Origin: Spirochaetales bacterium
GTDB lineage: Bacteria > Spirochaetota > Spirochaetia > Treponematales > Treponemataceae
Assembly (NCBI GenBank): GCA_003246335.1
Contig: QKAR01000004.1
Location: 1 to 38,424, forward strand
Direction: 5' to 3'
DNA length: 38,424 nucleotides
The translations under genes were made by a program, and so were the position numbers. This document shows, piece after piece, positions 1-38,424 of this stretch. The notes under the pieces are model-generated. The model worked only from the letters and a program-made list of their open reading frames with translations. It was not told where the DNA came from and searched no databases. The first letter of the stretch is position 1. The number at the start of each line of letters is the position of its first letter.

Positions 1-513
1 AATGTAGGCATATTGATTTATCTCGGTCTCTATGACGGCGAGCGCCGCATCGGCGGATGAAAGTTCAGCCTCAAGCACGTCGAGACTCGTCTTCGCCGAT
101 TTCAGGTCATAGTCCGAAATGAGGCCTTTTTCCGCAAGCTTCGTTTGGTTCTGATAGTTCAGCAGTTGCAACTCGTAGTTTGCCTTCGCCTTCGCGACGG
201 ATGCCTTTTGCTCCGTTTCCTGCAAGCGCAGCATGTCGGTGTTCAGCACCGCGAGCGTCTGGCCTTTCGTGACCCGATCGTTATAGTCGACCAGGACTTT
301 TTCAACGACGCCGCTCATTTGGGCGAGCACGCTGACCGAGGAAACCGGCTCGATGGTTCCGCTGCTTGAAACGGTCTTTTCGATCGAGCCGCGCTGAATC
401 GTCGAGGTAGTGTACTCAGATCCCGATGAGGCGCCGTTTTTCGCGCAAGATACCGGAACGAGAGCGCAGGAAAGGGCAAGCCCGATATAGGATAAGAATT
501 GTAAGGTCTTCAT
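1..513 (-). CDS. Periplasmic adaptor lipoprotein of an efflux system (HlyD/MacA type), 5' part only
   Basis: Read on the minus strand from ATG at 513, with a good ribosome site (AAGGAG) 7 nt upstream. The 171 visible codons run off the left edge of the window, so the C-terminal half is missing. Residues 1-23 are a signal peptide ending in a relaxed lipobox (VPVSC), so Cys23 is the probable lipidation site. Then come the biotinyl-lipoyl-like half-motif (about 45-95, including VSVLAQMSGVVEKVLVDYND) and the start of a long alpha-helical hairpin (about 95-170, with the typical LAEKGLISDYDLKSAKTSL turn). Such adaptors bridge an inner-membrane pump to a TolC-like outer membrane channel. The pump partner should lie to the left of the window. 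MacA-like (ABC) and RND-type adaptors cannot be separated from this fragment. It has its own upstream region, shared with the divergent marR. Confidence 0.85.
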   Translation of the reverse strand, partial: MKTLQFLSYIGLALSCALVPVSCAKNGASSGSEYTTSTIQRGSIEKTVSSSGTIEPVSSVSVLAQMSGVVEKVLVDYNDRVTKGQTLAVLNTDMLRLQETEQKASVAKAKANYELQLLNYQNQTKLAEKGLISDYDLKSAKTSLDVLEAELSSADAALAVIETEINQYAYI

Positions 514-537
514 GAATTATCTCCTTGCTGAATACTA

Positions 538-554
538 AGCAAAAATCATGCCAA
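538..554 (-). promoter_or_regulatory. Sigma54 (-24/-12) promoter candidate for the adaptor gene
   Basis: The minus strand reads TTGGCATGATTTTTGCT. Against the sigma54 consensus TTGGCACGnnnnTTGCT this is one mismatch, and the GG and GC dinucleotides are exactly 10 nt apart. The predicted start falls near 527, just before the AAGGAG ribosome site, giving a very short leader of about 14 nt. No upstream activator gene is visible in the window. Confidence 0.5.
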
Positions 555-592
555 CGAATTTTCTCGGTTTTTTAGCGATTTTCCCAAAAAAA

Positions 593-668
593 TGCGCACT
601 TACCCGCACTTCACTGCGCAACAAGTTTACAGCAATGACTTTTAATCAGACTGCGCACTCATTGCGCA
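593..668. repeat. Four copies of the palindromic hexamer TGCGCA in the divergent control region
   Basis: TGCGCA occurs at 593-598, 615-620, 652-657 and 663-668, three of them followed by C. The spacing (22, 37 and 11 between starts) puts copies 1, 2 and 4 or 3 and 4 roughly on one face of the helix. The block lies between the efflux adaptor gene and marR, upstream of both promoters, and so is a plausible regulator binding region. The bound protein is unknown. Confidence 0.5.
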
Positions 669-678
669 CCGAAATAGC

Positions 679-713
679 TTGACAGCCACCGTCAATTTAG
701 TTAGATTTCTAAC
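679..713 (+). promoter_or_regulatory. marR promoter with overlapping palindrome
   Basis: The -35 TTGACA (679-684) is perfect. A 17-nt spacer leads to TAGATT (702-707). A perfect inverted repeat GTTAG-ATTT-CTAAC (700-713) covers the -10 box, the position expected of an autorepressor operator. The predicted transcription start is around 714, only about 4 nt before the ATG at 718. Confidence 0.6.
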
Positions 714-717
714 GAAA

Positions 718-1155
718 ATGGATTATCGCAAGCTAGAACAAAACATTCGCTCGGTTTTTCGGATTAAGTGCGCGCTGTTTAAGGAGTTCGATTCGTCGCC
801 CATATCGGTACCAATCAATAAAACCCAAGAACGCGTGCTCATGATTGTATGGCACCACAAATCGGCGCAGATGCAGTTTTTGAGCGCGGAAGTGGGCCTG
901 GAAAAAGGCTCGCTTACGACCGTAATCGACGCGCTCGAGCGGCTCGACCTGGTTAAACGAGTCCGAGACGGCGAAGACCGCCGATCCATAACGGTTTGCG
1001 CGACGCCGACCGGCGAAAGAGTCGCCGAAGAAATCGAAACGCTGTTTCTGGCGCATCTCGAGCGCGTATGCGCAAAACTCACGCCCGAAGACCGCGGCGA
1101 ATTCGCGCAGGCGGCAGAAACGTTCGCCCGCATCATGTATACATTAGCGCCCTAA
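718..1155 (+). CDS. MarR-family transcriptional regulator
   Basis: A 145-residue winged-helix regulator. The DNA-binding part lies at about residues 45-105: a helix-turn-helix (LSAEVGLEKGSLTTVIDALE), then a wing containing the family motif DGEDRRS. The flanking helices form the dimer interface. MarR proteins usually repress a nearby pump and release DNA on binding a phenolic or cationic ligand. The ATG at 718 is preferred over an in-frame TTG at 679, because that TTG is part of the -35 box. No ribosome site precedes 718, so translation is probably leaderless. A MATE pump starts 22 nt downstream, the same pairing as MepR-MepA, so MATE is the likely target. The divergent adaptor gene may be a second target. 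Confidence 0.85.
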   Translation: MDYRKLEQNIRSVFRIKCALFKEFDSSPISVPINKTQERVLMIVWHHKSAQMQFLSAEVGLEKGSLTTVIDALERLDLVKRVRDGEDRRSITVCATPTGERVAEEIETLFLAHLERVCAKLTPEDRGEFAQAAETFARIMYTLAP

Positions 1156-1177
1156 CGGACGCTTAGGAGAATTATCA

Positions 1178-2548
1178 ATGAAAGCAGACTCTTCGCGCAT
1201 TAAAACGATGGCCGAGACGCCACCGCTTCGCGCAATTTTAATCCTCGCCTCGCCGGTCGTGCTGGCGATGCTCGTTCAAGTTCTGTACAACATGGTTGAC
1301 ACCTTCTTTATCGGAATGATGAACGACGTCAATCAGCTCGCGGCTGCGAACGTCGGCTTTCCCTTTTTCATGCTGACCATGGCAGCTGGAAGCGTCATCG
1401 GCGTCGGCTCGGCGTCGGTTATTTCCCGTTACATCGGGATGGGCAAAAAAAAGGAGGCGGGCGAGATTGTCGGGCTTTCGTTCGCCCTCGTCGTCGCCCT
1501 GGCTCTCGCGGTAACGATCGCCGGCCTCCTCGGGATCGATCGCGCGGTTTCCCTCCTGGGAGCCCGAGATTCCGTCGTGGGCCCGACAAAAGCGTACCTT
1601 ACGCCGCTCATCATCGGCGCGGCGATCATCATGACGAATCTTTCAATCGGCGTGGAACTCCGCGCGGAAGGTGCGGCCGTGGATACGACGATCGGCATGG
1701 TGCTCGGCTCGGTCGTCAACATTATCCTGGACCCCATCATGATTTTCGCCTTCCATTGGGGTATCGCGGGTGCCGCGTGGGCCACGGTCATCGGGAACGC
1801 CGCCGGCCTCGCCTGGTACGTTCGCTGCTACGCGCGCTCGTCTATGCTGAACGTTACGTTCGGAAAGCACTCGTGGAATCCCGAATATTTGCGGGAAATT
1901 TTCTCCATCGGCATACCGTCGGGTCTCAACCAGGCGCTCATGTCGGTTTCCGCCGTTATCTCGAACAACGTTGCCTCCACCTACGGAGCGATCACGCTCG
2001 GGGCGATGGGCGTCGCCCTCAAGGTAAATAGCCTCATCATCCTGATCCTGATCGGCCTCGCGACGGGCTGCCAACCGTTATTCGGCTATAACTACGGGGC
2101 TCGCAACGCGAAGCGGCTTAAGGCCATCCTCAAGACCGGCATGATCCTATCCGCCGCCGTCGGCGCATTTTTGCTCGCGGTGTACACGTTCGCGGGCAAG
2201 CATTTGATCGCCCTTTTCTCGCAAAACCCGGAAGTCATCGCGAAAGGCGCGTACATGCTCACCGCGGTATCGTCCGCGGCGCCGGTCATCGGCCCGACGA
2301 TGCTCGTCATCAACTGCCTGCAGGCCATCGGAAAGCCCATGCCGTCGCTGATTCTCTCGACCGGCCGCCAGGGGCTATTCTACATTCCCCTGCTGTTCAT
2401 CCTGAACGCCCTTTTCGGCTTCAACGGATTCGTGTTCACGCAGCCGATCGTCGACGCGCTCATGCTCGTCACGACGACGCTCACCATGCGGTATGTCCTC
2501 AATAAGGACACGGTGCTTCACGCGACTCCCGTCGCCGGGGCGGCGTAA
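1178..2548 (+). CDS. MATE-family multidrug/cation antiporter
   Basis: 456 residues, the usual length of the family, with about 12 hydrophobic segments in two related halves. The N-terminal half carries the MATE signature around residues 22-50 (LILASPVVLAMLVQVLYNMV, then DTFFIG) and the second half begins near residue 235 (IFSIGIPSGLNQALMSVS), followed by the GCQPLFGYNYGA stretch typical of MepA/DinF-like members. It sits in the inner membrane and exports organic cations or drugs in exchange for Na+ or H+. The start is supported by AGGAGA 8 nt upstream. It is cotranscribed with marR (22-nt gap). The exact substrate cannot be read from the sequence. Confidence 0.9.
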   Translation: MKADSSRIKTMAETPPLRAILILASPVVLAMLVQVLYNMVDTFFIGMMNDVNQLAAANVGFPFFMLTMAAGSVIGVGSASVISRYIGMGKKKEAGEIVGLSFALVVALALAVTIAGLLGIDRAVSLLGARDSVVGPTKAYLTPLIIGAAIIMTNLSIGVELRAEGAAVDTTIGMVLGSVVNIILDPIMIFAFHWGIAGAAWATVIGNAAGLAWYVRCYARSSMLNVTFGKHSWNPEYLREIFSIGIPSGLNQALMSVSAVISNNVASTYGAITLGAMGVALKVNSLIILILIGLATGCQPLFGYNYGARNAKRLKAILKTGMILSAAVGAFLLAVYTFAGKHLIALFSQNPEVIAKGAYMLTAVSSAAPVIGPTMLVINCLQAIGKPMPSLILSTGRQGLFYIPLLFILNALFGFNGFVFTQPIVDALMLVTTTLTMRYVLNKDTVLHATPVAGAA

Positions 2549-2566
2549 AAAAAAGTCAAATCTCTC

Positions 2567-2595
2567 TTGTTCCACTTTCGCGATCGAAGTATTAT
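2567..2595 (+). promoter_or_regulatory. Promoter of ltaE
   Basis: TTGTTC (2567-2572), a 17-nt spacer and TATTAT (2590-2595). The predicted start at about 2602 leaves only about 3 nt before the ATG at 2605, and there is no ribosome site, so the transcript may be leaderless. Confidence 0.5.
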
Positions 2596-2604
2596 GCTTG
2601 AATC

Positions 2605-3636
2605 ATGAATACAATAGATCTACGAAGCGACACCGTTACCTGGCCGACCGACGAAATGCGGGCGGCCATGGCGAACGCCCCGGTCGGGGACGACGTGTAC
2701 GGTGACGACCCAACCATACGGGAACTTGAATCGTACGCCGCGAGCATTGCCGGCAAGGAAGCGGCGCTTTTCGTCCCGTCCGGGACTTTCGGAAACCAAC
2801 TGGCCCTTTTTACCCATTGCCCCCGAGGATCCGAAGTGATCCTGGACGAGTCCTGCCACATCGTTCAGCACGAGGCGGGAGCCGCGAGCGTCATCGCGGG
2901 AGTCCAGCTCCGCGCCGTCGACTGCGGCGGGGTGCTCACCGACGCGCATGTCCAACCGCGCGTTCGGTTCGGGGAAGACATACACGAGCCCCAAACGAGC
3001 CTTATCTGCGTTGAAAACGCGCATTCAAACGGACGGGTTCTTCCCCTTTCCGTCATGGAAGGCATTCGCCGTTGCGCCGACCGCAATCACGTGGCCGTCC
3101 ACCTGGACGGCGCGCGGCTTTTCAACGCGGCGTCTTCCCTCGGAGTCCAGGCGAAAGACATCACGCAGTACGTCGATTCCGTCATGTTTTGCCTCTCGAA
3201 GGGCCTGTGCGCGCCGGTCGGCTCGATGCTCGCCGGCACCAGGAAATTCGTCGAGGAAGCGCGCCGCAAGCGCAAACTCATGGGGGGCGGGCTCCGGCAG
3301 GCGGGGATACTCGCGGCGGCGGGCCTCATCGCGCTCAAGGAAATGCGACTCAGGCTGAGCGAGGATCACGCGAATGCGAAACTCCTCGCGGCCCGACTCG
3401 CCGAAATCCCCGGGGTAATAATCGATCAGGCGGCGGTCGAGATTAACATGGTGTATTTTTCGCACGAAAAAAACTCCTCGATCGACAGCGAGGCCTTCAT
3501 CGAATTCATGAAAGGGAAAAACATCCTCATCAACCCCTGCGGGACAGATCACGTGTACCGATTCGTGACCCATTATTGGATTACGCGGGAGCACGTAAGC
3601 CTGATAGCGAACGCGGTGAGGGAATTTTACTCTTGA
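2605..3636 (+). CDS. ltaE: Low-specificity L-threonine aldolase
   Basis: A PLP-dependent fold-type I enzyme that splits L-threonine and L-allo-threonine into glycine and acetaldehyde. 343 residues, the normal length. The N-terminal signature (LRSDTVTWPTDEMRAAM, then VGDDVYGDDPT) is clear. His85 (DESCHI) stacks on the cofactor, Asp168 and Arg171 (HLDGAR) hold the pyridine ring and carboxylate, and Lys199 (LSKGLCAPVGSM) is the Schiff-base lysine. The CDF transporter gene overlaps its stop codon by 4 nt, so the two are probably cotranslated. The enzyme can supply glycine, an input of purine synthesis, but no direct link to the pur genes further right is shown. Confidence 0.93.
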   Translation: MNTIDLRSDTVTWPTDEMRAAMANAPVGDDVYGDDPTIRELESYAASIAGKEAALFVPSGTFGNQLALFTHCPRGSEVILDESCHIVQHEAGAASVIAGVQLRAVDCGGVLTDAHVQPRVRFGEDIHEPQTSLICVENAHSNGRVLPLSVMEGIRRCADRNHVAVHLDGARLFNAASSLGVQAKDITQYVDSVMFCLSKGLCAPVGSMLAGTRKFVEEARRKRKLMGGGLRQAGILAAAGLIALKEMRLRLSEDHANAKLLAARLAEIPGVIIDQAAVEINMVYFSHEKNSSIDSEAFIEFMKGKNILINPCGTDHVYRFVTHYWITREHVSLIANAVREFYS

Positions 3637-4580
3637 AAGGCGCGATCGCTAAAACCGAGGCGGAAACGAGAGACGCGCTCCTTCGCAGGGCGGCGCTCAT
3701 CGCCTTGGCGGGAAACCTCGTTCTCGCTATCCTCAAGATTACGGTCGGGGCCGCCAGCGGGAGCCTCGCCGTCCTCGGGGACGGAATCGACTCGTCAACC
3801 GACGTCGTGATCGCTATCATGACGCTCGCGGTAGGATTCTACGTCAGCCAACCCTCCGACAAAGAGCACCCCTGGGGTCATGGGCGGGCGGAGACACTCG
3901 CTACCATCGTCCTCGCATTCGTCGTTTTTTTCGCGGGAACCCGACTTTTCGAGTCGGCCATCGAGCGTCTCCGTTCGGGGGAAGCGATGGAGATTCCCAG
4001 CACCGTCACGCTCGTCGTGACCGGCATATCGATCGCCGGAAAAATCTCCCTCGCGCTCGGGCAGTTCCGCCTGGCGAAATTAACCGGCAGTTCCATGCTC
4101 AAGGCGAACGCCCGCAACATGGCAAACGACGTCGTTATTTCCGCATCGGTATTCGTCGGCCTTGCCGTGACGATTCTCTTCAAGCTCGCCTTTCTCGATT
4201 CCGTAATCGCGCTGCTTGTCGGGTTGTGGGTCATGAAGGCGGGAATCGGAATCTTTAGGGAACAGAACCTGGAGCTGATGGACGGAAACGCGGACGACGA
4301 GCTGTACCGCACGCTGTTCGCCGCCGTGAAATCCGTCGACGGCGCGGCGAACCCGCATCGCGCCCGGATCAGGAGAATCGCGACCGCGTGGGACATCGAC
4401 CTCGATATCGAGGTCGACGCCTGCCTCACCGTCCGCGAGGCGCACGCGATCGCCGCGCGCGTCGAGGAAGCCGTGCGCGAGCAGATACCGTTCGTCTACG
4501 ACATCATGGTGCACGTCGAGCCGGCGGGAAGCGGCGAGCACAACGAGCAGTACGGGCTCTCGGCGAAAGACGTCCGCTAA
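3633..4580 (+). CDS. Cation diffusion facilitator (CDF) metal transporter
   Basis: 315 residues from a TTG at 3633 that overlaps the ltaE stop (TTGA); a GGTGAGG ribosome site lies 11 nt upstream. A longer in-frame TTG start at 3576 lies deep inside ltaE and lacks a ribosome site. About six membrane segments precede a cytoplasmic C-terminal domain (about 215-300). The transport site in TM2 is Asp53-x3-Asp57 (GDGIDSSTD), followed by the HPWGHGRAE loop. In TM5 the usual HxxxD or DxxxD is Asn162-x3-Asp166 (NMAND). The acid in place of His in TM2 and Asn in TM5 argue against a standard zinc exporter; manganese, iron or cobalt is possible. The metal cannot be settled from the sequence. Confidence 0.87.
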   Translation: MKGAIAKTEAETRDALLRRAALIALAGNLVLAILKITVGAASGSLAVLGDGIDSSTDVVIAIMTLAVGFYVSQPSDKEHPWGHGRAETLATIVLAFVVFFAGTRLFESAIERLRSGEAMEIPSTVTLVVTGISIAGKISLALGQFRLAKLTGSSMLKANARNMANDVVISASVFVGLAVTILFKLAFLDSVIALLVGLWVMKAGIGIFREQNLELMDGNADDELYRTLFAAVKSVDGAANPHRARIRRIATAWDIDLDIEVDACLTVREAHAIAARVEEAVREQIPFVYDIMVHVEPAGSGEHNEQYGLSAKDVR

Positions 4581-4589
4581 AGATATCTT

Positions 4590-5396
4590 TCAGCTTATGC
4601 GGACTTTATCGAGTCCGGCCTTTTTCCACGCGTCGACGAATTCGATGAAATATTGCTGAATGCCGCCGAACCACTTGTCCTGAACGGCGACCGCCGAAAC
4701 CCCGATGTACCGATAATGCCAGCATTCCCAGCGATACCCGGTAACGCTTTCGTACCCTTCGGGGAACGAGAGCGACCAGCCGTAGGCGCCGGCGTGCGCG
4801 GCAAGCCACTTGCCGGCCTTCGTCCGCGCGAAATCGTCGGTGATGGAGCCGAAGTCGACGGCGCAGCCGGTTTGATGCTGACTTGTCCCCGGACGGGCGG
4901 ATTCTCGGTCGGCGGCGGCCTGCCCAATTTCCTTCACGATCCGATCATAAACCGTACGCTGGTACGCGAACGAGCGATATGACGAACTCGCGACGAGCGT
5001 AACGCCGTCGCGCCGGGCGGCGGCGGCCATGATTTCAAGCGCGGCTTCCGCGTCCCTACGTAGCGATAAACCCGACCGCCCGCAGACGTAGGATCGGGAC
5101 GAAGAAAGCGGCACTAAGTCCGGGGGAACGTAGCCCTCCGGAAGCGGATGCGTTTTATCCATGAGGCCGAGCAGGCCCGCCGAATCGGATGAGATCACCG
5201 CGTTGAGTTCCGCGGCGAATTCAGAAGAATGGGCGTCGATGCGCGAGATCATGTCTTTGGGGATGGTATCGGGAGCGACGAAAGTTCGGTTTTCCTGGGC
5301 TGAAAGCTGGACGAGCGAGAAAAACGAGACCGCGGCGAGAAAGGCGAAGCGCGCGCGGGCGAACGCTTTCGAAAAAAAGGGAGTGGAGAGTTTCAT
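4590..5396 (-). CDS. VanY/DacB-like D-alanyl-D-alanine carboxypeptidase (peptidase M15)
   Basis: 268 residues with an N-terminal signal sequence (about 1-34, ending LSA-QE), so exported to the periplasm. The M15 zinc site is complete: His174 and Asp181 in SQHQTGCAVDF, Glu224 and His227 in WECWHYRY, preceded by the SSYRSFAYQ motif. Such enzymes remove the terminal D-alanine from peptidoglycan stem peptides. The ATG at 5396 overlaps the stop of the HAD gene in an ATGA arrangement, so it is the last gene of the partner-switching operon. A TTG 8 codons further upstream is a poorer start because it would put charged residues before the signal. It converges on the CDF gene with a 9-nt gap. Confidence 0.88.
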   Translation of the reverse strand: MKLSTPFFSKAFARARFAFLAAVSFFSLVQLSAQENRTFVAPDTIPKDMISRIDAHSSEFAAELNAVISSDSAGLLGLMDKTHPLPEGYVPPDLVPLSSSRSYVCGRSGLSLRRDAEAALEIMAAAARRDGVTLVASSSYRSFAYQRTVYDRIVKEIGQAAADRESARPGTSQHQTGCAVDFGSITDDFARTKAGKWLAAHAGAYGWSLSFPEGYESVTGYRWECWHYRYIGVSAVAVQDKWFGGIQQYFIEFVDAWKKAGLDKVRIS

Positions 5397-6061
5397 AGGG
5401 AAAAATCCTTTATCGGCCAACCACGCTTTCGCGCGACGCGACGCAGTCGGAAATCCGGATTCGTCGCGACGGGATGCCCGACAAGCTCGAGCAGGGGAAG
5501 GTCGTGAATGCTATCGGAATAGAACGAGCAAAGCTGCGGGTCGGAACCGCTTCGCTCGACGAACGACTCGATAATGCGCCGCTTGTATTTCGAGTAAACG
5601 GGCACGCCGATGAGCTTGCCCCCGAAGATCCCGCCCTCGTAATCGAATTGCGTCGCGACGACGTCCGCGGCGCCGAGACCGCAATGGCGGGCGAGCGGGT
5701 ACGCGGCCTCGAACGGCGTGGACGTCGCGAGAATGACGCGAACGCCGCGCTTTCGCAAGCCCGCGATTTCGCGCAAAGCGCCCGGATACAGCGTTTTTTT
5801 TAGGTATCGGTCAAACGCCTCATCGGCGATGCTTTCAAGCTCCGACCGCTCGATGCCATAGAGTTTCGGCAAACTGTAGCGATACAGGAATTCCATGCGA
5901 AGGTTAAAAACTCGATAGAAGAGATAGAGGACGGGAGCGGCCGCCAAGTACCACCATTTGAGGTAGCCGCGACGCATGCAAACGACGACGAATGCGAGGG
6001 CCGTGGCCCGCCTGCTGATCGTATGATCCACGTCGAAAAAAGCAATCTCCTCGCGTCGCAT
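5393..6061 (-). CDS. HAD-superfamily phosphatase, subfamily IB (SerB-like)
   Basis: 222 residues. The four HAD motifs are present: the nucleophile Asp10 with Asp12 in FFDVDHT, Ser/Thr motif II in ILATSTP, a lysine (YSKYKRR) as motif III and the acidic YSDSIHDLPLLE as motif IV. An alpha-helical cap with a membrane-like patch (about 35-55, YLKWWYLAAAPVLYLFYRVF) lies between motifs I and II, as in subfamily IB members acting on phosphoserine or lipid phosphates. The substrate is unknown. It starts 4 nt after the RsbW-like gene, with no clear ribosome site, and is translationally coupled to the peptidase. Its presence next to a cell wall enzyme hints at envelope lipid or wall metabolism, but that is inference. 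Confidence 0.82.
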   Translation of the reverse strand: MRREEIAFFDVDHTISRRATALAFVVVCMRRGYLKWWYLAAAPVLYLFYRVFNLRMEFLYRYSLPKLYGIERSELESIADEAFDRYLKKTLYPGALREIAGLRKRGVRVILATSTPFEAAYPLARHCGLGAADVVATQFDYEGGIFGGKLIGVPVYSKYKRRIIESFVERSGSDPQLCSFYSDSIHDLPLLELVGHPVATNPDFRLRRVARKRGWPIKDFSL

Positions 6062-6065
6062 GGGT

Positions 6066-6464
6066 TCAAAGGATAATGGTTATGAGGGCTTTGAACAAGC
6101 CCCGGCGGAAGGCGATCGACGAGGAAAGGTTTGAGCACATGCGAAGCCCGAGCCCGCGATATCGGCGCGCTTCGCGATCGTACCGAGGCTTCGTCGTATG
6201 AACAGCGCTCAAAAGCTCGGAAAACGTGTCGGTGGGATAGCGAAACCGAAACTCGACATGTCCCCCCACGACGCGGACGGAAACGAGGACCCTCGCCCTC
6301 GGCGAAAGACTTCCATACCGCGCGATGTTATCGAACGTTTCCGTCGCGACGAGAAGGCATCGAGCCCGCTCCGAGCCGGGGAGGAACCCTAAGCCGCCGA
6401 TAAACGTTTCAAGCGCGACCAATTCCGACAAATCGCCGCGCAGCCGTATTCGCGCCTGAGGCAT
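6066..6464 (-). CDS. RsbW-like ATP-binding protein (anti-sigma factor/serine kinase family)
   Basis: 132 residues of the HATPase_c_2 fold. The N box is present (Glu42 and Asn46 in ATETFDNIARYG), and the glycine-rich lid is present (YRGLGLRMCSNL, about 105-116). The middle DxGxG motif, which contacts adenine, is not recognisable; the expected place reads RYPTDTF. Family members phosphorylate a STAS partner and bind a sigma factor or other target. Here kinase activity is uncertain because of the missing box. It starts 2 nt after the STAS stop, without its own ribosome site, so it depends on translation of the STAS gene. Confidence 0.8.
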   Translation of the reverse strand: MPQARIRLRGDLSELVALETFIGGLGFLPGSERARCLLVATETFDNIARYGSLSPRARVLVSVRVVGGHVEFRFRYPTDTFSELLSAVHTTKPRYDREARRYRGLGLRMCSNLSSSIAFRRGLFKALITIIL

Positions 6465-6466
6465 CG

Positions 6467-6793
6467 TTAGAACACTTCGGTAAGGGAGTGAATGACCATG
6501 AAAAGCTCGCTGAATCCCGTCGACTCGATCGCGAGTCGAACGACCTCGGATGGCTTCATCACGTAGAGATTGAAGCCCGCGTCCTTGGCGTCGTCAAGGG
6601 CGGCCATGAGAACGCCAAGCCCCGAGGACGAAAGGTTCGTCACGCGGGAAAGGTCAAGCACCAGGTTAGTCGTCTTTACGAGGGCGTAAACCTTATTCTG
6701 GAATTCGGCGTACGTGTACGAGTTGATCGAGCCGACGATCTCCAGCAGCACGTAGTTCGGCCCGCTTTTTTCGGCTATCGAGATGCTTTCCAT
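6467..6793 (-). CDS. STAS-domain anti-anti-sigma factor (RsbV-like)
   Basis: 108 residues, a single STAS domain. In SpoIIAA/RsbV the phosphorylated serine lies in an Asp-Ser-Ser-Gly motif; here the motif is Ser55-Ser56-Ser57-Gly58 (NLSSSGLGVLM), so Ser56 is the likely phosphosite but the preceding Asp is replaced by Ser. The ribosome site GGAG lies 9 nt upstream of the ATG. In the classical switch the unphosphorylated form captures the anti-sigma kinase, and the SpoIIE-type phosphatases encoded just upstream regenerate it. Position between two phosphatases and an RsbW-like ATPase fits that role. The final target (sigma factor or other) is not visible. Confidence 0.9.
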   Translation of the reverse strand: MESISIAEKSGPNYVLLEIVGSINSYTYAEFQNKVYALVKTTNLVLDLSRVTNLSSSGLGVLMAALDDAKDAGFNLYVMKPSEVVRLAIESTGFSELFMVIHSLTEVF

Positions 6794-6804
6794 ATATCAC
6801 GCTC

Positions 6805-8934
6805 CTATTTCTTAAGGTACTTAAACACGAGAACGGAAATGTCGTCTTCCATCTCTCGCGAGACGAAACTATCGAGACTGTCGCAGAGGAATTTCGCGAT
6901 TCGACCGGCGGGATACACCCGGTTGTCCATGAGTATCTTTTGCACGCGATCCTTCCCGAAGCGATCGCCGCGAAGGTTCGTCGCGTCGGTCAGGCCGTCG
7001 GTCGTGATCAACAAAACGTCCTCGGGGTTAAACGCGATTTTCTTCACCTTGAGGAACTTAACCACGTCGCGGACGAACCCGAGAACCTTGCCGTCGCCCT
7101 GGATCTCGATGGCGTTATTATAGGCCGCGGTATAGAGGAACATCGCGGGAACGCCGCAGTTAATGTAGTACAGCGTGTTCGTCGAGAAATCGAGGAGGCC
7201 GAAAACGCCGGCGAAAAAGGTTCCCTTCGGCAGGTTGTTCTTGATGAATAAATTCACCTTCCCGACCAGTTTCTTGAAGTCCCCGGTCTCCGAGAGGAAA
7301 GTCCGGAGCACGGACTTCAGGATCACCATGGACATGCTCGCGTTAAGCCCCTTTCCGGAAACGTCCCCCATCACGAATAGGTACTTATCCGGGCCGAGAC
7401 CGATGAAGTCGATGAAGTCGCCGCCGAGCTTGCGCGCGGACCTAGTGATGAAATCGACGTCGACTTTCTCGTGGGTGATACGATCGATGTTCTCCTGTAT
7501 GGACGAAATGATCTGGCCGGAAAACTCGATTTCCCGATCGACCGTGAGCACGAGCGACTCGTTCGCGATGTTCTTTAGGTAATACATGACGAGGAAAAAA
7601 TTCGAGTAGAGCTTCGACATCACGCGATAGTCGTATTCGGAATATTCAGCCCCGCGCTTTTTCGCGCCGAGCGTGATGATCCCGACGACGCTATGGCCCT
7701 CGCGGAGCAGTATCAAAGCCTCCGCGTCGCAAGCGTCGAACACCCGCAGAAGCTCTCCCTTAATTTCCGAGTAAGCGTGGTTCGTGATCGCCTGCGTCTT
7801 GAGTATGATTGACTCGTTGTTCGAAAGAAGGCCCGCGATCGCCTTGTCGTCGACCGAAAGTTCCTTGCCGGCATCCTTCCCCGGAAGCGCGGGGCGGAGC
7901 CTCCCGTCGTCGCCGGCGACGAGAAAGTCAACCGTGGTCGCGCCGATATACCGATCGAAAAGGGTCGCGATATCCTCGATGACCGGCTCGCGTCCCTTCG
8001 AGTAATCGATCGACTCAAGCTCGCGCTCCAGGTCGCTCTCGTATTCCGAACCGAAGCGCATATGCCGCTTCAGGCGGCGAAACGCGATCGCCCGCAGGAG
8101 GAGCAGGGAGACTACGACGGCGAACAGGGCGAGGGGAAGCGCGACGCCCAGGCTGACGGTCTTTATCACGACGACCGTCAGCGCGGCGGCGATGACGCTG
8201 AACGCGAAGCTCAGCGACACGAAGCGGATGACGGCCGAGACGACCAAATCGCGATCGAGTATCGTCGAAAGCGTCGCCGACAGATACAGCAAAATGACCG
8301 CTACCGCGAAGCCGAACGGAATGAGCGGGATGATCCAATAATACCGCAGCCCCAGGTAAAACAGGACGAACGAGACGAAAAAGCCGAAGGCGATCGACGC
8401 CACGTTCAATAGGAACCGTTGGCGATAAATACTGCTCTTGCTGACCGCCGCGCGGACAAGCATCACGAGCGCGGCGACGGCCGGCACGACCGCGAAAAAA
8501 ACCAGGGAGAAAAGGTCGAGCGCCTTCGCCAAGCCGAATAGCGGCTTCGACGCGAAAAGGAAGGGCTTGGGATAGGCCCAATGAAACGAGACTTCGCCCG
8601 CGAACAGGAGATACGCGCCGCCGGCGACTAGCAGGAGGGAAAAGGCGCCCAAAGCGCGACTCTTCGTCCCGTACGGCGTAAAGACCGCGTAGCGCAAAAG
8701 GGTCACCGAGAAATACGCCAGAGCGGCCATCGTGGCGCGGAAGAAAAAGTTCGCCATGGTCGCGTTGCCGCTGTAGATGAGGGTGGTGGCCACCGCCCCG
8801 AGCAAGGTGACGAAGGCCGCGATCAACGACAGGCTGATGAGCATTCGATCGGCCTTCTCCATGCGGACGTCCAGATAATACGAGAAAACGAAAAGCGAGG
8901 CCGCGAGCAAGTAGGTAAATATAAGCAGCGTCAT
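6805..8934 (-). CDS. Membrane sensor phosphatase: multi-TM, GAF-like, SpoIIE/PP2C
   Basis: 709 residues. Residues 1-290 form about eight to nine hydrophobic helices, a membrane sensor region. Residues about 300-470 look like a GAF domain followed by a short linker helix. Residues about 485-709 are a complete SpoIIE-type PP2C domain with the metal-binding motifs LGGDFIDF, MGDVSGKG, TTDGL and EDDISVLV. It should dephosphorylate the STAS protein encoded 11 nt downstream in answer to a membrane or small-molecule signal. The ATG lies 2 nt after the preceding stop, with GAGGG as ribosome site inside the upstream gene end. Two phosphatases for one STAS implies two inputs to one switch. Confidence 0.88.
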   Translation of the reverse strand: MTLLIFTYLLAASLFVFSYYLDVRMEKADRMLISLSLIAAFVTLLGAVATTLIYSGNATMANFFFRATMAALAYFSVTLLRYAVFTPYGTKSRALGAFSLLLVAGGAYLLFAGEVSFHWAYPKPFLFASKPLFGLAKALDLFSLVFFAVVPAVAALVMLVRAAVSKSSIYRQRFLLNVASIAFGFFVSFVLFYLGLRYYWIIPLIPFGFAVAVILLYLSATLSTILDRDLVVSAVIRFVSLSFAFSVIAAALTVVVIKTVSLGVALPLALFAVVVSLLLLRAIAFRRLKRHMRFGSEYESDLERELESIDYSKGREPVIEDIATLFDRYIGATTVDFLVAGDDGRLRPALPGKDAGKELSVDDKAIAGLLSNNESIILKTQAITNHAYSEIKGELLRVFDACDAEALILLREGHSVVGIITLGAKKRGAEYSEYDYRVMSKLYSNFFLVMYYLKNIANESLVLTVDREIEFSGQIISSIQENIDRITHEKVDVDFITRSARKLGGDFIDFIGLGPDKYLFVMGDVSGKGLNASMSMVILKSVLRTFLSETGDFKKLVGKVNLFIKNNLPKGTFFAGVFGLLDFSTNTLYYINCGVPAMFLYTAAYNNAIEIQGDGKVLGFVRDVVKFLKVKKIAFNPEDVLLITTDGLTDATNLRGDRFGKDRVQKILMDNRVYPAGRIAKFLCDSLDSFVSREMEDDISVLVFKYLKK

Positions 8935-8936
8935 GG

Positions 8937-10319
8937 CTAACCCTCAACCTTCACGACGAGCATGGTGACATCGTCGCGTAATTTTTTATCGCCGTTGTAC
9001 TCGAGGACTAAGTCCGCGATGTCGCCGATGAAATGGCGGGCGGTCTTGTGGGCGCTGTTCTTTATCGTCGTGAGGTAGAGCTCGGTGTCGCCCAACTCGA
9101 CGCCCTCGTCGTTCATCACTTCGGACACGCCGTCGGAGGCCATGAGAATCACGTCTCCCCGGTAGAGGGGCATTTCCTCCTGCTCGATATCGTCGAGGTC
9201 AATGATGCCGACGAGGCTACAGCTCGATTGGAGCGGCTTGATCCGGTAGCCGGTCGGCGATTGGGTTACGATGATGGGATCGGCCATGGACGCGTTGACG
9301 TAGCGGATTTTCATGGCCTTCGTGTCGACTATGCCGATGAACAGCACCGAATACTTATCCTGCAAATGCATGCTCTTGATCGCGCGATCGACCGCGCGGA
9401 CGACGCCGGGCAAGTCATCCTTATTCTCGATGATCTTAACGGTATTGACGATGACGCCCATAATGAGCGCCGACGCGAGGCCCTTACCAGAAACGTCGCC
9501 GAGCAGGAAGCAGGTACGGTGCTCGTCGATCGGGATTACGTCGTAATAGTCCCCGGACACGTTCACCAGGGGGCGGAAATAAGAGGCGACGTCGAGGCCG
9601 CGGATCTCCGGCATTTTCTGCGGCAAAAAAGATTTTTGCGTCTCGGCGACCATGTTCCATTCCTTGGAAAGCTCGGAAATCGCGGAAAGCCGCGCGATGG
9701 TTTTCGTCCGCTTCAGGAAGTTGACGAATTCGTGGAACATCGCGTCGAGGGCGCTCACCTCAAACACGCTCATGTATCGGCACAGCACGTAAAAATGCTG
9801 CGGGCCGAAAACCAGGAAAAAGCCGCGGGCCCGCTCGATTTCGGACACGAGACCGAGGGTTTCGTCGATGAGGTACACGCCGTCTGGCCACGTCGCGGGG
9901 AAATTTCGGTTTAGGACCTCGAGCGTCTCGGGGTCGGTCGCGATTCTCGTGGGGCTATTATAGACAACGTAGGAAGTATCCGCGTCGACGTGCAAAACCG
10001 AGCAATCGGCCTCATGCTCAAGGACCGACTGCGCGGCGTCGATTAAATCCTCGATCGTATACGCGAATCGCAGGCGATCGACGAACTGAACCAAAAACCG
10101 CGTCGTCCCTTCGATGAAGGCGGCCTCCTCGATTCGCCGCTCCGCGTGCCGCACGATCAAATTAGCCATGGTCGCCACGGTGAAGAACACGATCGCGGCG
10201 GACACGAACCGTCCGACAAGAGCGAACTGCGGAATGATGATGAACATGAAAAAAGAAAAGAGCGCGCCGGCGACCGCGTAAATAACCAGCGAGACGCCCC
10301 GCTTTCGGGATTGAACCAT
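8937..10319 (-). CDS. SpoIIE/PP2C-type phosphatase with N-terminal membrane hairpin and GAF-like domain
   Basis: 460 residues. Two membrane helices at about 9-32 and 36-56 anchor it. A GAF-like domain (about 65-215) follows, then a coiled linker (ISELSKEWNMVAETQKSFLP) and a complete PP2C domain (about 240-460) with VSGDYYDVIP, LGDVSGKG, MASDGVSE and RDDVTMLVV. It is the first gene of the partner-switching operon on the minus strand and begins with ATG at 10319, ribosome site TGAGGG 8 nt upstream. A weak promoter (TTTCAA, 16 nt, TAGTAT) lies around 10363-10390. The dnaJ terminator sits immediately upstream, so the operon should have its own transcription start. Confidence 0.88.
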   Translation of the reverse strand: MVQSRKRGVSLVIYAVAGALFSFFMFIIIPQFALVGRFVSAAIVFFTVATMANLIVRHAERRIEEAAFIEGTTRFLVQFVDRLRFAYTIEDLIDAAQSVLEHEADCSVLHVDADTSYVVYNSPTRIATDPETLEVLNRNFPATWPDGVYLIDETLGLVSEIERARGFFLVFGPQHFYVLCRYMSVFEVSALDAMFHEFVNFLKRTKTIARLSAISELSKEWNMVAETQKSFLPQKMPEIRGLDVASYFRPLVNVSGDYYDVIPIDEHRTCFLLGDVSGKGLASALIMGVIVNTVKIIENKDDLPGVVRAVDRAIKSMHLQDKYSVLFIGIVDTKAMKIRYVNASMADPIIVTQSPTGYRIKPLQSSCSLVGIIDLDDIEQEEMPLYRGDVILMASDGVSEVMNDEGVELGDTELYLTTIKNSAHKTARHFIGDIADLVLEYNGDKKLRDDVTMLVVKVEG

Positions 10320-10406
10320 GCCGATACCCTCAATGGCGAATTTATTCTATCGATGGAAAAAAATACATCGCTATACTAGCATGATAATTGGCGTTTGAAA
10401 ACCGAT

Positions 10407-10440
10407 AAAAAAAGGCCAACGGGTTTAACCGTCGGCCTTT
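10407..10440 (-). terminator. Rho-independent terminator after dnaJ
   Basis: On the minus strand a 12-bp stem (10429-10440 with 10411-10422, one G-U pair) with a 6-nt loop is followed by a run of seven T (10413-10407). It starts 2 nt after the dnaJ stop codon. Confidence 0.9.
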
Positions 10441-10442
10441 GG

Positions 10443-11567
10443 CTATTCGTGAAGGTCCGAAAGCGGGATCGGCTGAGGATCGGAGGTCTCTCCCTCGAGG
10501 CGGGAATACTCCTCGAGGAAAGTTCGCGCCTTCGATGACAGTTTCGTGGGCACGCGCACGATCACTTTGATGTACAGATCGCCGGTTCGGCCGTTCGCGA
10601 CCGGGACTCCCTCGTCGCGAATCCGCAGCAGCTTCCCGTGCTGGGTCCCGGCGGGGATTTTCAGCTTAATTTTCTTTTCGTTCAAGGCGGTGACCGTTAT
10701 CTCGGCGCCGAGCGCGGCTTGGGTCATCGAGATGGGGACGGCGCAATAGAGGTCCGAGCCGGAGCGCTCGAAGTGCTCATGCGGCCGAACGCGGATAAAC
10801 ACGAAAAGGTCGCCATAGGGTCCCCCATTCGGGCCCGCGTCGCCCTGGCGGGGAATGGCGATTCGCCTGCCGTCCTCGACGCCGGCGGGTATCGTCACGA
10901 GGATTTTTTGGCGTTTTTTCAGGACGCCTGAGCCGCCGCAATCGTGGCAGGGATTTTCGATGCTGGAACCTTCCCCATGACAATTCGGGCAAGGCGACGC
11001 GATCGAGAAAAAGCCGGAACTATGCCTAACTTGGCCGGTTCCTTGGCACGTTGAGCAAACTTTGCGCCCCGTCCCTCCCGAGCCTTTGCAGGTCGGGCAT
11101 TGCTCGTTGCGCTGGTACGACACCTCGGCTTTCGTGCCGTACACGGCGTCTTTGAACGATATCTGGAGATCGTAGCGAAGGCTCGCGCCCTGCCCGGGCC
11201 CGCCGCTCTGACGACGCCTGCTTCCGCCCCCGCCGCCGAACAAGTTCTCGAAAATGCCGGAAAAGTCGCCGAAAATATCCTCGAAGCCCTGAAAGGCGCT
11301 CGGGTCAAAACCGCCGGGGCCCCCGGGGCCGCCCATGCCCTCAAGACCCGCGTGCCCGTACTGATCGTACACCTGGCGCTTTTGGTCGTCAGAGAGGACT
11401 TCGTACGCCTCGGTAGCTTCCTTGAATTTTTCCTCGGCTTCTTTATTGCCCGGGTTTTTGTCCGGATGATATTGAATTGCGAGTTTTCGGTAGCCTTTTT
11501 TTATCTCGTCTTTCGTCGCGGTTTTCGCCACGCCGAGAACTTCGTAATAATCTCTTTTCGTTGCCAC
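10443..11567 (-). CDS. dnaJ: Chaperone DnaJ (Hsp40)
   Basis: 374 residues from GTG at 11567, with GGAG 7 nt upstream; the reading frame stays open to 11636 but the J domain begins at the GTG. Co-chaperone that stimulates DnaK ATPase and delivers clients. Domains in order: J domain (1-70) with His34-Pro35-Asp36, Gly/Phe linker (about 75-125), four CxxCxGxG zinc repeats ([32 protein letters not shown], about 140-210), then the two beta-barrel client-binding domains and C-terminal dimer part. It lies downstream of dnaK, separated by a terminator, so it is probably made by read-through or from a start within the gap. Confidence 0.97.
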
Positions 11568-11603
11568 GAAGGGACTCCAGATATGAAATAGTGGTATGTC
11601 GCG

Positions 11604-11633
11604 CAAAAAGGCCCGGGCCTCAGCCCGGACCTT
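11604..11633 (-). terminator. Terminator between dnaK and dnaJ
   Basis: On the minus strand an 11-bp stem (11623-11633 with 11608-11618, one mismatch) closed by a TGAG loop is followed by five T. It lies 17 nt after the dnaK stop and 36 nt before the dnaJ start, so it probably reduces rather than abolishes dnaJ expression. Confidence 0.8.
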
Positions 11634-11649
11634 CATTGCCGATCACGAG

Positions 11650-13596
<1,947 letters not shown>

Positions 13597-13684
13597 AATA
13601 TTCAGTCTCCTTATTACGCCTTAACGCGCGGATTTCATCGCCGCGCTAAAAAATTACGTCCTGTATCTCGCCGAAAATCGGCGG
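13597..13684 (-). other. grpE-dnaK spacer with two small hairpins
   Basis: 88 nt. Just after the grpE stop is CGCCGA-AAA-TCGGCG (13669-13683 on plus), and further on GCGCGG/CCGCGC (13626-13631 with 13641-13646, 9-nt loop). Neither is followed by a T run in the minus direction, so these are more likely processing or stability hairpins than terminators. Confidence 0.4.
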
Positions 13685-14368
13685 TTATTTTTTCTCGGGC
13701 TCGGCGGGCATGTGAACGATGACTTTCGCGACCCGAATGACCCGATCCTTCAGCTTATATCCTTTCACGCACTCTTCGGCGACCGTCGGCTCTTTCACGT
13801 CTGCCGAGGGAACGCTTCCCAACGCCTCATGGATCGTCGGGTCGAACGGAACGCCCTTCACTTCGTAGTACGCAAGCCCGTATTTGCTCTCGAGCAGGCC
13901 TCCCAGCTGTTTTCGAATCATCGAAACGCCGTCGGCGAAGGCATTCGAGGCGCTCGCGGCGTCCGAAGCCGGAGTGGAAGCGATGGCCCGGTCAAAATCG
14001 TCCAAAACCTGCACGAGGTCGACGAGCAAATTCGTATTCGCGTAGTCTACCGCGTCTTGCTTTTCCTTAATCATCCGCTTCCGGTAATTGTCGAAATCAG
14101 CCGCCTTGCGAAGATATTGATCCTGTATCGTCGCGTTCAGTTTTTCAAGCTCGCCGATTCGTGCCGTAAGCTCCGAAATTCTCGTCGCGTCCGCGGAGGC
14201 CGCGGCTTTGGCTTGATCTTCAACAGCGCCTTGCGCGTCGGGATCTTGGGCCGCCGTTGCTTCTTGCGCCGGTACGTCAGCGCCTCGCGTTTCCGCCGGT
14301 GTCGGCTCCTTTTCCGCGGCCACCGGGGATTTTTGCGTCGTTTCTTCGTTTTCAGCGTTCTTCTTCAT
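13685..14368 (-). CDS. grpE: Nucleotide exchange factor GrpE
   Basis: 227 residues. The ATG at 14368 is chosen because GAGGT lies 6 nt before it; the adjacent TTG at 14371 would be too close. The first 65 residues are low-complexity (Glu, Ala, Thr, Pro), then a long coiled coil (about 70-130, ending DNYRKRMIKEKQDAV) and the C-terminal beta domain with the signature GVPFDPTIHEALGSVP and GYKLKDRVIRVAKVIV. GrpE dimers release ADP from DnaK and act as a thermosensor. The disordered N-terminal region is longer than in E. coli. Order grpE-dnaK-dnaJ is the common one; hrcA is absent upstream, where nudC lies instead. Confidence 0.96.
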   Translation of the reverse strand: MKKNAENEETTQKSPVAAEKEPTPAETRGADVPAQEATAAQDPDAQGAVEDQAKAAASADATRISELTARIGELEKLNATIQDQYLRKAADFDNYRKRMIKEKQDAVDYANTNLLVDLVQVLDDFDRAIASTPASDAASASNAFADGVSMIRKQLGGLLESKYGLAYYEVKGVPFDPTIHEALGSVPSADVKEPTVAEECVKGYKLKDRVIRVAKVIVHMPAEPEKK

Positions 14369-14384
14369 CAATTACCTCAAAAAA

Positions 14385-14414
14385 AAGATACTAATACAGT
14401 CTCGGCAGGGTCAA
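14385..14414 (-). promoter_or_regulatory. Candidate promoter of grpE-dnaK-dnaJ
   Basis: On the minus strand TTGACC (14414-14409), an 18-nt spacer and TATCTT (14390-14385). It lies in the 57-nt gap after nudC. There is no CIRCE inverted repeat here. Confidence 0.4.
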
Positions 14415-14425
14415 CCGAAAACCGT

Positions 14426-15208
14426 TCAATTTTTGGACGATGCGTCGAAGTCACCGTGGATGAGCCGCCAGGCGACCGTTCCCCGCGAAGGGGTGTTGGG
14501 TAAGGCGTCGCGGCTAAACCAGCGGGCTTCGTCGATCTCCGCATGGTCAACCTGAATCTCGCCGGAGGCCCATTGCGCCGTGAAGGCGAGCATGTACTGA
14601 TCGGGGAATGGCCAGCTTTGGCTGCCTTTATACCGAACGTCGCGCACCTCGATGCCAATCTCTTCTCGGACTTCGCGCGCGACGCACTCCTCAAGCGTCT
14701 CGCCATGCTCAAGAAAGCCGGCGACGCAGGTAAACATATCCTGATTGCGGTAGGAATGGCGAGCCAAAAGGATTTTATCGCCTTTCTCGACGACGGTAAT
14801 GATGGCGGGCGAGAGCCGGGGATAATACACCGTACCGCACGCGGCGCACTGCCGCGCGACCTCGCTCGCGTGGTCGGCGAGACTTCCCCCGCACCGGGAG
14901 CAAAATCGCGTCGCGTGATGCCAATTCGCGAGGCCGAGGGCCTTCGTCGCGCGCGGGGCGAGCTCGACGAGCGCGGGATCGGGAGAACCGAGAATGAACC
15001 GTAATTTCACCCATTGGCCGACGGCGGGAAGCGGGAGTTCTTTTTTCTCGTCGAGCAGGCAGACGACCGCGCGGGCTCCGCCGATCACGATAGGGAAAAC
15101 ATCCGAAACGAGTCCCGAAAACCGTTCTGGGATGCCGATAGGCAACGCATTGTCGTCCGCAAGGTATAATTCCCCCGAACGGAATATATAGGTTATTTGC
15201 TCTTTCAT
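14426..15208 (-). CDS. nudC: NAD+ diphosphatase / RNA de-NADding Nudix hydrolase
   Basis: 260 residues. Hydrolyses NAD(H) to NMN(H) and AMP, and in family members removes NAD caps from RNA. An N-terminal domain (1-95) is followed by a zinc ribbon with Cys103, Cys106, Cys121 and Cys124, and a Nudix domain whose box (GFLEHGETLEECVAREVREE, residues 164-183, then IG) is intact. The NudC-specific motif is SQSWPFP (196-202), where SQPWPFP is usual. Start ATG at 15208 has no ribosome site; a TATACT box on the minus strand lies about 16 nt upstream, giving a short leader. It is 57 nt upstream of grpE and may be weakly cotranscribed with the chaperone operon. Confidence 0.92.
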   Translation of the reverse strand: MKEQITYIFRSGELYLADDNALPIGIPERFSGLVSDVFPIVIGGARAVVCLLDEKKELPLPAVGQWVKLRFILGSPDPALVELAPRATKALGLANWHHATRFCSRCGGSLADHASEVARQCAACGTVYYPRLSPAIITVVEKGDKILLARHSYRNQDMFTCVAGFLEHGETLEECVAREVREEIGIEVRDVRYKGSQSWPFPDQYMLAFTAQWASGEIQVDHAEIDEARWFSRDALPNTPSRGTVAWRLIHGDFDASSKN

Positions 15209-15305
15209 ACTGATATAAACCGAGAGTATATAGAAAAAACTCGCGCGAAGGAACGGGACGAAGCGAATATTTCCCCAGAATCCATGGCTTGAGACGCTCC
15301 CGATA

Positions 15306-15314
15306 TGCTATACT
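15306..15314 (+). promoter_or_regulatory. Extended -10 promoter of the first tetR gene
   Basis: TGC followed by TATACT (15309-15314) makes an extended -10 element. The predicted start coincides with the ATG at 15321, so the transcript is probably leaderless. No well-placed -35 box is seen (TTGAGA at 15289 would leave only 14 nt). Confidence 0.5.
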
Positions 15315-15320
15315 ACGCCG

Positions 15321-15998
15321 ATGATCTGCGTCGACAAGAACCGATTTTCCCGCGTGGAGCAGCGCAAACGGGAAACGAAAAACCGCATACTCTCGACCTG
15401 CGAGCGGTTATTCGTGTACGAAAAGACGTACACGACGGTCACTATGCGCGAAATAGCGAAACAAGCCGACGTAAGCACCGGAGCCCTCTACCTTCATTTC
15501 AAGAACAAAGAGGAAATTCTCGCGACGCTTTTTTACGATTTTCTCCAGGATCATTTCACGACGCTTGAGCGGCGAATTATGGCGAAATCGACGCCGAAGG
15601 AGAGAATTTTCGTCATCTTCGACTTTTTGGCCGAATTAATCCAGGAACCGCGACTCGTGCTCTACATCCAGATCCCGCTCGAAATTCAAACGAACGACTT
15701 CGACGGGGAGGGAACGATTTGGGATAAATTAACGCTAGCGTACGAAAACGCTATAGACAACATCTCAAAGACTTTTGAGCAGGCCATCGAGTATGGGGAC
15801 ATTCGGGGATATGACGACCCGCGACTGCTTAGCATCACGCTACTCACCACCTTCATGTCGCTATTTCGGACGTTCCATAAGGAAATGAAATACCGCTATC
15901 ACAGCGGGCCCGCGCTAACGTACACCATCGAGGAAATTTTCGGCATGTTTCGCACTACGTTTCTCAAGGGAATTTTTTCCCCTAACCCAACCCTTTAA
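15321..15998 (+). CDS. TetR-family regulator of the RND efflux operon
   Basis: 225 residues. The helix-turn-helix is in the N-terminal domain at about residues 40-62 (TMREIAKQADVSTGALYLHF, then KNKEEIL). The remaining helices (about 75-215) form the ligand and dimer domain, which shares no specific motif. It lies 85 nt upstream of the RND adaptor gene in the same direction. A perfect palindrome overlapping the start of the next transcript (16034-16056) is its likely operator. Translation start at 15321 lacks a ribosome site. It shares an intergenic region with divergent nudC. The effector is unknown; pump substrates are usual effectors in this family. Confidence 0.88.
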   Translation: MICVDKNRFSRVEQRKRETKNRILSTCERLFVYEKTYTTVTMREIAKQADVSTGALYLHFKNKEEILATLFYDFLQDHFTTLERRIMAKSTPKERIFVIFDFLAELIQEPRLVLYIQIPLEIQTNDFDGEGTIWDKLTLAYENAIDNISKTFEQAIEYGDIRGYDDPRLLSITLLTTFMSLFRTFHKEMKYRYHSGPALTYTIEEIFGMFRTTFLKGIFSPNPTL

Positions 15999-16003
15999 AT
16001 CAT

Positions 16004-16031
16004 TGACCAACGCATTCGGTTTTTGTATATT
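16004..16031 (+). promoter_or_regulatory. Promoter of the RND efflux operon
   Basis: TTGACC (16004-16009), a 16-nt spacer and TATATT (16026-16031), six nt after the tetR stop codon. The predicted start near 16038 falls inside the 23-bp palindrome that follows. Confidence 0.65.
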
Positions 16032-16033
16032 CA

Positions 16034-16056
16034 AAAAATGAACATCGTTCATTTTT
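16034..16056. promoter_or_regulatory. Perfect palindromic operator for the TetR regulator
   Basis: Arms AAAAATGAAC (16034-16043) and GTTCATTTTT (16047-16056) around a 3-nt centre (ATC), with no mismatch. It abuts the -10 box and covers the transcription start, a classic repressor position. One arm includes an ATG that is in frame with the adaptor gene but lacks a ribosome site. Confidence 0.75.
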
Positions 16057-16082
16057 GTACAGCGTTCAGACTAAAGGGGATT

Positions 16083-17132
16083 ATGCGAATAATGAAACGA
16101 ATAGGTATCCTTCCGATAGCGGGCGTATGCCTCGCCCTCGTCGCGTGCTCTAAATCAAATTCTTCCGACGCGAAAAGCATGACGCAGCTCTACGCCGATA
16201 ACGGACGCCCCGTGACGGCGAGGACGCTCAAGCCGGAAACATTCACGGTTTCGCTCGACTTTCCGGCGGAGTTTCGCGCGCGAAGCCAATCGACAGAATA
16301 CGCGAAACTTTCCGACGTCGTGCGCGAAATACACGCAAAAGTCGGCGATCGAGTCGAGCAAGACCAAGTGATCGTTTCCTTCTCGATGGATAACTCATCG
16401 TATCAGCAGGCGAAACTTCAGTTTCAGAACGCCGAGACCGCCTACTCGCGCATCCAGTCGCTCTACAAGGACAACGGCGTCTCGAAGCAGGATTTCGACA
16501 ACGCGCGCACGCAGTACGAGCTCGCGCGGGAAGGCTACAAAGCGGCGAGCGACATGATTCAGGTCAAGGCGCCCATCGCGGGAACGGTCACGCAAATCAA
16601 CGTGCGGACATCCTCCAACGTGTCGCCGGGAACCGCGCTTTTCACGATCTCGAACCAAGACGGATTCGAGGCGGCCTTTTACGTCACCGCGAGCGAGATA
16701 CAGCAAATCGCGGTCGGCGCTCCTTGCGCGATCGATTATAAAGGGGAAAGGATCGTCGGCCGGGTGTCGGAAGTCTCCCTCATTATGGACCCATCGAAAA
16801 AAGCCTTCCCGGCGAAGGCGTTCTTCGCCGGCAAGCCAAGGACCATCGTCAGCGGCATGACCGTCGACGTCAGCGTCGAGGCATACCGAAACGCCCGCGC
16901 GATTACCGCGGCGAGGAGCGAGCTATTGAACGCGGACGGCGCATGGTACGCGTTCGTGGCGTCCGACGGCGTCGCGCGAAAAAAGCAAGTGACGGCAGGC
17001 AAAGTGTCGGGACTCACGTACGAAATCCTGTCGGGACTCACATCGGGCGACGCGCTCATCGAGGACGGAGTCCAAGACTTGCAAGACGGCGATAAAATCG
17101 CGGTGACCGACGCGTCGTCGGGCGATCAATAA
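16083..17132 (+). CDS. RND efflux periplasmic adaptor lipoprotein (membrane fusion protein)
   Basis: 349 residues from ATG at 16083, chosen because AAAGGGG lies directly upstream and the signal peptide begins there; the frame is open further upstream through the operator. Signal peptide 1-21 with lipobox LVAC, lipidated Cys22. Then the lipoyl half (about 70-105), an alpha-helical hairpin (about 105-165, LQFQNAETAYSRIQSLYKDN), second lipoyl half (QVKAPIAGTVTQINVRTSSN), and beta-barrel and membrane-proximal domains. It links the RND pump to the TolC-like channel. It is the first gene of a three-gene operon: 9 nt separate it from the permease gene. Confidence 0.92.
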   Translation: MRIMKRIGILPIAGVCLALVACSKSNSSDAKSMTQLYADNGRPVTARTLKPETFTVSLDFPAEFRARSQSTEYAKLSDVVREIHAKVGDRVEQDQVIVSFSMDNSSYQQAKLQFQNAETAYSRIQSLYKDNGVSKQDFDNARTQYELAREGYKAASDMIQVKAPIAGTVTQINVRTSSNVSPGTALFTISNQDGFEAAFYVTASEIQQIAVGAPCAIDYKGERIVGRVSEVSLIMDPSKKAFPAKAFFAGKPRTIVSGMTVDVSVEAYRNARAITAARSELLNADGAWYAFVASDGVARKKQVTAGKVSGLTYEILSGLTSGDALIEDGVQDLQDGDKIAVTDASSGDQ

Positions 17133-17141
17133 GGGAAAGCC

Positions 17142-20100
17142 ATGAGCATCGTAGACCTCTCCATAAAACGGCCCATCATGATCGGCATGGGCCTCATAGC
17201 ATGCGTCATTTTCGGCGCGCTCGCCTACTTCGGCATGCCCCAGGGGCTTTTTCCGGATCTCGCCATCCCGTACGTCACGGTGCAGACCGTGTACGCGGGC
17301 GCGAGCCCGTCGGTGATCGAGACTCAGATCACGAAAAAAGTCGAGGACCAAATTTCGTCGATCAGCGGGCTCGACTCCATCATTTCCTACTCGATCGACA
17401 ACGCGTCGATCGTCATGGCGGAATTCAAGTACGGAACCGACGAGAACGTCGCCCTGCTCGACGTCAAGGACAAGGTCGAGGCGATCAGCGGCGAAATGCC
17501 CATAGACGCGGACAAGCCGATCATCTCGAAGGTTAATATGTCGTCCACCTCGCCGGTCATGAGCATCGTGCTCGAGGGCGACCTCTCGCCGACCGCCCTC
17601 CACACCTTCGCGACGACGACGGTGTCCGACGGAATCGCGCAAATCGCGGGCGTCGGCAGCGTCGAGGTATCGGGCGGGGTCGAGCGCGAAATCCACGTCG
17701 ACATCGACCGATCGACCGTCTACGAGCGCTCGATTCCCGTCACCCAAGTCGCCGGAATTCTCGCGGCCGCGAACGTCGCGCTGCCCGGCGGAAACCTGAA
17801 CTTCGAAAACCGCGACATACCGATTCAGCTCAAAGGCGAGTACGAAAGCCTCGACGACATCAAGAACCTCGACATCCCGACGTCGACCGGGATCTTCAAG
17901 CTCAGGCAGCTCGCGTCCATCGAGGACTCGACCACGACCGCGCGGGAACGGACCATCCTGCTCGACCGCGCTAAGGGAACCCGGAACGAGAACGCGGTCC
18001 TCATCAAGGTCATCAAGAACCCGACGGCGAACACCGTCCAGCTCGTCGACGACGTCATGAAAAAAATCCCGAGGATCGAGGCGATGTCTGGCGGGCACGT
18101 CCGGATGAAGGTGGTCAAGGAAGACGCGACCTACGTGCGCGACTCGGTCCGGGACACGCTTTCGACCGTCTACCTCGGCGTCATTTTCACCGGTCTCGTC
18201 CTGCTCCTTTTTCTCCACGACCTCCGCTCGACGATCATCATCGCGCTTTCAATGCCGTTCTCAATCATCTCGACCTTCCTCGTCATGAAGGCGTTCGGCC
18301 TCTCGCTCAACATGATTTCCCTCCTCGGCCTCTCGAGCTCGACGGGAACGCTCGTGGCGAACTCGGTAGTCGTCCTCGAAAACATTTTCCGGCACAAGCA
18401 GATGGGAAAGCCGCGGATCGAGGCCGCCTCGTCGGGAACGACGGAGGTGCTCGTCGCGGTATTCGCGTCGACGCTCACGAACATCGTGGTATTCGTCCCG
18501 CTCGCGTCGATCAATAGCCTCATGGGAAGCGTCCTGCGAGAGTTCTCTTTGACCATCGTCATCGCGACGGTATTCTCGATCATCGTCTCCTTCACGCTGA
18601 CGCCGATGCTCGCATCTCGACTGCTCCCCGAGGGAGAGTCGAGGCAGGGAAAGATCGGCAATTTCATCGAGGGAGTTTTCGCCCGCTGGTCCCGCGCGTA
18701 CTCGATCGCGCTCGCGTGGATGCTCAAAACCCGCAGGCGGAGCGTGCTCGTCGTGGCGGGAACGGTCGTCGCGTTCGCGCTCAGCATAGGCCTCGCGAGG
18801 CTCGCGAAGTTCGAGCTGATGCCGATTACCGACGGCGGCAAGGTGCAAATCGCGGTAGAGCTTCAGCAAGGCAACGATCTCGAACGGACGGCCGCGCTCG
18901 TCAAGGCCGCGGAGGAAAAAGTTCTCGCCTTCGAAGAAGTCGAGATTATCCAGACGGACCTCGGGTCGCTCGGATCGCTCGACTCCGACGTGAGCGTCGC
19001 GCAGATGAACGTATTCCTGAAGCCGAAGGCGAAACGCTCTCGCAGCAATAAAACAATAGCCAACGAAATGACGAAAGAGCTTTCGAGAGTCCCGGGCGCG
19101 ACATTCCGCGTCACGCCGCTTTCGGAAATTTCCATGGGGAGCACGGGCTCGGCGATCGACCTGTACCTGAAGGGAATCGACACCGACACACTGCAGGGAA
19201 TCGCGGATCGCGTGAAGGCGATCATGGAACGGACGCCCGGGGTGACGAACGTCGCGCTCAGCTCCAAGCCCGGAAAGGTCGAGCTCGTGTTCCGACCGGA
19301 CCGCAAGCAAATTTCCGAGGACGGCATCACCGTGCAGACGGTCGCGTTCACGCTCCGAACCTCCGTCGACGGGTACGTATCGACGGCGTACAAAGAAAGC
19401 GGAAACGAATACGACGTCCGCGTAAAGCTCACCGGGACCGACCTTTCGAGCATAGAGGACGTGAGGAACATCCCAATCGCCACGCCGGCCGGCACCTACC
19501 CGCTCTCGCGCTACGCCGACGTTTCATTCGAGAACGGCACGAATAAAATCTTGCGCACGGACAAAAACCGGGCGATCGAGATCACCTGCGACCTATTGCC
19601 GGGCTACAGCGCGGGAAACATGCAAAACGTCATCCTGTCCTCGGTCAAAAAAGAAATCGAGATGCCGAACGGGTACTCGTTCGGGCTCGCGGGGACGAGC
19701 GAGATGATGAACGACACGATGAAGGATCTCGCGTTCGCCTTCCTCGTGGCCATCATCCTCACCTTCATGGTGCTCGCCGCGACGCTCGAAAGCATGACGC
19801 AGCCCCTGTTCATCCTCGCGACGATACCGCTCTCCCTGATCGGCGTCATCGCGTCCGCCCTGCTGACGGGAGCGACGATGAACTTCATATCGATCGTCGG
19901 CATCATCATGCTCGTCGGCATCGTCGTGAACAACGCCATTCTCATGCTTGACTACTACAACCAGCTGCATAGAGGCGGAATGGGGATGACCGAGGCTCTC
20001 GTGAAGGCGTGCCCTGAAAAGCTTAAGGCGATCCTCATGAGCAACATCGCGATCATCATGGGCCAGCTTTCGATGGCGCTCGGCATCGGAGCGTCGGGGG

Positions 20101-20279
20101 CGGAGATGCGCCAACCGCTCGGCATAATCACGATCGGCGGCATTGTCTCGTCGACGATCATGACCCTCTTCCTGATCCCGGCGCTCGAGTACACCGTCTC
20201 GAAGACGAAGCACAAGCGGGCCGCGAAAAAAAACAGGGCGAACGCCATCGCGGCCGAACCGCCGAAGGAGATTTTTTAA
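17142..20279 (+). CDS. RND-superfamily efflux permease (AcrB/HAE1-like) with unusual TM4
   Basis: 1045 residues, usual length. Twelve membrane helices (TM1 about 10-30, TM2-6 about 340-490, TM7 about 535-555, TM8-12 about 865-1025) and two large periplasmic loops with porter and docking domains. It should pump lipophilic compounds out through the adaptor and TolC partner. In TM4, where AcrB has the proton-relay pair Asp407-Asp408, this protein has Ala406-Asn407 (GTLVANSVVVLENI). In TM10 the equivalent of Lys940 is Asn930 (GIVVNNAILMLDYY). The rest of the protein looks intact, so it is unlikely to be a pseudogene. The stop codon overlaps the next start (TAATG). Confidence 0.93.
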   Translation: MSIVDLSIKRPIMIGMGLIACVIFGALAYFGMPQGLFPDLAIPYVTVQTVYAGASPSVIETQITKKVEDQISSISGLDSIISYSIDNASIVMAEFKYGTDENVALLDVKDKVEAISGEMPIDADKPIISKVNMSSTSPVMSIVLEGDLSPTALHTFATTTVSDGIAQIAGVGSVEVSGGVEREIHVDIDRSTVYERSIPVTQVAGILAAANVALPGGNLNFENRDIPIQLKGEYESLDDIKNLDIPTSTGIFKLRQLASIEDSTTTARERTILLDRAKGTRNENAVLIKVIKNPTANTVQLVDDVMKKIPRIEAMSGGHVRMKVVKEDATYVRDSVRDTLSTVYLGVIFTGLVLLLFLHDLRSTIIIALSMPFSIISTFLVMKAFGLSLNMISLLGLSSSTGTLVANSVVVLENIFRHKQMGKPRIEAASSGTTEVLVAVFASTLTNIVVFVPLASINSLMGSVLREFSLTIVIATVFSIIVSFTLTPMLASRLLPEGESRQGKIGNFIEGVFARWSRAYSIALAWMLKTRRRSVLVVAGTVVAFALSIGLARLAKFELMPITDGGKVQIAVELQQGNDLERTAALVKAAEEKVLAFEEVEIIQTDLGSLGSLDSDVSVAQMNVFLKPKAKRSRSNKTIANEMTKELSRVPGATFRVTPLSEISMGSTGSAIDLYLKGIDTDTLQGIADRVKAIMERTPGVTNVALSSKPGKVELVFRPDRKQISEDGITVQTVAFTLRTSVDGYVSTAYKESGNEYDVRVKLTGTDLSSIEDVRNIPIATPAGTYPLSRYADVSFENGTNKILRTDKNRAIEITCDLLPGYSAGNMQNVILSSVKKEIEMPNGYSFGLAGTSEMMNDTMKDLAFAFLVAIILTFMVLAATLESMTQPLFILATIPLSLIGVIASALLTGATMNFISIVGIIMLVGIVVNNAILMLDYYNQLHRGGMGMTEALVKACPEKLKAILMSNIAIIMGQLSMALGIGASGAEMRQPLGIITIGGIVSSTIMTLFLIPALEYTVSKTKHKRAAKKNRANAIAAEPPKEIF

Positions 20280-21631
20280 TGAGGAGAATCGCAAACATAC
20301 TATGCTTCGCGGCGATGGCGACGGCCTGCTCCGTCGCGGCCATGGCCGAGGATTACAGCCTCGACGCATACGTGCAAAAAGTCTCCCGCGACAATCCCGA
20401 CCTCGCGCTCAGCAGGCAAAGCGTCGCGAACGCGGTGCAGAACAAGAATTACGCGCGCGCCGCGCTGCTGCCGACCGTCGCCGCGACGGGATCGTACACG
20501 CGAAACATGAAAGACATCATGGCCCCGGCGGCGGCCTACACCGTGCCGGCCGAGGCGGCGCTATATGGGGGGGCCGCGCCGATTCACTACCAAGACGTCG
20601 ACCAAAACAAGGATAACGAGGTGACGTACGGGATCGCGGTGCAGTTCAACCTGCTCGCGCCGACTGACCTCGCGAGATTCCGCCAAGCGCAAAAGAACGT
20701 CTCGATCCAAAAGGACGTCGACGAGTTTACCAGAAGGAGCGTGCTTACCGCCGCGAAAAAGCTTTACGCGCAAACGCAGCTGACGAGCGAGCTCGTCGCG
20801 GTAAGCCGCCTTTCCGAGAAAAGCTCCGGCGAGGCGTATCGCATCGTCGAAAAAAAATACAACGCGGGAACGGCGACCGAGCTCGATCTCCGGCTCGCCG
20901 AGGTCGATTGGAAAACGGACATCGCCGCCATCGCGACGGCCGAGAAAAACGCGAACGCCGCGATGATGGCGCTCAAGACCCTCGCGGGGATTCCCCTCGA
21001 CGAGACGGTCAAACTCACCGACGAGGAAGATTCGATACCCGATCTGCGGGAGACGCCTGACCTCACGGCGGTGCTCGCCGCTCGCGGGGACTATCGGGCG
21101 CAACGCACCGCGCGGGAAATCGCCGATATCGCGTACAAGGCGTCGATAGGGACTTTCCTTCCGACCGTCTCGACGAGCTTCGCCGCCATCCACGGCGGGC
21201 AGGGAGACGGCTCAAGCTGGACCGATTACGAATACGACGCGACGCAACTGACGTTCAGCCTCACCTTTCCCCTCTTCACCGGGGGCTCGCGCGTCGCCCT
21301 CGTGCAGATGGCGAAAATACAGCAAACCCAGGCGAACATACAGATTCAGCAAGCAGAGGACAAAATCCGGCAAAACATCGAAACGCTCGATCTCACGCTA
21401 AGCGAGGCGAAAACCCGACTGGAAACGGCGCAAGCCGTGGAAAACGCGGCGATCCGGGCGGCCAGTTTGGCGCAAAAATCGATGGAAAGCGGATTAGGAA
21501 CGCAGCTGTCGGCTTCGCAGGCGAATACGAAACTCGCCGGCGCTCGGCTCAACCTGCGCAACGCGATATACGATTATCGCGCCGCGTATTACGATTGGGA
21601 ACTCGCAAGCGGCTTAGGTGACTGGAAGTAA
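20279..21631 (+). CDS. TolC-family outer membrane efflux channel
   Basis: 450 residues with a signal peptide (1-23, ending AMA-ED). Two OEP repeats (about 30-215 and 230-440) form the alpha-barrel helices; typical stretches are LALSRQSVANAVQNKNYARA and ARLNLRNAIYDYRAAYYDWE. Three such chains make the exit duct for the RND pump. The ATG shares its A with the permease stop (TAATG), so translation is coupled. A strong bidirectional terminator follows directly. Despite the Cys at residue 17 in the signal region (MATACSVAAMAE), no convincing lipobox is present, so an ordinary signal peptidase I site is favoured. Confidence 0.93.
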   Translation: MRRIANILCFAAMATACSVAAMAEDYSLDAYVQKVSRDNPDLALSRQSVANAVQNKNYARAALLPTVAATGSYTRNMKDIMAPAAAYTVPAEAALYGGAAPIHYQDVDQNKDNEVTYGIAVQFNLLAPTDLARFRQAQKNVSIQKDVDEFTRRSVLTAAKKLYAQTQLTSELVAVSRLSEKSSGEAYRIVEKKYNAGTATELDLRLAEVDWKTDIAAIATAEKNANAAMMALKTLAGIPLDETVKLTDEEDSIPDLRETPDLTAVLAARGDYRAQRTAREIADIAYKASIGTFLPTVSTSFAAIHGGQGDGSSWTDYEYDATQLTFSLTFPLFTGGSRVALVQMAKIQQTQANIQIQQAEDKIRQNIETLDLTLSEAKTRLETAQAVENAAIRAASLAQKSMESGLGTQLSASQANTKLAGARLNLRNAIYDYRAAYYDWELASGLGDWK

Positions 21632-21663
21632 AAAAGCGCCGGGGATGACCCCGGCGCTTTTTT
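21631..21663 (+). terminator. Strong terminator of the RND operon
   Basis: A perfect 9-bp GC stem GCGCCGGGG/CCCCGGCGC (21636-21644, 21649-21657) with an ATGA loop, flanked by five A and six T. The A and T runs make it functional in both directions, so it can also end transcription of the convergent gene 21758-22444. Confidence 0.95.
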
Positions 21664-21782
21664 GCCGTTTAGCGAAAAACGGGCCCCCGCACGTAAAGCG
21701 CCGTTCTTGCCGTTTAGCGAAAAACGGGCCCCGCTCTTAATGCGCAGTTTGCATCGTTCAGCGAAATACGGGCAGGGCGCCA
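21662..21782. repeat. Tandem repeat of about 45 nt, three copies, at the 3' end of the unknown gene
   Basis: Copies start at 21662 (45 nt), 21707 (42 nt) and 21749 (degenerate). Copies 1 and 2 are identical over the first 26 nt. Each contains the hairpin CCGTTT-AGCGAA-AAACGG. Read on the minus strand each copy contains Pro-Val-Phe-Arg-stop, and the degenerate copy supplies the real stop codon of the gene at 21758-22444. The other two copies thus echo the end of that gene. Confidence 0.8.
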
Positions 21783-22444
21783 GATTCTGACACCTCAATT
21801 AATTCGGGGGAAAGCGCGCTCGTCGAATCATCCCACGTCAATAAAACGTCATCTCGCAAATCCTTCCGGTAAAACGGCAAGTATTCGGCGCCGAACAGGA
21901 TCACCGTGCGCCGTTCCGGGACCGCGAAGTAAAAGGGAGATCCGAGCACGCGCGCCATCTGCGCCTGAAACGGGGGAAAGAACGGAACGGCCGAATTGAA
22001 CGGCGCGGCGTCGGAATGGAGGCTATAATAGTGGATCGGACCTTTTTCATGCGGAACGAGCCAACTCGACCGAGAGACGAGTCCTAAATTCGCGTCCATC
22101 GCGAACAGGACGCTCGCGAGCGAAACCGACCATTCGCGCAGTAAATTCTCCGAAAGCGGTATTATCGCGCCGCCGTAGAACAGGGCGAGCGTCATCTTGA
22201 GGCAACCGGTCAACAGAGAGGAGAGCGGATCGCTCCCCGTTTGAGCGGCGGAGCGCGCGAGGGACGCGGTGAAATTTATCGAAGGGGCGCTACCAATAAC
22301 GGCGCAGGGCACCGGCTCAAGATGGGGAAAGACGAGGCGTTGCGCGATTTCCCACGAAGGAATTTCGATTGACTGGTCAATCGAGGGAATGACGCGCGGG
22401 GCTTGTCGCGAAAGCGCGGGCACGAACGATGATGAAGTTTCCAT
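21758..22444 (-). CDS. Hypothetical protein, family not recognised
   Basis: 228 residues from ATG at 22444; a start 13 codons upstream is possible but would lie beyond the TATATT box that seems to be the -10 element. No ribosome site is seen and the start of transcription may coincide with the ATG. There is no signal peptide and no clear membrane helix. The central part is moderately hydrophobic (LTGCLKMTLALFYGGAIIPL) and the C-terminal half is rich in aromatic residues (VPERRTVILFGAEYLPFYRK, then DDVLLTWDDSTSALSPELIE). The last residues come from a repeat unit. It is divergent from purE. The codon style matches the neighbours, so I take it as a real gene. Function is unknown. Confidence 0.7.
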   Translation of the reverse strand: METSSSFVPALSRQAPRVIPSIDQSIEIPSWEIAQRLVFPHLEPVPCAVIGSAPSINFTASLARSAAQTGSDPLSSLLTGCLKMTLALFYGGAIIPLSENLLREWSVSLASVLFAMDANLGLVSRSSWLVPHEKGPIHYYSLHSDAAPFNSAVPFFPPFQAQMARVLGSPFYFAVPERRTVILFGAEYLPFYRKDLRDDVLLTWDDSTSALSPELIEVSESGALPVFR

Positions 22445-22484
22445 AATACTAATATAAACACCCGAAAGCCCCATCGGATACATC

Positions 22485-22514
22485 TTGAAACCGAAGTTCC
22501 TCTTGTGGTAGTCT
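22485..22514 (+). promoter_or_regulatory. Weak promoter candidate of the purine operon
   Basis: TTGAAA (22485-22490), an 18-nt spacer and TAGTCT (22509-22514), only 6 nt before the purE ATG. The -10 match is poor. No purine riboswitch or PurR-like palindrome is visible in the 75-nt divergent gap. Confidence 0.3.
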
Positions 22515-22519
22515 CGGTT

Positions 22520-23002
22520 ATGAAAGTTACCATCCTTTTCGGTTCGAAATCAGATACAGAAATCATGCAGAAGGCGGCGTCAGTGCTGAAGGAATTCGGC
22601 GTCGATTACGCGTCGTACGTCATCTCGGCGCATCGGGCGGGCGAAGTGCTCGCGGAAACAGTCGCCGCCGAGGAAAAGGCGGGCACCGAGGTTTTCATCG
22701 CCGGCGCGGGACTCGCGGCGGCCCTCCCCGGGGTCGTCGCCTCCATGACGACGCTGCCGGTCATCGGCGTTCCCCTCGACGGGGGAAAAGTCGGCGGGAT
22801 AGACTCCCTTCTTTCCATCGTGCAAATGCCGAAGCAAATTCCCGTCGCGACCGTCGGACTCGACAACGCGGCGAACGCCGGCTATCTCGCGTGCGAAATC
22901 CTTTCAATTAAATATCCGGAACTCAAGGCGAAACTCGTGGCATTCCGTAAAAAATTGCAGGATGACGTGCGCGCGGAATTGAATCCGCGCGTGTTGGGAT
23001 AA
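22520..23002 (+). CDS. purE: N5-carboxyaminoimidazole ribonucleotide mutase PurE
   Basis: 160 residues from ATG at 22520 (a GTG at 22505 is in frame but would add only five residues). Acts on the carboxylated AIR step of IMP synthesis. The phosphate-binding [10 protein letters not shown], the catalytic His38 (SAHRAG), and the C-terminal [12 protein letters not shown] with [17 protein letters not shown] place it with class I (mutase) enzymes. Two positions differ from the usual class I sequence: SAHRTP is SAHRAG, and GGAAHLPG is GLAAALPG, so the second His is Ala68. The partner PurK (needed to make N5-CAIR) is not in the window. First gene of the pur operon; no ribosome site, possibly leaderless. 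Confidence 0.9.
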
Positions 23003-23024
23003 AGTTTTTTTGGGGGATAAAGGT

Positions 23025-23765
23025 ATGGGCATGAACAAGGAAGCGATTCTGAAGAACCTGGTCAAGGGAGAGCAAATGTACGAGGGCAAGGCGAAAAAAG
23101 TCTTCGCCACGAACTACCCTGACCTCGTCATCATCGACTATAAAGACGACGCCACCGCCTTCAACGGCGAGAAAAAGGGCCAGATCGACTCGAAAGGCGT
23201 GCTCAACAACGCGATCACGACCGGCCTTTTCGAGCTGCTCGAGAAAAAGGGCGTAAAAACCCATTACATCGCGAAACTTTCCGAGCGCGAAATGCTGTGC
23301 AAAAAAGTCAGCATCGTTCCGCTCGAAGTCATCACGCGCAACGTCGCCGCGGGAAGCTTTTCCAAGCGGCTCGGGGTCGCGGAAGGCTCCTCCCTCAAGA
23401 CCACGGTTTTCGAGATTTCCTACAAGGACGATTCGCTCGGCGATCCCCTCATCAACGACTATCACGCCGTGGCGATCGGCGCGGCAACCTGGAAGGAACT
23501 CAAGACCATCTACTCGGCGACTGATAAAATCAACAAGATCCTCACGGATTTTTTCTGGGACCGCGGAGTGAAACTCATCGACTTCAAGCTTGAGTTCGGC
23601 AAAGATGCGAGCGGGAAGATCATTCTCGCCGACGAGATCTCTCCCGACACCTGCCGATTCTGGGACGCGAAGACGAACGAAAAACTCGACAAGGATCGCT
23701 TCCGTCGCGATCTCGGCAACGTCAAAGAGGCGTATGTCGAGATTTTTAACCGCATCTCGAAATAA
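23025..23765 (+). CDS. purC: SAICAR synthetase PurC
   Basis: 246 residues. Joins CAIR and aspartate with ATP to give SAICAR. Recognised by [46 protein letters not shown] and the acidic site [12 protein letters not shown]. Two ATGs six nt apart (23025 and 23031) are both plausible; a GGGGG stretch 8 nt before the first and AAGGT 7 nt before the second make the choice open. It lies 22 nt after purE and 26 nt before purF. Length and motifs are normal for bacterial PurC. Confidence 0.95.
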
Positions 23766-23791
23766 CCCGCGAGAGCGGCAACGGGGAACAC

Positions 23792-25279
23792 ATGAACACA
23801 CTCACTGACGACGAGAAACTGAAGGATCACTGTGGCGTCATCGGCGTATACCTTTCCGATCACGAGCCGAACGCCTCGCGCCTCGCGTACTACGGGCTTC
23901 AGTCCCTCCAGCACCGCGGGCAGGAAAGCACGGGACTCGCCGTCGGCGACGGTGAGAGGATAGACCACTTCAAAGCGATGGGACTCGTCGCCGACGTGTA
24001 CAACAAGGAAAACCTTTCCGCGCTCACCGGGCACATAGCGATCGGGCACGTCCTGTACTCGACCTGCGGGAAGGCCTATATCGAGAACGCGCAGCCATTC
24101 GTTTCGCGCAGCAAGCTCGGGACCATCGCGGTCGCGCACAACGGAAGCCTCGTCAACACGGACCCGATGAAGGAATTCCTCGAGGAGACCGGTTCGACGT
24201 TCACGTCGACGAGCGACTCAGAGGTTATCATCAAGCTCATCGCGAAAAATTACAAAAAGGGGCTTGAGCGCGCGCTCACCGACACGATCCAGCTCATCAA
24301 GGGATCGTTCGCCCTGTGCGTCATGACCGAGAAGACGCTCATCGGCGCGCGGGACCCGAACGGCATCCGACCGCTGTGCCTCGGCAAGCTCCAAAACGGA
24401 TGGATACTCGCGAGCGAGTCCTGCGCGATCGACGCGATCGGCGGCGAGCTCGTGCGCGACATCGCTCCGGGAGAAATCGTCATCATCAACGACGACGGCG
24501 TTCTTTCGTTCAACTTCGGCGAAAAGACCTCCAAAAAAACCTGCGTGTTCGAGTACGTCTATTTCGCCCGTCCCGACTCGATCATCGACGGCATTCCCGT
24601 CATCGAGGCGAGGAAAAAAATGGGGGAGGTACTCGCGCGCGAGTCCGGCGTCGCGGCCGACGTCGTCGTGGGCGTCCCTGACTCGGGCCTCGCCGCGGCC
24701 ATTGGATACTCGAGAGCGTCGGGTATTCCGTACGCCATGGGCATCGTGAAAAACAAATATATCGGGCGAACCTTCATCGCGCCGAGCCAGGAAGAGCGCG
24801 AGGCAATGGTGTTCGTCAAGCTGAACGCGGTCAAAAGCGACATCGAGGGCAAGCGGGTCGTCATCATCGACGACTCGATCGTTCGCGGGACGACGAGCCG
24901 CAGGCTCATTCAAATTCTCCGGAAGGCGGGCGCGAAGGAAGTGCATTTCCGCATATCCTCCCCGCCGGTAAAGTATCCCTGTTATTTCGGCATCGATACA
25001 CCGGCGCGCGCGGACCTCATTTCCGCCAATAACGACAGCGAGGAAATACGCAAGGCCATCGGCGCGGACTCGCTCGCGTTCATCTCGATGGAAGGGATGA
25101 TCGAGGCGCTCCAGTCGTGCGAATACGAGGACGATCGGCAAAAGATAGACGGAAAGCGAGATCATGCGGCGCAGACCGTCGGCGCGTCGGCTTCCGGCGC
25201 CACGAACTGCGGCTATTGCCAAGGATGCTTCCTCGGCGAATACCCGATGCCGATGATCGGTGAATTAGGGAAACGCTGA
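23792..25279 (+). CDS. purF: Amidophosphoribosyltransferase PurF (Fe-S type)
   Basis: 495 residues. Commits PRPP and glutamine to 5-phosphoribosylamine. An N-terminal 13-residue leader precedes Cys14 (DHCGVIGVY), the glutaminase nucleophile exposed by cleavage. The glutaminase domain (14-250) is followed by a PRPP-binding domain with VVIIDDSIVRGTTSRR. Cysteines in KTCVFEYVYF, KYPCYFGID and CGYCQGCF match the four ligands of the structural 4Fe-4S cluster known in B. subtilis PurF, so it is the oxygen-sensitive type. Its last five residues (ELGKR) and the stop codon lie inside the first palindrome of a repeat array. Confidence 0.96.
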   Translation: MNTLTDDEKLKDHCGVIGVYLSDHEPNASRLAYYGLQSLQHRGQESTGLAVGDGERIDHFKAMGLVADVYNKENLSALTGHIAIGHVLYSTCGKAYIENAQPFVSRSKLGTIAVAHNGSLVNTDPMKEFLEETGSTFTSTSDSEVIIKLIAKNYKKGLERALTDTIQLIKGSFALCVMTEKTLIGARDPNGIRPLCLGKLQNGWILASESCAIDAIGGELVRDIAPGEIVIINDDGVLSFNFGEKTSKKTCVFEYVYFARPDSIIDGIPVIEARKKMGEVLARESGVAADVVVGVPDSGLAAAIGYSRASGIPYAMGIVKNKYIGRTFIAPSQEEREAMVFVKLNAVKSDIEGKRVVIIDDSIVRGTTSRRLIQILRKAGAKEVHFRISSPPVKYPCYFGIDTPARADLISANNDSEEIRKAIGADSLAFISMEGMIEALQSCEYEDDRQKIDGKRDHAAQTVGASASGATNCGYCQGCFLGEYPMPMIGELGKR

Positions 25280-25437
25280 CGCGTTTCCCTAATTCACTCG
25301 AAGAATCGCGCACGCGCGTTTCTTCACGGAGTCTAAGCGGAAAAACGCTGACGCGTTTCCCTAATTCGCTCGAAGAATCGCGCGCGCGTTTCTTCACGGC
25401 GCCTAAGCGGAAAAACGCTGACGCGTTTCCCTAATTC
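25261..25437. repeat. Palindromic tandem repeat array between purF and purM
   Basis: The core AAACGCTGACGCGTTTCCCT recurs at 25271, 25343 and 25413, spaced 72 and 70 nt. In the first unit a perfect 16-bp palindrome (TGAATTAGGGAAACGC, 25261-25276, with 25281-25296) encloses TGAC, and its loop contains the purF stop. Copies 2 and 3 have shorter stems (GGAAAAACGC/GCGTTTCC). Between the cores is a second palindrome, GAAGAATCGCGC/GCGCGTTTCTTC (25299-25324 and 25371-25394). No T run follows, so these are RNA stability, attenuation or REP-like elements rather than simple terminators. Confidence 0.9.
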
Positions 25438-25476
25438 ACCTGAATACTTTCGCTGATTTTTTTTAAGGAGTGTACG

Positions 25477-26505
25477 ATGATCGATTACCGGCAATCAGGC
25501 GTTGACGTCGAGGAAGGCTACCGAGCCGTCGACAACTATAAAGAAAGCGCCAAGCGCACGATGATTCCCGGCGTTCTGAACGGGCTCGGGAGTTTCGCGG
25601 GACTTTTCGAGATGCCGAAAGGATATCGCGAGCCGGTCATCGTCTCGGGTACCGACGGCGTCGGCACGAAACTCGACGTCGCCTTTAAGATGAAAAAATA
25701 CGACACCGTCGGCATCGATTGCGTCGCCATGTGCGTTAACGACGTGCTCTGCCACGGGGCGAAGCCGCTCTTCTTCCTCGATTACCTCGCGTGCGGCAAG
25801 CTCGATGCTGCCGTCGCCGGCGACCTCGTGAAAGGCGTCGCCGAGGGCTGCCTCCAGGCCAACTCCGCGCTTATGGGCGGCGAGACGGCCGAGATGCCCG
25901 GCTTTTACGATGAGGGGAAATACGATATCGCCGGATTCTCGGTCGGCGTCGTGGAAAAATCCCAAATCATCGACGGTAAAGACATTCGCGAGGGCGACGC
26001 GCTCGTGGGGCTCGCGTCGAGCGGCGTCCACTCGAACGGCTTCAGCCTCGTGAGAAAACTCGTGCCGGACGTGTTCGAGGATTTCGAGGGGAAGCCGATC
26101 GGCGAAACCCTCCTCGCGCCGACAAAAATATACGTAAAGCCGATCCTCGCGCTCATGGAAAAAATATCGATACACGGCATGGTGCACGTTACCGGGGGCG
26201 GCTTTTACGAAAACGTCCCGCGCATGTACCCGACCGGCGGCGTCCATGGCGACTCGCGAGGCGACCGTCTCGTCTCGGTCTTCAAGAAAGGCTCTTGGCC
26301 CGTCCCGCCCATTTTCGCCGAACTTGTTCGCAGGGGCGCGAATCCCGACCGAATGTTCAACACTTTCAATATGGGCATCGGATTCGTATGCGCCGTGGCG
26401 CCCTCCGACGCCAAAACGGCCGTCGAGTTCCTGACCGCCGAGGGCTTTCCCGCCTTCGAAATCGGCCGCGTCGCGCGCGGCTCCGAAGATGTCGCCTTCG
26501 AGTAA
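25477..26505 (+). CDS. purM: Phosphoribosylformylglycinamidine cyclo-ligase (AIR synthetase) PurM
   Basis: 342 residues. Closes the imidazole ring: FGAM plus ATP gives AIR. Diagnostic stretches are SGTDGVGTKLDVAFKM, NDVLCHGAKPLFFLDYLAC, GGETAEMPGFY, GVHSNGFSLVRK and VTGGGFYENVPRM. Start ATG has a strong AAGGAG 7 nt upstream. It is separated from purF by 197 nt filled by the repeat array, so its expression may be set separately from the front of the operon. Its end overlaps the next gene by 17 nt. Confidence 0.97.
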   Translation: MIDYRQSGVDVEEGYRAVDNYKESAKRTMIPGVLNGLGSFAGLFEMPKGYREPVIVSGTDGVGTKLDVAFKMKKYDTVGIDCVAMCVNDVLCHGAKPLFFLDYLACGKLDAAVAGDLVKGVAEGCLQANSALMGGETAEMPGFYDEGKYDIAGFSVGVVEKSQIIDGKDIREGDALVGLASSGVHSNGFSLVRKLVPDVFEDFEGKPIGETLLAPTKIYVKPILALMEKISIHGMVHVTGGGFYENVPRMYPTGGVHGDSRGDRLVSVFKKGSWPVPPIFAELVRRGANPDRMFNTFNMGIGFVCAVAPSDAKTAVEFLTAEGFPAFEIGRVARGSEDVAFE

Positions 26506-27550
26506 GCGCGCGGAACCGTTCGCGAGGGAAGATCCGCGCGCGAGGAGAGAGGAATCGTCTCGGGCACGGCTCATCAGCGAACCGATAGTTCCCGCGGGAC
26601 AATCGTTTAGCGCGGCGGCCATGTCGTCCGGGGAACCCGGCGTTCCCCTTGCGTTTTCCTGGCGATCGAGGGAATATCGCGTCGTCCGCGTCGTGGATTC
26701 GTGGAAGAGCCTCCGCGATTGCCGGCACGGCTCCGGCGAAAAATACATCGATAAACATTTTTTCAAGGTCGATACCGAAAACGGAGAGACCATGACGCTC
26801 TATCGAGCGCGGTCCGGCAGCAAGGCCGATCAGTGGATTCTCTATACCATCGAGAGCGCGGCGAGTCGGACCGCGCGCCCGCTCAAACTAGCGGTTCTCG
26901 TTTCCGGAGGCGGGACGAACCTTCAGGCGCTCATCGACGCGGAAAAAAGTGACGACGCGAGCTGTCCCTCCGAGGCCCGCTACGAAATAGTGCTCGTCGT
27001 GGCCGACCGCGATTGCTTCGCGCTGGAGAGGGCTCGCCAAGCGGGGATCGCCACGGCCCGAGCCCGAGCCCCGGAAGGGACTCCAACGGGCGGCAACCGC
27101 CGGGCGATCTCTGACCGCGTCCTTGCCCTATCGCGGGAGGCGGGAGCCGAGGCGCTCGTGCTCGCGGGCTTTCTCACGATTATGGAAGGCGCCGTCATCG
27201 ACGAATACTCGGGCAAAATCATCAACCTGCACCCTGCTTTATTGCCCAAATTCGGCGGCAAGGGAATGTGGGGACACCACGTTCACGAGGCGGTACTCGC
27301 CTCAGGGGAGACGGAATCCGGATGTACCGTGCATCTCGTCGACGCGGGCTGCGATACCGGTCCCATCCTTTTGCAAAGGCGCGTGCCGGTTAAAACCGGC
27401 GATACGGCGGAATCTCTCGCCGCGCGAATTTCCGGCGAGGAGCACGAGGCGATCGTCGAGGGCGCGCGGGAACTCGCAAGACGGCTCGCCGCGCGACGCG
27501 ACGAGGACGGCGCGCTAACGGCCGAAAAAAGCGAAGAGGCGGAAAACTGA
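26489..27550 (+). CDS. purN: DUF6504-like domain fused to GAR transformylase PurN
   Basis: 353 residues, far longer than ordinary PurN (about 190-220). Residues about 29-122 resemble the DUF6504 family: LISEPIVPAGQSFSAAAMSS, then SWRSREYRVVRVVDSWK, CRHGSGEKYIDKHFFKVDT and the closing QWILYTIES. Residues about 133-353 are PurN, which transfers a formyl group from 10-formyl-THF to GAR: phosphate loop VSGGGTNLQAL, and catalytic Asn246, His248 and Asp289 (IINLHPALLP, GCDTGPI). No stop and no ATG/GTG/TTG with a ribosome site separates the two. The first ATG overlaps purM by 17 nt; the extra 28 residues before DUF6504 are low-complexity, and ATG 26621 is a possible shorter start. What DUF6504 does here is unknown. 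Confidence 0.85.
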   Translation: MSPSSKRAEPFAREDPRARREESSRARLISEPIVPAGQSFSAAAMSSGEPGVPLAFSWRSREYRVVRVVDSWKSLRDCRHGSGEKYIDKHFFKVDTENGETMTLYRARSGSKADQWILYTIESAASRTARPLKLAVLVSGGGTNLQALIDAEKSDDASCPSEARYEIVLVVADRDCFALERARQAGIATARARAPEGTPTGGNRRAISDRVLALSREAGAEALVLAGFLTIMEGAVIDEYSGKIINLHPALLPKFGGKGMWGHHVHEAVLASGETESGCTVHLVDAGCDTGPILLQRRVPVKTGDTAESLAARISGEEHEAIVEGARELARRLAARRDEDGALTAEKSEEAEN

Positions 27551-28392
27551 GCGAAAGCGGCGCGTTCCGAGCAAAGCCGAAACACCCGATTATCGAGTTC
27601 GCTCAAGGGGCCGTCGTCGGCGCGGGCGCGATACTTCCCGGACTTTCGGGGGCGGCGCTCGCCGTCGCGTTCGGCGCGTACGAGGATTTCACGCTGCTTC
27701 TCGCCCATCCAAAAAAAACGGCGAAATTTTTTTTGACACGGCGACTCGCTCTTTGCGTCGGGATCGCCGTCGGTTTCGTCGCGTTCGCTCTCGCTCTCGG
27801 TCGGTTCTTTCCCGCGCGGCACGATCCGCTCATTTTCCTTTTTATAGGGCTCATAGCGGGAACGCTACCATCCGCGTGGAAAGCCGCGAAAACGGATGGT
27901 ATGGGCCCGGCGGAAGCGATCGCGTTCGCGCTCGGCGTCGCTCTTATCGCCGCGGGCGCCTTCGCCGGCAAGGGACCGAGCGTCGCGCCCGGAGTCGCAG
28001 CGGCCGCGGGACATCCCGCGCTGGCGTCATTCTTCGCGGCCGGGGCCATCGTCGGCGCGGGCTCGCTCCTTCCGGGGTTCAGCGCGTCGTTCGTGCTCAT
28101 CTGGCTCGGCCTGTACGAGCCCCTCCTCGACGCATTGAGGGAACTCGACGTCGCGGCGGGACTCGCCGCGGCGATAGGCGCGCTCGCGGCGCTCGCGGCG
28201 CTGTCGCGCGCGGTTTCGGCGCTCTATCGACGCTTTCACGGCATCGTTTCTTTCTCCGTCTTAGGGTTTACCGTCGGTTCTCTCGCGATCGTGTTCCCCG
28301 GCTTTCCACAGGGGGCAAAAGCCGTCGGCTATTTCGCGCTGGCGACTGCCGGATTTCTCTCGTCTTTCGGTCTCGCTCGCGTCGGCGATTAG
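27547..28392 (+). CDS. DUF368 membrane protein (PopT-type polyprenyl-phosphate transporter)
   Basis: About 281 residues and about eight membrane helices. The family signature appears twice, as expected for an inverted-repeat transporter: GAVVGAGAILPGLSGAALAV (residues 24-43) and GAIVGAGSLLPGFSASFVLI (about 168-187). DUF368 proteins recycle undecaprenyl phosphate across the inner membrane. No ATG, GTG or TTG precedes the first signature in this frame; the best start is CTG at 27547, which overlaps the purN stop TGA and has GAAGAGG 9 nt upstream. TTG at 27733 would delete the first signature, so I reject it. Last gene of the pur operon by position, functionally unrelated to purines. Confidence 0.8.
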   Translation: MSESGAFRAKPKHPIIEFAQGAVVGAGAILPGLSGAALAVAFGAYEDFTLLLAHPKKTAKFFLTRRLALCVGIAVGFVAFALALGRFFPARHDPLIFLFIGLIAGTLPSAWKAAKTDGMGPAEAIAFALGVALIAAGAFAGKGPSVAPGVAAAAGHPALASFFAAGAIVGAGSLLPGFSASFVLIWLGLYEPLLDALRELDVAAGLAAAIGALAALAALSRAVSALYRRFHGIVSFSVLGFTVGSLAIVFPGFPQGAKAVGYFALATAGFLSSFGLARVGD

Positions 28393-28450
28393 CCTCATAC
28401 CGCCGATCGTCCCGCCAAATTCTCACCGTTTTCTCATAATTCCCTTACCG

Positions 28451-28483
28451 AAAAAAAACGGGGGAAAGGTACCCTTTTCCCCG
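28451..28483 (-). terminator. Minus-strand terminator-like hairpin just before a plus-strand start codon
   Basis: An 11-bp stem (28459-28469 with 28473-28483, one mismatch, 3-nt loop) is preceded on the plus strand by eight A. On the minus strand this is stem plus eight T, a textbook terminator. Both neighbouring genes run on the plus strand, so it would stop antisense transcripts. In the plus-strand RNA the same hairpin ends one nt before the ATG at 28485. Confidence 0.7.
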
Positions 28484-28484
28484 T

Positions 28485-29687
28485 ATGAAACATCGAACCG
28501 CGCATGAACGCGCTTTTAAAACCATCGCGCAATTCCAAAAAACGAGGGCGGGAAGCCTCGTCGTATCCGCGACGATGTTCACCGAGGCCCTTGCCCGATC
28601 GATCCCGCATTTCGCGGACGGCGACGGATGGTTCGTCGCGTCGTTTTCGGACGAGGACAGGCCCGCGATCGTAAGCCCGGAAGAGGCGGCTCCCTTTCTC
28701 GCCGAGGAAGGCATGAAAGCGCTGTCGGACGCCTTCGCGGCGGCTAAGCCACGCGTCGAGAACAGGAACGACGGGTCGCTCGTCAGGAAGAAATTCCGTT
28801 CATGGGCCTTCGTTCCCGCCATAGCGAAAAAGAAAACGCTCTGCGCCGCGATCATAGTGCGCGAACGGGGAAGCTTTTCGGTCGACGAGCAAAACGCGCT
28901 TCGGGACCTCTCGGCCTTCCTGACGCAGGAACTGCGCGACGCGCGGGCACGGAATAAAAAGGCGAACGGCCTTTCGGAGGAAACGAGGCATCGGCTCCTC
29001 CTTCGCACGCAATCATCCCTCGAGCGAAAGGAATCGTCGTTCCCCGGCTTCGCGCGGGCGATCGATTTCGGCGCGGGCACGGGAAGCGACATGGCTCAGC
29101 TGTACCGGCAGGGCGAGGACGTCGCGCTCGCGTGCGCGTGCGACGTGACGGCCGACGATCACGAGCGGCACGCGGGGCTTATTTACCTCGACACGTGGTT
29201 CGCCATCCTCGCGCAGACGTCGCTGTCGGTCCGCCCCATGCTCAGCAGGCTCAACATCGACATGCAAAAAAGATCGAACGAGTGCTACGCCTCCGTCGCG
29301 GTGGCGAAATACGACAGGCGAGCGCGCACGGTTGAGCTCGGGGGCATGGGCAGCGCCATCGCCTGCGTTTTCGACCACGCGCAAATGACCGCGCGCGTCC
29401 ACGAATTCGGGACGGCGTGCGGCATCCAAAGCGACGACGAGCCGTTCACGACGACGTTTGCCGTCAAACCCGGGGACATCGTGGCGCTCTGCACGGACGG
29501 CCTCGCGGCGAGCCGAAAAAGCGGCGGTGGCCTTATCGGGGCGGAGACGATCAGCGAACTGGTGAGGCGGAACTATTTTCTATCGGCCAACGACCTCGCG
29601 CAGAAAATCCTCACGGGCGTGGCCGAGGCCGCCGAGAAGGGCGTCAACGCGGACGACAGAACGGTGGAGGTGCTTAAAATTGAGTAA
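28485..29687 (+). CDS. Divergent SpoIIE/PP2C-type phosphatase with N-terminal GAF-like domain
   Basis: 400 residues, no membrane helix or signal, so cytoplasmic. Residues about 25-150 look like a GAF domain; about 185-400 are a PP2C domain with altered motifs. GGDYYD is GTGSDMAQ (Asp202 kept, second Asp lost); GDVSGKG is CDVTADDHERHAG (Asp220 kept, glycines lost); CTDGL and NADDRTVEV are close to normal. Four metal-binding acids are therefore still present and activity is possible, but the loop around the second motif is unusual. First gene of a second partner-switching operon. ATG 28485 has no normal ribosome site; a hairpin ends right before it. Confidence 0.75.
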   Translation: MKHRTAHERAFKTIAQFQKTRAGSLVVSATMFTEALARSIPHFADGDGWFVASFSDEDRPAIVSPEEAAPFLAEEGMKALSDAFAAAKPRVENRNDGSLVRKKFRSWAFVPAIAKKKTLCAAIIVRERGSFSVDEQNALRDLSAFLTQELRDARARNKKANGLSEETRHRLLLRTQSSLERKESSFPGFARAIDFGAGTGSDMAQLYRQGEDVALACACDVTADDHERHAGLIYLDTWFAILAQTSLSVRPMLSRLNIDMQKRSNECYASVAVAKYDRRARTVELGGMGSAIACVFDHAQMTARVHEFGTACGIQSDDEPFTTTFAVKPGDIVALCTDGLAASRKSGGGLIGAETISELVRRNYFLSANDLAQKILTGVAEAAEKGVNADDRTVEVLKIE

Positions 29688-29700
29688 GACGGGAGGGAAT

Positions 29701-30042
29701 ATGGAGGCGGTTTTTTCTGATCGCTTGGGGAAACGGGTATGCGCCGTCCAAGGAGACATCGATCTCTATAGCGCGCCCGAGTTGCATCGAACGTGGCTCG
29801 CGCACGTCGCGAAGCCGCAACCGGCGCCGTTCATCATCGACATGAGCGGGGCGGCCTATCTCGACTCGAGCGGCATCGGCGTGCTCGTGCATATCCTGGC
29901 CGACGCTAAAAAGAGGAATATCCCGTTCTGCCTTTGCGGGGTTCGGGGCATGGCGGAAAAGCTTTTGAAACTCGCGCGCATGGACTCCATCCTGCCGATC
30001 GAGAGGGACCTTGACGCGGCGATAACGAGAACGGGGAGATAG
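29701..30042 (+). CDS. STAS-domain anti-anti-sigma factor (second module)
   Basis: 113 residues from ATG 29701, with GGAGGG 4 nt upstream; a TTG at 29680 with GGAGGTG 7 nt upstream is an equally good start and would add seven residues and overlap the phosphatase gene. One STAS domain. The phosphosite motif is canonical: Asp55-Ser56-Ser57-Gly58 (AAYLDSSGIGVLVHIL), so Ser56 is the expected target. It should be phosphorylated by the ATPase encoded 6 nt downstream and restored by one of the two flanking phosphatases. Confidence 0.9.
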   Translation: MEAVFSDRLGKRVCAVQGDIDLYSAPELHRTWLAHVAKPQPAPFIIDMSGAAYLDSSGIGVLVHILADAKKRNIPFCLCGVRGMAEKLLKLARMDSILPIERDLDAAITRTGR

Positions 30043-30048
30043 GGAACG

Positions 30049-30591
30049 ATGAATTCGGAAATACTCGTGGACGATGGTCATGAATTATTCAACAAAGGCG
30101 GCTTAAATTACGCCGTGTTCGCGAGCGACTATTTGCAGATCAGGTACTACACGCTCCTGCTCATCCAACGGTCGCGGCCAAAACTCGACGAGCGCCTGTT
30201 GCTCGAGCAGCAGGTGAGCGAGATCATCAAGAACGCCGTCAAGCACGGGAACGACTGCGACCCCGCGAAGCAGGTGAAGGTGTGGTATAAGTTCACCACC
30301 GCCGAGGCGCGGCTCATCGTCGAGGACGAGGGACCCGGCTTCGCCGACATCGAGAAGTGGAATATCTTCAACCGCAAGCGCCAAGAGTACATCGAGAAGG
30401 AAGACTTCGTCGGCCTCATGAACTACGTGTCGTGGCGCACGAAAAAAAGCGACAACTACGACGGCGGGAACGCGATGTTCGCCGCGCTCGAGTACTGGAA
30501 CCTCGGGGTGGTGTACTCGGGAAAGCGCAATACGGTCGCCGTCGGGAAGCGTTTCAAGGACGACCCGATGGAAATGGACGGCGATGAATGA
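30049..30591 (+). CDS. RsbW-like ATPase/kinase with altered lid (second module)
   Basis: 180 residues, longer than the usual 130-150. The N box (EIIKNAVKHGN, about 60-70) and the DxGxG box (VEDEGPGF) are intact. In place of the short glycine-rich lid there is an insertion of about 35 residues (WNIFNRKRQEYIEKEDFVGL, then NYVSWRTKKS) ending DGGNAMFAALEYWNLG. An enlarged or altered lid may change nucleotide handling or partner choice. Expected roles: phosphorylate the STAS protein and bind a target in the unphosphorylated state. The stop overlaps the next ATG (ATGA). Ribosome site is weak (GGGGAGATAGGG region). Confidence 0.83.
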   Translation: MNSEILVDDGHELFNKGGLNYAVFASDYLQIRYYTLLLIQRSRPKLDERLLLEQQVSEIIKNAVKHGNDCDPAKQVKVWYKFTTAEARLIVEDEGPGFADIEKWNIFNRKRQEYIEKEDFVGLMNYVSWRTKKSDNYDGGNAMFAALEYWNLGVVYSGKRNTVAVGKRFKDDPMEMDGDE

Positions 30592-31751
30592 TACTGCGAG
30601 AGACCGAACGAAAGGACGTTAAGGGCGAGCGCATCATTAAGATCGCGAGCTCGTTCTATTACGTTTCCGCGGACGCGCCGGTGCATCAGCTGCTCGCCGA
30701 GCTGAAGGAACCCTACGGCTACGCGGTCGCCGTCGTCGACGAGAGCCTTCGCGTGAAGGGCATCGTCATTCCCGAGGAGCTCGTCGAAATGCTCGGCAAG
30801 CCCTTCGGCCGGGACTTGCTCCAACGGCAGTCGGTATCCGACATCATGCGGCCCGCGAGAATTTTTCCGTACGACGAGTACACGCAGGCGATCCGCGAGC
30901 GGATCAGGGCGGACCTGAACCGCGACGAAAGCTCGCACTACCTGCTCGTCGACGAAAGCGGGGAGTTCCGGGGGCACTTCTCCTCCCGCGACGTGCTCAT
31001 CCACGCGATGAGCGACCATGAGCGGGAACTCGCGACCGCGACGACGATACAAAGCCGGCTCGTGAAACCGTACGTCGCCGTTCGAAACGAGCGCATCTCG
31101 ATAACGTGCTCGTCGGTGATGGCCCAGGGCGTGGGCGGAGACTATTACTTCGTGAGGGAATACCAGCCGGGCAAGTGGTTTTTTTGCCTCTGCGACATTT
31201 CGGGAAAGGGAATCGCCGCCGCTATCATCACGGCCGTGCTTTCCGGCTTTTTCTACAACGCCGATTTCGACGAGGACGTGGACGTCCTCGTCCGGCGCCT
31301 CAATCGCATCATCCTCGACACCTTCCAGCTCGAGAAGTATCTCACCGGCTTTTTCGCGAAGTTCTCGGAAAAAACCGGCTTGTTCGAGTATTGCGATATG
31401 GGTCACTCATGGTTTTTCGTCGTCGAGGCGAATACCGCCCAGCAAATCTCGCCCGAGGCCGATAACGTTCCCATCGGCCTCGTGGACGATCCGCCCGTAA
31501 ACACGCGATACCTTCGCTTCGAGCCGGGCATGGCCATCATGCTCATCAGCGACGGAATCGTCGAGCAGGAAAACCGCGCGAAGGAACCCTTCCCCGTCGC
31601 CGAGGCCGGACGGATAATCTCAGAATCCCTTCAGCGGGGAGAGGACCTCGTCCGCGCGAAAATCAGGATTCTCGAGTCATTCTTCTCGTTCAAGCAGGAC
31701 ATGCCCCAGCACGACGACATCAGTTTTCTCATCTTCCACTATTTCGCTTGA
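30588..31751 (+). CDS. CBS-pair SpoIIE/PP2C-type phosphatase
   Basis: 387 residues, cytoplasmic. Residues about 15-75 and 83-140 are two CBS domains (VVDESLRVKGIVIPEELVEM; LVDESGEFRGHFSSRDVLIH), which bind adenosine nucleotides or S-adenosyl compounds. A short coiled linker leads to a PP2C domain (about 170-387) with VGGDYYFVREY (second Asp replaced by Phe), CDISGKG, LISDGIVEQ and QHDDISFLIF. A CBS-controlled phosphatase would let the switch read cell energy state. Translation is coupled to the ATPase gene by an ATGA overlap. Last gene of the module; no terminator of ordinary form follows before the corA leader. Confidence 0.87.
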   Translation: MILRETERKDVKGERIIKIASSFYYVSADAPVHQLLAELKEPYGYAVAVVDESLRVKGIVIPEELVEMLGKPFGRDLLQRQSVSDIMRPARIFPYDEYTQAIRERIRADLNRDESSHYLLVDESGEFRGHFSSRDVLIHAMSDHERELATATTIQSRLVKPYVAVRNERISITCSSVMAQGVGGDYYFVREYQPGKWFFCLCDISGKGIAAAIITAVLSGFFYNADFDEDVDVLVRRLNRIILDTFQLEKYLTGFFAKFSEKTGLFEYCDMGHSWFFVVEANTAQQISPEADNVPIGLVDDPPVNTRYLRFEPGMAIMLISDGIVEQENRAKEPFPVAEAGRIISESLQRGEDLVRAKIRILESFFSFKQDMPQHDDISFLIFHYFA

Positions 31752-31756
31752 TTCTC

Positions 31757-31892
31757 GAGGCTCGTTATGTTACGATTCTGAAAATAATCCCACAAAGAAG
31801 GAGGCGGTATCCTATGGATACATACCCTGGTAGTAGTCGGCAACATCGAAACCAGACGAACGACGGACGAGCCTCCCGATTGCCCCTTTTTT
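31757..31892 (+). promoter_or_regulatory. Structured leader upstream of corA, possible metal-responsive switch
   Basis: The 218-nt gap before corA can fold. A perfect 9-bp long-range stem pairs GAGGCTCGT (31757-31765) with ACGAGCCTC (31867-31875). Inside it is a 6-bp hairpin GTATCC-TAT-GGATAC (31807-31821). An alternative stem (GGCAA 31839-31843 with TTGCC 31880-31884, extended by TCG/CGA) is followed by six T (31887-31892); it crosses the long-range stem, so the two exclude each other. The stretch at 31798-31830 faintly resembles the M-box Mg2+ riboswitch core (GAGGC, hairpin, AUAC, CUG). The match is partial and the T-run stem is weak. Confidence 0.35.
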
Positions 31893-31969
31893 CCCGCTAA
31901 CGCCGAAACCGGACAATTCGAGTAACCTCCGAGGCACGTCGCCCAAAACGAACCATTGGAGGCCTTTCC

Positions 31970-32965
31970 ATGATAAAAATATGGAAACAAGAAAACAGGA
32001 AAATGACGGAAGGCGACCGGAGCGACGCGCCCATATGGGTCGACGCGAGGAACGTCACGCGCGAGGACATCCACGCGCTCCAGGCGGACTACGGAATCGA
32101 CGCGGAAACGGTCATGGATATCCTCGACCCGGACGAGCTTTCCCGTATCGAACGAGAGGACGACTACACGCTCATCATCGTCAGGCTCCCGATTTTCATC
32201 GCGACGAACGAAGTGAGCTATTTCACCATACCGCTCGGCATTATCCTGTTCCCCGACCAAATCGTCACGATTTGCTGGGCGGATTGCGAGCTGCTGAACG
32301 ACTTGACGAATAACCGCGTGCGCGGCCTTTCGCTGAACGACTTGCCCGCTTTCGTCGTGAGGATTCTCGCCCGCGCCGACCTCATATTCCTTCGCTACCT
32401 CAAGGAAATCAACCGCCGGTCGAACGCGATAGAGCTCGAGCTCCAGGCCTCGGTGCGCAACAACGAGCTCGTGCAGCTCCTCAACCTGGAAAAATCGCTG
32501 ACGTATTTCACGACGAGCCTCAAGAGCAACCAGCTCCTGTTCGAAAAGCTCATGAAAACGCGGTTGATACAACTCGACGCCGAGGACCGCGACTGGCTCG
32601 AGGACGTCGCCATCGACAACCGACAGGCCATCGAAATGGCCGACATTTACAGCAACATCCTTTCAGGGATGATGGACGCGTTCGCGTCGGTCATCTCGAA
32701 CAACTTGAGCATCGTGATGAAACGCCTGACGGTCATTTCCCTCGTGCTCATGATCCCGACCCTCATCACGAGTTTTTTCGGCATGAACGTCGACCTTCCG
32801 GTCGGCGCGCTGAAGGGGCACGCGGCCGTGCTCATCATTTTCTGCGCGTGCGTCGTTTCGTCCATGACGGCGATGTTCCTGTTAAGCGACCGCAAAAAAA
32901 ACCTGAAAAAGCGCGATCCCGACCGCGTTCGAACCCTCAAAAAAAGAAATCGCGCGGCCGAATGA
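31970..32965 (+). CDS. corA: CorA-family Mg2+/Co2+ channel
   Basis: 331 residues. N-terminal cytoplasmic alpha/beta domain (1-150), long stalk helix (about 150-245) and two membrane helices (about 250-272 and 284-306) with the signature Gly271-Met272-Asn273 (FFGMN) at the pore mouth. The loop after it is VDLPVG rather than the common MPEL type, seen in part of the family. The C-terminus is basic (KKNLKKRDPDRVRTLKKRNR). Works as a pentamer for magnesium uptake. GGAGG lies 7 nt before the ATG. Promoter not identified; the long upstream leader may control it. A hairpin TTGGCG/CGCCAA follows the gene (about 32983-32999) without a T run. Confidence 0.92.
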   Translation: MIKIWKQENRKMTEGDRSDAPIWVDARNVTREDIHALQADYGIDAETVMDILDPDELSRIEREDDYTLIIVRLPIFIATNEVSYFTIPLGIILFPDQIVTICWADCELLNDLTNNRVRGLSLNDLPAFVVRILARADLIFLRYLKEINRRSNAIELELQASVRNNELVQLLNLEKSLTYFTTSLKSNQLLFEKLMKTRLIQLDAEDRDWLEDVAIDNRQAIEMADIYSNILSGMMDAFASVISNNLSIVMKRLTVISLVLMIPTLITSFFGMNVDLPVGALKGHAAVLIIFCACVVSSMTAMFLLSDRKKNLKKRDPDRVRTLKKRNRAAE

Positions 32966-33037
32966 CCTTTTATTCGCCGAAATTGGCGTTCCGCGCCAAG
33001 ACCGGTTATTATTGAGGTTGCAACGGAGGTTGACGGC

Positions 33038-35314
33038 ATGGACCTGGCGAGCAAAGGGGAGGGAGCGAGGGACCTGGCGCGCGAATTCGTCGCGCCGGCC
33101 TTGCTATGCGCATTCCTCTTTATTTTACCGCTCGCGCTCGCGGTGGGCCTCAGCCACAAGGAAGCCGCGGACGCTCAGGCACAGGCTCGCGCGCAAGGAG
33201 TCGCGCTCGCCTCCTTCGTCCGCAACGACGTCGCGTCCCGCGTTTCCGCCCTCGGGCACTACGCGCAATTCGCCGAGGACGGAACGAGGAACTCGGTACT
33301 GAAGGCCGTCGCATCAGCGTATCAGTCTAAGCCGCAATCGGTGTTCTCCGTCGAGTGGATCGAGCCGGGCGCCCGCCCCGATTGGATGGGAACGGACGAC
33401 GCCCCTGCGGACTTCGTCGATCAGGAAGACGAAAAGGGATCAAGCCCGGCAAAGGCGCTCGCCCGCGCCCAGAAAACAGGGCTAGAGACCATATCAGTGC
33501 CTTTCGCGCGCGCGAACGGCGAACTTGGCATGGCGCTTTTTTTCCCCGCCTACAACGACGGCCAATACCTCGGATGCCTCTCCACGACTTTTTTCCTCAC
33601 GAAATACTTTGACTACGCGTCCTCAGCGCAAAATGCCGCTATCGATCCTGACTCTTTCGCCGTGTCCGTTTTGATCGACGGGTCCCGGGTTTTCTCGAAC
33701 CAACCGGAACCGCAAACCGAGGGGCTCCGCGCGGAAGGCGCCGGCTCAGACGAGCGCGCGAACTTTTCGATCGGAGGACATGAGGTACGGATCATCGCCC
33801 TGCCGACGCGATCGTACCTGCGCGCGAGTCAATCGCCCTACCCTATCCTGATTCTTGTTCTCGGATGCGTTTTTTCGGCTCTCGGCGCTATCGCGTCGAT
33901 CATGACGCGCCGGGCGCGCGCCGCGCGTCGGGGCGAGGAAACCGCGAAGACGGAACTCATCGCTGAACGGGATCGAAACGCCCTCGCGCTCGGGGAATTG
34001 TCGAGAAACCTCGACCGCGCCCAGTGGGCGGCTTCCTCGGCGCGGATGGGCATTTGGTCCTGGGATATGGAGCGCAAGGAATTGTCCTGGAGCGAACAAA
34101 TGTTTGATGTCCTCGATATCCCCAAAACGACCGCCGTCACGATCGATCTTTGGAAAAACCGAATTCATCCCGACGACGTGGCGAGAGTCGAAGCCCGGCT
34201 TTTGGACACCGCCAGGGGCACCGGGGAATATGACTGCGAATATCGGTCATTCGCAACTGACGGGAGCATCCGGACCATTCACGCGCGCGGAAGGGCGGAA
34301 CTGAACGAAAAAGGGGAACCGATCGAGCTACGGGGCCTCAGTTGGGACGTGACGGACGCTCGAGTCACCGAGCAAAAACTTTCCCGCGTCGCAGAGCGCG
34401 TTACCTTGCTCCTGAACTCCACTGAGGAGGCGATTCTCGGCGTGGATATCGAGGGACTGTGCACGTTCGCCAACACGGCCTGCGCGCGCATGCTCGCGTA
34501 CCCGAGCCCGGAAAGTCTTCTCGGCAAGGATTTTCTCGCGTCCTTCGGGAAAATGGACGACGGAGCCGTTTCCTCCGACGCGCTCGGCATCCGGCGAACG
34601 ATCCGTACCGGGAAGGCCTCCCATGGCTACGACGTCAGGCTCGTCAGGGCCGACGGCTCGCACTTTCCGGTCGAATGCTGGGCCTATCCCCAAATATCCG
34701 ACGGCGCGCTCGTGGGCGTGGTCGTCACGTTCCTCGACGTCACCGAGCGCCGCCAAAACGAGGAACGCATTCGGCACATGGCGACCCACGATTCCCTGAC
34801 CGACTTACCGAGCCTCCGGCTCGGCCGGGATCGCGTCGCGATGGCGCTCGGCTCGGCGCACCGCAACGGAAAATACGCGGCGGTGCTGTTCGTCGACCTT
34901 GACGGGTTTAAGACCATCAACGATACCTGGGGACACGACGTCGGGGACAGGGTCCTGCGGGAGACGGCGCGCAGGCTCGCCGCGAGCGTTCGCGCGACCG
35001 ACACCGCCGCCCGCGTCGGCGGCGACGAATTCCTCCTGGTGCTCACCGACCTCGACGCCCCGGAGAACGCAGCCATAGTCGCGGAGAAAGCGATCGCTTC
35101 GCTTTTGCATCCCATCTCGGTAAACGGAAAAACCGTCGTGGTTGGCGCGAGCATCGGCATTTCCGTGTATCCGATCGACGGGGAAACGGTCGACAAGCTC
35201 ATCAAGCAAGCCGACGAGGCGATGTATGAAGTCAAGCGCAGAGGCAAGAACGGTTTCGGGTTTTCGTCCGAGATGGATATCGGTAACGACGGCTTCGACG
35301 CTACCGAGCGGTAG
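33038..35314 (+). CDS. Membrane diguanylate cyclase with PAS-PAS-GGDEF
   Basis: 758 residues. TM1 at about 20-40, a periplasmic CHASE-like sensor (about 45-265), TM2 at about 270-288, a linker helix, a first PAS domain (about 325-440, with SWSEQMFDVLDIPK), a second PAS domain (about 450-580, ending VVVTFLDVTERRQNEERIRH), and a GGDEF domain (about 590-745). The catalytic motif is intact (Gly661-Gly-Asp-Glu-Phe665, ARVGGDEFLLV). An RxxD inhibitory site (Arg652-Asp655, RATD) lies five residues before it, so product inhibition is expected. Makes cyclic di-GMP from GTP in response to a periplasmic signal. GGAGG lies 8 nt upstream. Its 3' end overlaps the opposite-strand flavoprotein gene by 14 nt. 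Confidence 0.93.
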   Translation: MDLASKGEGARDLAREFVAPALLCAFLFILPLALAVGLSHKEAADAQAQARAQGVALASFVRNDVASRVSALGHYAQFAEDGTRNSVLKAVASAYQSKPQSVFSVEWIEPGARPDWMGTDDAPADFVDQEDEKGSSPAKALARAQKTGLETISVPFARANGELGMALFFPAYNDGQYLGCLSTTFFLTKYFDYASSAQNAAIDPDSFAVSVLIDGSRVFSNQPEPQTEGLRAEGAGSDERANFSIGGHEVRIIALPTRSYLRASQSPYPILILVLGCVFSALGAIASIMTRRARAARRGEETAKTELIAERDRNALALGELSRNLDRAQWAASSARMGIWSWDMERKELSWSEQMFDVLDIPKTTAVTIDLWKNRIHPDDVARVEARLLDTARGTGEYDCEYRSFATDGSIRTIHARGRAELNEKGEPIELRGLSWDVTDARVTEQKLSRVAERVTLLLNSTEEAILGVDIEGLCTFANTACARMLAYPSPESLLGKDFLASFGKMDDGAVSSDALGIRRTIRTGKASHGYDVRLVRADGSHFPVECWAYPQISDGALVGVVVTFLDVTERRQNEERIRHMATHDSLTDLPSLRLGRDRVAMALGSAHRNGKYAAVLFVDLDGFKTINDTWGHDVGDRVLRETARRLAASVRATDTAARVGGDEFLLVLTDLDAPENAAIVAEKAIASLLHPISVNGKTVVVGASIGISVYPIDGETVDKLIKQADEAMYEVKRRGKNGFGFSSEMDIGNDGFDATER

Positions 35315-35987
35315 ATCGGTCGAGCGCGCGAAAATAAAGGTCTCGGGCGCGTAAGCCGTTCGCCCTCGCCCGCGCTCGCCACTCATGTTCGCCGGTAAGC
35401 TTGAATAACAGCCACGGAAAGCCGTGATGCGCGAACGAATCGGACTCCAAGGCCCCTTGCGCGCCGGAACCGATCGCGCGGGCGAGTCGATCCAGGGCCG
35501 CGACGATCGGTCGGCGAATGCCGGCGGAATCGGGCACTTTCGCGAGTCCGGATATCATTTCGCCGGTGCCTATACCGATCCCGCCGCGCCAATTAAGGGC
35601 AGAAGCCTCGCACCAATGCGCGAGCATTCGGAGCGCGAACTCGTTATGCTCCCCTTCGTAAAATCCGCAATTCACGATGGCGAAGACCCGCTGAGCGGCG
35701 TTCCGTTTTGAGGGACCCGACGGACTCTCGAGAAATTCCGTATAGCGCTCAAGCAAGCGCATTAACGAGGCGGGAACGCCGTCCACGTAGAGGGGAAAAG
35801 ACACGACGAGAACGTCGCTAGAGGCCATCGAGGGAAAAATCGAATCGTCGGGGACGCGGTATTGCGCGATCTGCGAAATGACCGAGACCGACGCGTCGGA
35901 CGGAAGTCGTCGCGCGAGCATCGCTATCGCGTGCCGGGAATTCGAGCGCTCGCCCTTTGGGCTGCCATTTATCGCCGTAATCGTCAT
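35301..35987 (-). CDS. Flavodoxin-fold NAD(P)H-dependent oxidoreductase
   Basis: 228 residues. The N-terminal phosphate loop is the FMN-binding type INGSPKGERSNSRH (6-19), and a second loop contains SFPLYVDGVPASLMRLLERY, as in FMN reductases and NAD(P)H quinone reductases. The middle NCGFYEGEHNEFALRMLAHW and C-terminal region are less conserved. Residue 1 overlaps the upstream gene in an ATGA arrangement, so the two reductases are made together. Its 3' end overlaps the diguanylate cyclase gene by 14 nt (convergent). Substrate and electron partner are unknown. Confidence 0.82.
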   Translation of the reverse strand: MTITAINGSPKGERSNSRHAIAMLARRLPSDASVSVISQIAQYRVPDDSIFPSMASSDVLVVSFPLYVDGVPASLMRLLERYTEFLESPSGPSKRNAAQRVFAIVNCGFYEGEHNEFALRMLAHWCEASALNWRGGIGIGTGEMISGLAKVPDSAGIRRPIVAALDRLARAIGSGAQGALESDSFAHHGFPWLLFKLTGEHEWRARARANGLRARDLYFRALDRSTAR

Positions 35988-36556
35988 TTTTTCGCCTCCT
36001 CAAGAAACCACGCGCCGCACGCGTCGAGCGACTCGTTCGATAGTTCCGAACCCTCTATAACGAAGGAACCGCCGGAAGTCGAGCGAAAACCGCCCTGCGT
36101 GCGCGTCGCCGAAACGTATCCGCGAAACGTTTCCCGTTCTCCCGAAGACCGCGCGCCGTGACCGACCGCCAGAAATTCCGGAAACGCGTCATATCGAAAC
36201 CGATGGTGCATTTCCCCGCATACTTTCTGAAAATACGGATGCAAAATCGGGATTATCCTGTCGAGAAAGAGCTTAATACCGGTCGCGTAACCGCCCCATT
36301 GGATGCGCGAAACGATCACGACATAGCGAGAGTCCCAAAATTTTTCGGCGAATCCGGTTCCCTCGTCGCGCGGCAACGCGCAAACGCCGGGAGTTTTCAC
36401 CCAACAGTTGAAGCACCCGATGCACGGGGCGGAAGCGCCCGCAGCGACGTCTACGACGTCGACGCGCTCGAATTCTTCGCGGGCGGTTTCCGAAACGCGC
36501 TCAAATACCGAACGCGACACGCAATCGCTCGAGTCATACACGATTCCAACTTTCAC
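35984..36556 (-). CDS. Iron-sulfur flavoprotein-like oxidoreductase (flavodoxin fold)
   Basis: 190 residues from GTG at 36556, with GGGAGG 5 nt upstream. The flavodoxin-like first strand GIVYDSSDCVSRSVFE starts the domain. Cys45, Cys48, Cys51 and Cys59 (CIGCFNCWVKTPGVC) fit the compact C-x2-C-x2-C-x4-7-C pattern of Isf-type flavoproteins, which hold a 4Fe-4S cluster. The flavin contact region VIVSRIQWGGYATGIKLFLD follows. A redox protein, perhaps for oxygen or peroxide detoxification or quinone reduction. First gene of a two-gene operon, divergent from a TetR gene and probably repressed by it. Confidence 0.82.
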   Translation of the reverse strand: MKVGIVYDSSDCVSRSVFERVSETAREEFERVDVVDVAAGASAPCIGCFNCWVKTPGVCALPRDEGTGFAEKFWDSRYVVIVSRIQWGGYATGIKLFLDRIIPILHPYFQKVCGEMHHRFRYDAFPEFLAVGHGARSSGERETFRGYVSATRTQGGFRSTSGGSFVIEGSELSNESLDACGAWFLEEAKK

Positions 36557-36585
36557 TGTATCCTCCCGAATCCACGCTGCAAACT

Positions 36586-36604
36586 ATGTTACCACTGGTA
36601 ACAT
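36586..36604. promoter_or_regulatory. Operator 1 (19-bp palindrome)
   Basis: ATGTTACCACTGGTAACAT, perfect 8-bp arms around ACT. It lies just downstream of the predicted start of the flavoprotein operon. It shares the pattern ATGTTnnCACTGnnAACAT with operator 2; the centres are 37 bp apart. Confidence 0.8.
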
Positions 36605-36609
36605 TTGAG

Positions 36610-36638
36610 ACTATATCTTTAAATGTTTACACTGTCAA
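36610..36638 (-). promoter_or_regulatory. Promoter of the flavoprotein operon
   Basis: On the minus strand TTGACA (36638-36633), a 17-nt spacer and TATAGT (36615-36610), nearly consensus. The -35 box lies inside operator 2 and the start of transcription lies next to operator 1. Confidence 0.8.
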
Positions 36639-36641
36639 CAT
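36623..36641. promoter_or_regulatory. Operator 2 (19-bp palindrome)
   Basis: ATGTTTACACTGTCAACAT. Same outer arms (ATGTT/AACAT) and same CACTG centre as operator 1, with two mismatched inner positions. It covers the -35 boxes of both divergent promoters. Confidence 0.75.
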
Positions 36642-36655
36642 CGCTATGCTATATT
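36626..36655 (+). promoter_or_regulatory. Promoter of the second tetR gene
   Basis: TTTACA (36626-36631), an 18-nt spacer and TATATT (36650-36655). The predicted start coincides with the ATG at 36662, so the mRNA is probably leaderless; no ribosome site is present. Confidence 0.5.
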
Positions 36656-36661
36656 TTTTTT

Positions 36662-37264
36662 ATGAACCTTGAAAAAAAATCCGACCGATCAGCCTATCAT
36701 CATGGAAACCTTCGAAACGACCTTATCGAAGAAGGGATTTCGCATATCTACCGAGAGGGCTTCGGTTCGTTTTCCATCAGGGAAATTTCCCGCAAGTTAG
36801 GCGTCAGCCACGCGGCCGCGTACCGACATTTCCCCTCGCGGGAGAATTTTCTCCGCGCGGTAATAACGGAAGCCTCGCGCCGTTTCACGCAGGCGCTCGT
36901 GACCGCCGTCCCCGACGACGTTACGGGTCAGGAGGCGCTGTATCAACTCGGCGCGCGGTACGTCCTTTTTTTCGTCGAGCAGCCGGAACTCCTCTCCCTT
37001 TTCGCGCGCGTCCCGAACCACGACGAAGTGATAGGACAAACTTTCGACGAATTTTCCGAGGAAACGAGCTTTGGGATGCTTAAAAAATTCGCCTTGCCGA
37101 TGCGCGAAAAGCCGGAATACGCGGGACTTACGGACCGTGAAATTCTCTTGGGGTTTTGGGCGAAAGTGCACGGACTCGCGACTTTGCTCGTTACGCATCC
37201 TCACTTCGTTCCCGAAGGAAAAGTAAGCGAAACCGTGAATAGGCTCGTTCGCACGGCGTTTTGA
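36662..37264 (+). CDS. TetR-family regulator of the flavoprotein operon
   Basis: 200 residues from ATG 36662; an earlier in-frame ATG at 36623 lies in operator 2 upstream of the -10 box and is rejected. The helix-turn-helix covers about residues 30-58 (FSIREISRKLGVSHAAAYRH, then FPSRENFL). The C-terminal ligand domain contains the stretch LGARYVLFFVEQPELLSLFA common in TetR proteins of this group. It is divergent from two flavodoxin-fold reductases, with two matching palindromes between them, so it very likely represses both itself and that operon. The inducer is unknown; quinones or electrophiles would fit the target genes, which is inference. Confidence 0.9.
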   Translation: MNLEKKSDRSAYHHGNLRNDLIEEGISHIYREGFGSFSIREISRKLGVSHAAAYRHFPSRENFLRAVITEASRRFTQALVTAVPDDVTGQEALYQLGARYVLFFVEQPELLSLFARVPNHDEVIGQTFDEFSEETSFGMLKKFALPMREKPEYAGLTDREILLGFWAKVHGLATLLVTHPHFVPEGKVSETVNRLVRTAF

Positions 37265-37305
37265 GAGATAGTAGCCGCGCGCGTCCGCGGCCATCGCCGG
37301 GCTGA

Positions 37306-37334
37306 TTGAGGGAATCCCCTTTTTTCGCTATACT
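37306..37334 (+). promoter_or_regulatory. Promoter of purH
   Basis: TTGAGG (37306-37311), a 17-nt spacer and TATACT (37329-37334). The predicted start at about 37341 gives a 29-nt leader with an AAGGGG ribosome site. No riboswitch would fit in it. Confidence 0.7.
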
Positions 37335-37369
37335 TTGCCATCAATCACGTTCAGACGAAGGGGCGAGCC

Positions 37370-38424
37370 ATGAAAAAGCGGGCGCTTATCAGCGTTTTTT
37401 ACAAAGACGGCGTGCTGGAACTTGCACAGTATCTTTCGGGACACGGATGGGAGATCCTTTCCACCGGCGGCACGAAAAAGCACCTGGCGGAAGCGGGCGT
37501 TCCGGTCACCGACGTGAGCGCGGTCACCGGCTTTCCCGAATGCCTCGACGGCCGGGTAAAAACCCTTCACCCGAAAGTGCACGCGGGCATCCTCGGAATC
37601 CGCGAGAACGCCGAGCACGTCAAAACGATGAAAGACCTCGGCGTCGAGCCGATCGATCTGGTTTGCGTCAATCTCTACCCCTTCTTCGAAAAAGTTCAGG
37701 CAGGCCTGACGTTTCCCGAAACGGTCGAGTTCATCGACATCGGCGGACCGACGATGCTCCGATCGGCGGCGAAAAACCACGCGGACGTGCTCGTCCTAAC
37801 CGAGGCGTCCGATTACGCGGAAGTCATGGCCGAACTCGACGCCGCGAATCAAGATACGGCGAAAGTCCCGATGGACTTAAAGCGCCGCCTCGCGGGAAAA
37901 GTCTTCAACCTGACGAGCGCGTACGATGCTGCCGTCGCGCGGTTCATGCTCGGCGAGGCTTCGGCTCCCGTATCCGAAAAATCCCCCGTTTGGCCCGAAT
38001 ATTACACGGTTCCGTATAAACTCGCGCAAAGCCTCCGCTACGGCGAAAACGCGCATCAAAAAGCCGCGCTCTACCTCACGGCGGACGCGAAGGGCGCCTT
38101 CGGCGGCATGAAGCAGCTCCAGGGCAAGGAACTTTCCTACAACAACATGCGCGACCTCGACGTCGCCTGGAAAGCCGCGTGCGCCTACGACGCGTTTATC
38201 AAAGAGCTTCCCGCGGATTATCCGAAAGACGCCGCGGCGAAAATCTCCGGTAAAGACGCGCCGGTTCTGTGCGTCGCGCTCAAGCACAACACGCCCTGCG
38301 GCGCCGCCCTCGGGCACACGGCCCTTGAGGCCTATAAGAGAACCTATCTCGTCGATCCCGTTTCAATCTACGGCGGGATCGTCGGCTTTAACGTGAAAGT
38401 CGATAAGGCTGTCGCCGAGGAAAT
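37370..38424 (+). CDS. purH: Bifunctional AICAR transformylase / IMP cyclohydrolase PurH, 5' part
   Basis: 351 codons are visible and the gene runs off the right edge; complete PurH is about 510-530 residues. It formylates AICAR and closes the ring to IMP, the last two steps of the pathway. The IMP cyclohydrolase part (1-200) shows WEILSTGGTKKHLAEAGV, VTGFPECLDGRVKTLHPKVH, LVCVNLYPF and IDIGGPTMLRSAAKNH. The transformylase part begins with LRYGENAHQKA, and reaches the catalytic Lys-His pair (ALKHNTPCGAALG, where KHxNPCG is usual). ATG 37370 has AAGGGG 8 nt upstream. It has its own promoter and stands about 9 kb from the rest of the pur genes. Confidence 0.96.
   Translation, partial: MKKRALISVFYKDGVLELAQYLSGHGWEILSTGGTKKHLAEAGVPVTDVSAVTGFPECLDGRVKTLHPKVHAGILGIRENAEHVKTMKDLGVEPIDLVCVNLYPFFEKVQAGLTFPETVEFIDIGGPTMLRSAAKNHADVLVLTEASDYAEVMAELDAANQDTAKVPMDLKRRLAGKVFNLTSAYDAAVARFMLGEASAPVSEKSPVWPEYYTVPYKLAQSLRYGENAHQKAALYLTADAKGAFGGMKQLQGKELSYNNMRDLDVAWKAACAYDAFIKELPADYPKDAAAKISGKDAPVLCVALKHNTPCGAALGHTALEAYKRTYLVDPVSIYGGIVGFNVKVDKAVAEE

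Follow-up and report, generated by a model that had tools for sequence, protein, structure and literature searches.

A DUF6504 domain, probably of the ImuB-C superfamily, precedes PurN in a single reading frame of a spirochaete purine operon

What would a DUF6504 domain do at the N-terminus of PurN, the GAR transformylase? The question arises from one gene in the window, by which we mean the whole 38,424-nucleotide stretch analysed here (contig QKAR01000004.1 of a Spirochaetales bacterium). An initial annotation had described this gene as such a fusion. The relevant features are:

22,505–25,279, forward strand: purE, purC and purF, upstream of purM (Pfam AIRC, SAICAR_synt, GATase and Pribosyltran)
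25,477–26,505, forward strand: purM (AIR synthase), directly upstream of the fused gene (Pfam AIRS and AIRS_C)
26,489–27,550, forward strand: fused gene of 353 residues, comprising a short tail, DUF6504 (very probably ImuB-C superfamily), a linker and PurN
26,489–26,563, forward strand: N-terminal tail, residues 1–25, predicted to be disordered (pLDDT <50 for residues 1–23)
26,564–26,860, forward strand: DUF6504 domain, residues 26–124 as in alignment A1 (Pfam PF20114)
26,861–26,878, forward strand: short linker, residues 125–130, free of in-frame ATG, GTG or TTG
26,879–27,550, forward strand: PurN domain, residues 131–353 (TIGR00639, alignment to 2gar, Foldseek)

The fused gene is a single open frame of 353 residues on the forward strand, running from the ATG at 26,489 to the TGA that ends at 27,550, exactly as initially annotated. 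Pfam DUF6504 (PF20114) scored 84.4 bits over residues 27–122 (cut-off 24.2, E=7.3e-24), and the match spans positions 4–102 of the 103 in the profile, which places the domain in this Pfam family. Formyl_trans_N matched residues 133–324 with 142.8 bits against a cut-off of 26.1 (E=1.3e-41). Both family calls of the initial annotation were therefore borne out by models above their cut-offs. Its domain span of 29–122 was right at the end and late at the start, since the match begins at residue 27, or at 26 if the part is scanned alone. AlphaFold2 modelled the full-length protein with a pLDDT of 85.6 and the first 23 residues disordered. We are close to certain that the DUF6504–PurN fusion is real. 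The sole further DUF6504 match in the window's genome lies below the cut-off (E=0.006) and contains three stop codons.

Judged by its sequence, the larger part of the protein is a PurN-equivalog formyltransferase that has kept its catalytic residues. The PurN equivalog model TIGR00639 (NCBIfam) matched residues 133–331 with 157.2 bits, a slim margin over the cut-off of 150.1, and the full-length model retrieved PurN structures as its top matches in Foldseek. N246, H248 and D289 align with N106, H108 and D144 of E. coli PurN (chain 2gar), which we take to be the catalytic residues of that enzyme; their presence had been claimed from the start. The part thus shares the equivalog score, the fold and the catalytic residues of known PurN/GAR transformylases (TIGR00639; 3auf, 2gar, 1meo), whereas the N-terminal domain of approximately 100 residues and the disordered tail are additions. 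A second PurN in the window's genome was considered and rejected, as the other two matches exceed the NCBIfam cut-offs of PurU and Fmt, and by these models the fused PurN is the only one in that genome. Likewise, ten of the 11 genomes found below to carry DUF6504 have one match above the PurN cut-off, the eleventh (G036) having a broken gene. Compared with E. coli PurN, an extra loop of about five residues (the GMWGHHVHEAV region) follows the catalytic His. This loop is present in all 21 PurN rows of alignment A2, unfused relatives included, and in two Bacteroidota (L091 and L092).

According to Pfam and NCBIfam matches, the fused gene closes a purE–purC–purF–purM–purN series, and its ATG lies inside purM, so that 17 bases of the purM end are overlapped. 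The next gene (27,547–28,389, forward strand) matches PF04018 and resembles undecaprenyl phosphate translocases. It is listed with a TTG start at 27,733, but upstream of this TTG the frame stays open and looks coding as far as a CTG at 27,547, which overlaps the purN stop (CTGA) and is probably the real start. Beyond the purine operon (28,485–31,751, forward strand), a SpoIIE-type phosphatase gene comes first, followed by frames resembling, by eye, an anti-sigma antagonist, an anti-sigma kinase and another such phosphatase. No RNA families were found in the window.

In the taxonomic family, a search of 274 genomes (E 0.001) recovered DUF6504 in 11, belonging to four of 20 genera, and gave no match in 263. 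Among genomes at least 90% complete, eight of 128 had the domain and 120 gave no match. The count of 11 species was made after merging duplicates of one species held under two locus names. In all 11, DUF6504 is flanked by purM and purN. It shares the frame of purN in seven (G000, G002, G003, G005, G011, G014 and G036). In the other four (G015, G034, G044 and G045) it forms a gene of its own in a different frame, and its overlap with purN is 8 bases for three of these species and ∼34 for one. The architecture of the window therefore recurs in six further genomes of the family. In five of these the purN part is unbroken (G002, G003, G005, G011 and G014), and three of the five are also public records (L013, L014 and L015). 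The four relatives in which a separate DUF6504 gene overlaps purN strengthen the linkage between the two. In G036 (L010/L090) the DUF6504–purN gene shifts frame within purN, for which either an error in the contig or decay of the gene could account.

Within the window's own genus, five of 12 genomes have the fusion and another five (G001, G004, G006, G008 and G010) have purM followed by purN with no room for the domain; in the remaining two, purN lies at a contig end (G009) or no match was obtained (G007). This patchy occurrence, together with the five same-genus relatives that have a bare purM–purN arrangement, indicates that PurN can do without the domain.

A candidate start codon for DUF6504 falls within the end of purM in ten of the 11 species, eight of them having an identical TTG at −7, which suggests that purM, DUF6504 and purN are translationally coupled. 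An internal start that would yield a separate PurN is unsupported for the window and for G003, where no ATG, GTG or TTG occurs in the interval that opens a few codons short of the end of the domain and closes 12 codons into the PurN core. Because the usual start codons are absent near the junction, the fusion looks obligate in these two. Such a start is possible in G002, G005, G011, G014 and G036, where an ATG lies at the junction or close to it, preceded in G014 and G036 by a purine-rich stretch; some of these relatives may also make free PurN.

Both parts of the gene appear constrained. Across ten pairs, dN/dS (NG86) ranged from 0.07 to 0.36 for the DUF6504 part and from 0.09 to 0.32 for PurN, with dS above 1 in all seven fused-gene pairs, which makes their ratios rough. 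In alignment A1, which covers eight species (without G003, G014 and G045), 35 of the 99 positions of the window's domain are invariant, and some of these residues differ in G014 and G045.

Profile comparison makes it very probable that DUF6504 belongs to the ImuB-C superfamily. Aligning the eight PurN-linked domains (A1) with six Bacteroidota domains (A3) by hhalign gave a probability of 95.7% (E=1e-8) in a single comparison. In this alignment the WRG motif is paired, as is the closing Trp; A3 consists solely of solo domains from operons. Aravind et al. (2013, PMC3765255) describe ImuB-C as ∼80 residues, mostly β-strands, a C-terminal Trp and two or more basic residues being conserved, and place it in contexts with Y-family polymerases, DnaE2, LexA, SRAP, Ku/ligase, SplB and a metallopeptidase. 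Together with a later paper, they assign to it the C-terminus of ImuB as well as solo proteins in error-prone polymerase operons (PMC3765255, PMC6511836). The window's domain has the corresponding features. Its AlphaFold2 model contains six strands of at least four residues and one short helix (pLDDT 82, pTM 0.71), and W91 and several R/K residues are invariant in eight species. The superfamily's habit of adjoining or joining DNA-repair or translesion polymerase genes was not seen in this family, where all 11 copies adjoin purM and purN; a Y-family polymerase match is present in ten of the 11 genomes.

That habit is seen in the phylum of Kaistella (Bacteroidota), where PF20114 was found in nine of 247 sampled genomes, seven of them above the cut-off, and where by eye a DnaE-like frame follows it at seven of the nine loci. 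At the loci scanned, the neighbours include a DnaE-type polymerase (PHP, DNA_pol3_alpha) at L112, Y-family proteins at L116 (IMS above the cut-off) and L112 (a thumb-domain match alone, below it) and a LexA-type Peptidase_S24 at L118; one neighbour, at L115, gave no family match. In the 14 genomes searched as controls, Caulobacter alone exceeded the PF20114 cut-off. The initial annotation was right that DUF6504 is otherwise met alone or beside DNA-polymerase-type proteins, and the family would be the published ImuB-C superfamily.

The likeness to ImuB-C thus comprises the profile match, the small β-rich form, the closing Trp, the basic residues and the existence of solo and fused forms. In contrast to ImuB-C of mutasome operons, the copies described here lie in a purine operon, where the window's forms the N-terminal part of a metabolic enzyme, and are basic instead of acidic. 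The PurN-linked domain has a pI of 8.2–10.0 in 11 of 11 species, where PurN itself is acidic (pI 5.1–6.2; G036 partial), and the six Bacteroidota mutasome-operon copies have a pI of 4.6–5.8.

Outside the taxonomic family the domain was detected in five of 394 genomes sampled from the class and, in a sample of 392 genomes from the phylum, in G419, G149 and G100 (the last below the cut-off); no purN match lay near it in the 1.7–9 kb examined per genome. Solo DUF6504 genes of other spirochaete families (L134–L137 in G937, G913, G977 and G990, and L093 in G419) have no common neighbourhood by eye and no purN match within 1.7–6.3 kb each. These stand-alone copies nonetheless share with the PurN-linked ones the motif G[SA]x[ED]xYxx[KR]H, which occurs in eight of eight PurN-linked rows and in all five solo spirochaete copies, and is absent from the six Bacteroidota copies, as it is from L094, L095 and L110, which are more distant. 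The existence of solo genes with no purN match nearby suggests that the underlying activity of the domain is independent of PurN.

Plasmids searched with the window's domain gave no match at E 0.01. A distant spirochaete DUF6504 gave four weak plasmid matches, one of them an annotated DUF6504 in Thermaerobacter with toxin–antitoxin and transposase genes near it. A Sinorhizobium plasmid match (L111), unannotated and with no clear ImuB frame, was set aside. Viral contigs contained no confirmed DUF6504. Sixty phage records match the fusion protein, none across more than 80% of it, and among the matches listed (5 of 60) all begin at residue 113 or later.

Quick trees were built for PurM (69 rows) and PurN (88 rows). 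Presence of the domain is dispersed over their deep branches, requiring at least six changes on the PurM tree and at least five on the PurN tree, and repeated loss and repeated gain both fit this pattern. The trees, also used in an attempt to root the fused against the separate forms, are weakly supported. Genus g4 contains an in-frame form (G014) and a separate one (G044). The purM, DUF6504 and purN genes of G044 (g4; L004/L024) differ little from those of G015 (g5; L005/L018) and adjoin them in the trees, although the two genomes are assigned to separate genera; this could reflect transfer or an error in binning.

Neighbourhood, coupling and fusion together argue that the domain and PurN work together, and DUF6504 probably acts on or through PurN, whatever the mechanism. 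As to that mechanism, we draw in part on a 2019 paper whose authors we take to be Timinskas and Venclovas. It names ImuB-C the least characterised mutasome module and proposes it as a candidate DnaE2-binding part (PMC6511836). In another study, ImuB-C is reported to appear to stabilise ImuA'–ImuB, a complex that still forms without it (PMC11791113). On the side of purine synthesis, a third study describes E. coli PurN as a peripheral member of an interaction cluster with PurD, PurM, PurK and PurT (PMC12583656). These roles of ImuB-C elsewhere, themselves matters of inference, and the E. coli cluster lead us to favour docking in purine synthesis. DUF6504 would be a small module for docking proteins, the part that ImuB-C is believed to play in mutasomes, and would hold PurN on a purine-pathway enzyme, for example PurM or PurD, or on itself. 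The overlap of purM, DUF6504 and purN would help to set the stoichiometry, and fusion would make permanent a contact that two-gene species form between two chains. Taken whole, the proposal of a docking module that holds PurN on a partner, most likely a purine enzyme, or on itself has in our judgement nearly an even chance of being correct. Its narrower form, a small basic β-rich module docking PurN in a purine enzyme complex, is drawn by analogy and is more tentative. We nevertheless rank docking first, followed in order by nucleic-acid binding, ligand binding and hitch-hiking.

Nucleic-acid binding would bring PurN to DNA or RNA, for example to a pur transcript or promoter as an autoregulator. 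It would suit a domain that is basic in all 11 species while PurN is acidic, and ImuB-C was proposed to be a DNA-binding, possibly SH3-like, domain (PMC3765255). However, that role of ImuB-C is itself a proposal, the six mutasome-operon domains are acidic, and comparison of the DUF6504 model with known folds found no structural relative in the PDB (best E 0.06, TM 0.29) or among viral structures (nothing better than E 0.13); a profile search of PDB sequences with DUF6504 reached E 0.1 at best. We consider this reading unlikely.

The domain might instead bind a small anionic ligand and so tune or feed the PurN active site; the initial annotation had already suggested a nucleotide or folate-linked ligand. 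Candidates are a nucleotide, GAR and the 10-formyl-tetrahydrofolate polyglutamate tail. A basic domain that a short linker attaches to an enzyme acting on anionic substrates would be well placed for this, and R, K, H and C residues are invariant in the eight of 11 species in A1. Yet some of those residues vary in G014 and G045, the PDB comparison matched no ligand-binding fold, and the occurrence of the G[SA]x[ED]xYxx[KR]H motif in five solo genes with no purN nearby argues that it is not specific to PurN substrates. This possibility seems to us rather doubtful.

It is improbable that DUF6504 simply does a job of its own, being co-expressed in the pur operon and joined by loss of a stop codon to a purN that is a mere carrier. 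Solo genes away from purN and the many relatives lacking the domain would be in keeping with such independence, and the junction ATG behind a purine-rich stretch in G014 and G036 is what stop-codon loss would leave. Against this, all 11 copies that the family search returned at E 0.001 adjoin purN, and in the window and G003, with no ATG, GTG or TTG near the junction, two products from a usual start are not expected.

A wider role, in which ImuB-C is a shared docking module that physically connects the polymerases of DNA repair with de novo purine synthesis, strikes us as a long shot; the same holds for its corollary that in these spirochaetes a translesion polymerase or the replisome recruits or regulates PurN and, with it, the purine supply nearby. 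Finally, an artefact (a frameshift, a chimeric assembly or a frame open by chance), of which the frame break inside purN of G036 is a reminder, has a negligible chance of explaining the fusion and is excluded as far as sequence allows. Five other species with purN unbroken show the same order (three also as public records), two strong domain matches fall in one frame, and dN/dS is well below 1 in both parts.

The initial annotation knew of no described case of this fusion, and we found none in the open-access literature. No paper was found there on DUF6504/PF20114, nor on ImuB-C together with phosphoribosylglycinamide formyltransferase or purine, and no paper on PurN fusions was fitting by title. 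Both parts belong to known families; the fused architecture and its separate-gene counterpart appear to be undescribed. A further comparison is eukaryotic trifunctional GART, which is reported to carry PurD, PurM and PurN activities on one chain. As in the window, PurN is joined to another part and stands next to PurM, there in one chain. The GART domain order places PurN next to PurM. The partners of PurN in GART are pathway enzymes, whereas here the partner is a DUF6504 domain and PurM is separate.

In the literature that we found, ImuB-C is discussed in a DNA-repair setting only, and a copy joined to PurN widens that range: placement of the domain is not confined to DNA-damage operons. A conserved and selected ImuB-C copy on a well-understood enzyme also makes the binding target of the domain accessible to assay. 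The PurN fusion may further reveal how a bacterial purine pathway is scaffolded.
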